Part shown: in pieces, positions 1-64,000 of the stretch
Layout: each line of letters begins with the position of its first letter
Position numbering within the stretch: position 1 is the first letter of the stretch
Assembly (NCBI GenBank): GCA_937995655.1
Contig: CALKJI010000001.1
Span: forward strand, 1 to 64,000
Direction: 5' to 3'
Length of the DNA stretch: 64,000 bases
Source: an uncultured Pseudothermotoga sp.
Lineage (GTDB): Bacteria; Thermotogota; Thermotogae; Thermotogales; DSM-5069
Notes under the pieces: model-generated
The model's input: only the letters and a program-made list of their open reading frames with translations
Told to the model about the DNA's origin: nothing
The model's database searches: none
Position numbers and translations under genes: made by a program

Positions 1-147
1 ATAACATCTATAGCCCAACAGATAGAAGAGATAACTCAAGCTATAAAACAACAAGCCGATGCAAGCCAAAGTGTCTCAAGCGCCTCTGAAGAACTCTCTT
101 CTATAGCCCAGTCCCTTGTGGAACAGGTCAGAAAGTTTAAAGTATAA
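1..147 (+). CDS. Methyl-accepting chemotaxis protein, C-terminal end (partial)
   Basis: Frame 1 is open from the window edge to a TAA at 145-147, giving 48 residues. The segment is a repetitive Ser/Gln/Glu-rich helix with SIAQQIEEITQAIKQQADAS followed by SSASEELSSIAQSL, typical of the C-terminal end of the cytoplasmic signalling bundle of chemoreceptors, after the hairpin tip that contacts CheA and CheW. In the family this part carries adaptation helix residues. The start, ligand domain and membrane segments lie outside the window, so the stimulus cannot be said. A rho-independent terminator follows directly, so the gene ends its transcription unit. Confidence 0.85.
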   Translation: MTSIAQQIEEITQAIKQQADASQSVSSASEELSSIAQSLVEQVRKFKV

Positions 148-164
148 ACCTGTATAATTTGACC

Positions 165-197
165 AAAACAAGGGGCAACTCAATGCCCCTTGTTTTT
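165..197 (+). terminator. Rho-independent terminator after the chemoreceptor
   Basis: A perfect 10-bp stem (AACAAGGGGC at 167-176 with GCCCCTTGTT at 185-194) closes an 8-base loop. On the plus strand it is followed by further T residues to 197. It lies 18 bases after the chemoreceptor stop. Confidence 0.85.
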
Positions 198-307
198 ATT
201 ATGCTTTAATCATATCCTCTCAAATCTTCCAAATGCTTAACCAGGTCAAATTTTAAATTTATATCTCACAACTATTGGCAAGTGTATTGATCCTTTCATC
301 CACAACG

Positions 308-1141
308 TCATTTTATAGCCCCAACGGTAATCCCTTGTAGGAAGTATCTCTGGAAGGCAAAAAAGACTATTAACATCGGAATGGCAGCATAGGTCGCACT
401 TGCCATATGCAAAGCATACTCCATAGGAATTTCTTCACGTATCATCACAAGGCCTGCTTGAAGTGTTTTCATAGCGGTCGTATTTGTGACTATTAAGGGC
501 CACAAAAAGTCATTCCACTCGTTAACAAAGGTAAAGATTCCAAGAACCGCTATTGCAGGTTTAGATATGGGAAAGATGATCTTCCAAAAAGTTTGGAACT
601 CACTCGCTCCATCTATTCTGGCTGCCTCGATGATCTCATCTGGTAGAGTAACCATAAACTGCCTCATCAAGAAAACTCCAAAAGGTGCTGCTATACTTGG
701 TAAGATCAATCCCCAGTAAGTATTTATCATCCTTAAGTTAGAAACTATGATATAGAGAGGTATCAACGTCACTTGATTTGGTATCATCATAGATCCAATA
801 TAGATCCAAAAAAAGATTTTTGCTCCTGGAAACTTCTTTTTTGCAATCGCATATCCTGCCATGGCACACAGAACTATCCTAACGGCCGTCACAGAACCTG
901 CAACGATCGCACTGTTGAGAGTCCACCTCAGTATATAGGGCCTACCAAGTAATTGCCTAAAGTTAGTCAAAGTCGGGTTTTTGGGAAAGATCTCTGGGGG
1001 AAACCTCAAGACCAACGTCGGTGATTTGAGAGCAGTCACAACCATCCAATAAAGAGGTATGAAAGCCATCAAGCCAAGAAAAAGAAGAATGATCAACGAG
1101 ATTGTATTTTTGATTAATTTTTTACGGTTCATTTTTGCCAT
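308..1141 (-). CDS. ABC sugar transporter permease, MalG/LacG type
   Basis: 277 residues with about six membrane helices. The conserved cytoplasmic EAA loop reads EAARIDGASEFQTFWKIIFP (about residues 173-192), the site that docks on the ABC ATPase. Family knowledge places it as the inner-membrane permease of a carbohydrate importer of the CUT1 type, paired with the permease just upstream. The ATG at 1141 follows GAGGTGATTTT, a good ribosome binding site. It is the last gene of a four-gene minus-strand unit (HAD phosphatase, binding protein, two permeases). No ATPase gene is present here, so the importer probably shares a general MsiK-like ATPase encoded elsewhere. The sugar cannot be told from the sequence. 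Confidence 0.9.
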   Translation of the reverse strand: MAKMNRKKLIKNTISLIILLFLGLMAFIPLYWMVVTALKSPTLVLRFPPEIFPKNPTLTNFRQLLGRPYILRWTLNSAIVAGSVTAVRIVLCAMAGYAIAKKKFPGAKIFFWIYIGSMMIPNQVTLIPLYIIVSNLRMINTYWGLILPSIAAPFGVFLMRQFMVTLPDEIIEAARIDGASEFQTFWKIIFPISKPAIAVLGIFTFVNEWNDFLWPLIVTNTTAMKTLQAGLVMIREEIPMEYALHMASATYAAIPMLIVFFAFQRYFLQGITVGAIK

Positions 1142-1150
1142 AAAATCACC

Positions 1151-2029
1151 TCAGTATTGTACATTCGAGCCAAGCCACTTGAACTGAATTATGCCAAGCC
1201 CAACCAGAATTACAAACATCACCATAGACATCGCGGATGCCAAACCCAAGTTGTAATCTCTGAAAGCCGTCGTGTAAACTAGGTATGCAACTGTGACCGT
1301 GGAAAACTCTGGCCCTCCTTGGGTCATAACGTATATATTCGAAAAGGTTTGGAAATTGGCTATTGTTCCCATTACAAGGGCATACAAAATTGTTGGTTTG
1401 AGCAAGGGAATCGTAATCTTTGAAAAGATCTTCCAAGAATTTGCCCCTTCTATCTTTGCTGCTTCGAAATAATACTCTGGTATAGAAGCCATGGCAGCAG
1501 ATAAGAGCACAATCGTGGAACCTCCACCCATGATCACTTGCATCATGATGAGTGATGGCATGGCCGTGAATTTATTCCCAAGCCAGATAACAGGATTCAA
1601 CCCGATTAATTTCATAAAATAGTTCAACAAACCAAAAGTTGGGTTGAATATCCAGAGCCAGATCAACGAAATGATAACCGAAGAAGTAACGTGGGGTAGA
1701 TAAAAGATCGTTTTGAAGAAAGTTTTTATGGGTTTTCGAAAAGGATATATCATAACAGTTACAAGCAATGCCTTACCAAGCCAAAGCGGAACCACACCAA
1801 AGGTATATATGAAAGTATTGACAAGCGCCTTTTTGAACAACCAATCATTGAAGATTTCCTTGTAATTTTCAAAACCAATGAAGGTCTTGGAAAAAACATT
1901 GTATTCGAACATACTTAGATACAATCCACTACCAACTGGGATCAAGAAAAATATCAGAAATACTACAAAATGTGGTAGCAGAAAAAAATATCCATATCTG
2001 TCTTTGTAGATTTTTCTGAGCAAACTCAA
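1151..2029 (-). CDS. ABC sugar transporter permease, MalF type
   Basis: 292 residues, about six membrane helices, with an N-terminal first helix FFLLPHFVVFLIFFLIPVGS typical of the MalF/UgpA branch. The EAA loop is EAAKIEGANSWKIFSKITIP near residues 196-215. It should form the heterodimeric channel with the downstream permease; the gap is 9 bp, so translation is probably coupled. The start is TTG at 2029 behind GAGGTGATATAGC. The gene is separated from the binding-protein gene by a hairpin at 2057-2078, which may lower its level relative to the binding protein. Substrate unknown. Confidence 0.9.
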   Translation of the reverse strand: MSLLRKIYKDRYGYFFLLPHFVVFLIFFLIPVGSGLYLSMFEYNVFSKTFIGFENYKEIFNDWLFKKALVNTFIYTFGVVPLWLGKALLVTVMIYPFRKPIKTFFKTIFYLPHVTSSVIISLIWLWIFNPTFGLLNYFMKLIGLNPVIWLGNKFTAMPSLIMMQVIMGGGSTIVLLSAAMASIPEYYFEAAKIEGANSWKIFSKITIPLLKPTILYALVMGTIANFQTFSNIYVMTQGGPEFSTVTVAYLVYTTAFRDYNLGLASAMSMVMFVILVGLGIIQFKWLGSNVQY

Positions 2030-2056
2030 GCTATATCACCTCACGAAGAAAGTAAA

Positions 2057-2078
2057 GGGACGACCAGTAGGTCGTCCC
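2057..2078 (-). promoter_or_regulatory. Intercistronic hairpin between binding protein and permease genes
   Basis: A perfect 9-bp inverted repeat (GGGACGACC at 2057-2065, GGTCGTCCC at 2070-2078) with a 4-base loop sits 6 bp after the binding-protein stop codon. On the minus strand it is followed by TTTACTTTC, only weakly T-rich. It is best read as an mRNA 3'-end stabiliser or leaky terminator that lets the binding protein be made in excess over the permeases. The same layout recurs between tctC and tctB. Confidence 0.65.
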
Positions 2079-2084
2079 AATATC

Positions 2085-3434
2085 TTATTTAACCTTCTTT
2101 AGAATCTTATTCGCTTCTATAACAAAGTCATCTAAAGCCTTCTGAGGTGTCTTTGTTTTTGCGAAAGTTGCTTCCAGGGCTGCCACGAAGTGTGCATTCA
2201 TCTGAGACCACGGGAACTCTTCGCTTCCAAAGAACTCTAAACCATACTTTTCCATGATGTGGGCATATCTTTTCACTTGCTCATTCATATACGGATCGTT
2301 TTGATAAAGCGTCTCATTGACAGACTTTCGTGCCGTGAGATACTGAAGAGTTTCAAGCAAGGCGATGTTCTCTTTGTTGGTCATGAATTTGAGAAATTCA
2401 AAGATCATATCTCTTTTCTTTGGATCATTTTGTTTAAAAACAATAAAACCACTACCCCTTGCATAGGCTACGGGGTCTTTGCCTGCCACGTGTGGGAATG
2501 GTGCAATAACCGGATAGAATGCTTCAGAAATACGACCTTCTTTCACATAGCGAGTGATCCTGCCTATCTCATAGGGTCCACCAAAGCCTATACTGGCTTT
2601 GTGTGTATGAAAATAGCTTATGACACCATAAATGTCAAGTGCCTCGGCTCCCTTTGGTGCAACTCCGTACTTATCTATCAGATCAAGCACAAACTGAAGT
2701 CCCTTGACTGCCTCAGGACTGTTAAGAATCACTTCTGATTCATCTTGGTTTGTCAATCTCCCGCCAAAGGCATAAATGAAGTTTAAAACATTATGAACCA
2801 TATCACCCTTTGCCCCGAGTGCCAGTGCGTAGTGATCGACCTTTCCGTCACCATCACTATCCCAGGTCAATTTCTTACAAATCTCCACAAACTCCTCCAT
2901 CGTCCAGCCCTCTTTGACTATCTTTTGCCAATCGATACCGGCCTTTTCAAAATCTGGAGTGTAAAGGAGCATCGTTGAACCCATGCCATTTGTTCCATAA
3001 ACCCATGGCCACACATAGTGCTTTCCATTGATATAGCCAGCCTTCAGACATTGATCATAAAAATCGTTCCAGTCTTCAGCCGATAGATAATCATCGATGG
3101 GCTCAAGCAGACCACTCTTAGCCCAACGGCTATCCCAGACAGGCCCTTTGAAGAAATCTGGCTGAGTCTTTGTGGCAATTGCAGCTGCAAGTTTTTGAGC
3201 ATATTCTTGATTCGTTACAAGAACATATTTAACTTCTACATCAGGGTGAAGTTTCATGAATTCCTCAGAAATCCACTTTGGAAACTCCTCGCCTGTCAAA
3301 GGTTTGTCGGCAGGGTGACCCGGAGGCGCTATGCGCCAAGGATTGATCCACCAGGTAATTGTGATCTTTGCAGGTAAAACCATTGATCCAGCCATAAGCA
3401 ATGCTACAAAAAGTATTTTCCAGCCCTTTCTCAC
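2085..3434 (-). CDS. Extracellular sugar-binding protein of an ABC importer
   Basis: 449 residues with a signal peptide (MRKGWKILFVALLMAGSMVL, likely cleaved after PAK) and then the family 1 binding-protein start TITWWINPWR. It should capture a sugar or oligosaccharide in the periplasm and deliver it to the two downstream permeases. Aromatic residues are abundant (many Trp/Tyr), as expected for sugar stacking. The GTG at 3434 lies behind GGGGAGATTTCT. No lipobox Cys is seen, so it is a soluble periplasmic protein as in other Thermotogales with an outer toga. The gene is 15 bp behind the HAD phosphatase. The exact substrate is unknown; the PPGHPADKPL insertion near the N-terminus is not one I can tie to a named subfamily. 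Confidence 0.88.
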   Translation of the reverse strand: MRKGWKILFVALLMAGSMVLPAKITITWWINPWRIAPPGHPADKPLTGEEFPKWISEEFMKLHPDVEVKYVLVTNQEYAQKLAAAIATKTQPDFFKGPVWDSRWAKSGLLEPIDDYLSAEDWNDFYDQCLKAGYINGKHYVWPWVYGTNGMGSTMLLYTPDFEKAGIDWQKIVKEGWTMEEFVEICKKLTWDSDGDGKVDHYALALGAKGDMVHNVLNFIYAFGGRLTNQDESEVILNSPEAVKGLQFVLDLIDKYGVAPKGAEALDIYGVISYFHTHKASIGFGGPYEIGRITRYVKEGRISEAFYPVIAPFPHVAGKDPVAYARGSGFIVFKQNDPKKRDMIFEFLKFMTNKENIALLETLQYLTARKSVNETLYQNDPYMNEQVKRYAHIMEKYGLEFFGSEEFPWSQMNAHFVAALEATFAKTKTPQKALDDFVIEANKILKKVK

Positions 3435-3449
3435 AGAAATCTCCCCTTT

Positions 3450-4037
3450 CTATATTTTTGGCAAAAGTTGTAGATCAAACAACTTCTGCCACAGTTCTTG
3501 CGCATTAGTGAAAAGAATCGATTGAATGCCTAAATTCGATGCTGCTTCGACATTTTCCTTCGTATCATCGACGAAGACAACTTGCGTTGGGGTTACTTCT
3601 TCTTGCCTGAGTATGTGAATGTAGAATTGAGGATCTGGTTTCATATAACCTATCAGGTGAGAAGCGTAGACTTTGTCAAAAAACCTGTAATCACCCCTTG
3701 CTAAGTGCACCCTATAATGAGACTCGATTGTGTTGGTGGCTGCCACAACTCTGTGGGTTTTCTTCAAATGGTTTATTATTTGAACCGTCTGTGTATTCAA
3801 CGTGGGATGAAAATACTTTGCCCACAGATCTTCAACGACAAATATGCCAGATATACGGGAAAATTCAGCCCAAAATTTTTCTACTGTGATCGCTCCCGTT
3901 TGGATCTCTTTTAAGCCCGATTGATTTGCTATGTTCAGAAACTCAGATCTTGATATGCCAAGATGTTCACATATCATTGGAGCTACAGAAGTATTCTCAC
4001 ACACCACACCGCCCACATCAAACATGAAAAGTCTCAA
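3450..4037 (-). CDS. HAD-superfamily phosphatase (haloacid dehalogenase-like)
   Basis: 195 residues from a TTG at 4037. Motif I is MFDVGGVV (nucleophile Asp; the usual second Asp is replaced by Gly, as in YihX/AHAD-type members), motif II is in VVAATNT, and motif IV is FVDDTKENVEAA. It is likely a cytoplasmic phosphatase for a small sugar phosphate. An upstream GTG at 4046 overlaps the GGAG of the ribosome binding site, whereas TTG 4037 has a spacing of about 8, so TTG is preferred. It is the first gene of the sugar ABC operon, which suggests it acts on the imported sugar after phosphorylation or prevents its build-up; that role is inference. Confidence 0.85.
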   Translation of the reverse strand: MRLFMFDVGGVVCENTSVAPMICEHLGISRSEFLNIANQSGLKEIQTGAITVEKFWAEFSRISGIFVVEDLWAKYFHPTLNTQTVQIINHLKKTHRVVAATNTIESHYRVHLARGDYRFFDKVYASHLIGYMKPDPQFYIHILRQEEVTPTQVVFVDDTKENVEAASNLGIQSILFTNAQELWQKLFDLQLLPKI

Positions 4038-4069
4038 TACTGCCACTCCTTTCAGGTCTTTACAAAGGT

Positions 4070-4096
4070 ACTATAACATGAATTTAAGTATGTCTA
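4070..4096 (-). promoter_or_regulatory. Possible promoter of the HAD/sugar ABC operon
   Basis: On the minus strand TAGACA (4091-4096) and TATAGT (4070-4075) are separated by 15 bp, shorter than the ideal 17. It is located 33 bp before the preferred TTG start of the HAD gene. The remaining part of the 225-bp divergent region (4038-4262) is AT-rich; I found no clear plus-strand promoter in it. Confidence 0.35.
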
Positions 4097-4262
4097 TATG
4101 TAATATCTTTTGAAAATTTGTGTTTGTTTTTCCATCAGATTTTAACCAAAGGATAGAAAAATTTTGGCTTTTGTGGTTTAATCTATTTTGCAATTGTTGA
4201 ACTGTATAGAAGATATTGATGTCTATTAATGGAAAAGAATGATCTTTTGGAGGTGATTTGAT

Positions 4263-4691
4263 ATGCAACCTTGGATGGAAAAATATGTAACAACAAAGGA
4301 AGAGAGAAACATGCTAAGGCAAATACTTCAAACAGGTGAAATCAACGATCTTGAGAGTGCCTTTGGAGATGATTTTGTGAGAGAGTTGATCGAAAACTCT
4401 GAGCATCTTGAATCCTATGGAGATTACGAAATACTAAAATTCACCGACGAAGGAAAGGTTAGACTGATAGCCATAGGATACGAAAGAAGACATGGCATCC
4501 CATATGTAGTACAAGAACTTATTTTAGATAAAAGTGAATACAACGAATCGAGTGTGGAAGAGCTCAAAGAACTTATTGATAGTGACTACATCGAAGAAGA
4601 TTCAGAAGAAATCGAAAAACTCGTTGATCTCGATGAATACGAAGACAACGATGATCTCGAAGATATAGATGAATACGAAGATTACAATTGA
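4263..4691 (+). CDS. Conserved-looking acidic protein of unknown function upstream of minD
   Basis: 142 residues; I do not recognise a named family. Residues 1-95 form a compact alpha/beta-looking part (for example YGDYEILKFTDEGKVRLIAI), while residues from about 97 to the end are almost entirely Glu/Asp with spaced Leu, Ile and Tyr, ending DLEDIDEYEDYN. The strong ribosome binding site TGGAGGTGATTTGAT in front of the ATG makes it a real gene. It lies 97 bp ahead of minD on the same strand and may be cotranscribed. The acidic tail could bind a basic protein, a metal or act as a solubility tail; no function is claimed. Confidence 0.75.
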   Translation: MQPWMEKYVTTKEERNMLRQILQTGEINDLESAFGDDFVRELIENSEHLESYGDYEILKFTDEGKVRLIAIGYERRHGIPYVVQELILDKSEYNESSVEELKELIDSDYIEEDSEEIEKLVDLDEYEDNDDLEDIDEYEDYN

Positions 4692-4788
4692 TCTGAGTCC
4701 ACGGAGCGCAAATAAATATCTTTCTAATGTGGTAAAATTTAGTTAAATGATACAACTTCTTGCCCACTGTTGGAAGGTGGTGAAGTTA

Positions 4789-5604
4789 GTGGCAAAGGTA
4801 ATCGTAGTAACTTCAGGGAAGGGTGGGGTTGGTAAGACTACGGTGACGGCAAACCTTGGTTGCACCTTGGCTAAATTTGGTGAAAAGGTTTGTTTAATAG
4901 ATGCTGATATAGGTCTTAAGAACCTCGATGTTGTATTGGGACTTGAGAATAGAGTTGTCTACACGTTATTAGACGTTGTTAATGGAAAGGTCAATGCCCA
5001 GGAAGCTTTGGTCAGGCACAAGCAAATGAGAAATTTGTACTTGCTTGCAGCTTCACAAGTAGCCACAAAAGAAATGGTGTCTCCTGAAGACATGAAAAAT
5101 ATAGTGAAATCATTGCATCCTGTGTTTGATTACATTCTGGTTGACTCCCCTGCTGGTATTGAAAGAGGTTTCAGAAACGCAGTTGCGCCAGCAGAAATCG
5201 CACTGATAGTTACAACCCCTGAGTTACCAGCCATCTCTGACGCCGATAGAGTAGTAGGCCTTCTTGAGAATTTTGGATTCAATGATCGTTCCATGAAAGT
5301 AATACTCAACAGATTCAAAATCAAGATGGTCAAGGCTGGAGAGATGTTAACCCAACAAGATGTAGAGTCAACCTTGGCTTTGGAAATCATAGGCGTCATC
5401 CCCGATTCTGAAGAAGTCATTATAGCAACAAACAAAGGATTACCAGTGGTTCTGAACGGTGATATGTCCGTGTCGAAGGTTTTCGAAAATATCGCCAAAC
5501 GTCTAAAAGGTGAGTCGATCCCCGTGGACGAAGATATATCTCAGATCTCTGAGAAAGGGTTCGTCGCGTTCTTCAAAAATCTCTTTAGCAGAAAAAGGGG
5601 ATGA
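4789..5604 (+). CDS. minD: Septum site-determining ATPase MinD
   Basis: 271 residues from GTG 4789, chosen because GGAAGGTGG lies about 8 bases before it and the family starts with M-A-K-V-I-V-V-T-S. The deviant Walker A motif GKGGVGKTT (signature Lys) is at residues 10-18, followed by LIDADIGLKNLD and VDSPAGIERGF (Walker B/switch). The C-terminus GFVAFFKNLFSRKRG is the amphipathic membrane-targeting helix. MinD cycles on the membrane with ATP, recruits the division inhibitor MinC and is displaced by MinE, so that the Z-ring forms at midcell. The stop overlaps the minE start. No minC is in this window; in the family it is often unlinked. Confidence 0.95.
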   Translation: MAKVIVVTSGKGGVGKTTVTANLGCTLAKFGEKVCLIDADIGLKNLDVVLGLENRVVYTLLDVVNGKVNAQEALVRHKQMRNLYLLAASQVATKEMVSPEDMKNIVKSLHPVFDYILVDSPAGIERGFRNAVAPAEIALIVTTPELPAISDADRVVGLLENFGFNDRSMKVILNRFKIKMVKAGEMLTQQDVESTLALEIIGVIPDSEEVIIATNKGLPVVLNGDMSVSKVFENIAKRLKGESIPVDEDISQISEKGFVAFFKNLFSRKRG

Positions 5605-5882
5605 TGCTTGTGTGGTTCTTTGGACTCTTCAAGCGAAGAAAACGTGAAAAAAGTAGAGAAACTGCTTATAAAAGACTAGAAACAATTCTGGAACGCAGAC
5701 GGCCCGTGGCAGTGACTGAAATAGTACCAAAGAATGAATTCGAGGAAAATTCCGAAAAGATAAAGGAAAGAATCGTTGACTGGGTGAGCGACACCTTTAA
5801 GGTTGAGAAGGACAGAGTCAGAGTGGAATTTGAAGAACATAACGGTTACATAGTGATAATCACAAATGTTTTGTTCGAATGA
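5601..5882 (+). CDS. minE: Cell division topological specificity factor MinE
   Basis: Up to 93 residues. The N-terminal WFFGLFKRRKREKSRETAYK is the membrane-binding segment and start of the MinD contact helix; the anti-MinCD helix has RLETILERRRP; the C-terminal half forms the dimeric topological specificity domain (VRVEFEEHNGYIVIITNVLF). It stimulates MinD ATPase and drives MinCD off the membrane near midcell. The ATG at 5601 overlaps the minD stop; ATG 5604 or GTG 5610 are equally plausible starts because the AAGGGG site lies directly before 5601. It is coupled to the next gene through the GAGGTGA at its stop codon. Confidence 0.92.
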   Translation: MMLVWFFGLFKRRKREKSRETAYKRLETILERRRPVAVTEIVPKNEFEENSEKIKERIVDWVSDTFKVEKDRVRVEFEEHNGYIVIITNVLFE

Positions 5883-5891
5883 GGTGACCTT

Positions 5892-6287
5892 CTGAGAAGT
5901 TTCACGGTAAGATCCTCCCGACGCGAGGAATTCATAGATATAACTCATGAAGTGCAAAGGATAATCGATGAATTGAATATCAGAGAAGGTATCTGTCTAG
6001 TATTCGTTCCGCATACGACCGCAGGTGTTACAATCAACGAGGGCAGTGATAAATCTGTCAGAGCTGATATGTTGAAAAGGCTCGCAGAGTTGGTGCCAGA
6101 AAATCTGAAGTACGAACATCTCGAAGGAAACGCTGGCGCACACATAAAGACATCTGTGGTAGGATCCTCCCTTTGCATACCAATCCTTGGTGGAAAATTG
6201 ACCCTGGGAACTTGGCAGAAGATTTTCCTGTGCGAATTTGACGGACCCAGGGTCAGAACAGTCTTGATTCAAACTATTGAAAGCTGA
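5892..6287 (+). CDS. YjbQ family protein (UPF0047)
   Basis: 131 residues if read from a CTG at 5892. An ATG-initiated frame would begin only at 5952 and lose the first conserved strand (L-R-S-F-T-V-R-S-S-R-R-E-E-F). The CTG is 4-5 bases after GAGGTGA, which overlaps the minE stop, so non-canonical initiation by coupling is the simplest reading. Family hallmarks are VFVPHTTAGVTINEG (metal-binding His region), HLEGNAGAHIKTSVVGSS and LGTWQKIFLCEFDGPR. Members have been called secondary thiamine-phosphate synthases on the basis of activity in E. coli; the physiological role is not settled. It ends 2 bp from the convergent decarboxylase gene, with no terminator between them. Confidence 0.85.
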   Translation: MRSFTVRSSRREEFIDITHEVQRIIDELNIREGICLVFVPHTTAGVTINEGSDKSVRADMLKRLAELVPENLKYEHLEGNAGAHIKTSVVGSSLCIPILGGKLTLGTWQKIFLCEFDGPRVRTVLIQTIES

Positions 6288-6289
6288 GA

Positions 6290-7420
6290 TTATTTTAGAT
6301 CCTGTACAAAATAAACCTTGGGTGAAGGTATCCCGTTGAAGTTTGTACCGTACTCGACTGTATAAGCCCCAGCATTTATGAAATAAACTATATCGTCCAA
6401 AGTTACGTTGTAGGGTAACATAGCATCGTCATAAACTTTATCCACACTGTCGCAGGTTGGACCAGCAAGAACAAATGGTATTTTCTGGTCTGATTCCTTA
6501 CCATCGACCTGTATCTCGTATCTGAAATTTTCGATAGTCTCCATCAAGCCGTGGAAAACACCAGCATCTATGTAAACCCACTCTTCGCTTCCTCTCTGGC
6601 ACCTTAGAAGAACTTTACTTACCAATATCGCTGAATTACCAACCATTGACCTACCAGGTTCTGCAAAAATTTGTAAACCTTTCACTCCATAAAGATATTC
6701 GTTGATTGACTGTGTGACTATGTGTCCGATCTCCTCAACGGTGGGTATGGGCTTTACATGCTTTACTGGAATACCTCCTCCGATGTCAAGGATCTTTAAG
6801 TTTATACCGAAATTTCGGTCTGCCCAATAGAATATCTTTGCCACTCTTTCAATTGCATTTGACCAACTGTGTGGATCATAATTCTGTGAACCAACATGAA
6901 AACTCACACCAACTGGTATCAACCTTAACTTTTGAGCATAAGCGATTAAGTCAACGGCAACCAACATATCAACACCAAATTTTCTTGACAAGGGCCAATC
7001 ACTGTGAGTGTTTTCTACAGCTACACGTATCACTACCTGTGAACCCGGTGCATTTTCAGCAATTTTGTCAAGCTCCATTACTGAATCTGCCGCAAAAAGA
7101 TCCAGACCTAGATCATAAGCTGTGGCAATATCTTTCTCACGTTTGATAGGATTTGCAAAGATCATTCTGTCTGGTGTAACACCAAGACTTACCAATTTTC
7201 TTATCTCTCCTATTGAAGCCACGTCGAAATTACTACCAAGATCTCTGAGTCTCTCAATTATTCTTGGATGGCTATTTGCTTTAATTGCGTAGAAAATCTT
7301 ACATCCAGGGATCGCTTTAGAGAGTTTTTTGTAATTCTCTTCTACTATATCCAGATCAATGAGTAAGAAAGGTGTTTCAAGGTTCCTAGCAGCTTTTCTC
7401 ACAACTTCCGTTACTTCCAC
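6290..7420 (-). CDS. PLP-dependent ornithine/lysine decarboxylase (alanine racemase fold)
   Basis: 376 residues from GTG 7420. The PLP lysine lies in FYAIKANSHP (about residue 47), the phosphate-binding glycine loop in LDIGGGIPVKH, the PLP-ring glutamate in FAEPGRSMVGNS, and the catalytic Cys in GPTCDSVDKVYDD, the eukaryotic-type ODC signature. It should decarboxylate ornithine and/or lysine to putrescine/cadaverine in polyamine synthesis. It is clearly different from the lysA fragment at the other end of the window, which has GPICESAD. The start overlaps the GAF protein stop by 10 bp. Substrate preference cannot be settled by eye. Confidence 0.88.
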   Translation of the reverse strand: MEVTEVVRKAARNLETPFLLIDLDIVEENYKKLSKAIPGCKIFYAIKANSHPRIIERLRDLGSNFDVASIGEIRKLVSLGVTPDRMIFANPIKREKDIATAYDLGLDLFAADSVMELDKIAENAPGSQVVIRVAVENTHSDWPLSRKFGVDMLVAVDLIAYAQKLRLIPVGVSFHVGSQNYDPHSWSNAIERVAKIFYWADRNFGINLKILDIGGGIPVKHVKPIPTVEEIGHIVTQSINEYLYGVKGLQIFAEPGRSMVGNSAILVSKVLLRCQRGSEEWVYIDAGVFHGLMETIENFRYEIQVDGKESDQKIPFVLAGPTCDSVDKVYDDAMLPYNVTLDDIVYFINAGAYTVEYGTNFNGIPSPKVYFVQDLK

Positions 7421-8376
7421 TCTTTATCACTCCTCACCTTTTTAGATATTTTTTCGCAAATGGTGTTTAAGAAAAGTTCATCATGTTCATCAAAGGGACT
7501 GATTAGGTGACTGTCTATATCAAGTTCTCCAAAGATCTTCTGGGAGACTTTTATAGGGACCACAATTTCAGATTTCACTTTGGGACTGCACGATAGATAA
7601 TTAGTTTCTTTTGAAACATCCTGAACAAGAAAGGTCATACCTGTCGCGGCCGCCTGGCCACAGATCCCCTTTCCAAAAGGTATTCTAACGTGCTCTGTTG
7701 GCTCACCTACAAACGGCCCAAGGACAAGTTCATCATCTTTATCTGGGTTTGTTAAATAAAAACCGACCCAATCATAATAAGCAACATTTGAATACAAAAG
7801 GTTGCAAATTGCTCCCATAGAATTTTTCAGGTCATAATTCTCCAATATCTCATCTATTTCACTCAACAACTCTGTAAACAACTCCTTTTTTGGAACATAA
7901 TCTTTAGCAGTCACATCACTTCTAAAAAACTTTACCGCTTGGAATGTAACCTCAGCAACCTTTTCAATTATTCCCTTCTTGTACAATGAAAGAAGATCTA
8001 TGAGAATGACATTTTCTCGGTTTCCATTCACTACGATCCAATCTTTAATACCGAGCAGACCCGTTAGAACTATTGAAAAATCCTCCTTGTTCAGTTGAAA
8101 AAGATCGTGTCTGTGAGAAACAAGTTCTGAGCAACGTAACTTCTGATCTCTTGATATCTGATGCCAATACTGCATCAAACTGTCAACCATAGGACGTTGT
8201 AACTGATCAAGTATCTTCTTTATTTGTTCCTGGGATAAATCGAGTTTTTCTTCGTAATTTCGAATGATAGGTTCATACTTTTGGCTATAGATCTTCCAGT
8301 AGTTATACCAATCTCTCTTATCATATTTCAAGATCTCAAAGAAATCATCAGCTATATTCTGAACCAAATTTCTCAT
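7411..8376 (-). CDS. GAF-domain protein of free methionine-R-sulfoxide reductase type with an extra N-terminal domain
   Basis: 321 residues from ATG 8376, which overlaps the Rrf2 stop (ATGA) and follows AGGAAGG. The C-terminal 150 residues match the fRMsr GAF domain: WVGFYL, LVLGPFVGEPTEHVRIPFGK, GICGQAAATG, NYLSCSPKVKSEIVVPI and GELDIDS. The Cys in GICGQAA and in YLSCS fall where fRMsr has its redox cysteines. Stand-alone fRMsr proteins are about 150-165 residues, so the first 160 residues here (mostly helical, containing a HRHDLFQL segment) are an added domain I do not recognise. The gene sits with an Fe-S type Rrf2 regulator, which fits a redox role. Reductase activity is inference. Confidence 0.75.
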   Translation of the reverse strand: MRNLVQNIADDFFEILKYDKRDWYNYWKIYSQKYEPIIRNYEEKLDLSQEQIKKILDQLQRPMVDSLMQYWHQISRDQKLRCSELVSHRHDLFQLNKEDFSIVLTGLLGIKDWIVVNGNRENVILIDLLSLYKKGIIEKVAEVTFQAVKFFRSDVTAKDYVPKKELFTELLSEIDEILENYDLKNSMGAICNLLYSNVAYYDWVGFYLTNPDKDDELVLGPFVGEPTEHVRIPFGKGICGQAAATGMTFLVQDVSKETNYLSCSPKVKSEIVVPIKVSQKIFGELDIDSHLISPFDEHDELFLNTICEKISKKVRSDKEWK

Positions 8377-8798
8377 TTTCTGACCCTTCCTTGGCAAGAT
8401 TGAGACAGATCTTTAAGTGTCACCGATCGAAGGGTTTTCTCAACCGCTTCTTTCAACTTCTCCCAGATCATAAACCGAATAACACACATCGAAGGATTCT
8501 CACAGCAACTCTCGTCCAAAGTACATTTGATGATTTTGTCTGGGTCATCTACAGCCTTGACAATATCAAGTGCATTTATTTGATCTGCAGGTTTTGCTAA
8601 AAGATATCCTCCTTTTCTTCCACGTATCGAACGAATTATTCCTGCCTCTTTGAGCTCAACCATGATCTTCTCTGCGAATTCCTTTGGCACCCTAGCTCTG
8701 CCCAACACATATGCCAATGAAATCGGGTCAGTTTTCTCACAATTGACTATTTCTAACAAGATCTTGAAGGCATACTCACTTTTGATGGTAATACCCAA
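8373..8798 (-). CDS. Rrf2/IscR-family transcriptional regulator
   Basis: 141 residues. The N-terminal winged helix begins MGITIKSEYAFKILLEIV and includes VPKEFAEKIMVELKEAGIIR and the wing GRKGGYLLAKP. The cluster-binding loop has Cys residues in KCTLDESCCENPSMCVIRFM, spaced much as in IscR, so a [Fe-S] cluster is likely to be the sensor of redox or iron-sulfur status. It is 17 bp downstream of the lipoprotein gene and overlaps the GAF protein start by 4 bp, so it is probably cotranscribed with them and may autoregulate the unit. Confidence 0.9.
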   Translation of the reverse strand: MGITIKSEYAFKILLEIVNCEKTDPISLAYVLGRARVPKEFAEKIMVELKEAGIIRSIRGRKGGYLLAKPADQINALDIVKAVDDPDKIIKCTLDESCCENPSMCVIRFMIWEKLKEAVEKTLRSVTLKDLSQSCQGRVRK

Positions 8799-8815
8799 GG
8801 CTTTCTACCTCCCTT

Positions 8816-10531
8816 TCATTTAGCTTGAGATGTTACGATGTAAACATCTACATAAGAGCGCATATTCGCAAGAGCCTGTTTCAAGTTACTTGTATAAATG
8901 TCTATCTTGTCATTTTTGATTGCTAAACCCGTATCTTCTATCTTAAAAAAACCGTAGTTTGGCTTATCTGAAAACTGTGGAATGTAGATAATACTTCCAA
9001 GAGGAATAACCGATGGATCGGCCGCAACAGTCCACCACTCCTTAGGTATAGTACCAGTCGCTGTCACACGAAAAGTTGGGTGTTCAGGCAATTTTCCATC
9101 TTCCCATTCTGTATAGTAAGTTGCCTCAAATTTACCAGCATACTTGAGTAGTATTCGTAGTGGATCTCTCGGTTCACCGTCTATCCAGATTTCAAAATGA
9201 AAAATAGTATCGACAACACCTAAGCTCTGTCCACTCGTTAACCATTGGCCTTGTGAAACCTCAACAGTGCTGAGATTTCCATAAACCGCCAATATTCCGT
9301 TCCCATGATCTATCCGAATATGGTATCCACTTTCATCCTGTAAGATATTCAACACTCTACCAGGCAAAATTGAATAGACTCTCCTTTGGTCAGTCACTTT
9401 AATATCTATTCCCGTCTTCACACCGCCAGCTACAGGCTCAGAAAAGACACCAACTACATCCTGTGGGTTCAATGGATAACTCAGTGGATATTTGAATAAT
9501 GAACTTGTATCTTCTATTGGTATCTTTATTCTTTGGCCGACGAGCAGTTTGTTAGCATCCTGAATCTGATTCAGTTCCATCACTTGTCTCAACTTGTTTT
9601 GCTTTAAACCGTAGGCTTGAAGGATACTCAAAAGTGTATCGCCAGCTTTCACAATGTACGTAATGTACCCTTGATCTAGTTTTAAGAATCTGTCTCTGTC
9701 ATATTCACGAACGATTCCACGCAAGTTTTCAAGCTCTGCAGCCAGTTGTCGGACAAGAGCTGTGGTGTTAACAACGTATTGTTGTAACTCGGCAGAAGTA
9801 CCAGAGAAAACAGGTCTGGTTTGAGTCTCCATGAATCTTTGAAAATCGCGCCTGAGGTTGCTTTCTGTCTCCTTCAAAGCCAATCTCAATTGACTGATCT
9901 CAGACTCGACAAAGGACAGGTCTCCAACATATTGTGCCTGAGGCGTTTGAAGGGCCAGTTTCTCTATGGTGTTTTCGATTGATTTCATCCTCGATGAAAG
10001 TTCTAAAACCTCCAAAACTTGATTTGAAATTGACTTAACAGAATTCTCTAGACTATTCAATCTTGCGGCAATTTCTTTGGCATCAACTTGCTCTAAAAGT
10101 TGTTCTGTCTGCCGAATGAATCTTTCGTAAGCCTGTTGTTGTTGTTTTTGGGAGACTTCGAGATCACCCAACTTATATATGAGTTCTCTTATGTCTGAGA
10201 CATTCAAAGCTGCCGAGAGCTGGCTGTAACGCATTTCAAGAGAGGTGATCCTCGCCAGAACATTCTTCAAATCATCTTGTGAAACTATTGGAATATTCCT
10301 TTGTTCATTTATGGCTTGTTTGGCTGATGCAACTTCGGCATTTATTCTTGAAACCTCTTTTTGTAGGTTTTGTATATCCTTTTGACTTGTGATATTACCT
10401 TTCTCGATTTGAGAAACCCTGTATTCAAGATCATCTAGTCTTCTGTTTATCTGCTGGAGTAAATCTTGATTGTACGGACTGCACGCAAATACTACTAATA
10501 GAATAAATGGAAGAAACAAAAACTTTTTCAT
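8816..10531 (-). CDS. Lipoprotein with coiled coil, LysM, degenerate M23-like and 3D domains
   Basis: 571 residues from ATG 10531 behind GAGGAAGTG. The start MKKFLFLPFILLVVFACSPY is a lipoprotein signal with lipobox VFAC. Residues about 20-285 are heptad-rich coiled coil (LDDLEYRVSQIEKG and many more). A LysM domain (YIVKAGDTLLSIL to LLVGQRIKIP) is near 289-335 and should bind peptidoglycan. Residues about 375-445 resemble an M23 endopeptidase fold, but the usual first His is Thr (KTGIDI) and the HxH motif is only IFHFEIW, so catalysis is unlikely. The C-terminal 85 residues match the 3D (Asp-Asp-Asp) domain with AADPSVIPLG, EDTGLAIK and KIDIYT. Likely an envelope spacer or lytic transglycosylase-like protein. 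Confidence 0.8.
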   Translation of the reverse strand: MKKFLFLPFILLVVFACSPYNQDLLQQINRRLDDLEYRVSQIEKGNITSQKDIQNLQKEVSRINAEVASAKQAINEQRNIPIVSQDDLKNVLARITSLEMRYSQLSAALNVSDIRELIYKLGDLEVSQKQQQQAYERFIRQTEQLLEQVDAKEIAARLNSLENSVKSISNQVLEVLELSSRMKSIENTIEKLALQTPQAQYVGDLSFVESEISQLRLALKETESNLRRDFQRFMETQTRPVFSGTSAELQQYVVNTTALVRQLAAELENLRGIVREYDRDRFLKLDQGYITYIVKAGDTLLSILQAYGLKQNKLRQVMELNQIQDANKLLVGQRIKIPIEDTSSLFKYPLSYPLNPQDVVGVFSEPVAGGVKTGIDIKVTDQRRVYSILPGRVLNILQDESGYHIRIDHGNGILAVYGNLSTVEVSQGQWLTSGQSLGVVDTIFHFEIWIDGEPRDPLRILLKYAGKFEATYYTEWEDGKLPEHPTFRVTATGTIPKEWWTVAADPSVIPLGSIIYIPQFSDKPNYGFFKIEDTGLAIKNDKIDIYTSNLKQALANMRSYVDVYIVTSQAK

Positions 10532-10536
10532 CAACT

Positions 10537-11199
10537 TCACTTCCTCATGGTAACTTCTTGCCATTCCTTCCGTGCCAGTTTAACATATATGGAACTCGAG
10601 TTTGGAAATTTTTCTATCAGTGTTGAGAACCATTTAACTGCCTCTTTCTTGTTGGAAAGGCGCGCATTCAATTCCCCAAGGTAGAAAAGGACCATAATTT
10701 GCTGTTCATCAGAAAGTTCTTCCTTTGTATAACTTTCTGTAAAATGTTTCAGTGCCCCCGTGAGAGCTTTTGATTCTTCACCTGGGTCGTTCAGCTCTCT
10801 GAAAATCCAAGCAAGTTTTAGATAAGCTTCAGCCGCTCGCAAATGTTTTTCAACCACCACGTAGACTGCGGCCGCTATTGTAAAAAGCGAAGCTCCATCT
10901 TTTAGACCTCTGTCTTTGGAAAGATTGATCGAAAGCATTGTTTTGAGCTTTTCACATAGTTTTGTAATCATTTCCCTTTGTTTTTGAGAAAGTGACATTT
11001 CAAAATCGTTTTCAAAGGCAGTGTACAAACACTCAGGACAAGTCACCGGTTGAAACAACAATGCATTGACGCCGTCATATGTTGGCTTCAGATCGCTGTC
11101 TCGATCTTTGATCCTGATGGCATTACTGAACACACGAACAGAGTGAAATGCCTTTCCACAGATAGGGCATTTGAATTCCTGTTCCCAAAAGGTTTGCAA
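10537..11199 (-). CDS. DUF2225 family protein with zinc ribbon
   Basis: 220 residues from TTG 11199, chosen because GGAGGTG lies 5 bases before it. A longer frame from ATG 11265 would run over an extended -10 promoter at 11231-11239. Two pairs of Cys (KCPICGKAF and TCPECLYTAF) form a zinc ribbon. The rest is helical and repeats like TPR units (LRAAEAYLKLAWIFREL, IMVLFYLGELNARLSNKKEA). This is the pattern of DUF2225, whose function is unknown; an assembly or scaffolding role in the cytoplasm is possible. It heads the unit that continues with the LysM lipoprotein, whose start is 5 bp behind its stop. Confidence 0.8.
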   Translation of the reverse strand: MQTFWEQEFKCPICGKAFHSVRVFSNAIRIKDRDSDLKPTYDGVNALLFQPVTCPECLYTAFENDFEMSLSQKQREMITKLCEKLKTMLSINLSKDRGLKDGASLFTIAAAVYVVVEKHLRAAEAYLKLAWIFRELNDPGEESKALTGALKHFTESYTKEELSDEQQIMVLFYLGELNARLSNKKEAVKWFSTLIEKFPNSSSIYVKLARKEWQEVTMRK

Positions 11200-11230
11200 G
11201 ACTGCACCTCCGCATGATAATACTGTGTGA

Positions 11231-11239
11231 ATTATATCA
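11231..11239 (-). promoter_or_regulatory. Extended -10 promoter of the DUF2225 operon
   Basis: On the minus strand TGATATAAT places a perfect TATAAT (11231-11236) behind the extended-10 TG (11238-11239). It is 32 bp ahead of the TTG start. No good -35 is seen at 17 bp, which the extended -10 can compensate for. Confidence 0.6.
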
Positions 11240-11295
11240 CCAATTATTCCGACTTTATTTTGCAACTTTTTTCCAGAACGATTAGCTTTTTGAGA

Positions 11296-12138
11296 TTATT
11301 CATAACCATATTCCTTGCGGATCTTTTCGAGGGTTCTGAGGTTTTCCAAACTCATCTCATTGATCGTGGCAAACTCAAAAAGTAGAGCATCAGACATAAT
11401 GACAGGTACAGCCATGGATCTGTAACTGCCAATTCCTCCTCGATCGGTGACAATCATTTCATCTGCGAGCTCACTCAGCGGGCTGAGAGCTCTATCTGTG
11501 AATAGTATATTTTTCCCACCTCTTTTTCGAGTTTCAGCAAACAGTATTCTAATTTCAAAATTGATCTTCCTATATGCGAAACCGACAGAAATGTCACCTT
11601 CCCTTATATTCACAATGTGCTCAAAAAAGGAACGACCAGTCGTGTTGAAAAGCCACGTCTTTTTTCCGAATCTGTTTAACCAGAACGAGAGCTCCATAGC
11701 CGGCACCGTTGCTGCACCTTCACCAAAAATGTATACATCCTTTGCATCATAGATCATCCTCGCAGCGTTTTTCAAACTCTTGGTTAATTCCAGAATGTTC
11801 ATGGTTGCGAAAACCGCCTGATGTGTTTTGAGCAATCCTTCAAGTATCGTCTCTGATGTAGCTGCCTTCAAACCTTCTTCAACTTTCTTTGAAGAGGTCA
11901 TGTTGTTGACAAGTGCACGTTGAAAATCTTCTTTCATATCTGAGTACCCATTGTACCCTAAGATCCGTGCAAATCTTATAACGGTAGTCTCACCGACTCC
12001 CGATGCCTTGGCAAGTTGATCGGCGCTCATCAAGGTGATCTTGGATGGGTTATCGATGATGAATTCAGCTACTTTTCTTTGACTTTGTGTGAGTTTTGAA
12101 TAAACCCTTTGAATCTTTTTTCTGTACTCAACATTCAT
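11296..12138 (-). CDS. RpiR-family transcriptional regulator (HTH plus SIS domain)
   Basis: 280 residues from ATG 12138; a longer reading frame up to 12237 runs antisensically out of frame through the cupin gene and is not believed. The N-terminal HTH has SADQLAKASGVGETTVIRFA and LGYNGYSDMK, the RpiR signature. The C-terminal SIS domain (YDAKDVYIFGEGAATVPAME, GDISVGFAYRKI) binds phosphosugars in this family. It is the last gene of the tct/aldolase/ROK operon and overlaps the cupin gene by 11 bp, so it most likely senses the phosphorylated intermediate made by the ROK kinase and controls the operon. Nested inverted repeats at 16921-16973 are candidate operators. Confidence 0.88.
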   Translation of the reverse strand: MNVEYRKKIQRVYSKLTQSQRKVAEFIIDNPSKITLMSADQLAKASGVGETTVIRFARILGYNGYSDMKEDFQRALVNNMTSSKKVEEGLKAATSETILEGLLKTHQAVFATMNILELTKSLKNAARMIYDAKDVYIFGEGAATVPAMELSFWLNRFGKKTWLFNTTGRSFFEHIVNIREGDISVGFAYRKINFEIRILFAETRKRGGKNILFTDRALSPLSELADEMIVTDRGGIGSYRSMAVPVIMSDALLFEFATINEMSLENLRTLEKIRKEYGYE

Positions 12139-12481
12139 GGTCAATTTTAAACACCCATTGTTGATAGAACTCATCCACAACAACCCTATGAGCAAGACCT
12201 GCTGGGATGAACAATATATCACCAGCGTGCACTTCAAACTCTTCGGTCACGTCCATTGAATCACTGCGAAGTTCTCCTTCGGTTGTCTTCTCAATTCTAC
12301 TTGTGAGTCTGCCAACCTGTACCGTAGCCTTTCCTGCTAAGGGTACATACAAATCATGCTGAAATTCATGAACCTCTGCTCTACCTATGGAAGATCCATT
12401 AATAATTATTTTTCTGACTCGAAAACCACGGCTCAACTGAAAGAGCGTATCGGCGATCGACAGTTTCGTAGCTTTTAACAT
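12128..12481 (-). CDS. Small cupin-domain protein in a sugar-acid operon
   Basis: 117 residues, a single cupin barrel. The two conserved strands are VHEFQHDLYVPLAGKATVQV (with His and Asp/Glu where metal ligands can lie) and FEVHAGDILFIPAGLAHRVV (closing His). It could be a sugar or uronate isomerase, in the way that the cupin KdgF linearises unsaturated uronates, but the usual cupin HxH pair is not obvious, so the reaction is open. Start ATG 12481 overlaps the ROK stop and its stop lies within the RpiR start. Being between the kinase and the regulator, it most likely serves the same pathway. Confidence 0.75.
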   Translation of the reverse strand: MLKATKLSIADTLFQLSRGFRVRKIIINGSSIGRAEVHEFQHDLYVPLAGKATVQVGRLTSRIEKTTEGELRSDSMDVTEEFEVHAGDILFIPAGLAHRVVVDEFYQQWVFKIDHEC

Positions 12482-13371
12482 GCACCTACACCTCCGAACA
12501 GGTCTCGGATGAGAAAAATCATACCTACTACACCTGAGTTCAACTGATAGATGGTCCGTTCAACATTCACTGTCTTTGTAGGCAATCGGTAATAATTCTT
12601 CACAATGAATTCTACCACCATATTTGTATAGTACTCATTTTTTGTTAGACCGCCACCTAAAACTATCGTGTCAACATCTAAAATATCAACAACATTCGTT
12701 AACAACTTTCCTAAAATTAACGATGCCTTTCTAACAATCCCGTGATAGGGTTCTATGCCACTTTGGGCATAATCCAGTATTACTGCACAATCCACTTTTT
12801 GTCCTGTTATCTCGAAGATCTGATTCTCCAAACCCCTTCCAGAAGCTATTGCCTGCAAGCATCCTCTACGTCCACAACTACACACTGGACCGTTTGGTTC
12901 AACAATCGTGTGTCCTATTTCGCCCGCGCTAAAGTGAGAGCCTTGGTATATCTTCTTGTTCACAACTATACCCATACCTATACCTGTACTTAGAGTTACA
13001 TAAGCTAAGTTTTCAACATTTCTGACGCGTGCCTCTGCATAAGCAGCAGCATTACAATCGTTTTCAATAATCCCCTTTTCTCCAAAGATTGGAATCATAA
13101 GTTCTTTCAAAGGAAGGTTCTTCCAACCTAAGTTAGGGGACCATAAGACTACACCATCTTTATTTACAGCTCCAGCGGTACATACGCCCCAGAACCTTGG
13201 CTTTTCACCTTTCAAGAGTCTTATGCAAGCACTTTCCAATCTTTCTAAAAAGCGATCGAATCCTTCGGAAGATTCGGTCAAAAATTGTTCACTGCTACTG
13301 ATTTTTTCTTCATTTTCCTCGAATACTGCTACAAAGGTTTTTGTTGCACCAATATCAATACACAGATCCAT
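12475..13371 (-). CDS. ROK-family sugar kinase
   Basis: 298 residues from ATG 13371 behind AGGTGA (spacing 5). Phosphate 1 motif CIDIGATKTFVAVF is at the N-terminus, the catalytic Asp in IIENDCNAAAYAEA, and the zinc site in CSCGRRGCLQAIASGRGLE. ROK kinases phosphorylate hexoses or N-acetylated amino sugars in the cytoplasm. Here the neighbour is a KDPG-type aldolase, so the substrate may be a 2-keto-3-deoxy sugar acid, a reaction normally done by PfkB-type KdgK. Overlaps of 17 bp with the aldolase and 7 bp with the cupin suggest tight coupling. The substrate is inferred only from context. Confidence 0.85.
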   Translation of the reverse strand: MDLCIDIGATKTFVAVFEENEEKISSSEQFLTESSEGFDRFLERLESACIRLLKGEKPRFWGVCTAGAVNKDGVVLWSPNLGWKNLPLKELMIPIFGEKGIIENDCNAAAYAEARVRNVENLAYVTLSTGIGMGIVVNKKIYQGSHFSAGEIGHTIVEPNGPVCSCGRRGCLQAIASGRGLENQIFEITGQKVDCAVILDYAQSGIEPYHGIVRKASLILGKLLTNVVDILDVDTIVLGGGLTKNEYYTNMVVEFIVKNYYRLPTKTVNVERTIYQLNSGVVGMIFLIRDLFGGVGAC

Positions 13372-13984
13372 CGATCTCACCTATCAATTCTTTGATTTTC
13401 GAAACCCTTTTTGCCAACTGTGCAAAATCTCTCTTAGAAAGAATCTCTTTGTTTGCTATATACGAACCTATCCCAACGGCAGAGGCACCAGAGCTTAAGT
13501 AAGAGGCTATGTTTTGATCGGTCACACCACCAAAAGGGATGAATTTGACCTTGGGGAATGGTCCTGTGTAAGATCTCAACAAACCCAAATCCGCTGGGTA
13601 AAGCTTCAAAAGATCAAAACCCATTTCCACAGCGTTTTGTACATCGGTTGGTGTAAATACACCTGGTATGTAAGGTATCTTATCTTTTCTTGAGAGTTCT
13701 GCTATCTTTAGACTTAAACCCGGGCTCAGTACATAATCGGCACCACAATCTAAGGCCCTTCGGTAGCTATCTTCTTGAAAGACCGTTCCTGCACCTAGGC
13801 AGATTTTTTGATCAAAACGTTTCTTGAGCTCCTTCAATATTTCATCAGCCTTTTGTTCAGAGAAACTGACTTCGACAAACTTGAATTCGTTTTCTACAAG
13901 TATATGACACAAATCGATAGTTTCCTGTAATGAAAGGTGCCTGACAACTATTAGAACTTTGTTTCTGATTAATTCTTCAATCAC
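13355..13984 (-). CDS. eda: KDPG/KHG-type class I aldolase
   Basis: 209 residues from GTG 13984; a TTG at 13993 directly abuts GGAGG and is less likely. The active-site Glu is in KFVEVSFSE, followed by LGAGTVFQ, ADYVLSPGLS, YIPGVFTPTDV and the Schiff-base Lys in DLLKLYPAD. The phosphate site is IPFGGVTDQNI. The family splits 2-keto-3-deoxy-6-phosphogluconate (or the galactonate isomer) into pyruvate and glyceraldehyde 3-phosphate, or cleaves 4-hydroxy-2-oxoglutarate. In this operon it follows a tripartite transporter and precedes a kinase, the order of a sugar-acid pathway. The exact stereochemistry of the substrate cannot be read. Confidence 0.9.
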   Translation of the reverse strand: MIEELIRNKVLIVVRHLSLQETIDLCHILVENEFKFVEVSFSEQKADEILKELKKRFDQKICLGAGTVFQEDSYRRALDCGADYVLSPGLSLKIAELSRKDKIPYIPGVFTPTDVQNAVEMGFDLLKLYPADLGLLRSYTGPFPKVKFIPFGGVTDQNIASYLSSGASAVGIGSYIANKEILSKRDFAQLAKRVSKIKELIGEIDGSVY

Positions 13985-14000
13985 TGTAGTCAACCTCCAA

Positions 14001-15479
14001 CTAAGTCTTCTTTTTTCTAATCAGCGATCCTAAGATCGAAACAACGGAAAGAATCAATAAAACCAAAGAAATGGGTCTTGTGAAAAAGACAAAGGCACTA
14101 CCTCTACTTAAGATGAGCGCTCTTCTCATATTTGCCTCTGCCATAGGGCCCAAGATTAAAGCCAGAACAATAGGTCCTAATGGTACATCTATCAATCTAA
14201 GAACAAACCCCAGAGTACCCGCAACAAATACTATGAACAAATCAAAAGGACTGTTGTTGATTGCATAGGCTCCTACAAGAGATAGGATGATTATGGTCGT
14301 CCAGATGAAACTTTGAGATAAAGACAAGAATTTTGTCAGAATTTTTGAAGCCAGAAATCCCACAGACAAGAATGCGATATTCGCAAGTACCATCAGTATA
14401 ACAATCATATAAACAAAATCGGCTCTGTCCCTGAACATGATAGGTCCCGGTTGCACACCATACATTATGAAGGCACCAATCAAAACAGCAGTCACAGCAT
14501 CACCAGGTATGCCCAGCGACATCATCGTAGTTAATGCACCACCTAAGCATGCATTGTTGGCCGTTGTAGATGCTGCGAGACCTTCTAAAGATCCTTTACC
14601 GTACTCATCGGGTTTTTTCGCGATTCTCCTACTTTGATCCCAAGCGACTAAGCCCGCTATATCTGCCCCCGCACCAGGTATGGCACCTATGATGATTCCA
14701 ATTACAGATGAAAACAAAGAAACAGGCATCATACCTTTGATTTCCTTGAAGGTTGGAACAACCCTGCCCAGTTGTCCAACAGTCTTTTCACTGGTTATTT
14801 CAGAATGAGTAAAGGCATATATCTGGTAGAATACCTCACCGACACCGAAGAGTCCAATCATTACCGGTATAAAAGAAACTCCACTCAACAATTCCATCCT
14901 ACCAAAGGTAAATCTTTCAGATCCAAAGATCGGATCAAGCCCGATGATAGAGATCGAAAAGCCCAAAAATCCTGCAAGCATCCCCTTGATAATCGACTTT
15001 CCCGAAACAGCTACCATCGTCGAGAGTCCAAAAATGGCTAGAGAAAAATACTCAGCCGGTCCAAAGGAAAGGGCAAATCTTGCCAGTGGGAAGCCAACTA
15101 AGATGAGTGCTAATATCCCCAAGATTCCCCCAACTGCAGAAAAGACTACGTTGATGCCAAGTGCAAGACCAGCGAGACCCTTTCTAGTTAGACTGTATCC
15201 ATCAAAGGTGGAAGCAATTGAAGCGGGTGTCCCAGGTGTGTTAATCAATATGGCCGAAATACCACCCGAGAAGATTGCCGAATTCCAGACACCAACGAGC
15301 ATTGCGAGCCCTTCATTTGGTGAAAGCCAGAATGTCAAAGGTGTAAGTATTGCAATCGCCATAGTTGCTGTTAATCCCGGTAGTGTCCCAATCACAAGAC
15401 CAGATACTGTACCCACAAAAAGATAGAGTATTGCCTGTGGCTCCAAGGCCTGACTCATTCCTTGAATGAACTGCTGCAT
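14001..15479 (-). CDS. tctA: Tripartite tricarboxylate transporter large membrane subunit TctA
   Basis: 492 residues with about twelve membrane helices. Conserved TctA blocks are VIGTLPGLTATMAIAILTP, ILINTPGTPASIASTFDGY and VIGIIIGAIPGAGADIAGLV followed by NNACLGGALTTMMSLGIPGD. It is the ion-driven channel of a TTT uptake system fed by the periplasmic TctC. ATG 15479 follows GAGGTGGTCAC. It lies 12 bp after tctB. Known TTT substrates are citrate, tartrate, aromatic acids and other carboxylates; the aldolase and kinase downstream point here to a sugar acid. Confidence 0.93.
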   Translation of the reverse strand: MQQFIQGMSQALEPQAILYLFVGTVSGLVIGTLPGLTATMAIAILTPLTFWLSPNEGLAMLVGVWNSAIFSGGISAILINTPGTPASIASTFDGYSLTRKGLAGLALGINVVFSAVGGILGILALILVGFPLARFALSFGPAEYFSLAIFGLSTMVAVSGKSIIKGMLAGFLGFSISIIGLDPIFGSERFTFGRMELLSGVSFIPVMIGLFGVGEVFYQIYAFTHSEITSEKTVGQLGRVVPTFKEIKGMMPVSLFSSVIGIIIGAIPGAGADIAGLVAWDQSRRIAKKPDEYGKGSLEGLAASTTANNACLGGALTTMMSLGIPGDAVTAVLIGAFIMYGVQPGPIMFRDRADFVYMIVILMVLANIAFLSVGFLASKILTKFLSLSQSFIWTTIIILSLVGAYAINNSPFDLFIVFVAGTLGFVLRLIDVPLGPIVLALILGPMAEANMRRALILSRGSAFVFFTRPISLVLLILSVVSILGSLIRKKKT

Positions 15480-15491
15480 GTGACCACCTCT

Positions 15492-15917
15492 TTAAAACAG
15501 CATCACGTGAAAGATCTTTCCAAAGAGAAGGTACACGCTCAGACTGAGAATCGTTGATCCTATCAGAGCGTAATACCATTTTGATTTTGTTGTTAACTGA
15601 ATGAAAAGCAAAAGCAGCCATGTGTTGATGAAGAAATTACCTTTTCCCCACAACAGGACATAAACAAAAGTACCGATGATGATCAACAAAGTCCGTTTCC
15701 ATCTCCCACGAATGATTCTTTGACCTTTCCTTTTAATGATTTTCCATACACCGTTTAAAAGGAGTGCGCATGAAAGGAATAATATAACCCAAGCTAATAG
15801 ATTCGGGAAAAAGCCAGGGCCTGGTATGTTTGAAACGCCCTTGGGTAATTTAGAACTTCCAACGAAAAGATAGATCGAAAAACAAAGTGTTGTCAATGAA
15901 AATATCAGGTCTGCCAT
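15492..15917 (-). CDS. tctB: Tripartite tricarboxylate transporter small membrane subunit TctB
   Basis: 141 residues from ATG 15917 behind GAGGTG (a GTG three codons upstream overlaps the binding site). Four membrane segments are visible: LIFSLTTLCFSIYLFVGSS, FFPNLLAWVILFLSCALLLN, TLLIIIGTFVYVLLW and ALIGSTILSLSVYLLFGKIF. The GPGFFPNLLAW block is typical of TctB. It partners TctA in the inner membrane and has no known catalytic role of its own. An inverted repeat precedes it, after tctC. Confidence 0.88.
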   Translation of the reverse strand: MADLIFSLTTLCFSIYLFVGSSKLPKGVSNIPGPGFFPNLLAWVILFLSCALLLNGVWKIIKRKGQRIIRGRWKRTLLIIIGTFVYVLLWGKGNFFINTWLLLLFIQLTTKSKWYYALIGSTILSLSVYLLFGKIFHVMLF

Positions 15918-15936
15918 TGATGACACCTCATTTAGA

Positions 15937-15958
15937 AGGCTGCCACAAAGGGCAGCCT
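15937..15958 (-). promoter_or_regulatory. Intercistronic hairpin between tctC and tctB
   Basis: AGGCTGCC (15937-15944) and GGCAGCCT (15951-15958) form a perfect 8-bp stem with a 6-base loop, 14 bp after the tctC stop. There is no T tract on the minus strand (TCTAAAT), so it is more likely an RNA stabiliser or weak terminator that keeps tctC expression above that of tctB and tctA. Confidence 0.6.
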
Positions 15959-15972
15959 AGAATAAAATGAGC

Positions 15973-16908
15973 TCATTTACCCAGGGCCTTTGGAATGAGC
16001 TCCATGAACATATTGAACTGTGACACTGCAAAGGCTTTGAAGTTTTCACCATCAAGATATGCGGGCGTCATTCCTCTATCACTGAGAAACTTCTGGAATG
16101 CTTCACTATCGTATGCTTTCTTGAAAGCCTCTGCAAGAATTTTGTAAATTTGCGGATCGATACCCTTGGGAAGCGCGAGTCCTCCCCAAGCAGCGACCGT
16201 AACGTCATAGCCTAGTTCTTTCAAAGTCGGTACCTGGGGAAACAATGGAGATCTTTCTTCACTCATGACTGCAAGAATTCTCAATTGACCTGATTCAACT
16301 CCTGACTTCACCTCGGTTGGGCTGACGGTCACGGCCGTAATATGTCCTCCCATCAGAGCAGCCACCGCCGGTGCCGCACCGTCGAATGGAACATGAACGA
16401 GTTTTGTACCGATCGCCTTTTCAAGACTGAGTGCAGCGATGTGCCAAATCGAACCAGGACCAGAGTTACCAACTGTGACGGTACCAGGATGGGATTTTAC
16501 GTAATCGATGAAATCTTGAATAGTCTTCCACTGTGAATCAGCTCTTACAGTAACTGCAGCAGGTATCACCATTATTCTCATCAATAAGTCAAAATCCTCG
16601 GGACCAAAATCTGCAAAGCCAAGTGCCTTCACCATCGAGAGCTCAACAGGTACATAACCCATGGTGTAGCCATCAGGCTTGCTCGTTTGGAGTCTTTTCA
16701 TTGCTATGGCTCCCGACGCACCTGTGATATTCGTACAGGTGATAGGTACTTTTAGAATCTCTTGTGCAATCGATGTTATTGTTCTTGATACCATGTCAGA
16801 CGCCCCACCTGGCGCCGCCTGGATGATAAAGGTGATGGGCTTGTCTGGATAGGCTGCAAAGAGCATCACTACCATAATCACTAAAAATCCAACAAGAAAC
16901 CTTTTCAT
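15973..16908 (-). CDS. tctC: Periplasmic substrate-binding protein TctC (Bug family)
   Basis: 311 residues from ATG 16908, which sits behind a perfect AAAAGGAGG. The signal peptide is MKRFLVGFLVIMVVMLFAAY, and the mature part begins PDKPITFIIQAAPGGASDM, the hallmark of the Bug/TctC fold. Further family blocks are GPGSIWHIAALSLEK and FDGAAPAVAALMGGHI. It captures a carboxylate in the periplasm for TctAB. It is the first gene of a seven-gene unit ending with the RpiR regulator. A promoter (16971-16999) and nested inverted repeats (16921-16973) lie just upstream. Confidence 0.93.
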   Translation of the reverse strand: MKRFLVGFLVIMVVMLFAAYPDKPITFIIQAAPGGASDMVSRTITSIAQEILKVPITCTNITGASGAIAMKRLQTSKPDGYTMGYVPVELSMVKALGFADFGPEDFDLLMRIMVIPAAVTVRADSQWKTIQDFIDYVKSHPGTVTVGNSGPGSIWHIAALSLEKAIGTKLVHVPFDGAAPAVAALMGGHITAVTVSPTEVKSGVESGQLRILAVMSEERSPLFPQVPTLKELGYDVTVAAWGGLALPKGIDPQIYKILAEAFKKAYDSEAFQKFLSDRGMTPAYLDGENFKAFAVSQFNMFMELIPKALGK

Positions 16909-16920
16909 AGTACTACCTCC

Positions 16921-16973
16921 TTTTGAAGTGAATGCTTCCAAAATGATTACCACTGGAAGCCTTTGCTTCAAAA
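16921..16973. promoter_or_regulatory. Nested inverted repeats, candidate operator of the tct operon
   Basis: Three symmetric elements overlap just downstream of the -10 box: GCTTCCA (16934-16940) with TGGAAGC (16954-16960); GAAGC (16956-16960) with GCTTC (16965-16969) around CTTT; and an outer TTTTGAAG (16921-16928) with CTTCAAAA (16966-16973). The position at the transcription start fits a repressor site, most simply for the RpiR protein encoded at the end of the operon. Confidence 0.55.
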
Positions 16974-16999
16974 ATACCACATTTGTTGCTCGTTCGCAA
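16971..16999 (-). promoter_or_regulatory. Promoter of the tct operon
   Basis: On the minus strand TTGCGA (16994-16999) and TATTTT (16971-16976) are separated by exactly 17 bp. The predicted start near 16965 gives a leader of about 55 bases to tctC and lies within the inverted repeats. The rest of the 331-bp divergent region up to ruvC is AT-rich and holds no gene I can support. Confidence 0.6.
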
Positions 17000-17200
17000 A
17001 GACAAATTAACCATAAAATTAAAGAAAATAGCAAGAAAGTTTTCTACATCACCTAAAAATCTCGATTTTTCTTCCTTTTACTCTCATTTTCTTTGTAAAT
17101 CGTCCATAGGTGATCCAACCACAACTTTGCTTTCCCAGAAATTTGGAATCTTCACAGAATTTTTAAAAGAAGGGTAACCACTTGACAAAGAGAAAAGGTC

Positions 17201-17206
17201 TATAAT
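17201..17206 (+). promoter_or_regulatory. -10 box of the ruvC-polC unit
   Basis: A perfect TATAAT lies 33 bp ahead of the TTG start of ruvC. A perfect TTGACA is at 17182-17187, but the spacing of 13 bp is too short for a normal sigma-A promoter, so the -35 assignment is doubtful. The box overlaps the GTG at 17207 that would give a longer RuvC, which supports the downstream TTG. Confidence 0.45.
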
Positions 17207-17239
17207 GTGATTTGCCTACCAAAGATCGAGGTGTGTATT

Positions 17240-17731
17240 TTGACAATTCTTGGTATTGACCCTGGATTTGGTATCTTAGGATACGGTATTCTTCGAGTCA
17301 GTGGAAACCTTTTTGAGTACGTGCGTTATGGAACAATACAGACAGAGAAGCAACAAAGTATAGGAATGCGTTTGAAGTTTTTATATGATAATCTTTGTAA
17401 TTTAATCAACGAATTTAAGCCTGATGAGATTGCGATGGAAAAATTATTCTTCTCTCGCAACGTCACGACCGCTATATCCGTTGGCGAAGCGAGGGGTATT
17501 GTGTTGCTGGCGGCCGCTCAAAATAACATAGAGATTTATGAGTATGCACCACACGAGGTGAAGAAGGCAGTGGTTGGAAATGGTAAAGCTACAAAAGGAG
17601 ATGTACAAAAATGGATAAGGTTCTTGCTCAGTCTATCTGAGATACCAAAACCTGACGATGCAGCCGACGCACTCGCTATTGCATACTGTCATAGCCTAGC
17701 TAGAAACTTCACCCGGAGGTTCAGCACATGA
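17240..17731 (+). CDS. ruvC: Holliday junction resolvase RuvC
   Basis: 163 residues from TTG 17240, six bases after GAGGTG; a GTG at 17207 overlaps the -10 box. The catalytic acidic residues are visible: Asp in LGIDPGFG, Glu in IAMEKLFFSRN, and the C-terminal Asp pair in PKPDDAADALAIAYCH. RuvC cuts four-way DNA junctions as a dimer with RuvAB. The family is usually 155-175 residues. Its TGA overlaps the ATG of polC (ATGA), so resolvase and replicative polymerase are translationally coupled here. Confidence 0.95.
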   Translation: MTILGIDPGFGILGYGILRVSGNLFEYVRYGTIQTEKQQSIGMRLKFLYDNLCNLINEFKPDEIAMEKLFFSRNVTTAISVGEARGIVLLAAAQNNIEIYEYAPHEVKKAVVGNGKATKGDVQKWIRFLLSLSEIPKPDDAADALAIAYCHSLARNFTRRFST

Positions 17732-20700
17732 AGAGAATTTCTATAGAAGAACTGCAAATTACCATCGGTGAGTTTGCGAACAAAATAGGTTTTCCCTTTT
17801 CATGTGAAAGTATCATTCAGTCTATTGACTATGATTGCCAAGTCAATACACTGATTATAAAAACAGATAGGCCTGTTCAGCCCTCCAGGGAATTTCATAG
17901 GTTTCTTGAGGAATTTTTTGAAACCTCCGTGGTATTTCAATTATCGACACCAAAAGATCATATAGATATCGATACACTTAGGAGGGAGCTCAATGGGAGT
18001 TTCCCCTATGTTCAGTCTGCAGTTGTAGAACAAGAAAAGGTGATACTGAGAGTGTCTGGGGAGTTTGGTAAAGATAGAATCAACAGTAAAATTGGTCAAG
18101 TGAAAAAGGTCGTCAATCGACTGCTTGGCACGGACCTGGACATCGAAGTCAAAGTTGATCAACCAAAGATAATATTTGAAGAATCAGATATAACTGTGAA
18201 AAAGCAGGAACAGAAGAAAAAAACGAAGAAAGCCGATCAGTATTACACGCCCTCTAACCTACCTGGTAACACCGACAACATGAAGATCGCTGGACAGATA
18301 TTCAAAATCGAGCTCAAGGAAGGCAAGAAAAGATTCATGGTAATCTACCTCACCGACAAAAGAGACTCAATGACGTGCCTTGTTTTTAACGACAGCATCG
18401 ATCAGACTGTCAATGAACTCCAGGAGAAAGACTGGGTTGTTCTTCAAGGCAATCTAAGGTATGATGAGTCTGGTGAACCTGTTCTACACGTCAAAAGTTT
18501 TGAGAAGATTGAACCAATAATCCCTATGGATAATGCCCCAGAAAGACGAGTTGAGTTACATGCTCACAGTAAACTGAGTGATCTGGACAGTGTTTTGGAT
18601 ATAAATGACTATGTGGAAAGAGCGGCGTTTTGGGGCTGGAAGGCTATAGCACTGACAGATCATGGTGTCTTACAGGGTGTACCTTATTTTTACGAAGCGT
18701 GCAAAAAAAATAGTATAAAGCCAATATTCGGTGTGGAAGCTTACTTAGTCAATGATTCAGATCCAGTAGTAATTGGTACCGACGATGTAAGTGTGGAAAC
18801 CAAAAGATTCATAGTCTTGGACATTGAAACGACAGGTCTTCACCCTATGTTTTCGGAAATTATCGAGATAGGTGCCGTAGCAGTAGAAAATGGTCAGATG
18901 ACTGAAAGCTTTCACAGTTTGATAAAACCAAAGGAAAGGCTGAATGACTTTACGGTCCAGTTCACAAACATAACAGATCAGATGCTACAAGATCAACCTA
19001 ACATTGAAGAAATCCTTCCCAAGTTTCTTGAGTTTTGTGAAAACAGTGTAATAGTTGCCCACAATGCCAATTTCGATTATAGGTTTCTAAGGTACTGGAT
19101 TGAAAAGATCATGAAGGTGAGCTGGAAGGTACCTGTTGTAGATACTTTGGCGCTTGCAAAGAGACTTGTGAAGCTGTCCGGCTACAATCTTGAGAAACTG
19201 GCAAATCACTTCAAAATCGGGGAATTTTCTCATCACAGAGCCTTTGAAGATGCCAGAGTAACGGCACAAATTTTCATTGAGTTATTAAAAATTGCTAAAG
19301 AAAAGAATATAGAAACCTTTAAACAAGTGGAGGTACTTCACAAAGAATCGATACTAAAGCAGTCAAAACCATTTCATGCAACAATACTGGTTCAGAACAA
19401 GGAGGGCTTGAAGAATCTTTATAGACTGGTCTCGAGCGCTCATGTGAAGTATTTCCACGGTGTCCCGAGAATTCCAAAGAGTGAACTTCAATCACTACGT
19501 AATGGCTTGTTACTAGGTAGTGGTTGCGTTAGCGGAGAATTAATTCAGGAGATGCTTGCTGGCGCAAATCAAGGTGAAATAGAAGAAACCCTCTCATTCT
19601 ATGATTTTGCCGAAATAATGCCTTTAGACCTTCTTCCCATAAAGAACGATCTTGGCTTGACGAGAGAAAGACTCGGTGAGATCTACAGAAAACTCTATGA
19701 AATTTGTGAAAGAATGGGCATACCAGTTGTGATGACGGGTGATGTGCACTTTCTCGACCAAGAAGACGAGAAGATCAGATCTGTCTTGCAAGCACCACAG
19801 TATGATAACATTCCCGAACAGCCGGCAGCTTATCTGAGAACCACCGAACAAATGCTCCAAGCTGCGATGGAAATCTTCCAAGACAAAGAGAAGGCTTATA
19901 AAGTAGTTGTACACTATCCAAATCAAATAGCCTCAACTGTCGATGAAGTAACACCACTTGAAAAGAAACTTCATACACCAAAAATAGAAGGTGCCGAAGA
20001 ACAAGTCAGAGATATCGCGGTAAATAGAGCCATAGAATTGTATGGTAATCCATTACCAGAGTTGATCGAAAAGAGATTGAATAAAGAGCTCGACGCTATC
20101 ATAAACCATGGGTATGCTGTGCTCTATTTGATTGCAAAGAAAATGGTCGATAAATCTATAGAAGATGGCTATGTGGTCGGTTCTCGCGGTTCAGTAGGGT
20201 CTTCCTTCGTTGCCTTTTTGATGGGAATAACAGAGGTAAATCCTCTGCCACCTCATTATTTTTGTGCAAGTTGTCATTATATCGAGTTCGTGCAGAATAA
20301 TGGTTATGGTTCTGGTTATGATTTACCAGTAAAGAAATGTCCTGATTGCGGTGAAACCCTAAATAGAAACGGACAAGACATTCCCTTTGAGACCTTCATG
20401 GGTTTTGAAGGAGACAAAGTACCTGATATAGATCTAAACTTTTCTGGAGATTATCAAGACGAAGCACATAGATTCATAGAAACACTCTTTGGAAAAGAAC
20501 ATGTTTACAGGGCGGGAACAATAAATACCATAGCTTCAAGAACCGCTTACGGCTTTGTCAGGGCTTACGAAGAAAAGACATCAAAAAAGGTCAGAAAGGC
20601 AGAAAGCGAACGACTTGCCAGTGCCATAACCGGTGTCAAGAGAACGACAGGACAACATCCTGGTGGTTTAATGATCATTCCAAAGGAATATGAAGTTTAC

Positions 20701-21840
20701 GATTTCACCCCTATACAATATCCGGCTAACACAAAAGAAACAATGGTCCTAACAACACATTTTGATTACGAATCGATTCACGATGACCTTGTAAAGATAG
20801 ATGCACTCGGTCACGATGACCCTACTTTTATAAAACTCCTCAAAGATATAACTGGCATTGACCCCATGGAGATACCCATGGATGATCCACAAACAATGAA
20901 AATCTTCTCAAGTGTCGAACCGCTTGGAATCAGGGCTGATATAATCGGTACAGACGTAGGTACTCTGGGAATTCCCGAGTTTGGTACACAATTTGTCCGA
21001 GGGATGTTATCAGAGACTCGACCTAAGAGTTTTGCAGAGTTGGTTAGAATTTCTGGACTCTCACATGGTACCGATGTCTGGTTAAACAACGCACAAGAAT
21101 GGATAAGGCAAAAGAAAGCCACCCTTTCAGATGTCATAGCCTGCCGCGATGATATTATGAACTACCTGATAAAAAAAGGTATGAATGTCTCGAAAGCTTT
21201 CAAGATTATGGAAAATGTGAGAAAAGGTAAAGGAATCTCCGAAGAAAACGAGAAAGACTTGAAGGAGTTCGGTGTGCCAGAATGGTATATCGAATCCTGT
21301 AAGAGGATCAAGTATCTCTTTCCAAAGGCACACGCAACAGCCTATGTGAGTATGGCATTTAGAATAGCATATTTCAAAGTACATTACCCATTGGCCTTTT
21401 ACGCGGTCTATTTCACACTCAAAGGTGATGAATTTGACGTGGAAGCAGCACTCGGCGGACCTGAGATTGTGAAAAAAAGACTGATGGAACTATCGACAAT
21501 AATCGACAAAGACGTGAGAGAAAAATCGAAAGAAACAACATTGGAACTCATGCTTGAAATGTTCTACAGAGGCTACTCCTTCTTACCTGCCAACATAAAC
21601 AAATCAGATGCAAAACTCTTCATCATAGAAAACAATAAACTGAGAATACCATTCAATAGGCTTCCAAACCTTGGAAACAATGTGGCAGAATCCATTGTAT
21701 CAGCCAGGAATGAAAAACCCTTCACCTCGCTGGAAGATATAGTCAAAAGAACCAAGGTCAATAAGTCTCACCTTGAGATCTTCAAAAAGTTGGTAGAACT
21801 CGAAGGCTTACCAGAAAAAGAACAAATAAGCTTGTTTTAA
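17728..21840 (+). CDS. polC: DNA polymerase III alpha subunit, Gram-positive type PolC
   Basis: 1370 residues. Order: N-terminal domain, OB fold (about 190-265), PHP domain starting RRVELHAHSKLSD (272 on), DnaQ-type 3'-5' exonuclease with VLDIETTG (about 364) and AHNANFDYRFL, rest of PHP with GSGCVSGEL and TGDVHFLD, then the palm with SRGSVGSSF, a Cys4 site (CASC near 846, CPDC near 872), and PDIDLNFSGDYQ (about 900) bearing the catalytic Asp pair, and GTINTIASRTAYGF. The C-terminus has tandem HhH (LPNLGNNVAESIVSA) and ends GLPEKEQISLF, a beta-clamp binding motif. Replicative polymerase with built-in proofreading. Starts in the ruvC stop; length matches Thermotoga PolC. Confidence 0.97.
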   Translation: MKRISIEELQITIGEFANKIGFPFSCESIIQSIDYDCQVNTLIIKTDRPVQPSREFHRFLEEFFETSVVFQLSTPKDHIDIDTLRRELNGSFPYVQSAVVEQEKVILRVSGEFGKDRINSKIGQVKKVVNRLLGTDLDIEVKVDQPKIIFEESDITVKKQEQKKKTKKADQYYTPSNLPGNTDNMKIAGQIFKIELKEGKKRFMVIYLTDKRDSMTCLVFNDSIDQTVNELQEKDWVVLQGNLRYDESGEPVLHVKSFEKIEPIIPMDNAPERRVELHAHSKLSDLDSVLDINDYVERAAFWGWKAIALTDHGVLQGVPYFYEACKKNSIKPIFGVEAYLVNDSDPVVIGTDDVSVETKRFIVLDIETTGLHPMFSEIIEIGAVAVENGQMTESFHSLIKPKERLNDFTVQFTNITDQMLQDQPNIEEILPKFLEFCENSVIVAHNANFDYRFLRYWIEKIMKVSWKVPVVDTLALAKRLVKLSGYNLEKLANHFKIGEFSHHRAFEDARVTAQIFIELLKIAKEKNIETFKQVEVLHKESILKQSKPFHATILVQNKEGLKNLYRLVSSAHVKYFHGVPRIPKSELQSLRNGLLLGSGCVSGELIQEMLAGANQGEIEETLSFYDFAEIMPLDLLPIKNDLGLTRERLGEIYRKLYEICERMGIPVVMTGDVHFLDQEDEKIRSVLQAPQYDNIPEQPAAYLRTTEQMLQAAMEIFQDKEKAYKVVVHYPNQIASTVDEVTPLEKKLHTPKIEGAEEQVRDIAVNRAIELYGNPLPELIEKRLNKELDAIINHGYAVLYLIAKKMVDKSIEDGYVVGSRGSVGSSFVAFLMGITEVNPLPPHYFCASCHYIEFVQNNGYGSGYDLPVKKCPDCGETLNRNGQDIPFETFMGFEGDKVPDIDLNFSGDYQDEAHRFIETLFGKEHVYRAGTINTIASRTAYGFVRAYEEKTSKKVRKAESERLASAITGVKRTTGQHPGGLMIIPKEYEVYDFTPIQYPANTKETMVLTTHFDYESIHDDLVKIDALGHDDPTFIKLLKDITGIDPMEIPMDDPQTMKIFSSVEPLGIRADIIGTDVGTLGIPEFGTQFVRGMLSETRPKSFAELVRISGLSHGTDVWLNNAQEWIRQKKATLSDVIACRDDIMNYLIKKGMNVSKAFKIMENVRKGKGISEENEKDLKEFGVPEWYIESCKRIKYLFPKAHATAYVSMAFRIAYFKVHYPLAFYAVYFTLKGDEFDVEAALGGPEIVKKRLMELSTIIDKDVREKSKETTLELMLEMFYRGYSFLPANINKSDAKLFIIENNKLRIPFNRLPNLGNNVAESIVSARNEKPFTSLEDIVKRTKVNKSHLEIFKKLVELEGLPEKEQISLF

Positions 21841-21886
21841 AATTTACTTGAAATCATAGTGTAAAATAAAGCCGGGAGGTTTGAAG

Positions 21887-22648
21887 ATGCTTCTGGCTTT
21901 TATTTCAGATATTCATGGAAACCTTGAGGCTCTTGAAGCCGTCATGAATGATATCAAAGAACGAAAGGTCGATAAAATCTATTGTCTTGGCGATCTTGTT
22001 GGTTATGGACCAAATCCCGAAGAGGTCGTCAGAAAATTGATAGGTATACCAACTATCGCCGGAAATTACGACGATGGCGTTGGTTATTCAAAATCTAGTT
22101 GTGGGTGTCAATACAACCCAGGTAGGGAAACGGAAGTTGGTGATATCTCACTCAACTGGACGATCGAGAACACCTCAGAAGAAATCAAAGCACACCTGCG
22201 TTCTTTGAAACATCGAATGGAATTTGAACTCGAGGGAGTAAAGTTTCTCTTGGTACACGGTAGTCCATTGAATGAACTGCTCGAGTACGTGACCCCTCAG
22301 ACAAATCAAGAAAGATTACTGAAAATAACCGAGAATGTCAAAGCCGATGTGATAATCAATGGGCATACTCATTTGCCCATGGCAAAGTTTGTCAATGGAA
22401 AGTTGATATTGAATGCAGGCAGTGTAGGAAGACCAAAGGATAAAGACCCAAGATCTTGTTACCTCCTTTTGAACGTTGAAAAGGGCGTGGTATCCTATGA
22501 ATTTATTAGAGTACCTTACGATGTGAAAACAACATGTGAAAAGATGGCTCTTTATGGTCTACCGGCGGAACTGGCAGTAGTTTTGGCCCTTGGAAGTAGC
22601 TATAACATGGGTAAAGTTGATTCGGGAAAACAGTTTTTTGTAGTATGA
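21887..22648 (+). CDS. Calcineurin-type metallophosphoesterase (YfcE/DUF2436-like)
   Basis: 253 residues from ATG 21887; a TTG two codons earlier is too close to GGGAGG. Metal motifs are FISDIHGNLEAL, LGDLVGYGPNPEE, IAGNYDDGV, LVHGSPLNEL and IINGHTHLPM, a complete set of the two-metal phosphoesterase fold. Related small proteins hydrolyse phosphodiesters or protein phosphates (diadenosine tetraphosphatase or PrpE-like). A CGC-rich insert (SSCGCQYNPG) is unusual and could bind an extra metal. Substrate unknown. It follows polC by 46 bp and overlaps rsmG by 4 bp. Confidence 0.9.
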   Translation: MLLAFISDIHGNLEALEAVMNDIKERKVDKIYCLGDLVGYGPNPEEVVRKLIGIPTIAGNYDDGVGYSKSSCGCQYNPGRETEVGDISLNWTIENTSEEIKAHLRSLKHRMEFELEGVKFLLVHGSPLNELLEYVTPQTNQERLLKITENVKADVIINGHTHLPMAKFVNGKLILNAGSVGRPKDKDPRSCYLLLNVEKGVVSYEFIRVPYDVKTTCEKMALYGLPAELAVVLALGSSYNMGKVDSGKQFFVV

Positions 22649-23322
22649 ACAGGGTCTTAGAAATCTTTGCAGAGTATGGTTTGAACATAGAAAATGAAAA
22701 GGCTGAGAAATTATCAAGATATATCGATCGTTTGATAAATGCACCCTTGAATTTGACATCCATCAAAGATTTTGATCAGGCAGTACACAAACACGCAGTT
22801 GATGTTCTTTTACCAATGATCAATCTTTGCGGAGAAGTCCTTGATGCTGGAACAGGTGGTGGAGTTCCCGGCATCGTTTATGCAATTGTATTTCCAGTGA
22901 AAGTTTTTCTAGTGGATTCAACCAGAAAAAAGATCATATGGTTACAGAGAATTATTAAAGAATTGGAAATCACCAATGCAGAAACACTCTGCTCAAGAAT
23001 TGAAGAACTTGGGCATGAAATGAGAGAGAGATTCGATGTTTTAACTGCGAGAGCTTTGGCTGAGTTAAGAATTACCGCTGAATTGTGTGCTGCTCTCTGC
23101 AAGATAAACGGTAGGCTGCTCTTCTATAAGGGACCAAAATGGCGACAAGAATACAGACAAGCTGAACACACGTTGAAGGTTCTAGGACTAGAACTTGAAA
23201 ATGTTAAGGAATATTTTCTCAAAACAGGCGAACAAAGATCGCTGTTGATCTTTCGAAAGCTGAGAAAAACCAGCGAATTTTTCCCCAGAAGAATCTCTGA
23301 AATACTTAAAAAACCTTTGTGA
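22645..23322 (+). CDS. rsmG: 16S rRNA m7G527 methyltransferase RsmG (GidB)
   Basis: 225 residues; the ATG overlaps the preceding stop. The SAM-binding motif is EVLDAGTGGGVPGIV, then VFLVDSTRKKIIWLQRII, and DVLTARALAELRI (TARA block) typical of GidB. It methylates G527 in the 530 loop of 16S rRNA; its loss can give streptomycin resistance in other bacteria. A basic C-terminal tail (RKTSEFFPRRISEILKKPL) may contact RNA. It is followed after 9 bp by the lipoate-type ligase. Confidence 0.93.
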   Translation: MNRVLEIFAEYGLNIENEKAEKLSRYIDRLINAPLNLTSIKDFDQAVHKHAVDVLLPMINLCGEVLDAGTGGGVPGIVYAIVFPVKVFLVDSTRKKIIWLQRIIKELEITNAETLCSRIEELGHEMRERFDVLTARALAELRITAELCAALCKINGRLLFYKGPKWRQEYRQAEHTLKVLGLELENVKEYFLKTGEQRSLLIFRKLRKTSEFFPRRISEILKKPL

Positions 23323-23331
23323 GGAGATCGT

Positions 23332-24069
23332 ATGAAAGTTATCAAAACTTGGAATTTTCCAGGAGCCTTGAACATGGCTCTTGATGTGATACTAATGAAA
23401 CAATGCACAGAACCAATCTTGAGATTCTACACATGGGCAAGACCAACTTTGTCAATAGGAAGGCATCAAAAGAAAATAAATGTGAATGTGCAGTATATGA
23501 AAGAAAAAAATATAGATTGCGTGATTCGACCGACTGGTGGTAGGGCTGTCCTTCACTGGGATGAGTTAACTTATTCTCTTATCTTACCAACCGACCATCC
23601 TAAGGCAAGAGGTAGTGTTCTTGAAACTTATCTTGCGATAAGTGAATGCATTGCGAGAGCGCTCTGCGCACTGGGCTTCAAAGCAAATATAGAACCAGTC
23701 AAAAAATTGAAAGAGAGCAGTACTGCTTGCTTTGATTCACCGTCTTCGTACGAGATTACAATAGATGGAAAGAAGATCGTTGGTAGTGCCCAGATGAGAA
23801 ATGAAAAAGGTGTACTTCAGCATGGTTCAATCCTTTTCAAAGAACACACAGAGGAATATGCAAAACTTTTGAATATTAACCAAGAAAATTTGAGGGACAG
23901 AATTGCTGGGCTTTCAAAGTATGAAAAAATTGAACTGGAAAAGGTTGTCGAAAGTCTGCAGTACCAGTTTGAAACCGTTTTTGGCAAGGCAGAACCGTTC
24001 ACACCAGGTCAAGAAATTATGGAAACTGCTTTAAAAAGGAAGGAAGAGTTCCTTTGGCTGGAAAATTGA
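23332..24069 (+). CDS. LipM-type octanoyltransferase / lipoate-protein ligase family protein
   Basis: 245 residues. The BPL/LplA fold shows PTLSIGRHQKK, VIRPTGGRAVLHWDELTYS and ILQ-like LQHGSILFK. A Cys in TACFDSPSSYEIT followed by GKKIVGSAQ matches the catalytic Cys loop of LipM, the Gram-positive octanoyltransferase, rather than LplA, which lacks it. It should move octanoyl or lipoyl groups onto lipoyl domains such as GcvH. ATG 23332 follows GAGGAG. It overlaps the rsmI start by 16 bp. Ligase activity cannot be excluded. Confidence 0.85.
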   Translation: MKVIKTWNFPGALNMALDVILMKQCTEPILRFYTWARPTLSIGRHQKKINVNVQYMKEKNIDCVIRPTGGRAVLHWDELTYSLILPTDHPKARGSVLETYLAISECIARALCALGFKANIEPVKKLKESSTACFDSPSSYEITIDGKKIVGSAQMRNEKGVLQHGSILFKEHTEEYAKLLNINQENLRDRIAGLSKYEKIELEKVVESLQYQFETVFGKAEPFTPGQEIMETALKRKEEFLWLEN

Positions 24070-24746
24070 CCGTTGTTTCAACTCCCATTGGAAACATGAT
24101 GGATATAACCATCCGAGCACTGCGTGCACTCAGAGAAGCAGATATAATAGTTGCAGAAGATACAAGAAGAACGATGAAGCTTTTGAGATTTTTTCATATC
24201 ACGGGCAAGCAAATGATCTCTTACGGTTTACACAACCAGAGAAAGAGTATACCGATGATCATAAACCTTCTCGATCAAGGCAAGAACCTGTGTCTTGTCA
24301 CAGATTCAGGTACCCCAGCAGTGGCCGACCCTGGTAGTCTCTTGATCGATGAATGTTGGAAAAGAAAAATACAAATCGATATAATGCCAGGACCGAGTGC
24401 TCTAACGAGTGCGATTGCCTTGTGTGGATTTGATGCTTCAAGGGTGCTATTTGTGGGATTTCTACCACGCGATAAAAGAAGAAGAAGGCTGTTCAGAGAA
24501 CTTAAGGCAGAGAATTTACTCTTCATATTCTTTGAATCAGCTTCAAGGATAACAAAGACATTAACCGATGCACTGGAAATCTTTGGAAACTGTGATATCT
24601 TTATTGCAAGGGAGTTAACCAAGGTGTTTCAGCACCTGTACAGAGGAAAGATAAGTGATGCCATAGAAGTTTTTAAAGAGACGAAAGGTGAACTGACAGT
24701 GGCAATATATCTGAAAAGGAGGAATGAAATTGAAGAAAGAGCTTGA
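24054..24746 (+). CDS. rsmI: 16S rRNA 2'-O-ribose C1402 methyltransferase RsmI
   Basis: 230 residues from TTG 24054. Hallmarks: LTVVSTPIGNMMDITIRALR at the start, IIVAEDTRRTMKLL, LVTDSGTPAVADPGS, MPGPSALTSAIALCGFDASR and FVGFLPRDKRRR. It is a tetrapyrrole-methylase-fold enzyme that methylates C1402 in the ribosomal P site. The internal GGAAGGAAGAG serves as ribosome binding site inside the end of the lipM-like gene. It overlaps the start of the MarR-type regulator. Confidence 0.93.
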   Translation: MAGKLTVVSTPIGNMMDITIRALRALREADIIVAEDTRRTMKLLRFFHITGKQMISYGLHNQRKSIPMIINLLDQGKNLCLVTDSGTPAVADPGSLLIDECWKRKIQIDIMPGPSALTSAIALCGFDASRVLFVGFLPRDKRRRRLFRELKAENLLFIFFESASRITKTLTDALEIFGNCDIFIARELTKVFQHLYRGKISDAIEVFKETKGELTVAIYLKRRNEIEERA

Positions 24747-25155
24747 AAAGATATTGAGAGATATCTGCTTCATAGTGAAAATTGAAGGTAGACTAGTTCT
24801 GAAAAACTATCCTATCACAGCCGCTCAGTTCGATCTGCTGCAAAGACTTTATTTCAAAGGTCCAATGAAGATGACAGAACTCAGCACATCTCTTGGCATC
24901 GCAAAGAGCACTTTGAGTGGGATAGTTCAAAGGCTTGAAAACATAGGTTATGTATCCAGAATACGCGGTAAGGACAAGCGAGTCTTCATGATCTCGATCA
25001 CAGAGGTTGGTAAGAGTGTTGTTAAAAGCGTTATAGAAAAGAGGGTTGAATTCATAGGAAAGGTAGTCAATGTAATGGGAGAAGAACATTCAATGGAACT
25101 TCTCAAGATCCTTCAAAGATTCAAAGAGGAGATTGAAAAGTGCAGAAGCTCATAG
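24730..25155 (+). CDS. MarR-family transcriptional regulator
   Basis: 141 residues from TTG 24730. GGAGG at 24718-24722 is only 1 base from the ATG at 24724 but 7 bases from the TTG, so TTG is chosen. The winged helix has MKMTELSTSLGIAKSTLSGI (recognition helix), RLENIGYVSRIRGKDKRVFM (wing) and a C-terminal dimer helix. It overlaps rsmI and the following PEGA gene, so it may regulate the envelope genes behind it; its ligand is unknown. Confidence 0.9.
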   Translation: MKKELEKILRDICFIVKIEGRLVLKNYPITAAQFDLLQRLYFKGPMKMTELSTSLGIAKSTLSGIVQRLENIGYVSRIRGKDKRVFMISITEVGKSVVKSVIEKRVEFIGKVVNVMGEEHSMELLKILQRFKEEIEKCRSS

Positions 25156-26546
25156 TCTTGGTTCTCTTAGCCTCAACTTGTTTCGCGGTGAATGTAATTA
25201 CAAATCCACCTAATGTTGAGGTGCGATATCAGCAAACGGTTCTTGCAATAACAGACAGATCAGGTTTTGCTTCCTTTGATCTTACTCTGCCAGCTACGGT
25301 GGTCTTTTCAAAACCAGGTTATCTTTCAAAAGAAGTTTTTATAAACGATCCAAACATCACTTATCATGTAAATCTAACGGCAGCCTCAACTTTGAAAATT
25401 GATTCACAACCAACGGATGCCCATGTTTTTATAAACAATACCTTCTACGGGAAGACCCCAGTTCAGATAGAACTACCACCTGGTGAAAAGAATATCGTTA
25501 TACGAAAAGACGGCTATTGTGAGATAACAGATAGCGTAACAATCATGCCTTTTGAAAAAAAACAAATAAACTATCAACTGGCCATGATCCCTACGGTTCT
25601 CATAACCTCTAAGCCTGTTTCGACCGTCTGGATCGACGGAAAAGAGATTGGAAAGACGCCCGTGCAGTTAGATCTTCCAGCGGGAAAATATATGCTGACT
25701 TTGAAAGCAAATGATTTTTTTACCTTGACTGAACAAATTTCAGTAAGTAATCTTCAAAGACAGAGCTTCGATTTTTCATTGGTACCCAGTGCTAGTCTGA
25801 AGGTTCATGTGATACCCGATCATGCTATCGTAGAGTTTGAAAATCAGAGAAAGCTTCAACCTGCCGTGTTTTATGAAATCCCCTTGCAAGAAATTACTCT
25901 AAAGATAAGCGCACAGGGCTATCAAACAAAAGAAATTACGGTTACTCCTGAACAGGGCGTGAACGAACTGACAGTATATCTTGAACCAGATATTAAGACT
26001 CTAAACGTTGAAATTGCCGACGATGCCATAGTTTATTTAGATGGTAAGGCTGTTTCAAGAGGATCTTTGAGAATAAAAGTTTCTGGAGATCTTCACTGGG
26101 TTGAGGCAAAGCTCGGTGAGAAATCATGGGCAGGCTTGGTCGATCTTGCAAAAACAGACTCTTTAACAATCAATTTTGATCGTGCAACTTTGATAATGCC
26201 AAGACTCAAGGACATCAGGTATGTGGTGGAAGGTGTGACTTTTTACCCGCCGGCGGTAATCTATTTACCAGCAGGTTTTCATACGATTGAGATACTATCT
26301 TCTACCAAAACCAGAAGAACACTTGAATTCAAAGCTGGTTCGATAAACTTGATAAAACCGGATCAAGAGTACGGCTATTTGTGCGTTTTCAGTGATGCTG
26401 TCGCGAGATGTTACGTAAATCAAGAATTTGTTGGGCTAACTCCTGTGTTATTCTATTCATTGAAACCAGATATATATCTTGTACAAGTAGGCGGTAAGGA
26501 GTTTCAAGTGAAAGTCGAAGCCGGACAAGTTGTTTATGTTCATTAG
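25140..26546 (+). CDS. Secreted PEGA-domain repeat protein
   Basis: 468 residues from GTG 25140, inside the end of the marR-like gene, behind GAGGAGA. The signal peptide is MQKLIVLVLLASTCFAVNV. The mature protein is a series of about five to six beta-sandwich repeats of PEGA type: STLKIDSQPTDAHVFINNTF with GKTPVQIELPPG, VLITSKPVSTVWIDGKEI with GKTPVQLDLPAG, and a last repeat with VNQEFVGLTPVLFYSLKPD. PEGA domains are exported and thought to bind surface layers or carbohydrate. Here it stands directly before an SLH/coiled-coil protein, which fits a role in the outer envelope (toga). Confidence 0.85.
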   Translation: MQKLIVLVLLASTCFAVNVITNPPNVEVRYQQTVLAITDRSGFASFDLTLPATVVFSKPGYLSKEVFINDPNITYHVNLTAASTLKIDSQPTDAHVFINNTFYGKTPVQIELPPGEKNIVIRKDGYCEITDSVTIMPFEKKQINYQLAMIPTVLITSKPVSTVWIDGKEIGKTPVQLDLPAGKYMLTLKANDFFTLTEQISVSNLQRQSFDFSLVPSASLKVHVIPDHAIVEFENQRKLQPAVFYEIPLQEITLKISAQGYQTKEITVTPEQGVNELTVYLEPDIKTLNVEIADDAIVYLDGKAVSRGSLRIKVSGDLHWVEAKLGEKSWAGLVDLAKTDSLTINFDRATLIMPRLKDIRYVVEGVTFYPPAVIYLPAGFHTIEILSSTKTRRTLEFKAGSINLIKPDQEYGYLCVFSDAVARCYVNQEFVGLTPVLFYSLKPDIYLVQVGGKEFQVKVEAGQVVYVH

Positions 26547-26561
26547 TCGGAGGTGGCGAAA

Positions 26562-27716
26562 ATGCGAAAAGCTTTACTTTTTATCTTCCTGAGTCTTACG
26601 GTCTCATTGCTTTGCGCACAGGTGAAGATAAAAGACGTTTCGCCAGTTCTTGATATCTATGAACCGGTCTCTTTTATGATTCAAAACAAGATTATGGAAC
26701 TGGACGAAAATGGAAATTTTAGAGGAGGTCTTTTGACCACAAGATTCGATATAGCACAATATCTGTACAATATCTTGAAAAACTTTCAACTCGAAGATCT
26801 CCCAAAGAAATTGAGTACTCTTGAAAGGAATCAACAAGAACTTTCGGCAAGGGTTCTAGGGGTTGAGGGAGCCTATAAGACATACGAACAGAGGATGAAA
26901 GATTTCGAAAATGCTCTATCACAGGTTCAAAGCCAATCTGACCAACTGGCTCAGCAAATCTACGCTCAACTACGCAAAGAACTTGATGAAGTTCTTAAAA
27001 ATCAGCAGTTGCAACTCTCAAGATATGAACCTCTGTTCTCAAGAGTCAGTGCGCTTGAAGAGTTGAGTTCGGTTCTTCAGAAACAACTTGCCAGTTCTGA
27101 CAAGAGTATTGAGTCTTTGAGTAATAAAATTTCCACTATAGAGACAAACCAATCAAATTTTTCAAAAGATCTTGCTTCCATAAAGAGCAGTATCGATGCC
27201 ATTTCTTCCAGAACATCGGAAAATACGCAAAGTATCCAAAAACTTAGGGATGAAATGAATACACAACTCTATGCGCAAGGGAAATTATTCGATCAAAAAC
27301 TGATCGATCTGTCTACAAGATTAGATGCTCTGAGCAAAGGGCTCCAGAACGAACTGTCTGTACAGAAGAAAATGTTATCAGACTATGAACAGAATTTGAT
27401 GGCCGTCAAAAACCAAGTTGAAGAACTCCAGCGAAATATGAAAATCCTTGAAACACTTGCGAGCAAAGATCAGTTGGTTGCCATGCAAAACTCCCTTACC
27501 GATCTCTCACGCAAACTCGAAAGTACTGAATCAAATGTTACACGGTTAGAGCAAAGGATTGATAACATGCAAACCGAAACACTCCAAAGAAGAATAGCCG
27601 AACTTGAAGCCAAGCAAAAGAACCTTGAAAATAGCCTCCTAACAGCCTATCTCATAGGTGGAGCAGGTGTAGTCGTTGGCGTACTTGCCCTTATCTTTGT
27701 CATGGGTCAATTCTGA
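26562..27716 (+). CDS. Omp-alpha-like rod protein: SLH domain, coiled coil, C-terminal membrane anchor
   Basis: 384 residues from ATG 26562, 8 bases after GGAGG; an earlier GTG lies in the binding site. Signal peptide MRKALLFIFLSLTVSLLCAQ. Residues about 22-75 form one SLH domain (VSFMIQNKIMELDENGNF, TTRFDIAQYLYNIL), which should bind the cell wall. Residues about 80-360 are uninterrupted coiled coil, and the C-terminal AYLIGGAGVVVGVLALIFVM is a membrane segment. This is the architecture of Thermotoga Omp-alpha, the spacer that ties the toga to the cell. It is preceded by a PEGA protein and followed by an LptA-like protein. Confidence 0.85.
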   Translation: MRKALLFIFLSLTVSLLCAQVKIKDVSPVLDIYEPVSFMIQNKIMELDENGNFRGGLLTTRFDIAQYLYNILKNFQLEDLPKKLSTLERNQQELSARVLGVEGAYKTYEQRMKDFENALSQVQSQSDQLAQQIYAQLRKELDEVLKNQQLQLSRYEPLFSRVSALEELSSVLQKQLASSDKSIESLSNKISTIETNQSNFSKDLASIKSSIDAISSRTSENTQSIQKLRDEMNTQLYAQGKLFDQKLIDLSTRLDALSKGLQNELSVQKKMLSDYEQNLMAVKNQVEELQRNMKILETLASKDQLVAMQNSLTDLSRKLESTESNVTRLEQRIDNMQTETLQRRIAELEAKQKNLENSLLTAYLIGGAGVVVGVLALIFVMGQF

Positions 27717-27727
27717 GGTGAGGTGGG

Positions 27728-29630
<1,903 letters not shown>

Positions 29631-30305
29631 TTGCCACACTTGTTTTTTGGAAAGCCAAAGGGACAATATATAGAATTAGACGAGCATGAAACAGAACATT
29701 TGAAGGTAGTAAGATTGAAAGTCAATGAGCCTTTGCTCATCACGGATGGTGATGGCAACTTATACAAATGTGAGCTGAGTCACATTGGCAAAGGTAGATC
29801 CATTGCACTGATCAAAGAGTCTAAGAAAGTAGAAGAAAGAAATGGTTTTATAACCGTATGCATTGCATCTCAAAATTGGGAGAGATTACGTCTTTTGCTC
29901 GAAAAAACAGTTGAACTTGGTGCAGACAACATAATAATCTACAAATCACGTCGAAGCAGATCTTATTTGTGTAAGGAAGAAAAGATCAACCTGGTTGTCA
30001 GAGACTCGGCAAAACAATGTTTTAGATGTCTATTCCCCAATGTTAAGATTCAAGAAGACTTTGCTTTTTTAAAAGGGCAGATTAAGACAATCGTACTCCA
30101 TCAATCTGGTAGACCAGCCACCGTTGAAGATTTCAAAGGAGAAATTACAATAGTGGTAGGACCAGAAGGGGACTTTGAAGATGATGAACTCAATCTACTC
30201 AAAGAAAATGCACAGCTATTGAGTCTTGGCAGAAAGATACTGAGATTTGAGACAGCCGCTATTTTAGGTGTTGGGATGGCAAGCTTCTTGAATGGAAGAA
30301 TATGA
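29631..30305 (+). CDS. rsmE: 16S rRNA m3U1498 methyltransferase RsmE
   Basis: 224 residues from TTG 29631, directly after the serS stop, with GAGGTG 9 bases upstream. The PUA-like N-terminal part has HETEHLKVVRLKVNEPLLIT and the SPOUT domain ends with ITIVVGPEGDFEDDELNLL, LSLGRKILRFETAAI, the deep-trefoil-knot SAM site. It methylates N3 of U1498 in 16S rRNA. Slightly short (family about 240) but all key blocks are present. Confidence 0.93.
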   Translation: MPHLFFGKPKGQYIELDEHETEHLKVVRLKVNEPLLITDGDGNLYKCELSHIGKGRSIALIKESKKVEERNGFITVCIASQNWERLRLLLEKTVELGADNIIIYKSRRSRSYLCKEEKINLVVRDSAKQCFRCLFPNVKIQEDFAFLKGQIKTIVLHQSGRPATVEDFKGEITIVVGPEGDFEDDELNLLKENAQLLSLGRKILRFETAAILGVGMASFLNGRI

Positions 30306-30320
30306 AAGGGGGCCGAAGTA

Positions 30321-30707
30321 ATGAAGAAGGGTGAGAAGGTTCTATCCTTTGTGAAATTCGAAAAGGAGATTGAAAGTGCTTACCGAGAAAGGTTATCGAA
30401 CGTAAAAAGGCCCGAAGAGACAGGTGATGTCTTCTTAGAATTTGCCATCGGATTGTTGAACAAAATCAACCCTCAGATTACCCGAAATCACATGGATCAA
30501 ATTTATTTCGATCCTGATAATGAAAACGGTTATCGCTTGTCTCCCAACCTTGAAAAGATCTTAACAGAAGAAATTCTGAAGAAAAGTGATATCACCGCCA
30601 TTCTCAAAAGAATGGCCCTGAATGCTGTGCATCGTAGAAAGACTTTGATCGCAGACAATGAAAGAACCAGTATGTTCCGAATGCAGGAAAGGCCTGATCA
30701 ACGTTGA
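30321..30707 (+). CDS. Hypothetical protein of unknown function
   Basis: 128 residues, no recognised domain. It begins MKKGEKVLSFVKFEKEIESA with a ribosome binding site GAAAGGGGGCCGAAGTA. The sequence is mostly helical and polar, with NPQITRNHMDQIYFDPDNEN and a basic C-terminus. No membrane segment. It is 15 bp behind rsmE and likely cotranscribed. It ends in Gln-Arg on a palindromic decamer (30698-30707) that also encodes the Gln-Arg end of the convergent MFS gene. Confidence 0.7.
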   Translation: MKKGEKVLSFVKFEKEIESAYRERLSNVKRPEETGDVFLEFAIGLLNKINPQITRNHMDQIYFDPDNENGYRLSPNLEKILTEEILKKSDITAILKRMALNAVHRRKTLIADNERTSMFRMQERPDQR

Positions 30708-31807
30708 CAGTATACGGCAGTCAATAAAGATCCAAACAGCATTATTAGAGCCATAACAACAAACATCAAGACGAAAGATATTTCAGAGAGCAAACCAGCA
30801 ATCAGAGGACCAAATAGACTCCCAAAAGAGCGGGCGGAGGTGAGTAATCCAAGAAACTCCGCCCGCCTGTTTTCCGGAACATTTTGAGAAACAAAATTGG
30901 TTGCACCATTTATAAAGGCACCAAAGCCGAGGCCAGATATCACATAGGCCAAGAAGACCATCAGATAATCTCCAGATACTGAAAACAACATGGCCCCAAG
31001 CCCAGAGAGAAACATACCCGACGCAGCGATTGTCTTGGCTGAGAACTTACCAACAAGCCAACCGAAAAAGATATGCGACGGGACCTGCATAAAAGGATTT
31101 GACGAAGCCAGGAGAACACTTTGGGCTTTGCTCAGTCCCACTGTCTCAGTCAGATACACACCTATTAACGCAAAGGTTCCACCTATCCCGAGTTGTCTTA
31201 GAAAGGAACCAAGATACATAGCCCAAAGATTGTTCTTCTTGAGGATTCTTTTTGAAGTTAACGCTGAAAAGATGCGTTGTAGGTTGGTTCTAACAATTTC
31301 ATAACGTTTGTGTTCGACGTCGGGTGCAAGGAAAGAGAAGAAGACCACAAGAAGAGATATGAAGTACATGATATTCATAGTCCATACCACGCTTATAACA
31401 TTGAGCAAAGGCGAAATTATTATTCTTCCTAATCCCATACCAAGCGAACTTGCAGCATTGAGTATAGAAACGGCTATATTCGCCTTTGTGTGCGATGACT
31501 CTATCATAATGGCAGTACAAATGGGCTCAAAGACAGAAGAAAAGAAAGTGAATATAATACCCACTAAGAAGAAGTGATAGGGTTTCAAAGACAAAGAATA
31601 AAATGGCAAAATAAAAGAAGCGATTATCAATGGTAATAAAAGTGTTTTCTTTCTGCTTTTGAACTCATCACTCAGTGCACCCCAAAATGGTGAAGAAAAG
31701 CTGCCAACGGCACTAGTTATTGTTGAAAGCAATCCTATCGAAAAGAGTGAAGAAGAAAGCTCCCTCATCCTGAACTGGAGCAACATATCATAGTTCATCA
31801 CTGTCAT
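30698..31807 (-). CDS. MFS transporter
   Basis: 369 residues from ATG 31807, about 11-12 membrane helices. The cytoplasmic loop GALSDEFKSRKKTLLLP is the MFS motif A between helices 2 and 3, and its repeat is GWLVGKFSAKTIAASG. The ATG has no ribosome binding site and would cut the first helix short; upstream in frame the sequence NLSLVFASFFKS completes that helix back to a CTG at 31838-31840, 2 bases after the guaA stop. The true start may therefore be that CTG. Substrate unknown (drug or sugar exporter type). Confidence 0.8.
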   Translation of the reverse strand: MTVMNYDMLLQFRMRELSSSLFSIGLLSTITSAVGSFSSPFWGALSDEFKSRKKTLLLPLIIASFILPFYSLSLKPYHFFLVGIIFTFFSSVFEPICTAIMIESSHTKANIAVSILNAASSLGMGLGRIIISPLLNVISVVWTMNIMYFISLLVVFFSFLAPDVEHKRYEIVRTNLQRIFSALTSKRILKKNNLWAMYLGSFLRQLGIGGTFALIGVYLTETVGLSKAQSVLLASSNPFMQVPSHIFFGWLVGKFSAKTIAASGMFLSGLGAMLFSVSGDYLMVFLAYVISGLGFGAFINGATNFVSQNVPENRRAEFLGLLTSARSFGSLFGPLIAGLLSEISFVLMFVVMALIMLFGSLLTAVYCQR

Positions 31808-31841
31808 ACTTTTAAAAAATGAAGCAAAAACAAGGCTCAGA

Positions 31842-33356
31842 TTATTCCCATTCGATTGTCGCTGGGGGTTTTGAACTGATGTCGTAAACCACCCTCCCGA
31901 TGCCCTTTACAGTATTAAGAATTCTTCTGGATATAAGATCAAGGATTTCATGGGGAAGCCTTGACCAATCCGCCGTCATACCTTCTACACTATCAACAGA
32001 TCTTATGGCAAGTACGTATTCATAAGCTCTTTGATCGCCGCGTACCCCAACTGATCTAACAGGGAGAAGTACTGCAAATGCCTGCCATGTCTTTTCATAC
32101 CAACCCGTTTCTTTCAAAGTCTCTATAAGAATATTGTCGGCTTCTCTGAGAATAGCAAGTTTTTCCTGTGTCACCTCTCCAACAATTCTTACACCGAGTC
32201 CCGGTCCTGGGAAGGGTTGACGATGAATGATCGATCGTGGAATTCCCAAGATCTCACCGACAACTCTCACTTCATCTTTGAAAAGGTTTCTAAGGGGCTC
32301 AACAATCTGGAGATTCATTTTCTCTGGAAGGCCTCCGACGTTGTGGTGACTTTTTATTGCCGCTGTCTTTTTACCAGAATGAGCACTTTCAATGACATCA
32401 GAGTAAATTGTTCCTTGAACCAAATGTGTGGCACCGTGATCTTGTGCCTGTTTCTCAAAAACTCGAATGAACTGTTCCCCAATTATCTTTCTCTTTCCTT
32501 CAGGATCTGTAACGCCCTTCAGTTTCTCAAGAAAGAGGTCTCTTGCATCTATTTTGATGAGATTCAAACCGAGCATCTCTTTAAAAACTCTTGGAACTTC
32601 ATTTTCTTCATTTTTTCTCAACAATCCATGGTCCACAAAGACGTTCAAAAGATTTTCGCCAATGGCTTTGTGCACAAGCACACAGGCAACTGATGAATCC
32701 ACCCCACCGGACAAGGCTGCTATAACTCTCTTTCCAGACAGACAGGTTTTGAGTTCTTCAATCTTTTGTTTGACGAAATCTTGCAAATTCCAGTTTGGTA
32801 AGAGCCCGCATATTTTAGAAAGAAAATTCTCTATGATTTTCCTACCATGAACTGTATGTCTCACCTCTGGATGAAACTGCAAAAGCCAAAAACGTTTGCC
32901 ATCCGTTGCAGCTGCTATGATACCATCCTTGGATTTTGCTGTAACTCTGAAGCCTTTTGGAAGTTTTCTGATGTGATCCGTATGGCTCATCCATACGGTC
33001 TGACGAGCTTCTATTTCTGAGAAAATCAAATCTTTGTGTGTGATCTCAATCTCTGTTCTACCATATTCTCCCGTCTTGCCAGGCTCAACGATTCCACCAA
33101 ATTCTTGTGAAAGAAGTTGCATCCCATAGCATATCCCAAGTACCTTACCTGCATAGCCACTAAACCACTTTGGAAGTTTTGGTGCATCTTTTTCATAAAC
33201 ACTTGCAGGACCCCCAGACAAAATAACAGCCCCGATATCTGATAGTTCTACATCTTCATCGAATTGAACCACCTGGCTGTAATAACCAAGCTCTCGAATC
33301 ACTCTTGCGATGAGCTGTGTATACTGAGAACCGTAGTCGATGACCAATATTCTCAT
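31842..33356 (-). CDS. guaA: GMP synthase (glutamine-hydrolysing)
   Basis: 504 residues. N-terminal class I amidotransferase with the nucleophile in VLGICYGMQLL and the His/Glu of the triad in LQFHPEVRHT; ATP-pyrophosphatase domain with SGGVDSSVACVL; C-terminal dimerisation domain with QPFPGPGLGVRIVGEV and ending KPPATIEWE. Converts XMP to GMP. ATG 33356 overlaps the kce stop (ATGA). Its position behind two lysine-fermentation genes is odd and seems to be chance operon make-up rather than pathway logic. Confidence 0.97.
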   Translation of the reverse strand: MRILVIDYGSQYTQLIARVIRELGYYSQVVQFDEDVELSDIGAVILSGGPASVYEKDAPKLPKWFSGYAGKVLGICYGMQLLSQEFGGIVEPGKTGEYGRTEIEITHKDLIFSEIEARQTVWMSHTDHIRKLPKGFRVTAKSKDGIIAAATDGKRFWLLQFHPEVRHTVHGRKIIENFLSKICGLLPNWNLQDFVKQKIEELKTCLSGKRVIAALSGGVDSSVACVLVHKAIGENLLNVFVDHGLLRKNEENEVPRVFKEMLGLNLIKIDARDLFLEKLKGVTDPEGKRKIIGEQFIRVFEKQAQDHGATHLVQGTIYSDVIESAHSGKKTAAIKSHHNVGGLPEKMNLQIVEPLRNLFKDEVRVVGEILGIPRSIIHRQPFPGPGLGVRIVGEVTQEKLAILREADNILIETLKETGWYEKTWQAFAVLLPVRSVGVRGDQRAYEYVLAIRSVDSVEGMTADWSRLPHEILDLISRRILNTVKGIGRVVYDISSKPPATIEWE

Positions 33357-34180
33357 CTAGCATTACCTCGCAGTCCCAGTATTTGTCTAGCCTCTTGACA
33401 GGTCGCAACAGGTCGACCAAGTTCCTTGGCAATCCTGACAACCTTTTCTACCAGCTCTGCGTTCGATCTTGCCAGAATGCCCTTTGATATGTATATGTTA
33501 TCCTCGAGGCCAACCCTGACATTACCACCCATTGCTATTGCTATCGCAGCCATAGTAAACTCATTTCTACCAATACCAGCCACAGACCAAGTAGCACCAT
33601 CTGGTAAGCTATCTACCATTGTAACAAGATTTCGAGCATTTGCAGCAATACCTCCAGGTACACCCATCACGAAGTCAAAATGCAAGTGTCCCTGAACAAG
33701 TCCTTTCTTAACAAGCTGCATAGCATTTGCGATGTGTCCCATGTCAAAACACTCAAATTCAGGCATAATACCCTTTTCTTTCATTATCATAGCGAATTTT
33801 TCAATCATTGGCATACTATTCATGAAAACATCATTTCCAAAGTTCACAGTCCCAGTTGTTAGAGTAGCCATATCTGGATTTGATTCTAAAGATTGTAATC
33901 TTTCCTGAGCACTCATCCACACGGCCCCACCTGTGGAAACCTGAATGATCATATCTGGACATCTTTCTCTTATCATTTTCACAACCTTCTTGAAGATCTC
34001 GGCATTCTGGGTTGGTTTCCCTTCATCATCCCTAACATGCAGATGAACTATGGAAGCACCTGCTTGATAAGCCTCATAGGTTTGGCTGGTAATTTCTTCA
34101 GGGGTCAGTGGAATGTATGGAGTATCATTTCTTGTAACCTCCGCTCCACATACAGCAACGGTTATGATCAGTTTATCCAT
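33353..34180 (-). CDS. kce: 3-keto-5-aminohexanoate cleavage enzyme (BKACE family)
   Basis: 275 residues. BKACE features: zinc-binding [12 protein letters not shown] and [14 protein letters not shown], the Glu in FECFDMGH, and [12 protein letters not shown] near the end. In lysine fermentation Kce condenses 3-keto-5-aminohexanoate with acetyl-CoA and splits it into acetoacetate and 3-aminobutyryl-CoA. The family also holds enzymes for other beta-keto acids, but the adjacent Kal gene, which uses the Kce product, makes the lysine assignment strong. It overlaps Kal by 8 bp and guaA by 4 bp. Confidence 0.88.
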
Positions 34181-34571
34181 CGTGTCTCACCTTCCTTTGC
34201 CTTTCCTTAGGGACTACACAAGTTCCGCTTGCTCTCAAAACCAAAACTGGCGGATCAAGAACTTCACAGGCTGATTCTTGATTCGGTATCTTTGCATTGG
34301 TTATGACTTTGTACACTTCAAACTTCAGCTTTCTTGACGTATTGCCAACTTGAACTATTTCACCATAAACTTCGAGATAGTCTCCAGCGAAAACTGGCTT
34401 TAAAAATTCTATCGAGTCATAGGCTCTGAAAAGTCCTTCATCTCCATCATGCCTTATCAAAAGTTCGGTTGCCACATCACCCACCAGCTGAAGAAGCTTC
34501 GCACCATCAACCAATCCACCAGCATAATGAGCGTCATGCTGACTCATTCTAACCCTTAGAAAGGCCTTCAC
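34173..34571 (-). CDS. kal: 3-aminobutyryl-CoA ammonia-lyase
   Basis: 132 residues from GTG 34571; a longer frame to 34634 would run through the end of the EamA gene and is unlikely. It is a hot-dog fold protein with the Kal signature [20 protein letters not shown] and [20 protein letters not shown]. It removes ammonia from L-3-aminobutyryl-CoA to give crotonyl-CoA, the step after Kce in the lysine-to-butyrate pathway. It sits inside the end of the EamA transporter gene by 23 bp. Confidence 0.85.
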
Positions 34572-35415
34572 TTTCCTTCCCCCTTTCCTGTCGGTTGAAG
34601 AGCCATAAACCCAAAAGAACCAACATTCCACCAACGATCGTGTAGAGATTCGGTACGTTTTTTAACAATACAGACTCGGCGATGCTCGTAACAACAGGAA
34701 TGAGATAGATCGTATTCGTTGTATAGCGAGACCCGACACGCCTTATTCCAATATTCCAAAAGACATAGGCGACACCAGAACAGATGATACCAAGATAAAG
34801 TAGAGATACAATTACCGGAAGAGTCAAATGAAACTGTGACTTTTTTTCCAAGATGACAAAAGGTATGAGTGTCAAAAGACCCCACAAAGTTATACTGGTA
34901 ACGCCAGACATAGAGTCAGGATCTGGCATCTTTTCTACGTGATATGTGTAAAAAACCCAAGCGAAAGCAGCACCAAGGAGCATAAAATCACCTATTGGAT
35001 TAACCTTGAGCACGAACTTTCCATTCAAAATGACTACAGCAACACCAAAAAAGGAAAAACATGAGGCAATATATTCAACTGCAGTTGTCTTCCTTTTCTG
35101 AAATATGTGTGAAAAAAGGGTGTACAAGATAGGCGCACTGGAGATTATCAATGCGGCGTTCGTCGGATAAGTATAAACCAGACCGCTGTTTTCAAAGAAA
35201 AAGTACATCGTTACGCCCCAAAACCCTGCAAAGAAACTATGCCAGTTTAGAAGCCTTGGAAACCTTCTTGTGAAAAAGATCAGTGCAGCAGATGCTATCA
35301 AAAACCTGATGAAAGCTGCGGTGATTGGCGGAACTGAGAGTACAACCACTCGTGTTGCAACAAAAGATATACCCCAAAAGAGTACAACACTCCAAATGAG
35401 TAATCTGTGTAACAA
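34549..35415 (-). CDS. EamA/DMT-family transporter
   Basis: 288 residues from TTG 35415 behind a perfect GGAGGT. Ten membrane helices in two EamA repeats (first helix [20 protein letters not shown]; second repeat starts [20 protein letters not shown]). Members export or import amino acids or metabolites. Being first in the kal-kce-guaA-MFS unit, it could handle lysine or an amino acid, but this is only context. A second EamA transporter is at 58578-59459. Confidence 0.88.
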
Positions 35416-35439
35416 ATTCTACCTCCTCCACATCAAAGA

Positions 35440-35468
35440 TTGTCGCACAAATGATCATAAGTTACAAT
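35440..35468 (+). promoter_or_regulatory. Promoter of the FapA-type gene
   Basis: TTGTCG (35440-35445) and TACAAT (35463-35468) with 17 bp between. The first transcribed base would fall near 35475, about 11 bases before the GTG start, so the leader is very short. It lies in the 70-bp divergent gap with the EamA gene. Confidence 0.5.
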
Positions 35469-35485
35469 ATGTTGGGGGCTATACG

Positions 35486-37126
35486 GTGGAAAAGAGAATC
35501 ATAAAGGTTTCTTCAGTTGAAGAGCTCATCTCAACTTTAGAAAAGAATTATGGACCAACTTGGTATGAAAAGGTATCATTACAGATCACAGAAACAACGG
35601 GACAAATTGAAGCCGTTGTGAAACCCATAGATAACGTAGATTCAGGAACAGCAATCGAGGAACTGACATCAATAATGAAGATCAAATCCATCCCTCTGCC
35701 ACATTTGAGCAATATAGAAAAACAGTATTCTAACCCAGTTGTCAGAGTAAATATCTCTGAAGACAAAATGCAGGCATCTATCTTCATCATACCGGGGTTT
35801 AAAAGAATACTACCAACCGTTGATGAAATCAAACAAGCTTTGTCCAACTCACAAATCGTATATTGTGATGAAAAAACAATCTTATCGGTGATTCAAGATC
35901 AGAAACTCTTTACGGAGGTAGTAGTTGCTCAAGGTAAACAACCCGTACTTCCAAAGGATGCTTCCGTAGAGTTTCTTTTCCCTCCCACAGGATTTTTATA
36001 CCAAAGACCACAAGCAGATGAGAAATTCGATCCAGCATCTTTGTACAAGATCTTCACTTGTAAATCAGGCGATATTCTTGCCATCAAAAGACCTCCCGAA
36101 TATGGACAGGATGGAATAACGGTCACAGGTGAAATCATCAAGGTCGAAAAGCCAAAAGACATAAATCTATCTTCTTTTCTTGGTCAGAATGTAGCTATCT
36201 CAGAAGATAATCTAAAGATCGTAGCCACCTGTGATGGACAACCATACTTGGAAAACTCAAAGGTCTGTGTGAGAAACCTTCTAGTGATAGACAAAGATCT
36301 TGGTTATGACACTGGAAATATAGATTTCAATGCCAGTGTTGTGGTTCGAGGAAACGCCGAAGGACCTTTTAAAATAAGAGCCAAAGGTGATGTGTTAATA
36401 CTTGGCATTCTTGGTGAAGTAGAAGTGAATTGTGGTGGGTCACTTAGAGTTCAAGGAGGCGTTTTTGGTAGAGGCAAGGGAATTGTCAACGTTGGAAAGG
36501 ATTTTGCAGCGAAGTTTGTCAGCGAGGCTCAAATCTTTTGTGGAGGGAATATCATTGTAGAGGACTACATCATGAATTCCACAGTGATCTGTGCCGGGGA
36601 TGTAAAGGTCTTTGGCAAAGGAGTTATAAGTGGTGGAACGTTGAAGGCAGCTGGAAATGTCGAGGCAAGTGAATTAGGCAGCGTTGCCAACATTCGGACA
36701 GAGATAGCCGCTGGCATTGATTATGAAAATGAATCGAAATATGCACAACTTCAAAGGACCTTGATACAGATAGTGAAGAGGGTAAACGTACTATCGAGCA
36801 GTGAAAGTTCCTTAAGAAATCAACTGTTACGGACGAAGGATACAACAAAAAGAGAATCTCTAAAGACATTGCTCGTGAAAATCCAAGAGGCAAAGTTTGC
36901 TTTTGAAAAGCAACTTCATAAAACTCGCAATGCAATCAGGATAATAAAACACAATATGCAACTCGATAAACTAAGATTTTCGGCAAGAATCAAAGTGAGG
37001 AGGGTATGTCATTCGAATGTAAAGATCCAGATCGGCCTATTGTCAAAATTGAATTCAGAGGAAATAGGTCCATGCGAATTTTTCTTAGATAAAAGCTCAG
37101 GAAAAATTATGTGCAGGTCGAACTGA
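35486..37126 (+). CDS. FapA family protein (DUF342)
   Basis: 546 residues from GTG 35486, after GGGGG. A longer frame starting at 35270 would overlap the divergent EamA gene and is not believed. The middle carries the FapA/DUF342 beta-helix with repeated strands (NIDFNASVVVRGNAEGPFKI, GSLRVQGGVFGRGKGIVNVG, AQIFCGGNIIVEDYIMNSTV) and the typical KRPPEYGQDGITVTG block. A C-terminal coiled coil spans about 405-490. Such polymer-forming proteins are linked to cell surface or flagellar assembly; the function here is unknown. It ends 10 bp from the convergent HD-GYP gene without a hairpin. Confidence 0.85.
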   Translation: MEKRIIKVSSVEELISTLEKNYGPTWYEKVSLQITETTGQIEAVVKPIDNVDSGTAIEELTSIMKIKSIPLPHLSNIEKQYSNPVVRVNISEDKMQASIFIIPGFKRILPTVDEIKQALSNSQIVYCDEKTILSVIQDQKLFTEVVVAQGKQPVLPKDASVEFLFPPTGFLYQRPQADEKFDPASLYKIFTCKSGDILAIKRPPEYGQDGITVTGEIIKVEKPKDINLSSFLGQNVAISEDNLKIVATCDGQPYLENSKVCVRNLLVIDKDLGYDTGNIDFNASVVVRGNAEGPFKIRAKGDVLILGILGEVEVNCGGSLRVQGGVFGRGKGIVNVGKDFAAKFVSEAQIFCGGNIIVEDYIMNSTVICAGDVKVFGKGVISGGTLKAAGNVEASELGSVANIRTEIAAGIDYENESKYAQLQRTLIQIVKRVNVLSSSESSLRNQLLRTKDTTKRESLKTLLVKIQEAKFAFEKQLHKTRNAIRIIKHNMQLDKLRFSARIKVRRVCHSNVKIQIGLLSKLNSEEIGPCEFFLDKSSGKIMCRSN

Positions 37127-37136
37127 ACTAAAATTT

Positions 37137-39173
37137 TTAAGTTATTTTCTCGTTCAAAATCATTTTTATGAACTCCTGTGCAAGATTTGGATCAAATTGT
37201 GACCCACTGCACCGTTTAATTTCTCCTACCGCTTCTTGAAGGTTCATTCCTCGCTTGTAGGGTCTTAGTGTAGTCATGGCATCAAAGCTGTCAGCAAGAC
37301 ACAGTATTCTTGACTCAAAGGGTATCTGTTCGCCAGCAAGGCCATCTGGGTAACCTGTACCGTCATATCTTTCATGATGATGTCTCACCATATGTGCTAT
37401 CTCTTCCAATCCTGCCTCTATCAACAATTCATAACTTTTTACTGGATGAATCTTCACATACTCATATTCTTCGGTTGACAGATATCCATTTTTGTTCAAA
37501 ATTTGTTGATTGACAAAGATCTTTCCCACATCATGTACAAGCCCGGCCCAGTAGAGTTTGCGAATAGTTTCTTTACCTAGACCAAGCCATTCTGCAAACC
37601 TTGAGGCATAGTTTGCAACATCCTCTGAATGTCCCCTTGTGTAATAGTCATAGTATTCAAGAGCCTTGGTCATGACCAACAAAAGCCTTTTTTGGAATAT
37701 ACCCTGCTCTCTTATATAACTTCTGAGGGCGAGGAAAGTGGCTATGAAATCTGCTAGCCTTTGCAAATCGTCTTGTTTGATTTTAGTGTTCTTCAGATTG
37801 TAAAAGAGAATACCATAAACCCTGTCCAAGGACTTGATAATTCTCATAGTACAATTCTCCGATTCACTTGAGGTGCCACAAACCTGCATAATGATTTCTT
37901 TAACGATACCCTCTGAAGACATTTCCTGAAAATCGATGACTTTGTCAATTTTCTGTGAAATCATCTCATTGCTGTCGCGATAAATCACAAACAGTGTCTT
38001 TCCAGGATCACTTGACCTCAAGGCAACACCTATATGTGCCAACTCTTTGACATATTGCCTGAAAACTCTGAGAACTTCGTACAAAAAATCCTTTTCCTGG
38101 ATCGTTTCATAGGTCATCTTGGAAGAAATATCAAGAAGTTTGACAAAGGCTTCCTGGAAAGAAAGAACTTGGGAAGTTCTCTCTTCTAATTCCTTGTTCA
38201 TTTGGGCGAGTTCTTCGTTCATTGCTTCAAGTTCTTGGAAAGATGCCCTCAGCTCCTGATTCAGAGCGTCTAGTTCCTCGTTAGCTGCCATGAGTTCTTC
38301 ATTTTTCTTATTCAGTTCCTCTGTTCTTTTCTCTACCATCTTTGCAAGATAGCGATTGATAAAGATCAACAGAGTGAAGACTGCAACAAAGCCCACAGAC
38401 ACAGCAAGCACAAGATACCAAACCCACATTGGCACAAAACGTCGTGGCCCTATAAATGGTCCGATCACATCCCGCAATTCTCTTTTGCTAATCTGAGAAA
38501 GACCCCTGTTTACAAGATTAACTAAGTCAACTCTATTCATGGGGAAGGCAAAGTAAGTTTGTTGAATTGAAATTGGCGCAAGTGATGAGAAATCATGAAA
38601 AATCTGCTCTCTTATTAAAAAATATTGGGCTGGCAGATCGTCCATGACAAAGACTTCAACATCACCAGATTTGGCGGCAGCGATGAGTTCTTCACTGTTC
38701 CTGTAATACTTAAAGATTAAGGAAGGATTTTTTTGTCTGAGTATCCTTTCATTCGCATCACCTTCAACAACTCCAATCAAATAAGGTGTAAGATTCGAAA
38801 AAGACTTGATGTTCAAAGGCTTTCTAAAATAGACCCTGCTCTCCAGGTTAATTACTGGATCTGAGAAGAGAAATACTTTCTCTCTCTCTGGTGTCTTGAA
38901 GATGAGGTTGATCATCTCTGCCTGGCCTGTTTGAAGTTTTTCCAACGCTTGTGAAAATGGCAAAAGCTCTATTTCAAAGGAAAGATTGAGTTTTTTCTCC
39001 AGCAGCTGAAGAATCTGAACTGTTATTCCCACCGGTTTTCCCGCTTCATCCTTCCAGATGAAGGGGGGATACTCCTCTCCACTGACAAATCGGATCACTT
39101 GCTTTGGAAAAAAAGTCAGTGGAACTATCAACAGGAAAAACAGTAAGAAAAACTTTATATATCCTTTCTTCAT
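37137..39173 (-). CDS. Membrane sensor with periplasmic SBP-3 domain and HD-GYP output
   Basis: 678 residues from ATG 39173, 8-9 bases after GGAGG. Signal/first helix KFFLLFFLLIVPLTFF; periplasmic SBP_bac_3 domain (VIRFVSGEEYPPFIWKDEAG, PVGITVQILQLLEKK) to about residue 245; membrane helix MWVWYLVLAVSVGFVAVFTL; a long coiled coil with repeated EELMAANEELDALN heptads; a GAF-like part; then HD-GYP with HSEDVANYASRF, LVHDVGK, HHERYDGTGYPDGL and LCLADSFDAMTT. HD-GYP domains hydrolyse cyclic di-GMP. It probably reports an amino acid or similar small ligand to c-di-GMP levels. Divergent from proS. Confidence 0.9.
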   Translation of the reverse strand: MKKGYIKFFLLFFLLIVPLTFFPKQVIRFVSGEEYPPFIWKDEAGKPVGITVQILQLLEKKLNLSFEIELLPFSQALEKLQTGQAEMINLIFKTPEREKVFLFSDPVINLESRVYFRKPLNIKSFSNLTPYLIGVVEGDANERILRQKNPSLIFKYYRNSEELIAAAKSGDVEVFVMDDLPAQYFLIREQIFHDFSSLAPISIQQTYFAFPMNRVDLVNLVNRGLSQISKRELRDVIGPFIGPRRFVPMWVWYLVLAVSVGFVAVFTLLIFINRYLAKMVEKRTEELNKKNEELMAANEELDALNQELRASFQELEAMNEELAQMNKELEERTSQVLSFQEAFVKLLDISSKMTYETIQEKDFLYEVLRVFRQYVKELAHIGVALRSSDPGKTLFVIYRDSNEMISQKIDKVIDFQEMSSEGIVKEIIMQVCGTSSESENCTMRIIKSLDRVYGILFYNLKNTKIKQDDLQRLADFIATFLALRSYIREQGIFQKRLLLVMTKALEYYDYYTRGHSEDVANYASRFAEWLGLGKETIRKLYWAGLVHDVGKIFVNQQILNKNGYLSTEEYEYVKIHPVKSYELLIEAGLEEIAHMVRHHHERYDGTGYPDGLAGEQIPFESRILCLADSFDAMTTLRPYKRGMNLQEAVGEIKRCSGSQFDPNLAQEFIKMILNEKIT

Positions 39174-39228
39174 TGAAAATGCCTCCAGAATTGAACGTTT
39201 CACTGATGATTTTATCACAATCAATTGA

Positions 39229-39234
39229 TATAAT
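39229..39234 (+). promoter_or_regulatory. -10 box of proS in the divergent HD-GYP/proS gap
   Basis: A perfect TATAAT 25 bp before the proS start. No convincing -35 stands at 16-18 bp. On the minus strand TGATAAAAT in the same 86-bp gap is a possible extended -10 for the HD-GYP gene. Confidence 0.4.
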
Positions 39235-39259
39235 TTCTCAAAGGATGGAGGTGTAAGAT

Positions 39260-40987
39260 GTGAGATTTTCTCAACTATATGCACCGACTTTGAAACAAGC
39301 ACCCTCAGATGCTGAGGTGGTGAGCCACGAACTTCTGTACAGGGCAGGTTTCATTCGGAAGGTAGCTGCAGGTGTTTATTCATATCTACCTTTGGCAAAA
39401 AGAACGCTCTCAAAGATCGAGAAGATAGTCAGAGAAGAGATGAATGCCATAGGTGCCCAAGAGGTTTCCATGCCAATCATTCAACCAGCCGAACTGTGGA
39501 AGGTTACAGGTCGATGGGAAGACTACGGACCTGAGATGATGAAACTCAAAGACAGACATGACAGAGAATTCACACTGGGCCCGACCCACGAAGAAGTATT
39601 CACAGAAGTCGTCAAAGATGAACTCAGATCTTACAAACAGTTGCCTGTTTTCCTGTATCAAATCGGCTCAAAGTATAGAGATGAAATTAGACCAAGATTT
39701 GGCCTCTTAAGAGCAAGGGAATTCATCATGAAGGATGGGTACAGTTTTCACGACAGTCAAGAATCTTTGAACGAAGCCTACCAAGCCTGTAGAAGAGCCT
39801 ACAGCAGGATCACAGAGAGGATCGGCTTGGAATATCTCATAATTGAAGCTGCCTCGGGCGCTATAGGTGGTAGTGAGTCTCATGAGTTTGTCAGCTTTGC
39901 ACCGATTGGTGAGACAAATCTTCTCAGGTGCGAAAGGTGTGGATATTCATCTAACGATGAACAAGCACCATACAAAGGCCTTTACACAAAAACAGATGAT
40001 ACTGAGAAACCTTTGACTTTGGTTCACACACCCAACGTTCGAACCGTTGAGCAAGTTGCCAGCTTTTTAGGTGTCAGACCAAGTCATATAGTAAAGTCCC
40101 TTCTCTTCGTTGGGAGAAATGGGTTTGTGATGGCATTGATTCAGGGAGATAGAGAGCTTAATTTAGAAAAATTAAAGGTATACTTGAACGATCAATCTTT
40201 GAGGCTTGCAGAACCAGATGAGGTGTATGAAAGATATAACGTCCCAATAGGTTTCATAGGGCCTGTTGGCATCAAGAATACTCGGGTAGTAGCAGATCAC
40301 GGTATCAGATATATGAAAAATGTCGTAGTTGGTGGTATGAAACAAGATTATCACTACATCAACGCCAACCTCAACAGGGATTTTTATGTTGATTCTTACA
40401 CAGACCTTAGGGTAGTCCAGGCGAATGACCCCTGTCCAAATTGCGGTGCACCGTTGAGTGGTTCTAAAGGAATAGAACTGGGTCATGTTTTCAAACTTGG
40501 TACGAAGTACTCTAAATCTATGAATGCATTATACATGGACCAAAAGGGTGAACTAAAGCCTTTCATAATGGGCTGCTACGGCTGGGGAGTCTCAAGAACG
40601 ATGGCTGCAGTTGTTGAACAATTACATGACCAAAACGGCATCATCTGGCCAAGATCGATATCACCTTTTGAGGTGATCATAACCGTTGTTTCGATGCAAG
40701 ACCACAATCAGAAAGCCTACGCGGAACGTATCTACAGAGACCTGTCTGAAAAAGGTATTGAGGTCTTGCTGGATGACAGAGAACTGTCACCGGGGATGAA
40801 GTTCACAGATGCCGATTTAATCGGTTTCCCATTGAGAATCACCGTTGGTAAATCTCTTGCCGATGGCTTGGTCGAACTTAAATTGAGAAATCAAGAAAAA
40901 CCACTGAAGATAAAAATTGAAGGTGATCCTGTCAGTTCGAAGGTCATGGAAATGCTCAAAGAATACAACCCACACAGGAAGGTGTAG
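39260..40987 (+). CDS. proS: Prolyl-tRNA synthetase (bacterial type with editing insertion)
   Basis: 575 residues from GTG 39260 behind GGAGG. Class II catalytic core: motif 1 near [11 protein letters not shown], motif 2 in [21 protein letters not shown], motif 3 in [17 protein letters not shown]. Between motifs 2 and 3 is the YbaK-like INS editing domain (about 230-390; [18 protein letters not shown]) that clears Ala-tRNA-Pro. A Cys-rich stretch ([11 protein letters not shown] and [13 protein letters not shown]) may bind zinc. It ends 3 bp before ftsY. Confidence 0.96.
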
Positions 40988-40990
40988 AAG

Positions 40991-41875
40991 ATGGGATTTT
41001 TCGAGAAACTGAGATCAAAACTTATGAAAGCCCGCAAGAGTTTTTTTGAGGGCCTCTCACAGCTTTTGAAAGGTAAGAGAATAAGTAAAGAAGTACTCGA
41101 AGAATTGGAAGAAAGGTTAATAGCAGCAGATGTTGGATATGAAACGACTCAGTACATACTTGAAAAGCTCAAACAAAATCAGACAAACGATGCGTTCAGT
41201 TCGCTTAAAGAGATTCTTGTAGAACTTCTTGAGGGTAACAATCAAGTTGACGTAGAATCAAACAAGCCCTTCGTAATAACGATCGTGGGAGTCAATGGTA
41301 CAGGAAAAACCACAACAGCTGCAAAGTTGGCAGCATACTTCCAATCGCTTGGTAAAACCGTTGTTCTGGGTGCGGCAGATACTTTCAGAGCCGCAGCCAT
41401 TGAACAATTGAAGGAATGGGGCAATAGAATTGACTGTACTGTGATTAGCCATAACGAAGGGGCAGATTCGGCTGCCGTTGCTTTCGACACTGTGAACCAC
41501 GCAAAGGCAAAGTTCAAAGATGTTGCGATCATAGATACAGCAGGAAGATTGCACACAAAGAAAAACCTCATGGAGGAGCTCAGAAAAGTTCACAGAGTCC
41601 TAGGTAAAGTAGTTGAAAAAGCACCCCACGAGGTTCTTTTGGTGATAGATGCAACTACAGGACAAAATGGGCTGGTACAAGCTAAGATCTTCAAAGAGAT
41701 GGTTGATGTGACTGGTGTAGTGGTAACTAAATTAGATGGTACTGCCAAAGGCGGTATAGCCCTCGCTATTAAAAAAGAACTCGGTCTGTCCATAAAATTC
41801 ATAGGAATTGGAGAAGATATGGAAGACCTAAAACCCTTCAACGCAAAAGAGTTTGTAGATGCTTTATTAGATTGA
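40991..41875 (+). CDS. ftsY: Signal recognition particle receptor FtsY
   Basis: 294 residues. N domain followed by the GTPase G domain: GVNGTGKTTTAAKLA (G1), AADTFRAAAIEQL, DTAGRLHTK (G3), TKLDGTAKGGIAL (G4), and FIGIGEDMEDLKPF (G5 end). The acidic A domain of E. coli FtsY is missing, as in most thermophiles. It docks SRP-ribosome complexes at the membrane. It ends 1 bp from the convergent DUF2804 gene, so there is no room for a terminator between them. Confidence 0.96.
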   Translation: MGFFEKLRSKLMKARKSFFEGLSQLLKGKRISKEVLEELEERLIAADVGYETTQYILEKLKQNQTNDAFSSLKEILVELLEGNNQVDVESNKPFVITIVGVNGTGKTTTAAKLAAYFQSLGKTVVLGAADTFRAAAIEQLKEWGNRIDCTVISHNEGADSAAVAFDTVNHAKAKFKDVAIIDTAGRLHTKKNLMEELRKVHRVLGKVVEKAPHEVLLVIDATTGQNGLVQAKIFKEMVDVTGVVVTKLDGTAKGGIALAIKKELGLSIKFIGIGEDMEDLKPFNAKEFVDALLD

Positions 41876-41876
41876 A

Positions 41877-42896
41877 TTACCAGCGGGCACGGTGTTGTTC
41901 TGCCCAGCCAATGGCATCTCTAACGATATAAATTTTTTTATTATCATCTCTGACGAAACCTTTGAAGGTGCCTATCATCTGGTCTACTTTCGAACTAAGC
42001 AGTAGGGCATTTGTTTTTGCTATACGGTGATAGAAAGGCTGGAACTCCAAATCAACATCGTCTGAGTCTTTTGAATAGATATGCCAGGGTTTCATCAAGT
42101 CGTGCTTATCGTACTGGAAAATTACATCACTCAAAATTTTGGTAAGTTTTCCATTTATCAAGATGGCATTCTCATTTGTTCCTGTGTTATCGGTCCATCC
42201 TGCTCCAAGATTTGCACCTAGCTCAAGTCCATCATTCAGACGGACCGCAAAACTTGCCCAATTCCAGAAAGTAGAATATTTCCAGACACCCCTTCCAAAA
42301 TCGAGCGTTGCAAAGGTCTCTTTCAAGTCCAGTTTGTACCTCTTATCAGACAGAAATACTTCACCTTGTGCCGATAGGCAAAACTGTTTACTCGTGTACT
42401 GAAATCTATTCCAGCTCCATGGAACTATTACATTCAAAGATTCACTGTTGCCATGAAGAACTTCGATCTGAGCCTTTATGTCCTTTTTTTCGGAACTCGT
42501 GAACTGGGCTTCTATGATAGTTTTCCCCGAGTATCTTGTAAAACTTACCTTCATCCTCTTTGAATCGAAAACTACAGTTTCATCTACTCCATCTGGTAAA
42601 TTACAGCCTCTTCCAAAGGGCGTTATAACGGTCTCTTCAACAAATTCCTTGGTATGAAAATCCAAAAAATAACAAAAGACGATTCCAAGATAGTCGATAT
42701 TCGATATCGTGGCAGAAAAAAGGCAATTTTTGTTGAAGACAGCCCAGTAATTCCATTTCTTCTTTCTGAAAAAGTGACCTCTGAGATTAACTTTGATCAA
42801 GGGTTTTCTTGACCAACCTAATGCCAATGGATTCAATCTTCCATTCTTCAAGCAAAGATCTACAGGCTCAGTTATTTCAACACTTTCCTTTTTCAA
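41877..42896 (-). CDS. DUF2804 family protein
   Basis: 339 residues from TTG 42896, which overlaps the sdaAA stop (TTGA) and follows GAGGTGA. The family match rests on GRGVWKYSTFWNWASFAVRL, LGANLGAGWTDNTGTNENAI and an N-terminal part that begins ITEPVDLCLKNGRLNPLALGW. It is a large all-beta protein with many Trp, Phe and Tyr, no signal peptide and no membrane segment. The function of DUF2804 is unknown; a ligand-binding beta-barrel for lipids or glycans is possible. It is the last gene of the hppA-pfk-sda unit. Confidence 0.82.
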   Translation of the reverse strand: MKKESVEITEPVDLCLKNGRLNPLALGWSRKPLIKVNLRGHFFRKKKWNYWAVFNKNCLFSATISNIDYLGIVFCYFLDFHTKEFVEETVITPFGRGCNLPDGVDETVVFDSKRMKVSFTRYSGKTIIEAQFTSSEKKDIKAQIEVLHGNSESLNVIVPWSWNRFQYTSKQFCLSAQGEVFLSDKRYKLDLKETFATLDFGRGVWKYSTFWNWASFAVRLNDGLELGANLGAGWTDNTGTNENAILINGKLTKILSDVIFQYDKHDLMKPWHIYSKDSDDVDLEFQPFYHRIAKTNALLLSSKVDQMIGTFKGFVRDDNKKIYIVRDAIGWAEQHRARW

Positions 42897-43756
42897 AGGG
42901 ATTCACCTCTTATTTTTTCTAACAAATCTGTCGCGGTCTTGGTAGAAGCAATACCACCAAGTCCTGTTTCTCTGAGCTCCTCTGGCAGAGATCTTCCAAC
43001 CCTTGCCATCGCCTCAATAACTTCATCCAAGGGTATCACACTCCTTATTCCACACAGTGCCATCTCTGCTGTCGAGATAGCTATGTTAACAGCTACAGCG
43101 TTTCTTTTCACGCATGGTATTTCGACAAAACCTCCCACTGGATCACAAACAAGTCCCATCAAAGACTTCAAAGACAAAGCAGCGGCATGAGAAACTCTCT
43201 TGCTGTCCTTTGATAAACTGTAAACTGCCATTGCACTTGCCATAGCCGTCGCGGTACCAATCTCTGCTTGGCATCCAGCTACTGCCCCAGAGATAGAAAC
43301 CGTCTGAGCTATGCACTTACCAACCGCTCCAGCAACTATTAGAGCATCAACAAGACAATCTATGGAAATCTTCTTGATTTTTCTCAAGGCGTATGCCATC
43401 GCTGGAACCACACCGCAAGAGCCTGCTGTAGGACATGCCACTATTCTACCCATCGCAGCATTTGCTTCAATGACAGAAAGTGCCGTGACAGTTGCAAAGT
43501 AATTGAACTCCCCCATCATCTGAGGCTGCCATCGGCTGAACAAATGGGCATTATCACCACATAGTCCCGTCAAAGTCTTCTGAGCTCGCCCATAATTTTT
43601 TTCACAGATATCAAGCATAGCATCTAATATGATTCGAGTTTTGTTTCTCAACTCTATTGGATCCGATCCGTCTTCCAACATTTGAGACAACAAAACTACC
43701 TCGTGTAACGGTTGATCTATTTTCTCTTCCATCGAAGTTAATTCGCTAAATTTCAT
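42893..43756 (-). CDS. sdaAA: L-serine dehydratase, alpha chain (iron-sulfur type)
   Basis: 287 residues. Cluster-binding Cys occur in ACPTAGSCGVVPAMAYAL, LVCDPVGGFVEIPCVKRNA, matching the [4Fe-4S] site of bacterial serine deaminases. The enzyme turns L-serine into pyruvate and ammonia. It is split into alpha and beta genes as in Bacillus and Clostridia, with the beta gene 20 bp upstream. The ribosome binding site is weak (GTGAGATGATGAT), so translation may depend on coupling. TGA overlaps the DUF2804 start. Confidence 0.95.
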   Translation of the reverse strand: MKFSELTSMEEKIDQPLHEVVLLSQMLEDGSDPIELRNKTRIILDAMLDICEKNYGRAQKTLTGLCGDNAHLFSRWQPQMMGEFNYFATVTALSVIEANAAMGRIVACPTAGSCGVVPAMAYALRKIKKISIDCLVDALIVAGAVGKCIAQTVSISGAVAGCQAEIGTATAMASAMAVYSLSKDSKRVSHAAALSLKSLMGLVCDPVGGFVEIPCVKRNAVAVNIAISTAEMALCGIRSVIPLDEVIEAMARVGRSLPEELRETGLGGIASTKTATDLLEKIRGESL

Positions 43757-43776
43757 ATCATCATCTCACTGAAATT

Positions 43777-44430
43777 CTACAAAAAATCATCTTTTGGTAC
43801 AAAATAGCACTCAAGAACACAAGGAAGTTCTAAGAGTTCATCGAGCCTTTCTGGTGGTGAGTCAAGCTCAATTATTGTTAGAGCTGTCGCCTGAAGCAAA
43901 TTTATCCTTTTTAGGAATAGATTGGCGATATTAGCCTCCATTCTACTCAAGATCTTAGAGAGAGCACCAGGTTCATCCTTGTTTAGAATCATCAAGGTGT
44001 CATATTCCCAAGCCAACTCGCATTCAACATTGTCTATCTTGATGATTCTGATAGCTCCGCCACCAACTGAAGAACCTTCTATTTCGTGCTGACCTTTCTG
44101 TGTCTGAACCTTGATTCTCACCGTGTTTGGATGCACATTCCCAAGATCGACCGTGATAAAGGAGCATTCCAAGTTCATTTTCCTGGCTAAAGAATATGAG
44201 TCTTTGATTCTCTCATCGTCGTATTTCAAGCCCAGGATACCTGCCAACAGGGCTCTATCGGTTCCATGTCCTTTGAAGGTCTTGGCAAAAGAGCCGTGCA
44301 TGTAGAATTCAACGTACTTGGGTATCTCTCCAATCATTTTGTGGACGAACTTTGAGATTCTCATTGCACCTAAGGTATGAGAACTTGAAGGTCCGATCAT
44401 GACAGGGCCTATGATTTGTAAAAAATTCAC
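43777..44430 (-). CDS. sdaAB: L-serine dehydratase, beta chain with ACT domain
   Basis: 217 residues from GTG 44430 behind GAAGGTGATTCA. It starts NFLQIIGPVMIGPSSSHTLG, the conserved phosphate/substrate loop, and has GSFAKTFKGHGTDRALLAGI. The C-terminal third is an ACT domain (DTLMILNKDEPGALSKILSR) that may sense serine or help dimerisation. Works together with the alpha chain directly downstream. Confidence 0.95.
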   Translation of the reverse strand: MNFLQIIGPVMIGPSSSHTLGAMRISKFVHKMIGEIPKYVEFYMHGSFAKTFKGHGTDRALLAGILGLKYDDERIKDSYSLARKMNLECSFITVDLGNVHPNTVRIKVQTQKGQHEIEGSSVGGGAIRIIKIDNVECELAWEYDTLMILNKDEPGALSKILSRMEANIANLFLKRINLLQATALTIIELDSPPERLDELLELPCVLECYFVPKDDFL

Positions 44431-44440
44431 TGAATCACCT

Positions 44441-45451
44441 TCAGTAGAAAAGTTTTGCTAAACTTCTCAAATGCTCATCTACTATTTTTACATTGATCAT
44501 TGTTTCAGAATATGGCAACTCCGTTACAGTAAGTCCCCTCATGCCAAGTGCGTGATAGACCCTTGCCGATTTGACCATCTCGACGGCGCGTGTTGACATT
44601 TGCGTTGCAATTATTCGGTCCATACAGACAGGGCTACCGCCTCTCTGTAGATATCCAAGGTTCGTGTACCTCCATTCTATTGAAATATCTTTCAGTTTCC
44701 TTTCAATGAACATTCCTATCACTTGAGCTGCCGATGTTTTTTCATCTGTACCGGTGATATCGTACATTTCCTTAGGTAGGGTCGCTCCACTTTCAACAAC
44801 AACGATCGAGAATCTCTTTTGACTCTCATATCTGCTGCGAATTTTATTCAGGAGATCTTCTTGATCGATAGACTCAGCGTTTGTAACAACATAATCTGCT
44901 CCACCGGCAAGCCCACCGGTTACTGCTATCCAGCCACCAGGCTTTCCCATCGTTTCAACGATCATGACTCTATGGTGAGATTCGGCAGTTGCATGAAGTA
45001 TATCCAATGCTTCTCTGACGTGTTCTATGGCAGTAAAGAATCCTATTGAAAAATCTGTGAATGGCAAATCGTTGTCAATAGTAGCTGGAACCAAAACAGA
45101 CGGTATATTCGCCTTGGCAATTCTCAAAGCCGCTTTAACACCCAATCTTCCACCAAGGATGAGAAAAGAAGTTATAGAGTATTGCTCGAATTTCTTTGCG
45201 ATCTTTTGGACATCTTCCTCTTCTTGTGGAACAAACAGAGAGGTGCCCAAGATCGTTCCTCCGCGGTGTAGTATGCCAGAAACCGAAGATTTGGTCATCA
45301 CATCCACTTTGTCAAGGAGAAGTCCTTCAAAACCATCTTTTACACCCAAAATTTCAATACCTGTATCAGAGCCTTTCACCACCGTTGCCCTGATTGCTGC
45401 ATTCAATCCAGGACAATCATTTCCTACACACAACAGAGCGATTCTCTTCAT
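44441..45451 (-). CDS. Divergent phosphofructokinase homologue with altered nucleotide site
   Basis: 336 residues from ATG 45451 behind GGGAGGT. The PFK fold is clear (DCPGLNAAIRATVVKG, TIDNDL at 124-129, LGYLQRGGSPVCMDRIIATQ). Catalytic Asp126 and Asp128 are kept. The nucleotide/PPi loop is GGRLG (100-104) in place of GGDGS (ATP type) or GGDDT (PPi type), so the Mg-binding Asp is Arg and the position that separates ATP from PPi enzymes is Leu. Residue 123 is Ala, neither Gly nor Lys, and MGR is MGK. It may have a different phosphoryl donor or substrate, or be regulatory. It lies between hppA (4 bp away) and the serine dehydratase genes. Confidence 0.82.
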   Translation of the reverse strand: MKRIALLCVGNDCPGLNAAIRATVVKGSDTGIEILGVKDGFEGLLLDKVDVMTKSSVSGILHRGGTILGTSLFVPQEEEDVQKIAKKFEQYSITSFLILGGRLGVKAALRIAKANIPSVLVPATIDNDLPFTDFSIGFFTAIEHVREALDILHATAESHHRVMIVETMGKPGGWIAVTGGLAGGADYVVTNAESIDQEDLLNKIRSRYESQKRFSIVVVESGATLPKEMYDITGTDEKTSAAQVIGMFIERKLKDISIEWRYTNLGYLQRGGSPVCMDRIIATQMSTRAVEMVKSARVYHALGMRGLTVTELPYSETMINVKIVDEHLRSLAKLFY

Positions 45452-45455
45452 AAAT

Positions 45456-47402
45456 CTACCTCCCAAATAAAGAAGCTATTACGACCGATGTAATCGCCAT
45501 GAGTTTTATGAGAATATTTATCGAGGGACCAGATGTGTCTTTCAGGGGATCTCCAACTGTATCTCCTATCACTGCAGCTTTGTGTGCCAGTGACCCTTTT
45601 CCACCATAATGACCCTCTTCAACGTATTTTTTTGCGTTGTCCCAAGCACCACCCGAATTCGCCATGAAGATCGCTACCATGACACCACAGACCGTCGAAC
45701 CTATGAGCAAACCGGCCGTTCCAGTGGCACCCAAAATGAAATAACTCAAAAGAGGGCTCACAACTGCAAGCAGAGATGGAAAAACCATCCTTTTGAGAGC
45801 GCCTCTTGTAGCAATCTGAATACAACGAGCATAATCGGGTTTTCTTTGCCCAGAGACCAAGCCTGGAATTTCTCTGATCTGTCTTCTGATCTCCTCTACC
45901 ATATCATTTGCAGCGTCTCCCACCGCTTTCATCGTGATGGCACAAAACAAAAATGGTAGCATGGCACCGATCAAAGCCCCTGTGAAGAGTGAAGGAGATT
46001 TTATATCGACGGTGCTCAGATGGGTAACATTGGCATAATTAGAAAAAAGTGCCAGTGAAGTCAAGGCAGCAGATGTTATTGCAAAACCTTTCCCCATGGC
46101 GGCAGTAGTATTTCCAACAGCATCGAGTTGATCTGTGATTTGACGTGCCTTTTGTTCAAGATTCGCCATCTGAGCAATTCCACCAGCATTGTCAGCTATG
46201 GGGCCATATGCATCGACCGAAAGATTCATACCAAGTGTAGCCAGCATTCCAACAGCAGATAACGCAACACCAAAAAGCCCAAGCAGTTTATAAGAAAGCA
46301 GAACGGCAACGACTATGAGTATAGTGACAACGGCTGTCGATTCCATACCCAGCGCAAGACCGTTGATTAATATATTTGCCGGCCCTGTCGTTGCAGATCT
46401 TGCGAGATTTCCAACCTTCTTTCCAGAAGTATAAAACTCCGTCAAAAGTCCCACACTGACTCCAACAAGAACTCCAAAGAAAACTACTAGAAAGATTTCA
46501 AACCAAGTCACAAAGATTGAATATACAAAGACCGAGCCGAGCAACAAAACACCGGAAAGAATCGTTCCAAATCTCAGCGCCACCGATGGATTTGTGAATT
46601 TATGTAAAGTGAGAGTGGTTAGAATGACAGAAACAACAGAACTCAACAAGCCACAGATTACAACAAAGATAACTGCACTAATGGCCTTATCATTGCTCAT
46701 AAAACTGGCAAGTGCAAGGGCTGAGAAGATTGATCCGACATAGGATTCATACAAGTCTGCTCCCATTCCTGCCACATCACCAACGTTGTCTCCCACATTG
46801 TCGGCTATAACTGCTGGGTTCCTTGGATCGTCTTCTGGTAGATTTGCCTCTGTTTTTCCAACTATATCGGCTCCCACATCGGCAGCTTTTGTATATATGC
46901 CGCCTCCGACTCTCGCAAAGAGTGCAACAAAGGACGCACCGAGTGAATAGTAACTGACACAGGTCATATCTTGTGTAAATTCATAGACAATGCCAAGACC
47001 AAGCAAACCGAGTGCAGAGACCGTAAGCCCCATAACAGCCCCACCATTAAAAGCAATTTTCAATGCCTTTGTCATCCCAGAAAGTGCTGCCCAGCTTGTA
47101 CGGGCATTTGATTTCGTAGCGATCGTCATGCCAAAAAACCCTGCAAGAGTTGAAAAGAAAGCGCCGACGAGAAATGAAAGTGACACAGCCCAGCCAAGAA
47201 AGATAAACAAAATAACCGCCAAAGCAAAGACAACGGGAAAGAAGACCAAATACTCTTGAAACAAAAAGGATCTTGCACCTTTTTGAATTATCTGTGAAAG
47301 TTCAATTGTCCGTTCATTCCCAGGACTGTTGTCAAGAATTCTGAATGTTAAGAGAATCACATAGCCTATCGTGATTGCCGTCACTGTGAACAATACTGAC
47401 AA
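45456..47402 (-). CDS. hppA: Membrane-bound K+-dependent pyrophosphatase (ion pump)
   Basis: 648 residues from TTG 47402, seven bases after AAGGGGG; a GTG three codons earlier abuts the site. About 16 membrane helices. The substrate motif is VGADIVGKTEANLPEDDPRN and then NVGDNVGDVAGMGADLYES. At about residue 430 GNTTAAMGKG carries Ala where K+-independent enzymes have Lys, and Gly three positions on, so it is K+-dependent; such pumps move Na+ or H+. It turns PPi from biosynthesis into an ion gradient. Somewhat shorter at the N-terminus than the T. maritima homologue. Possibly read through from the dap genes 48 bp upstream. Confidence 0.95.
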   Translation of the reverse strand: MSVLFTVTAITIGYVILLTFRILDNSPGNERTIELSQIIQKGARSFLFQEYLVFFPVVFALAVILFIFLGWAVSLSFLVGAFFSTLAGFFGMTIATKSNARTSWAALSGMTKALKIAFNGGAVMGLTVSALGLLGLGIVYEFTQDMTCVSYYSLGASFVALFARVGGGIYTKAADVGADIVGKTEANLPEDDPRNPAVIADNVGDNVGDVAGMGADLYESYVGSIFSALALASFMSNDKAISAVIFVVICGLLSSVVSVILTTLTLHKFTNPSVALRFGTILSGVLLLGSVFVYSIFVTWFEIFLVVFFGVLVGVSVGLLTEFYTSGKKVGNLARSATTGPANILINGLALGMESTAVVTILIVVAVLLSYKLLGLFGVALSAVGMLATLGMNLSVDAYGPIADNAGGIAQMANLEQKARQITDQLDAVGNTTAAMGKGFAITSAALTSLALFSNYANVTHLSTVDIKSPSLFTGALIGAMLPFLFCAITMKAVGDAANDMVEEIRRQIREIPGLVSGQRKPDYARCIQIATRGALKRMVFPSLLAVVSPLLSYFILGATGTAGLLIGSTVCGVMVAIFMANSGGAWDNAKKYVEEGHYGGKGSLAHKAAVIGDTVGDPLKDTSGPSINILIKLMAITSVVIASLFGR

Positions 47403-47450
47403 AGTCTGCACCCCCTTGAAAGATTTCCTGATAGTTATATAATAGCTGAA

Positions 47451-48536
47451 TCAACTAAGTTGTGCAATAATTTGAAAGAAAAGATCACCTGCAACTTCAA
47501 TTAGATCATCAGAAGGCAAAAACCAGGGGCTGTGCAGACCGTGAGAGTTTTCTTTCTTCGTACCAAACCAGTACATCAAAGTTGGATAACGTTCTGAAAA
47601 ATATCCAAAATCTTCGGCGGTCAATTTAGTAGAAGACTCTAGAAACTTCATTTTCCTTGCGGCTACTATTTCTTTCAACTTCATGTAGAGTCTTTCATCT
47701 ACCTCGACCTGCCTGTAAGTTGAGCCTTTGATTACTTCGCAAGCTGTTCCAAAGGCCTCACAAGATGATTGTGCAATCTGTGCTATTTGACTTAGTCGGC
47801 CCTCGACTTTCTTCAGATCCTTGGATCTGATCGTACCTTGAATTAAAGCGTTGTCTGCAACTATATTTCTGGCAGAACCCGCTGTTAATTTCCCAAACCA
47901 AACTAGGTCTTGTCCCCAGTCCATTTGGTATATTTTACTTAAGAAATCTACACAAGATCTAATTGCATCCTTACCATCTTGATGAAAGGCAGCATGAACA
48001 GCTACACCTCTGAACAGAATATCTAGTTCACATGAAGCACTGAAAAGCACGCCGGATCGAGAGGCAATCATCCCTGCTTCGTATTCATCAGTCACATGCA
48101 TCGCTATCGCTGCACAGATTTTAAAATCATTTTGCTCAAGGTATTCCAACATCTGGATTGCGCCAGCTCCAGATTCTTCTGCCGGCTGAAATAGGAAGAT
48201 GAAATTACCTTTCAAATCTCTTTCCAATACTTTGCGCATTGCCCAACACACAGAGGCCATATGAAAATCGTGGCCGCAAGCATGCATGAAATTATTTTGG
48301 GATCGAAAAGCAACTCCTGTTTGCTCAACGATTGGTAGACCATCCATTTCGGCTCGGAGCAGCACATATGGACCTTCTGTAGATCTTTTCACAACAACAA
48401 TACCGGTCCCTATCTTCCTTATATCTTGATATCCAAGTTTTTCGATATAATCTATTAGTATTTTCTGTGTCTCAAACTCCTCAAAAGCTAGTTCAGGCCT
48501 TTGATGCAAAAGATGTCTCAGTTCTATTTCGTTCAA
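47451..48536 (-). CDS. M20-family amidohydrolase, probable N-acetyl-diaminopimelate deacetylase
   Basis: 361 residues from TTG 48536, six bases after GGAGG. Metal and catalytic motifs: LLRAEMDGLPI, HACGHDFHMAS, FQPAEESGAGAIQML, and GVAVHAAFHQDGKDAI in the dimer lid. M20D members cleave N-acetyl groups from amino acids. The two genes upstream make N-acetyl-LL-2,6-diaminopimelate, so this enzyme most likely releases LL-DAP. The catalytic Cys-Gly-His metal set is complete. The gene overlaps the aminotransferase end by 44 bp. Confidence 0.85.
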   Translation of the reverse strand: MNEIELRHLLHQRPELAFEEFETQKILIDYIEKLGYQDIRKIGTGIVVVKRSTEGPYVLLRAEMDGLPIVEQTGVAFRSQNNFMHACGHDFHMASVCWAMRKVLERDLKGNFIFLFQPAEESGAGAIQMLEYLEQNDFKICAAIAMHVTDEYEAGMIASRSGVLFSASCELDILFRGVAVHAAFHQDGKDAIRSCVDFLSKIYQMDWGQDLVWFGKLTAGSARNIVADNALIQGTIRSKDLKKVEGRLSQIAQIAQSSCEAFGTACEVIKGSTYRQVEVDERLYMKLKEIVAARKMKFLESSTKLTAEDFGYFSERYPTLMYWFGTKKENSHGLHSPWFLPSDDLIEVAGDLFFQIIAQLS

Positions 48537-49674
48537 AGTCAACCTCCTTGAGACTGTTTTCAAAGAGTTCTACAATCAAGTCTATCTCTTCGTAGGTAAT
48601 ATTCAACGGTGGTAGAAAGCGCACTACATTTCCATCAACGATGTTCAGCAGAATACCATTTTTGAAAGCTATCTGCTTTAAAAGATCAGGATTCACGTTT
48701 ATTTCAGCACCGACCATCAGACCAAGTCCTCTTACTTCCTTTATCAATCCGTTGTTTATAAACTTGAGCTCGTTTTTTAAATATTCACCCTTTTGCTTGA
48801 CCTGTGCAATTAGTGAGTCGTCAATCTTGTTCAAAACAACATTCGCAGCTGCCAATGCGACAGGGTTTGGTGCGAAGGTTGAACCGTGTTCAGAATATTT
48901 AAAAACATCCATAACTTGATCCAGAAAGATAGTTGCTCCAAGTGGGAGTCCCCCTCCAAGTGCCTTCGCGACGGTGATGATATCGGGTTTCAATCCAAAA
49001 TGTTCATAGCTGAAAAACCTGCCAGTCCTACCGAGTCCAGACTGAACCTCATCGGCAACCAGTAGAAAGTAATTTTTCTCCTTCAATTCCATGATAGTCC
49101 TTGCCATATTGTTGGAGATCTGTCTCAAACCACCTGTACCAAGAAGACATTCAACGAAAACGCCGGCAATCTGATTTTGTTCTACAAAACTTCTGAATGC
49201 TTCGGGATTGTTATGGGGTAAAAACACTACCTCTGGTAGAAGTGGGTTGAACTGTTCTCTGAGATTCGAAAATCCAGTTATTGAAAGAGAACCAAGAGTC
49301 CTACCGTGAAAATCTTTTTCAAAGGCTACAATTGCACCCTTCCTTAGTTTTTTAACGGCTTTCAATGCAGCTTCATTTGCCTCTGTTCCTGAGTTTGAAA
49401 AGAAAACTCTTCCCTGTCGTCTTGTTCGCTCAACAAGTTTTGCTGCAGCGATTTCGGCATCTTCATCTAATAGAAAATTTGAAACGTGAGTGTATCTTTT
49501 CATTTTGCTGATCATTGCATCTTCAATATCTCTGTCGGCATGACCGAATGCCAGAACCCCTATACCTGAAAACGTGTCAATAAACCTCTTTCCATCTTTC
49601 GCGTAAAGATAAAGACCACGTGCATAATCGATCTGTAGATCGAAAGGCCTGTAAACACCACATAAGTGATTCAC
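48493..49674 (-). CDS. Class III aminotransferase, probable N-acetyl-LL-diaminopimelate aminotransferase
   Basis: 393 residues from GTG 49674, which overlaps the dapH stop (GTGA). It resembles ArgD/acetylornithine aminotransferases: [30 protein letters not shown] (PLP phosphate), [15 protein letters not shown], and the Schiff-base Lys in [15 protein letters not shown]. Its place between dapH and the deacetylase indicates that it aminates N-acetyl-2-amino-6-ketopimelate with glutamate. A role in arginine synthesis as a bifunctional ArgD is possible but no arg gene is near. Confidence 0.85.
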
Positions 49675-50435
49675 AAAAACACCCCCCGCTCCGTTGGCAA
49701 ACTCCTCAAAGCTTCTACAATCTTGGTTTTCTCTTTGGTCTTTTCATCAACTTTCTTGATGAATCTGGCTGGAATGCCTGCAACAACCGTGAAAGGTTCT
49801 ACATCATTTATAACGACTGCACCGGCTGCAACAACGGCACCTCTACCAACGGTTACGCCCTCTAAGACAACGGCATTCGCACCGACTATGACATCATCTT
49901 CAATAACAACAGGTTTTGCACTTGGTGGCTCTATAACTCCTGCTATCACGGCACCAGCACCGATATGACAGTTTTTACCAATGATAGCTCTTCCGCCAAC
50001 TACAGCGTTCATGTCGATCATCGTTTTTTCACCTATTATCGCACCGATGTTTATAACGGCACCCATCATGATGACTGCGCCATCACCGATCTGAACAAGG
50101 TCTCGAATGATCGCACCGGGTTCAATTCTTGCATTATACTTTGTCAGATCTGCCAAAGGAAGAGCTGAATTTCTTGCATGTACTTGGACATAAATGTCTT
50201 CGATTTTGTCCTGATTCTCCTCAACGAATCTTCTGAGTTCCTCATACTCACCGATGATTATTCCAAAGCTCTGATTTCCAAAGAAATGAAGATCGCCAAG
50301 ATCAGCCTTCTTGAAGTTTCCTTTCACGTAAGCAGTTACTGGTGTTCTCTTCTTCGACTTACTGATCAATTCAATGATTGAGTTGGTTGTCAAATTCTGC
50401 GTAAGATTTTCACTTTCAACCTGAATCTCTGCCAT
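49671..50435 (-). CDS. dapH: Tetrahydrodipicolinate N-acetyltransferase DapH
   Basis: 254 residues. The N-terminal domain ([20 protein letters not shown]) is DapH_N; the rest is a left-handed beta helix of hexapeptide repeats ([60 protein letters not shown]). It acetylates tetrahydrodipicolinate with acetyl-CoA, the committed step of the acetylated branch to meso-DAP and lysine. ATG 50435 follows GGGGGAG. No promoter is obvious between it and the terminator 50 bases upstream, which suggests that its expression depends on read-through. Confidence 0.95.
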
Positions 50436-50485
50436 TCAAACTCCCCCTTTTGAAGGATAGTATTACTTTTCCAGATTACCCTTAT

Positions 50486-50521
50486 AAAAAGAAAACCGGG
50501 CTACCTTTATGGTAGCCCGGT
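50486..50521 (-). terminator. Rho-independent terminator between leader peptide and dapH
   Basis: On the minus strand an 11-bp perfect stem (511-521 side with 495-505 side: arms ACCGGGCTACC and GGTAGCCCGGT) with a 5-base loop is followed by TTTCTTTTT. It ends 50 bases before the dapH start. Because the 5' arm can also pair with the leader reading frame (see the attenuator entry), it may be conditional. Confidence 0.88.
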
Positions 50522-50583
50522 GATCTTTTCCCTTTAAGCTGTGTGCTACAACACATGCACACCGCCTGGTATGATCACCGGGC
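50515..50583 (-). promoter_or_regulatory. Candidate attenuator: antiterminator pairing across the dapH leader
   Basis: GCCCGGTGATC (plus strand 50515-50525) is the exact reverse complement of GATCACCGGGC (50573-50583). In the minus-strand RNA the second site lies in codons 23-26 of the leader frame and the first includes seven bases of the 5' arm of the terminator. The two pairings are mutually exclusive. A local hairpin (50561-50566 with 50581-50586, extended to 10 bp with one T-G opposition) and another (50541-50546 with 50557-50562) complete an array of three stems, as in classical amino-acid leader RNAs. Mechanism is inference; the repeats are seen. Confidence 0.6.
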
Positions 50584-50650
50584 GGTTGCACTTCTTAGCA
50601 TTCTTCATCTCTATAGAAATTTGCTCAAAGAAATTTTTCACCATACTCAA
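50546..50650 (-). CDS. Short leader or signalling peptide upstream of dapH (34 aa)
   Basis: A 34-codon frame from TTG 50650 to TAG, ending in P-V-I-I-P-G-G-V-H-V-L. GGGAGG at 50659-50664 is 8 bases before the TTG; ATG 50644 (32 codons) is also possible with AAGG. The middle is charged and helical (FFEQISIEMKNAKKC) with a Lys-Lys-Cys at 19-21. It is followed by the terminator and then dapH. It could be a leader peptide whose translation controls the terminator, or a small secreted/GG-type peptide. It is too short for ordinary gene finders. No promoter is certain; TATGAT at 50675-50680 (minus) is a candidate -10. Confidence 0.6.
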   Translation of the reverse strand: MSMVKNFFEQISIEMKNAKKCNRPVIIPGGVHVL

Positions 50651-50843
50651 AAAACCTTCCTCCCTTTTGCACATATCATACTATGCTCAATAGGAATTTG
50701 TGATTGAAGATATGAATAAAAGTTATTGAAGAACATGTTAACGTCTAAAAGTCACTACTATGTTGTACCTTGGTACTAAAGTTGATCACAGAAGATTGAT
50801 TCCTTAATTTTATAAATGACTTCTACCAAGAAATCACATAAGG

Positions 50844-50849
50844 TATAAT
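50844..50849 (+). promoter_or_regulatory. -10 box of the PPi-PFK gene
   Basis: A perfect TATAAT 35 bp ahead of the ATG at 50885; the site 17 bp upstream is TTCTAC, a weak -35. The rest of the 234-bp stretch between the leader peptide and this gene (50651-50884) is AT-rich and I see no gene in it. Confidence 0.5.
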
Positions 50850-50884
50850 TTATCAGACAAACTCTTATAAAGGGGTGTTTCAAG

Positions 50885-52147
50885 ATGGCCGAAAGAGTCG
50901 CAATACTTGTAGGTGGAGGCCCAGCACCTGGCATCAACAGTGTCATAAATGCCGTGACAATTGAAGCTATCAACAACGATCTTGAAGTCGTCGGCATTTA
51001 TGATGGCTTTGAGCACCTAATGAAAGGTAGAACCGATATGATCCGCCCACTCAATATTTCAGATGTTTCACGCATTCATATCGAGGGTGGTTCAATTCTT
51101 AGGACCTCAAGGGCAAATCCAACCAAGAAACCTGAAGATCTTCAAAATGTTTTGAAAAGTCTCAGAGGTCTCAAGATCAATTACCTAGTGACCATAGGCG
51201 GTGATGATACAGCATTTTCTGCTTCCGCCGTATCGAAGATAAGCGAAGGTACAATTAAAGTTGCACACGTCCCAAAGACGATTGATAATGATTTACCTCT
51301 GCCTGGCGGTATGCCAACCTTTGGGTTTGAAACTGCCAGACATCTGGGTACGGAGCTTGTATACAATTTGATGCAAGATTCAAGAACAACCAACAGATGG
51401 TACTTTGTTGTCGCTATGGGCAGAAAGGCAGGACACCTGGCACTTGGAATAGGAAAAGCAGCGAGTGCAGCCTTAACTGTAATTGGCGAAGAGTTCAAAA
51501 ATGAAAAGATAACGGTCTCAGAAGTCTGTGATGTACTGGAAACCACAATACTCAAAAGGCGTGTGCTGGGTAGAAACGATGGTCTTGCAATAATAGCCGA
51601 AGGCATAGGGGAGATGATCGACCCACAAGAGCTGGCAAATATTCCCGGTGTGATGGTTGAACGAGACCCACACGGGCACATAAGATTGAGTGAGATACCC
51701 CTTGCCACGATACTCAAACGTGAAGTCCAAAAGCGTTTCGCTGAGCGAGGAGAAAAGATCAATATCATAGATGTCACATTGGGTTACGAACTAAGGTGTG
51801 CAAGACCAATTCCATTCGATATCGATTATACTAGGACCTTAGGGTTTGGTGCAGTCAGATTCTTACTCGGAGACTTTGAGAAAGATCTATCTGGCGGCAT
51901 GATTTGTGTTGAAAGTGGAAGGATTAAGGTCCTACCCTTTGAAGAACTCATCGATCCAGTGACCGGTAGAACAAAGGTACGCATGGTCGATATTAACTCT
52001 GAACATTATCGAGTCGCACGTGGCTACATGATAAGACTGACTAAAAAAGATCTCCAGGACAACAACATGCTTACAAAATTGGCAAACCTGGCGAAGATGA
52101 GTGTTGAGGAATTTCTCAAAAGATTCTCATGGGTTGCAGAAATATAA
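50885..52147 (+). CDS. pfp: Pyrophosphate-dependent 6-phosphofructokinase
   Basis: 420 residues. The donor-site loop is TIGGDDT (residues 104-109) and the following loop is VPKTIDNDLPLPGG (130 on), i.e. Asp and Lys at the two positions that mark PPi rather than ATP enzymes. Also MGRKAGHLALGIGKAAS and GYELRCARPIPFDI. It phosphorylates fructose 6-phosphate with PPi, reversibly, in glycolysis. Length fits the T. maritima PPi-PFK type. GGGGTG precedes the ATG. It is a single gene closed by a terminator at 52148-52170. Confidence 0.95.
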   Translation: MAERVAILVGGGPAPGINSVINAVTIEAINNDLEVVGIYDGFEHLMKGRTDMIRPLNISDVSRIHIEGGSILRTSRANPTKKPEDLQNVLKSLRGLKINYLVTIGGDDTAFSASAVSKISEGTIKVAHVPKTIDNDLPLPGGMPTFGFETARHLGTELVYNLMQDSRTTNRWYFVVAMGRKAGHLALGIGKAASAALTVIGEEFKNEKITVSEVCDVLETTILKRRVLGRNDGLAIIAEGIGEMIDPQELANIPGVMVERDPHGHIRLSEIPLATILKREVQKRFAERGEKINIIDVTLGYELRCARPIPFDIDYTRTLGFGAVRFLLGDFEKDLSGGMICVESGRIKVLPFEELIDPVTGRTKVRMVDINSEHYRVARGYMIRLTKKDLQDNNMLTKLANLAKMSVEEFLKRFSWVAEI

Positions 52148-52170
52148 ATCCCCCGGACCCGCCGGGGGAT
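52148..52170. terminator. Bidirectional terminator between pfp and the microprotein gene
   Basis: A perfect 9-bp stem (ATCCCCCGG at 52148-52156, CCGGGGGAT at 52162-52170) with a 5-base loop directly after the pfp stop. T-rich sequence follows on the plus strand (CTTCTTATTTCTT), and it also lies just after the stop of the minus-strand microprotein. Confidence 0.85.
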
Positions 52171-52174
52171 CTTC

Positions 52175-52255
52175 TTATTTCTTGGGTTTTTCCTGTTTTG
52201 TTTTCTTTGGTTTTTCTTCGGTTTTCTTTGGTTCGGATTTCTTTGCGCAAGCCAT
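52175..52255 (-). CDS. Lys/Pro/Glu-rich microprotein (26 aa)
   Basis: ATG 52255 to TAA gives 26 residues, M-A-C-A-K-K-S-E-P-K-K-T-E-E-K-P-K-K-T-K-Q and on, ending KPKK. Eleven residues are Lys, three Pro. AGGGGGTG stands 6-7 bases upstream of the ATG, a very good ribosome binding site, and a strong terminator follows 4 bases after the stop, so it looks like a real gene. It lies 41 bp behind the HAD phosphatase gene and could be cotranscribed. Such a peptide could bind nucleic acid or another acidic partner; a single Cys at position 3 is notable. No family is recognised. Confidence 0.55.
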   Translation of the reverse strand: MACAKKSEPKKTEEKPKKTKQEKPKK

Positions 52256-52296
52256 CTTCACACCCCCTATCTCACTCAATAGTATAAACTAACTTC

Positions 52297-52959
52297 TCAA
52301 GGGCAGAACGACTTTTGCAAGAAAAAAGCAAAAATCTTCGGTGGTTTTTCTGCATACATGGCTCCCGCCGAAATCAGCGATTGAGGATCATTGTTATCGT
52401 GGAGTACACCAAAAACCTTAGAGATTCCAGCATCAATAGCTGATTTTACACCGTTGACAGAGTCCTCAAAGACAACTACTCGAGAACTATCTACCTTCAA
52501 TTTCTTCAAGGTGTAAAGATATATCTCGGGATGAGGTTTACTATTGAATACCTCGTCACCGAAGACAGTAACATCAAAAAGATCAATCAAATTGGCCCTT
52601 TTAAGCCTTGCTAAAGCTATATCTTTCACCGTTGATGTGGCAACAGCTGTTTGTCTTTTCAATCTCTTGAGAATCTTGATTGTTTCTGTGACGCCTTCTC
52701 TGGGCTGTAGTTTTTGCGAAAGCCCATCAAAAACTTCGTAAATCTTTTCTATCAGTTGCTCCTCGCCCAAAGGTAAACCAAATCGCTCTATGATCTTTTT
52801 TGCTCCGCCTCTTTCAATAGTAGTTCCAGCCAGCTGAAGAAAAAAGTCATCTGAGTACACCACACCGTATCGTGAAAGAATTTGCTTGAAGGTTTCTCTG
52901 TAAATACTCTCGGTTTCAACCAGAACACCATCCATGTCGAAAATAACGGCATCGATCAT
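52297..52959 (-). CDS. HAD-superfamily phosphatase, beta-phosphoglucomutase-like
   Basis: 220 residues. Motif I VIFDMDGVLVETESIYRETF (nucleophile and acid Asp), motif II in TAVATSTVKD, motif III Lys in FNSKPHPEIYLYTLKKL, motif IV VVFEDSVNGVKSAIDAGI. A helical cap after motif I is of the C1 type shared by beta-phosphoglucomutase, phosphoglycolate phosphatase and sugar phosphatases. GTAGGTGAATCT precedes the ATG. The physiological substrate is not readable from the sequence. No pathway neighbour is seen except the microprotein downstream. Confidence 0.9.
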   Translation of the reverse strand: MIDAVIFDMDGVLVETESIYRETFKQILSRYGVVYSDDFFLQLAGTTIERGGAKKIIERFGLPLGEEQLIEKIYEVFDGLSQKLQPREGVTETIKILKRLKRQTAVATSTVKDIALARLKRANLIDLFDVTVFGDEVFNSKPHPEIYLYTLKKLKVDSSRVVVFEDSVNGVKSAIDAGISKVFGVLHDNNDPQSLISAGAMYAEKPPKIFAFFLQKSFCP

Positions 52960-53238
52960 AGATTCACCTACCGAGGAATGCTTTTTCCGATTATTTCATA
53001 AACACTGGTCCGATCTTTCCACAGATCGATTCAGACCTAGGCTATTCTTTCATCGAATCTGCAAAGTACATTCTTCAGCAAACACATACTTTTCTCATGA
53101 TCTATTTTATAAAGAATACTTTCACTCTGGTAAGAACTCAATTGAAATGAAGACTGACCTTCCATTCTCAAACAAAACCTGGTAAATCCAAGCCCTTTTC
53201 TATACAAACGTGATACAATTTTTTGAGGAGGAGTGAGC

Positions 53239-53559
53239 ATGAATGTTTTTGAAAACATACCTTATGATGATGAACAGATGGGAAGAAGAAAACTTGTCGA
53301 TCAAAAACATCTTTTGATAATGCAGATTGCTCTAAAACCAGGTCAAGTCGTGCCTGAGCACAATGCCAATTCAAATGTTCACCTACTTGTTTTAAAAGGT
53401 ACCGTAGATGTTACTTTGAATATGACAACTACAACACTCAAAGAAGGAGATTTATTTGCCATAGGATACCAAACACCCATGTCCATTAGAAATATTTCTG
53501 ATCAAAACGTCACCTTCCTTGTGATTAAAACACCAAATCCCAGTGAAATGACAAAATAA
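53239..53559 (+). CDS. Cupin-domain protein
   Basis: 106 residues from ATG 53239, seven bases after GGAGG; a GTG two codons earlier is too near. Single conserved beta barrel: LKPGQVVPEHNANSNVHLLV (one His and Asn at the metal site), LKGTVDVTLN, LKEGDLFAIGYQTPMSIRNI. The third His of the usual cupin metal site is not clear. Likely a small cytoplasmic binding or isomerase-like protein; the reaction is unknown. Flanked by 279 bp without genes (52960-53238) and a terminator behind it, so it is monocistronic. Confidence 0.85.
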   Translation: MNVFENIPYDDEQMGRRKLVDQKHLLIMQIALKPGQVVPEHNANSNVHLLVLKGTVDVTLNMTTTTLKEGDLFAIGYQTPMSIRNISDQNVTFLVIKTPNPSEMTK

Positions 53560-53583
53560 AAAAGCGGGCGCAAGCCCGCTTTT
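53560..53583. terminator. Bidirectional terminator between cupin gene and ato operon
   Basis: AAAAGCGGGC (53560-53569) and GCCCGCTTTT (53574-53583) form a perfect 10-bp stem with a GCAA tetraloop. The A and T ends let it work for both the plus-strand cupin gene and the minus-strand ato operon. Confidence 0.92.
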
Positions 53584-53598
53584 GAATTCCCTATGGAA

Positions 53599-54273
53599 TC
53601 AGAGAGCTATGGGCATCACTGGTACTTTTTCTGGAATTATTAACTTTGCCTCGGTGAACTGAACAACCTCTTCAACCGTTGTTTCTGGAGCGACTTCCTT
53701 AAGAACCAGGCCTTTGTCTGTTACCTCAATAACTGCCATATCCGTTACGATCAAATCAACACGCCTGATCGATGTCAATGGTAACGAACACTTTTTGATT
53801 ATCTTTGGTGCGTTTCCTTTTGCAACATGCTGCATTGCAACAATAACCTTTTTTGCACCTGTGACAAGATCCATAGCTCCACCCATACCTGGCACCATCT
53901 TGCCAGGTATCATCCAGTTGGCAAGATGACCCTCTTCGTCTACCTGCAGAGCACCAAGAACCGTTGCATCCACATGGCCGCCTCTGATTAAACCAAAGGA
54001 GGTTGCAGAATCAAAGGCACAGGCACCGGGCAAAAATGTAATGGGTGAGCCACCAGCATTAGTCAGATTGGGATGTTCGTAACCATTCATTGGAGCAGGT
54101 CCCATACCTAAAATACCATTCTCAGACTGCAGGAAAATCTCAACTTTTGGTGGTAGATAGTTTGCCACCAAGGTTGGAATGCCTATACCAAGGTTCACGA
54201 CATCTCCATCTTTGAGCTCCAGTGCCACCCTCTTAGCAATTACAACTTTGGCAAGATTTTGATCTTGTATCAT
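53599..54273 (-). CDS. atoA: Acetoacetate/butyrate CoA-transferase, beta subunit (AtoA type)
   Basis: 224 residues. Catalytic Glu is in the SENGILGMGP motif, followed by GGSPITFLPGACAFDSATSF, GALQVDEEGHLANWMIPGKM and GMGGAMDLVTGAKKVIVAMQ. With the alpha subunit it moves CoA between acyl-CoA and acetoacetate or another short acid. ATG 54273 overlaps the alpha subunit stop (ATGA). It is the last gene of a four-gene unit (atoE, thiolase, alpha, beta). Confidence 0.93.
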   Translation of the reverse strand: MIQDQNLAKVVIAKRVALELKDGDVVNLGIGIPTLVANYLPPKVEIFLQSENGILGMGPAPMNGYEHPNLTNAGGSPITFLPGACAFDSATSFGLIRGGHVDATVLGALQVDEEGHLANWMIPGKMVPGMGGAMDLVTGAKKVIVAMQHVAKGNAPKIIKKCSLPLTSIRRVDLIVTDMAVIEVTDKGLVLKEVAPETTVEEVVQFTEAKLIIPEKVPVMPIAL

Positions 54274-54929
54274 TTGGCATTCCCCCTCACTATGTAATCT
54301 ACAACAGCATGTGGTGTATGTATCTCGTTGGGGGAGAGCCCTCCAACCGGGACGAGCTCTTCAACTTGAACTATTGTAATTTTTCCTGCAAAAGCCATGA
54401 GCGGATTGAAATTTCTTGAGGTGAAGTTGAAGAAAAGATTTCCGTAGAAATCCGCCTTTTGAGCTTTTATCAAGGCAAAATCCGCTTTAAGTGCAGTTTC
54501 CACAAGGTATTCCTTGTCATCGATGACGATTTTTTGTTTGCCATTCTCAACGATTGTACCAACGCCAGTGGGTGTCAATATTCCTCCGAGTCCAAAACCA
54601 CCGGCACGAACTCTCTCAGCTAATGTTCCTTGCGGTACCAATTCTACTTCAAGGGTTCCTTCGATCATTTGTTTTTGTGTCTCTGGATTGGTACCGATGT
54701 GTGAAACGATAACTTTCTTTGCCATTTTACTGACTATCATTTTTCCTATGCCTTTGTCTGGAAAAGCCGTGTCGTTAGCAATGATGGTGAAATTCTTTTT
54801 TCCACTATTGATGAGTGCATCTATGAGCAATTCAGGTGTGCCATCTCCAAGAAATCCACCGATCATCAACGTGGCTCCATCTGGTATCATCTCTATGGCT
54901 TGCTCGACGGTTATGACTTTGTTTTTCAT
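54270..54929 (-). CDS. atoD: Acetoacetate/butyrate CoA-transferase, alpha subunit (AtoD type)
   Basis: 219 residues. Family blocks: MIPDGATLMIGGFLGDGTPE, KKVIVSHIGTNPETQKQM, EVELVPQGTLAERVRAGGFG. It forms a heterotetramer with the beta subunit. AGGAGG lies 12 bases before the ATG. The stop overlaps the beta start, as usual for these subunit pairs. Confidence 0.93.
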   Translation of the reverse strand: MKNKVITVEQAIEMIPDGATLMIGGFLGDGTPELLIDALINSGKKNFTIIANDTAFPDKGIGKMIVSKMAKKVIVSHIGTNPETQKQMIEGTLEVELVPQGTLAERVRAGGFGLGGILTPTGVGTIVENGKQKIVIDDKEYLVETALKADFALIKAQKADFYGNLFFNFTSRNFNPLMAFAGKITIVQVEELVPVGGLSPNEIHTPHAVVDYIVRGNAK

Positions 54930-54945
54930 CTTTCGAGGCCACCTC

Positions 54946-56151
54946 CTATGCGATGTTCTTGATGATTATTGCCGTTCCCATACCTCCACCTATGCACAGA
55001 CTTGCAAGACCAAGTTCAAGTCCTCTTTTCTTCATTTCATAGAGCAATGTCACCACTAATCTGTTGCCACTCGCACCAATAGGATGCCCAAGTGCTATTG
55101 CTCCGCCGTTGACATTCACTCTCTCTTCTAACCAGTCATCTGTAACACCATGTTCTTTCTTGAGATCTCTTAAGACCGCTATACTCTGTGCCGCAAAGGC
55201 TTCATTGAGTTCTATGAGTTGAATATCTGTGAGTTTCAGGTTGGCATTTTTCAAAGCCTTTGAAATGGCTCCAACAGGTCCTATTCCCATGATGGATGGA
55301 TCGACGCCATGTTGTGCAAAAGCCACAATTTCAGCCAAGGGTTTTAAACCATATTTTCTCACGGCATCTTCACTCGCAATGACTGTTGCAGAAGCTCCAT
55401 CGTTTATTCCCGATGAATTTCCCGCAGTGATTGTACCATCTTTCTTAAATGCAGGTTTTAGTCTTGCAAGCGATTCAAGGGTTACATCAAACCTTGGATG
55501 TTCATCTGTATCGAAGATTTTGTCACCCTTTTTGTCTTTTATTACATAAGGAACGATTTCGTCCTTGAATCTGCCCGTTTCAATTGCCTTTTTAGCCTTC
55601 ATCTGGCTTTTGTAAGCAAAAAGATCCTGTTCCTCTCTGGAGATACCATATTTTTCTACAAGATTCTCTGCCGTAACGCCCATGTGGTACATATTGAAAA
55701 CATCTGTTAGTCCATCAAATACCATGTGGTCTACTATTTCACCATTACCAAGTCTGTAACCAAACCTGGCTCTTGGCAACAAATAAGGTGCGTTGTCCAT
55801 ACTCTCCATACCACCGGCTAAGACTATTTCCGCCTGACTTGCCATGATATCTACGGCACCGATCATAATTGCCTTCATGCCAGAACCACACAACATATTC
55901 ACGGTATACCCTGGTTTTTCCGCAGGAACTCCCGAATAAATACTCACCTGTCTTCCAGGTCCCATGCCTTGCCCAGCCATGAGTATGTTACCGATGATTG
56001 TTTCGTCAACGAGTTCCGGCTTTACATTTGCTTGTTCCATGGCGGCCTTTGCTGCTGTGACTGCGAGTTGTACCGCCGGCACATCCTTTAAAGTCCCTTG
56101 AAAGGTCCCTATAGCGGTTCTTTTTGCACCAACGATATATACTCTTCTCAA
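54946..56151 (-). CDS. atoB: Acetyl-CoA C-acetyltransferase (thiolase)
   Basis: 401 residues from TTG 56151, 8 bases after GGAGG; a GTG three codons earlier is in the binding site. Active-site Cys is in NMLCGSGMKAIMIGA, the His in NVNGGAIALGHPIGASGNR, and the second Cys in LASLCIGGGMGTAIII. It condenses or cleaves acetyl-CoA/acetoacetyl-CoA. In this operon it should complete the conversion of acetoacetyl-CoA, made by the CoA-transferase, into two acetyl-CoA. Confidence 0.95.
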   Translation of the reverse strand: MRRVYIVGAKRTAIGTFQGTLKDVPAVQLAVTAAKAAMEQANVKPELVDETIIGNILMAGQGMGPGRQVSIYSGVPAEKPGYTVNMLCGSGMKAIMIGAVDIMASQAEIVLAGGMESMDNAPYLLPRARFGYRLGNGEIVDHMVFDGLTDVFNMYHMGVTAENLVEKYGISREEQDLFAYKSQMKAKKAIETGRFKDEIVPYVIKDKKGDKIFDTDEHPRFDVTLESLARLKPAFKKDGTITAGNSSGINDGASATVIASEDAVRKYGLKPLAEIVAFAQHGVDPSIMGIGPVGAISKALKNANLKLTDIQLIELNEAFAAQSIAVLRDLKKEHGVTDDWLEERVNVNGGAIALGHPIGASGNRLVVTLLYEMKKRGLELGLASLCIGGGMGTAIIIKNIA

Positions 56152-56180
56152 CTTACACACCTCCTTCGCATTTATTCATA

Positions 56181-57512
56181 TCACAAAATCAAGAACAGTA
56201 AACTTGTAACTACACCGCTCCACAAGAGTGCCATCACGCAGTATCCCATAATGTCTCGTATGTCAAGTTTTGCTACCGAGAGCAAGGGCAAAGCCCAGAA
56301 TGGTTGTATCATGTTTGTCCAAGCATCACCCCAAGCAACACCCATGATGACCTTTGGTACAGACGCACCGATCTTTTGTGCTGCTTGAACCATAATAGGA
56401 CCTTGCACAGACCATTGTCCGCCACCCGATGGAATAAACAGGTTGATCAGACCCGCGCTCCAATAAGTGAACAACGGAAGGGTCCTTGCCGAGGAGAAGG
56501 AAGCAAACCAGTTGGCGATCGTTGCAGCAAGTCCTGAGTTTATCATCATACCCATAATTCCAGCGTAGAATGGAAATTGTACTACGATTGCCCATACGGT
56601 TTTCCCAGCTTCAATCGCCGCATTGATGAAGTTCTTTGGTGTACCGTGCAGCAGTATTCCAAGCATCAGGAATATGAAATTGACTATATTCAAATCAAGA
56701 GAGCCTTTCTTGACTGTGAAGTAGTAAAAGATATATATTAAACCAATAATACCAATGATCAAGGATAGTACTGGGCTATACTCCATCTTTTCGGCTGGCG
56801 TCATTTCTGACCAATCTTTCTTGGCTGGTTTCTTTGCTTCAGCAAAAACTTCCGGATTGATTTCCACGATTTCTGTATCCTTCTTTGGATGCATTCCTGC
56901 CATGATGAACGGAAGCGTCAGGAGCAACAAAATGACAGGTAAATAACCAATCGGTGCAAAGATTGTCTGGGAAACGGGAACCAAACCAATGGTCTTCTCA
57001 AGGAAGTGACCTTTCGTATTCACAAGAAGTGGTGCAGAGGCCGAAAGTCCCGCATGCCATACAACAAACCCTGAATAAGCAGATGCTACAAGGAGCGGAT
57101 AATGTAACTTTTTACCTTTCATATTCTTTGCGATCTCAATGGCAAGCAGAGAAGAAAATATCAAACCAAAGCCCCAGTTCAAATAACTTGTAACAATCAT
57201 CACAACACATGCCAATGCAACGGCCTTAAACGGCGTGTTTGCGGCCTTAGCAATGGTTTTCAATATGGCTGCCATCGGTTTGGTCGAAGCAAGTATGTGC
57301 CCAGTCATCAAGACCAAACACATTTGCATTGCAAAGGCAAGCAAATTCCAAAAGCCATCACCCATGTAACGAATCATATCCATGGGACTTTTTTGTTGGA
57401 CGATCATTCCAAGTACGAATGTGATCAAAGTTAGCAAGAAAGCGAAAATCAACGCATCTGGTAGGTACCTTTTAGCAAACTTTGAAAAGGCTGACCCTAA
57501 AACTCTCAGCAT
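56181..57512 (-). CDS. atoE: Short-chain fatty acid transporter AtoE
   Basis: 443 residues, about eleven to twelve membrane helices (FAMQMCLVLMTGHILASTKP, LACVVMIVTSYLNWGFGLIF, NLFIPSGGGQWSVQGPIMVQ). The GGGQWSVQGP block is typical of AtoE. It carries short-chain acids such as acetoacetate or butyrate across the membrane. It is the first gene of the ato operon, with GGGAGGGTGAAGGC before the ATG and a promoter at 57547-57575. Confidence 0.92.
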   Translation of the reverse strand: MLRVLGSAFSKFAKRYLPDALIFAFLLTLITFVLGMIVQQKSPMDMIRYMGDGFWNLLAFAMQMCLVLMTGHILASTKPMAAILKTIAKAANTPFKAVALACVVMIVTSYLNWGFGLIFSSLLAIEIAKNMKGKKLHYPLLVASAYSGFVVWHAGLSASAPLLVNTKGHFLEKTIGLVPVSQTIFAPIGYLPVILLLLTLPFIMAGMHPKKDTEIVEINPEVFAEAKKPAKKDWSEMTPAEKMEYSPVLSLIIGIIGLIYIFYYFTVKKGSLDLNIVNFIFLMLGILLHGTPKNFINAAIEAGKTVWAIVVQFPFYAGIMGMMINSGLAATIANWFASFSSARTLPLFTYWSAGLINLFIPSGGGQWSVQGPIMVQAAQKIGASVPKVIMGVAWGDAWTNMIQPFWALPLLSVAKLDIRDIMGYCVMALLWSGVVTSLLFLIL

Positions 57513-57546
57513 GCCTTCACCCTCCCTTATTGAGATATCTGTTTTG

Positions 57547-57575
57547 ATTGTACCTCATCTGTATCTTGAAAACAA
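57547..57575 (-). promoter_or_regulatory. Promoter of the ato operon
   Basis: On the minus strand TTGTTT (57570-57575) and TACAAT (57547-57552) with exactly 17 bp between. The predicted start near 57540 gives a leader of about 28 bases to atoE. No operator symmetry is obvious. Confidence 0.6.
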
Positions 57576-57920
57576 AAATCAATGCTTTCTCAGAGCATTA
57601 GTGCCAACTAAGAAGATCAGTATTGGTTTTTGTGTTTTTTTCTCTATCTTCTCAATAACCAACAATTATATAAGAACTTGTATTTTTCTCCTTAGTCAAA
57701 ATGGAACCGAGAATAATTTATGTTTCAGAATAAGAATGCATATTCGCAAGCCTTCATGCTACAATAGAATAGATGAATCATTAGTTATACTAACTATTGA
57801 TTATGGACTCAAGAAATATATATTTCACCAAAACTCCATCTTATCTTCTGGGTAGCGTCTAAATTATTAATCTCTTTTGAAGTTACACAGATAGTAAAAG
57901 ACGAAATCCGTTTTATACAT
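57576..57920. other. AT-rich non-coding stretch between ato and lipoprotein promoters
   Basis: About 345 bp without a gene that I can support; reading frames here lack ribosome binding sites and show no domain. A small symmetric element TTAGT-TAT-ACTAA stands at about 57781-57793. Nothing else is seen. Confidence 0.5.
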
Positions 57921-57949
57921 TTGAAAAGAACACTACTTTTTGTTAGAAT
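57921..57949 (+). promoter_or_regulatory. Promoter of the lipoprotein gene
   Basis: TTGAAA (57921-57926) and TAGAAT (57944-57949) with exactly 17 bp spacing, one of the best sigma-A sites in the window. The leader to the GTG at 58052 would be about 95 bases. Confidence 0.65.
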
Positions 57950-58051
57950 GAAAGTGGTAAATAACAAGGTAAAAGACAATGATACTTACCTTAGTCCTGA
58001 GATTGTGAGCCCTTTTTATGTGATTGAAATCTTTCCTTTGGAGGGATCAAG

Positions 58052-58567
58052 GTGAAGAAGCTGTTTTTTCTTTTCATCGCATCCTTATTATTACTTTTTT
58101 CCTGTGCCGAACAGCAGCCGCAACAAATAACAGTAGAAGATCTTGCAAAAGACCTTACAAAGAAATTAGAAACACTCATAACAAGCCCCACAGCAGTTGA
58201 TTCTTATGTGAAAGTCTTGGCTTCTGGATCTGATGTGCAAGCAGAGAAATCCAAGTTCACTGACCAACTCAGAGGCACCATTTCCAATTTAGGAAAAAAG
58301 GTTGAGTATCTTGGTATAAGACTGTACGAAACCAAAGCCGCAACTCCTATTTATTCTTTCGACCTTGGTATGAAGCCTGACTCTGTGGACAAAGTTTATC
58401 TTCTCTATCTAATGTTTTCAGATCCGGCGAGCCAGCAGAAAAGTCCATACACAATCCCCTTTGTAACATTGAAGGGCGAGGAAGACCAGAATAGAATCTA
58501 TCTTGCAGTGATTTTCAAACGAGACAACACAATTTACACATATCCTAAGCCTCTCATCCAGCAATGA
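58052..58567 (+). CDS. Putative lipoprotein of unknown function
   Basis: 171 residues from GTG 58052 behind TTTGGAGGGATCAAG. The lipoprotein signal peptide KKLFFLFIASLLLLFSCAEQ has the lipobox Cys after LLFS, so the mature protein is anchored by lipid in the periplasm. After a helical region (ITVEDLAKDLTKKLETLI) comes a beta-rich domain with YSFDLGMKPDSVDKVYLLYL and IYLAVIFKRDNTIYTYPKP. No family is recognised. It ends 10 bp from the convergent EamA gene without a terminator hairpin. Confidence 0.85.
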   Translation: MKKLFFLFIASLLLLFSCAEQQPQQITVEDLAKDLTKKLETLITSPTAVDSYVKVLASGSDVQAEKSKFTDQLRGTISNLGKKVEYLGIRLYETKAATPIYSFDLGMKPDSVDKVYLLYLMFSDPASQQKSPYTIPFVTLKGEEDQNRIYLAVIFKRDNTIYTYPKPLIQQ

Positions 58568-58577
58568 ACTGAGAGAG

Positions 58578-59459
58578 CTACTTTGGGGTGTTTTGCAAAA
58601 CTTTCATTCTTTGTCCTCTAACGGTGATCACTAAGAGTGATGATAGAATCATTGTCATTCCAATTATTTGTTGGATCCCTATGATCTCTTTTCTAAAGAT
58701 CACACCAGCAATCACAGAAGTAACGGTGGTTAGATTGGAAAAAACTGTAGTCAAGGTCGGCGAAGCTTTCTTCACCATGTAATTGAGTAAAAAGAAGGCT
58801 ACTGCAGAGGAGAATGTTCCAAGATACAGAGCACTTGTGAGCACTTGAAAGTTGAGAACTAATTTGAGTTGACCTGTGAAAAGATTGACCATGCTGAAGA
58901 ACAAAAAGCCACTGATCATCATGAAAAAGGTGATCTCTTGTGGTTTAAAATCTTTTGACAATTTCCTGGATAAAATTGTGTATATACTGCCAGAAAAGAC
59001 CGCCAAGAGCATGAGAATCTTTCCGAAAAGATTTTGCATTGAAATATTGAATCCAACTATCAAAACTACGCCAAAAAACCCCATTGCCAACAGGGTATAA
59101 TGGAGTGAATCTACCTTTTCTTTCAGAATGAAGGCTGACAGCACATTAACGACTATAGGTATGAGGGCAATGATCATCCCGGCTTCTGAAGAATTTATTC
59201 TATCAATGCCGTAAATCTCAAAGATGAAATAGAGTATCGGCTGGAATAGAACCAGTTTCCACAGTTTCCAATAAGGCTTTCTCTCTATCGTGATTATTTT
59301 AAAACTCAGCAAGAACAAAAAGACTAAAGAGGCAACAAAAAAGCGATAGACCAAAAAATTCACTGGCGATACAAAATCCAGTGCGTTCTTTGTGAAAAGA
59401 AAGGAAAAGCCAAATATCGTTGAAACACCTACGCCAGAAAGGATAACATTCAGACCCAT
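58578..59459 (-). CDS. EamA/DMT-family transporter
   Basis: 293 residues from ATG 59459 (an ATG at 59498 would add 13 residues; neither has an ideal ribosome binding site, with AAAGGGG 12 bases before 59459). Ten membrane helices in two EamA repeats (VILSGVGVSTIFGFSFLFTK at the start, MLLAVFSGSIYTILSRKLSK in the second). Substrate unknown. It is divergent from the gntR-ABC operon across 250 bp that hold the GntR-type palindrome. Confidence 0.85.
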   Translation of the reverse strand: MGLNVILSGVGVSTIFGFSFLFTKNALDFVSPVNFLVYRFFVASLVFLFLLSFKIITIERKPYWKLWKLVLFQPILYFIFEIYGIDRINSSEAGMIIALIPIVVNVLSAFILKEKVDSLHYTLLAMGFFGVVLIVGFNISMQNLFGKILMLLAVFSGSIYTILSRKLSKDFKPQEITFFMMISGFLFFSMVNLFTGQLKLVLNFQVLTSALYLGTFSSAVAFFLLNYMVKKASPTLTTVFSNLTTVTSVIAGVIFRKEIIGIQQIIGMTMILSSLLVITVRGQRMKVLQNTPK

Positions 59460-59670
59460 AGAACTTTGATTCCCCTTTCTTAATAGATACCATATCATTT
59501 GCCGATCTTTCTTTCAACTCATCTCCAATTTCAGTATTATTCTTTGCATGCATCGCGCCTTCTACTACTTTTGCGATTCATTCTAAGCAATCATAACAGC
59601 CTCTGGTGAAACAGTTACCGCTGTACCGCAATGGGATATTAACTTTTTAGAAGTGATTATTTCATTTTAC

Positions 59671-59696
59671 TACTGTACTATTGTATTAGTACAGTA
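59671..59696. promoter_or_regulatory. Perfect inverted repeat, probable operator of the GntR regulator
   Basis: TACTGTACTA (59671-59680) and TAGTACAGTA (59687-59696) are exact mirror arms around TTGTAT. It lies 15 bp before the gntR start and just before its ribosome binding site GGGAGG, at the place of the promoter. YtrA-type GntR proteins autoregulate through such palindromes. Confidence 0.75.
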
Positions 59697-59711
59697 TAGG
59701 GAGGTACTTCT

Positions 59712-60092
59712 ATGTGGTTTTCCATAGACTTTGGTTCCCATGTACCCGTTTACAGACAGATAATGGAAAAGATGAAAACCCTTATCAAGTCAGGTGAATT
59801 GAAGAAAGGCGATTTTGTTCCGTCGATAAGAACCCTTGCTGAAGATCTTCAGGTGAACATAAATACCGTTGCAAGAGCTTACAGAGAACTGACAAATGAA
59901 GGAGTACTGAAACCCGTGAGAGGTGAAGGCTATGTTGTGGGCGAATTGAATGAGCAAGATTTTTTGGACCAACTGCTCAATCAGTTTGACCGCAGCGTTT
60001 TAGAATGCAAAAGGGTTGGTATCGACCAGCAACTGTTGATAGAAAGGCTGAAAGAAATCTATCGGAGGGATGACGATGATACTGAAGGTTGA
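59712..60092 (+). CDS. GntR-family regulator, YtrA subfamily
   Basis: 126 residues. The winged helix has VPVYRQIMEKMKTLIKSGEL, KGDFVPSIRTLAEDLQVNIN and NTVARAYRELTNEGVLKPVR, then GEGYVVG; the short C-terminal helix without ligand domain is typical of YtrA. It represses ABC exporter genes in its own operon in Firmicutes. GGGAGGTACTTCT lies before the ATG, and a palindrome (59671-59696) upstream is a likely site. It overlaps the next gene by 17 bp. Confidence 0.92.
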   Translation: MWFSIDFGSHVPVYRQIMEKMKTLIKSGELKKGDFVPSIRTLAEDLQVNINTVARAYRELTNEGVLKPVRGEGYVVGELNEQDFLDQLLNQFDRSVLECKRVGIDQQLLIERLKEIYRRDDDDTEG

Positions 60093-60858
60093 AGGACTTT
60101 CAAAATCCTACAAGCACAAGAAAGCCGTTGACAATGTCAGTTTCGAAGTAGAAGAAGGTTGTATCTTTGCACTATTGGGCCCAAACGGCGCTGGTAAGAC
60201 AACTACCATCAAATGCATTTTGGGTCTGAGAAAACCGGATTCTGGAAAGATAACGATGAATGGTTCCTTCGCATATTTGCCAGAGACTAAGGAACTTTAC
60301 AGGTACTTGACCATTGAAAAAATGGTTGAGATCTCTTCGACAATCACAGACAACTTCGACAAGCAAAGGGCTTATGAGATCCTTGATGATTTTCAAATAC
60401 CACTCAAAGAAAAAGTCGCCAACTTGTCTCATGGAATGCTCACGCAGACTTACATGGCTATAGTACTTGCTCAGAAAGCTGAGATCTATTTTATGGACGA
60501 ACCAACATGGGGACTAGATCCAATCATGAGAAACAAGGTTCTTGAAATGATCAGGCAGCTTTCTTACAATTCAGGCACGATATTTTATACAAGTCATATC
60601 CTTGCAGAGGTTGAAAAGATTGCTGATATAGTTGCAGTGATGGTGAAGGGCAAGATCGTTGAAATGGATCACCTTGACAATTTGAAAGAAAAATACGTTC
60701 TGTGTGTGGTACCAAAGGGCAAAAAACTCAATGGATTTCATTACAAGAGCACGGGAGCTGAAGATGTGTACGTCGTAAAAAAGGAATTTGCGGAAGGTTC
60801 TATCGAACCGGCAACTTTTGATGTGATCTTTGAAGCCTTAGTGAAAGGGGTGAGATAA
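60076..60858 (+). CDS. ABC exporter ATP-binding protein
   Basis: 260 residues from ATG 60076, seven bases after GGAGGG; the ATG at 60070 is only 1 base from it. Walker A LLGPNGAGKTTTIK, the Q loop is short (SFAYLPETKELY), the signature is ANLSHGMLTQTYM (SHG in place of SGG), Walker B IYFMDEPTWGLDP, and the H loop TIFYTSHIL. This matches YtrB/CcmA-like ATPases of ABC-2 exporters. It acts with the permease that follows and is probably repressed by the GntR protein. Confidence 0.93.
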   Translation: MILKVEGLSKSYKHKKAVDNVSFEVEEGCIFALLGPNGAGKTTTIKCILGLRKPDSGKITMNGSFAYLPETKELYRYLTIEKMVEISSTITDNFDKQRAYEILDDFQIPLKEKVANLSHGMLTQTYMAIVLAQKAEIYFMDEPTWGLDPIMRNKVLEMIRQLSYNSGTIFYTSHILAEVEKIADIVAVMVKGKIVEMDHLDNLKEKYVLCVVPKGKKLNGFHYKSTGAEDVYVVKKEFAEGSIEPATFDVIFEALVKGVR

Positions 60859-61622
60859 TGCTTAAGAAAGAATTCTATGACATGAAACTGAGAACCTTCG
60901 TAATCCTTGCGATAGGTGTAGGATTGTTTTTTGTTCTGGCACCTTTTCAGGATTTCACTGTAGAAATGCTAAAACAATATACGCAAATAGAGAATATGCC
61001 TAAATTCATTGAAAAGTTTTTGCCTAAACAATTGATAGAGAATTTGACCGACTGGAACTTTTACATTTACAGTCAGTGGTTTGGAAAGAATCTTGGACAA
61101 ATCGTTCCGATCGTTGCCATAATAATGGCTTTTCCGCTTTTTGCAAGGGAAACAGAAAATGGTACTATAGAGTTCTTGCTGGCAAGAAAGAGCAGAAAGA
61201 AGATCTTCTTTTCAAAATCGGCTCTGGGAATAATCGTAGTTGTATTTCTAATGATTATCTTTTCAATTCTTCCAGCTATCTATTCACCCTTAGCTGGGGA
61301 AAGGTTGAACTACAAACTCCTTGTGGGTTTTTCAATCCATACGGTGGTCGGTGCAGTTTTTTGGTACCTTGTTACAGTGTTTTTCTCTGTTATCTCAAAT
61401 GATCAGGTAAAACCTATCTTAATCTCTGTTGGCCTTTTGGCAATCACCACTGCGATAGGTATGATCAGGCTCACAAGATTTCTTAACACATACACCTATG
61501 TGCTGGGTAGCAAGGTGTTCCAAACAGGTCAGTTAGATATCAAGTACACACTTGGTCTGTTGATTGCATCTACGGTTGTCTTTTTCCTGAGCTACATAGC
61601 ATTCCTGAAAAAGGAATTTTGA
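60858..61622 (+). CDS. ABC-2 type permease
   Basis: 254 residues with six membrane helices. The ATG shares a base with the preceding TAA (TAATG). Blocks: FVILAIGVGLFFVLAPFQDF, GQIVPIVAIIMAFPLFARET (the first ABC-2 coupling region, with ENGTIEFLLARKSRKKIFFS after it), and the final LGLLIASTVVFFLSYIAFLK. It forms the exporter channel with the preceding ATPase. The exported substrate is unknown; related operons respond to cell-envelope antibiotics. Confidence 0.88.
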   Translation: MLKKEFYDMKLRTFVILAIGVGLFFVLAPFQDFTVEMLKQYTQIENMPKFIEKFLPKQLIENLTDWNFYIYSQWFGKNLGQIVPIVAIIMAFPLFARETENGTIEFLLARKSRKKIFFSKSALGIIVVVFLMIIFSILPAIYSPLAGERLNYKLLVGFSIHTVVGAVFWYLVTVFFSVISNDQVKPILISVGLLAITTAIGMIRLTRFLNTYTYVLGSKVFQTGQLDIKYTLGLLIASTVVFFLSYIAFLKKEF

Positions 61623-61633
61623 GAGGTGAGAAT

Positions 61634-62953
61634 ATGAAAAAGGTGTTTCTGATCCTTTTATTGATAAGCTCAACGTTGTTTTTTGCTTCAAATTACGAGC
61701 AAGTAGCAGTAAAGTTCATTCAATATCTTTCGGATCAAGACTTTGAAAAGGCTCAGCAGATGGCCTCACAAACCTTGCTAAACCTTCTGAAACAATCGAA
61801 CTTCACCTTTGAGTCTTTCTGGAGGTCATTGATTCAACAGACAGGGGACTTCAAAGAGATTCTGAGAGTACAGAGTACAGTAGAACAAGGATACAACGTA
61901 GTCTTCGTTGGGTGCGATTTTGAAAAAATGAAATTGGATACCAAGATCGTGTTTGATCAGAAAGGGGAGATCTTAGCTTTCCAACTTCTGAATTATGCTG
62001 AAAAGAGAGAATATTCAGAGCCAGATTATGCCAAAGTAGATATATTCACAGAAATAGATTGTTTAATAGAAAACAAACAGTGGAAATTACCTGCAGTTCT
62101 AACATTGCCAGAAGGCGAAGGCCCTTTTGCAGCCGTAATTCTTGTTCATGGATCTGGTCCGAATGACAAAGATGAAAGTGTAGGACCCAACAAACCTTTC
62201 AAAGACATCGCCTGGGGACTTGCAAGTAATAAAATTGCAGTGCTCAGATACGATAAACGAACAAAAGTCTATCCACAAGAACTCACATACACGGTGAAGA
62301 AATTCACAATAAATGATGAGACCATCGATGATGCAATTGCCGCATTAGATTTACTTGGGCAAATTGACAAGATAGATGAAAAAAGAATATTCATTCTTGG
62401 GCATAGCCTTGGAGCCACTATGGCACCAAGAATTGCAGCAAGATCAGGAAAGTTGGCAGGAATAATCATGCTGGCACCAACTGCTAGAGGTTTGTACATA
62501 CTAAATGCTCTGGACCAACTGGAATATATTTCCTTGTTAGATGGTAGTATCAACGAGAGTGAATCAAAACAACTACAGTATATAAAGAAGCAATTGGAGC
62601 GCATTCAAAAAAGGCAGTTGGAGGACGATGAAGTAATCTTCGGTATCTATAAAGCTTACTGGTACGATCTTCTCGAGTATGATCCTGTAGAAGTAACAAT
62701 ATCATTAGATATTCCTGTTTTAATAATGCAAGGGGCACGGGATTATCAAGTAACGATGAAAGATTTCAAAATATGGCACGAATCTCTGAAGGACAAAGAG
62801 AATGTCACCTTCAGAGTGTATAACGACCTAAACCACCTTTTCATGTCTGGTGAAGGTCTTTCGACACCGTTTGAATATCAACAACCAGCAAATGTTTCAC
62901 ACAAAGTGATTGAAGATATTGTAAAGTGGATCAAAGATGCCATTTCGAGGTGA
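61634..62953 (+). CDS. Secreted alpha/beta hydrolase, EstD-like esterase
   Basis: 439 residues from ATG 61634 behind GAGGTGAGAAT. Signal peptide MKKVFLILLLISSTLFFASN; an N-terminal domain of DUF3887 type (YEQVAVKFIQYLSDQDFEKA onwards to about 125); then an alpha/beta hydrolase with oxyanion region ILVHGSGPND, nucleophile elbow ILGHSLGATMAP, Asp in LIMQGARDYQV and His in YNDLNHLFMSGEG. This is the layout of T. maritima EstD, a thermostable esterase of its own family. It is cotranscribed with the GntR/ABC exporter, which suggests a common envelope or detoxification role. Confidence 0.88.
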   Translation: MKKVFLILLLISSTLFFASNYEQVAVKFIQYLSDQDFEKAQQMASQTLLNLLKQSNFTFESFWRSLIQQTGDFKEILRVQSTVEQGYNVVFVGCDFEKMKLDTKIVFDQKGEILAFQLLNYAEKREYSEPDYAKVDIFTEIDCLIENKQWKLPAVLTLPEGEGPFAAVILVHGSGPNDKDESVGPNKPFKDIAWGLASNKIAVLRYDKRTKVYPQELTYTVKKFTINDETIDDAIAALDLLGQIDKIDEKRIFILGHSLGATMAPRIAARSGKLAGIIMLAPTARGLYILNALDQLEYISLLDGSINESESKQLQYIKKQLERIQKRQLEDDEVIFGIYKAYWYDLLEYDPVEVTISLDIPVLIMQGARDYQVTMKDFKIWHESLKDKENVTFRVYNDLNHLFMSGEGLSTPFEYQQPANVSHKVIEDIVKWIKDAISR

Positions 62954-63072
62954 GTTTTTCTCTTGTGTCCCTCAAAAGCTCTATGCTTGTTTTATGTAGA
63001 AAAAAGATGATTTTTGACACACAATTCCGGAAATGAAAAAATTATTTAAAATAAAAAAGGAGGTGTTCTAAT

Positions 63073-63393
63073 TTGATATTAGCAACAACCGAGAGAATTG
63101 AAGGTTATGAAATTATTGAAACGCTTGGCCTTGTAATGGGAAATACCGTTCACTCAAAGCACCTTGGTAAAGACATAGCAGCTGCTTTCAAAACACTAGC
63201 TGGCGGGGAGATCAAATCCTATACAGAACTTCTGACTGAAGCAAGAAATATTGCCATGCAACGAATGATAAGTGAGGCAGAAAAACTCGGAGCTGACGCC
63301 ATAGTAGGCATTCGTTTTGGTAGTGCTGCGATCATGCAATCTGCTGCCGAAGTCCTTGCTTACGGAACGGCCGTAAAGATCAAGAAGATCTAA
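63073..63393 (+). CDS. YbjQ family protein (UPF0145)
   Basis: 106 residues from TTG 63073, seven bases after AAGGAGGTG. Family marks: LATTERIEGYEIIETLGLVM, GGEIKSYTELLTEARNIAMQ, ADAIVGIRFGSAAI. It forms pentameric rings in known structures; the role is unknown, perhaps in heavy-metal or copper binding. It overlaps the convergent lysA end by 14 bp. A TTGACA at 63015-63020 may be the -35 of its promoter but no good -10 stands at 17 bp. Confidence 0.9.
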   Translation: MILATTERIEGYEIIETLGLVMGNTVHSKHLGKDIAAAFKTLAGGEIKSYTELLTEARNIAMQRMISEAEKLGADAIVGIRFGSAAIMQSAAEVLAYGTAVKIKKI

Positions 63394-64000
63394 GTAGTTC
63401 TTTCCCGTTCCAGATGATCTCTTTTGGTTTTGGTATCAGATTGTAATCGGATGCCATGGCATAACCGTAGGCTCCCACATCGCATATAGCTACATACTCA
63501 CCTTCTTGCGGTTCTGCCATGGTATATGATTTTCTGAACGTGTCCGCGCTTTCACAGATGGGCCCAACGATATCTGCTTTGATTTTCTTTCTGTTTTTCG
63601 TCTCGTACAAAGGAATTATCTTATGTTTTGCCCCATACAGGGCTGGTCTTATGAGATGAGTCATACCTGTATCGAGCATAATGAAGATTTTACTTGAGGT
63701 TCTCTTCACATATTCTACTCTGGCAACCAGGTATGCCGAAGGTGCGACAATCCATCGACCCAGCTCTAAGATGATTGTCGAGTCAAATTCCTTAAGAATG
63801 GGAAAGATCTTTTGTTTGTAATCTCCAAGATCAAGAACCTTACCGTTGCCATAGTCTATACCCCAGCCACCACCAAGGTTCAGTACCTTTAACTTTAAAT
63901 TCATCGATTTTGCAAAGTATTTTATGGAGACAACTGCCTCGAGATACGGTTCTACTTCTGTGATTTGCGAACCTATATGACAGTGAAGGCCTATGAAATC
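63380..64000 (-). CDS. lysA: Diaminopimelate decarboxylase, C-terminal part (5' end beyond window)
   Basis: 207 codons are inside the window and the frame is open to the edge, so the N-terminal half, with the PLP lysine, is missing. Visible: the GLHCHIGSQI loop, the glycine loop LNLGGGWGIDYG, PLP-contact ELGRWIVAPSAYLV, and the catalytic Cys with GPICESADTF, then the Tyr in VGAYGYAMASDYN. It removes CO2 from meso-DAP to give L-lysine, the last step after the dap genes at 47-50 kb. Alternatively a related decarboxylase, but the ESAD motif favours LysA. Convergent to the YbjQ gene. Confidence 0.9.
   Translation of the reverse strand, partial: DFIGLHCHIGSQITEVEPYLEAVVSIKYFAKSMNLKLKVLNLGGGWGIDYGNGKVLDLGDYKQKIFPILKEFDSTIILELGRWIVAPSAYLVARVEYVKRTSSKIFIMLDTGMTHLIRPALYGAKHKIIPLYETKNRKKIKADIVGPICESADTFRKSYTMAEPQEGEYVAICDVGAYGYAMASDYNLIPKPKEIIWNGKELLRSS

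Follow-up and report, generated by a model that had tools for sequence, protein, structure and literature searches.

A putative lysine leader-peptide attenuator upstream of dapH in an uncultured Pseudothermotoga, and leaders of the same build in other Thermotogota

Results

The window, which is the whole stretch of 64,000 nucleotides analyzed here from an uncultured Pseudothermotoga sp. (genome G000), contains a minus-strand operon that begins with dapH, encoding tetrahydrodipicolinate N-acetyltransferase (49671..50435; NCBIfam TIGR03532, E = 2.6e-106, above cut-off; Pfam DapH_N). It continues with an acetylornithine/acetyl-DAP-type aminotransferase gene that overlaps dapH by 4 nt (48493..49674; TIGR00707, E = 9e-111, below cut-off) and, as the third gene, an M20-type amidohydrolase (47451..48563; TIGR01891, above cut-off) that is probably N-acetyl-diaminopimelate deacetylase. 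At the right window end lies lysA, which scores over the NCBIfam cut-off (minus strand, window positions 63398-64000, continuing to 64525), and the left part holds a gene for a second LysA-like decarboxylase (6299-7402, minus strand). The genome has dapH, the aminotransferase, the amidohydrolase, lysA, and a DAPDH-like protein (C2:74589), but no dapA or dapB was recognizable by homology in G000, nor in G003, G005, G006, G009, and G010. Judged by gene content, the lysine route of G000 would be incomplete or unusual; without these two genes the full route is unproven and the source of the DapH substrate remains open. The lysine leader described below is nevertheless retained even in relatives that share this gap.

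The operon has neighbors of another kind, namely PFK-like and pyrophosphatase-like genes at 44441-45466 (minus strand), 45456-47411 (minus strand), and 50885-52147 (plus strand). Two phosphofructokinase-like genes flank the operon and one of them adjoins the membrane pyrophosphatase-like gene, although only the second was confirmed as a phosphofructokinase. These genes suggest PPi-linked glycolysis.

An earlier sequence-only reading had described a 34-codon minus-strand frame with a strong ribosome binding site upstream of dapH, followed by a terminator and then by dapH with no obvious promoter of its own, and all of its coordinates proved exact. The leader peptide frame (MSMVKNFFEQISIEMKNAKKCNRPVIIPGGVHVL, then the stop; 50546..50650, minus strand) comprises 34 codons from TTG at 50650 or 32 from ATG at 50644, ends with TAG at 50548-50546, is preceded by a strong Shine-Dalgarno sequence (GGGAGGAAGG, 50655..50664), and is kept in nine genomes. 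The TTG is absent from G009 while the ATG is kept there, and because start contexts vary among genomes the exact start remains uncertain. The putative control codons, Lys19-Lys20 (AAG AAG), occupy 50591..50596, and a third conserved Lys codon, Lys16, lies at 50605-50603; the pattern K16xxK19K20 was found in 9/9 dapH leaders.

A consensus scan identified one weak site upstream of the frame, the sole minus-strand promoter-like site nearby, as the probable leader promoter (50675..50704; ATCACA at 50704-50699, an 18-nt spacer, and TATGAT at 50680-50675; 9/12 matches). The same -10 and -35 elements with 18-nt spacing occur in two relatives (G009 and G010), and transcription is inferred to start at approximately 50668. 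Downstream of the frame, the intrinsic terminator (50487..50521) consists of 11 pairs between arms 50521-50511 and 50505-50495, followed by the T tract TTTCTTTTT; its stem is invariant in the nine genomes and ranks among the longest found in the 44-57 kb region. The scan, which is not a mapped start, detected no promoter-like site between the terminator and dapH, and thus a promoter between 50440 and 50490, which would have refuted the earlier proposal, was not seen. We also observed that the terminator stem GGGCTACC/GGTAGCCC of the dapH leaders (L033-L041) is invariant across three genera, including the CTACC half that is not tied to the antiterminator strand.

The central pairing of the leader was confirmed to the base. 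As had been proposed, an exact 11-nt repeat allows codons 23-26 to pair with 50525-50515: the segment GCCCGGTGATC (50583-50573) is the exact complement of that stretch and overlaps the 5' arm of the terminator by 7 nt. In RNA terms, segment A (GCCCGGUGAUC, 50573..50583) is the antiterminator strand, and segment C (GAUCACCGGGC, 50515..50525) can pair either with A to form the antiterminator or, through its 3' part, with D, the 3' arm of the terminator. Folding agrees with the earlier claim that the two structures exclude each other. The duplex between frame and terminator region reaches -27.8 kcal/mol versus -16.5 +/- 2.9 for shuffled frames, a value attained by only 5 of 5000 shuffles, and the A:C pairing is therefore not a product of chance. 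The whole-leader fold also lies far below its shuffles (z = -5.3).

Two further elements had escaped the sequence-only reading. Segment A lies in the upper part of a protector hairpin whose foot carries the Lys codons; in the minimum free energy fold, UGCAACCGCC (50590-50581) pairs with GGCGGU-g-UGCA (50566-50556) over 50556..50590, and this hairpin explains how transcription can terminate in the absence of a ribosome. A second hairpin surrounds the stop codon (GUGUGC at 50562-50557 with GCACAC at 50546-50541; 50541..50562), with UAG at the end of its loop, and folding indicates that it is compatible with the antiterminator and thus fits the antiterminated state.

The proposal that a ribosome held at Lys19 would free the antiterminator strand, whereas a ribosome that has moved on would cover it, was examined by masking the ribosome footprint codon by codon at 37-75 C in a transcript that lacked the 3' terminator arm, and both halves of the proposal held in this folding model. 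The A:C probability was 0.97-1.00 with the ribosome at Lys19 and 0.64-0.67 at Lys20, and it fell to 0.00-0.01 at codons 21-23. Comparison of the two pairings gave a divided result, as a ribosome at Lys19 or Lys20 favors the antiterminator for as long as the 3' arm is still missing, but the finished terminator wins at equilibrium for nearly every ribosome position at 37-65 C. In the complete transcript at 75 C, A:C reached 0.51 only at Lys19 among the positions tested. Equilibrium folding of the finished transcript thus predicts no antitermination, except in part with the ribosome at Lys19 or Lys20, and the model requires kinetic folding in the order of transcription. Segment A would likewise be left free by a ribosome that pauses on the stop codon of the dapH frame, unlike in the trpB2 leaders of family f1 described below, so quick release from the stop codon must be assumed.

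Conservation was examined in 11 genomes of the same GTDB family, 10 of which possess dapH; the remaining one, G001 (71% complete), gave only weak matches to other hexapeptide proteins. The same leader lies upstream of dapH in nine genomes from three genera, and in the tenth (G008) dapF and dapH form one operon with a leader of this kind before dapF. The peptides read KxxKKCNRPV, or KxxKKRSRPV in G002, and AAG AAG is kept in all nine leaders despite having no part in the main pairings. The single in-frame alignment gap measures 3 nt, while gaps after the stop codon measure 1-2 nt. In G002 the protector helix ACCGCC/GGCGGU is re-made as GCAGCCGCC/GGCGGCUGC, a paired double change from A-U to G-C, and the stop-codon hairpin is re-made with other bases (GUGUGC/GCACAC to UUGCGC/GCGCAA); MAFFT places segment B, the 3' strand of the protector hairpin, 3 nt off in this genome. 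Frame, KxxKK motif, and 11-bp pairing are all kept in relatives, as the earlier reading required. Its expectation for the alignment upstream of dapH was fulfilled for the Lys-Lys codons but barely at all for covariation, since the A:C and C:D stems hardly vary within the dapH set and carry little of it.

A covariance model of the nine dapH leaders was then run on 103 Thermotogota genomes, and it placed the switch in a phylum-wide class that the earlier reading had not recognized. Leaders of the same build precede asd in nine f2 genomes and one f5 genome, dapA in G002, G004, and G008, dapF in G008, and an amino-acid ABC transporter in f1 and f9. A threonine leader (L064; G002 C1:390988-391108, minus strand; peptide ...GTTTTSNCPP..., with a long control-codon hairpin) precedes homoserine dehydrogenase, although among 30 homoserine dehydrogenase loci only that of G002 has a leader. 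The model also matched a site before trpB2 in G080 (peptide ...VWWWKMGNCPP...). Three other matches (L051, L054, and L067) were dismissed as chance, as they lie at the 3' ends of long genes without a leader.

A direct scan of the window's own genome, independent of the covariance model, recovered with scores of at least 29.5 the leaders of dapH, the transporter, and trpB2 (QWWWYCPDSVG, then the stop), together with one unassigned short frame of 15 codons before an unidentified 323-aa protein (C1:67259; score 29.5). Four candidates score at least 27 in the real genome versus none in 30 genomes with shuffled leaders. The leader of the met operon (NVMAMIMCIYAPGG...), which precedes a MetH, aspartokinase, and asd cluster, scores 23, and matches below 23 were not accepted.

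Leaders with WWW occur upstream of trpB2 in families f1, f2, and f3, and MIM leaders occur upstream of the met operon in four f1 genomes, including G003 and G005. The trpB2 leader of G000 lies at C9:179968-179996 (plus strand), before trpB2 at 180029-181297, and its Trp codons, like those of the other trpB2 leaders, are in or at the 5' arm of a hairpin; its relatives are L180-L187, L194, L197-L200, L203, L204, L207, L208, and L056. From these arrangements, the WWW or WWWW leaders before the TrpB2-type gene in three Thermotogales families are predicted to be Trp attenuators, and the TTTT leader before homoserine dehydrogenase in G002 a Thr attenuator. The MAMIM or IMIM leader before the MetH-aspartokinase-asd operon (G000 C4:64422-64450, plus strand; relatives L240, L241, and L243) is a probable Met attenuator. 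For the leader before the polar amino-acid ABC transporter (G000 C7:57266-57384, minus strand; relatives L059-L061 and L046-L048), the signal may be His rather than Lys, as f1 and f9 keep K-H at -7/-6 and the codon scans frequently have their peak at His.

Folding of each leader revealed a common plan. Each has a hairpin whose 5' arm holds the control codons within it or at its foot, and whose upper part supplies most of the strand that pairs with the terminator. In lysine and threonine leaders the frame stops after or near the hairpin end, and in f1 trpB2 leaders it stops in the 3' arm, where the Tyr codon (TAT/TAC) and the stop (TAA/TAG) change together between G000 and G009. In 23/23 lysine leaders, which stand before four different genes in three families, the antiterminator opens at a codon (CCN, or CTG in G012) that lies exactly four codons after a Lys codon, against a genome Lys frequency of 7.1%. 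These 23 leaders are not independent, because some are clearly copies of one another.

We also scanned the leaders codon by codon with a program that was not told the control codon and scored the position at which a ribosome most disfavors the terminator. With a 12-nt leading edge, the peak fell on Lys in 9/9 dapH leaders, on Trp in 16/17 trpB2 leaders, and on Thr in the one hom leader; with 14 nt it did so in 9/9, 14/17, and again the hom leader, and with 16 nt it moved upstream by approximately one codon, as expected. Among 14 asd, dapA, and dapF leaders scanned at 12 nt, 10 peaked at Lys itself, and the others peaked beside a Lys or two codons off (dapF of G008). The high stability of the finished terminator kept many of the absolute changes small.

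The alignment of asd leaders yielded no pair changed on both sides, as no variation occurs in the stems and the upstream part of C, which does vary, is misaligned; partner swapping was therefore used instead. Across 52 leaders, native A:C pairings were stronger than those formed after exchanging partners, a result matched in 0 of 20000 permutations. Six dapA, dapF, asd, and hom leaders each paired best with their own partner (21 of 20000 permutations), and the test is powerless for the dapH set alone because its strands are nearly identical.

The lysine riboswitch (RF00168) was absent from the window and from all 11 family genomes, with Thermotoga maritima as the positive control. It was present in 57/103 Thermotogota genomes and in 0/20 genomes with a lysine leader. 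Within family f2, genera g7-g9 carry the riboswitch (9/9) with no lysine leader detected, and genera g5 and g6 carry the leader before asd (9/11) with no riboswitch, the two misses being incomplete genomes. On this distribution, the lysine leaders apparently replace the riboswitch used by their cousins.

Discussion

We consider it very likely, on computed and comparative grounds and without expression data, that the dapH leader is a ribosome-mediated transcription attenuator that senses lysyl-tRNA. A device of this type should have a short translatable frame with a Shine-Dalgarno sequence between promoter and terminator, mutually exclusive terminator and antiterminator structures with a protector hairpin, control codons for the product amino acid at the point where a stalled ribosome flips the structure, and a controlled gene that serves the amino acid being read. 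The leader meets all four, the last through a DapH equivalog, even though dapA and dapB went undetected. With Lys-tRNA in good supply, or with the leader untranslated, the protector hairpin would occupy A, C would pair with D, and transcription would stop. When Lys-tRNA is scarce, the ribosome would halt at Lys19 or Lys20, its leading edge would keep the foot of the hairpin open, A would pair with C, and the dapH operon would be transcribed. Such a device would stand in for the lysine riboswitch in this lineage. The original suggestion of a lysine leader-peptide attenuator is thus well supported by computation, but the response to lysine in vivo is still inferred, as is the rise of read-through with uncharged cognate tRNA.

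It is conceivable, though we think it very improbable, that the nascent peptide KKCNRPV itself stalls the ribosome in concert with lysine or some other ligand, in the manner of TnaC and tryptophan, and that no codon starvation is involved. This peptide is nearly invariant among dapH leaders, and the stop codon sits in a hairpin. The invariant part, however, is dictated by RNA pairing, since segment A and the hairpin are built from codons 21-26. The other lysine leaders have just the Lys codons and the CCN codon in common (KRSCPL, KHNCPL, and KRYCPV), or nearly so (KHSRLV), and runs of Thr, Trp, or Met replace Lys at approximately the same place before matching genes. An arrest peptide of the TnaC type should keep its sequence, but the peptide after Lys varies between leaders while codon position and pairing remain constant.

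An RNA that binds a metabolite or tRNA, such as an unrecognized lysine riboswitch or a T-box-like element with an incidental frame, deserves slightly less credence still. A highly structured leader before a lysine gene would suit it, but no Rfam family, T-box included, matched the window at the gathering score, and RF00168 is missing throughout the family as noted above. The frame is also kept, as its only in-frame gap of 3 nt attests, the switch strand lies within the coding part, and control codons follow the amino acid of the gene in leaders of the same build. Least likely of all is that the terminator ends the leader transcript constitutively, that the upstream repeat is accidental, and that dapH is expressed from its own promoter. 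The terminator is strong, no transcripts have been mapped, and the pairing hardly varies within one family, all of which would permit this explanation; yet the pairing is kept across families in leaders of different sequence, no promoter-like site follows the terminator, and four such leaders occur in the genome against none in the shuffles.

Beyond the lysyl-tRNA attenuator at dapH, it is likely, though we hold this with less assurance, that a phylum-wide attenuator family exists with its own geometry, in which the foot of a hairpin carries the control codons and its upper part, still within the frame, provides the antiterminator strand. Its members would sense Lys, Trp, Met, and Thr (perhaps His), would have been copied between operons, and, in at least one family and probably others, would have taken over from the lysine riboswitch at the same operons. 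A coherent switch family in a thermophilic phylum far removed from Proteobacteria and Actinobacteria points to an older, or more readily re-invented, mechanism than has been supposed, and it implies that ribosome and RNA polymerase are closely coupled in these organisms. The occurrence of riboswitch and attenuator at the same operon in sister genera also offers a natural exchange series for asking why one replaces the other.

The enterobacterial trp, his, thr, and leu operons are governed by leader-peptide (ribosome-mediated) attenuators (summarized in PMC3766115), and the dapH leader resembles them in its short frame, control codons that match the operon product, protector hairpin, antiterminator, and terminator. 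In trp, the 3' arm of the first hairpin, located at the stop codon or beyond it, serves as the antiterminator strand, whereas the dapH leader carries this strand within the frame, in the upper portion of the control-codon hairpin, and has its stop codon in an additional hairpin. For the lysine cluster of Thermus thermophilus, Tsubouchi et al. (2005, J Biol Chem) reportedly described a lysine leader-peptide attenuator. By description alone, that leader is similar in its tandem Lys codons, leader peptide, transcription attenuation, and link to lysine synthesis; it is said to differ in belonging to another phylum and in serving the alpha-aminoadipate route (hcs).

Two published surveys place riboswitches ahead of the lysine operon in Thermotogae (PMC5584792) and in most Thermotogales (PMC3766115), and the portions consulted report no alternative to the lysine riboswitch in Thermotogota. 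The riboswitch (RF00168; Thermotoga, Thermosipho, and other Thermotogota) is similar to the leaders in serving the same asd-dap operons under control by lysine supply, but it binds lysine directly through a large aptamer and does not need translation. The Rfam attenuator motifs, according to PMC3766115, cover His, Leu, Thr, and Trp only. Predicted ribosome-mediated attenuators with tandem Cys or Phe codons have also come from comparative RNA work (uORFC-8-2 and uORFC-13-1; PMC8632094), although these belong to cysS in Rhodobacterales and aroF in Acholeplasma, and the sections of that article at hand contain neither a lysine leader nor a Thermotogota element of this kind. Our open-access literature search found no report of leader-peptide attenuation in Thermotogota. 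Leader-peptide attenuation has mostly been described in Proteobacteria and Actinobacteria, with the lysine genes of Thermotogota placed under riboswitches (PMC5584792, PMC3766115). The mechanism is known in kind, and what appears to be new is the lineage, the hairpin plan, the breadth of amino acids covered, and the swap with a riboswitch.
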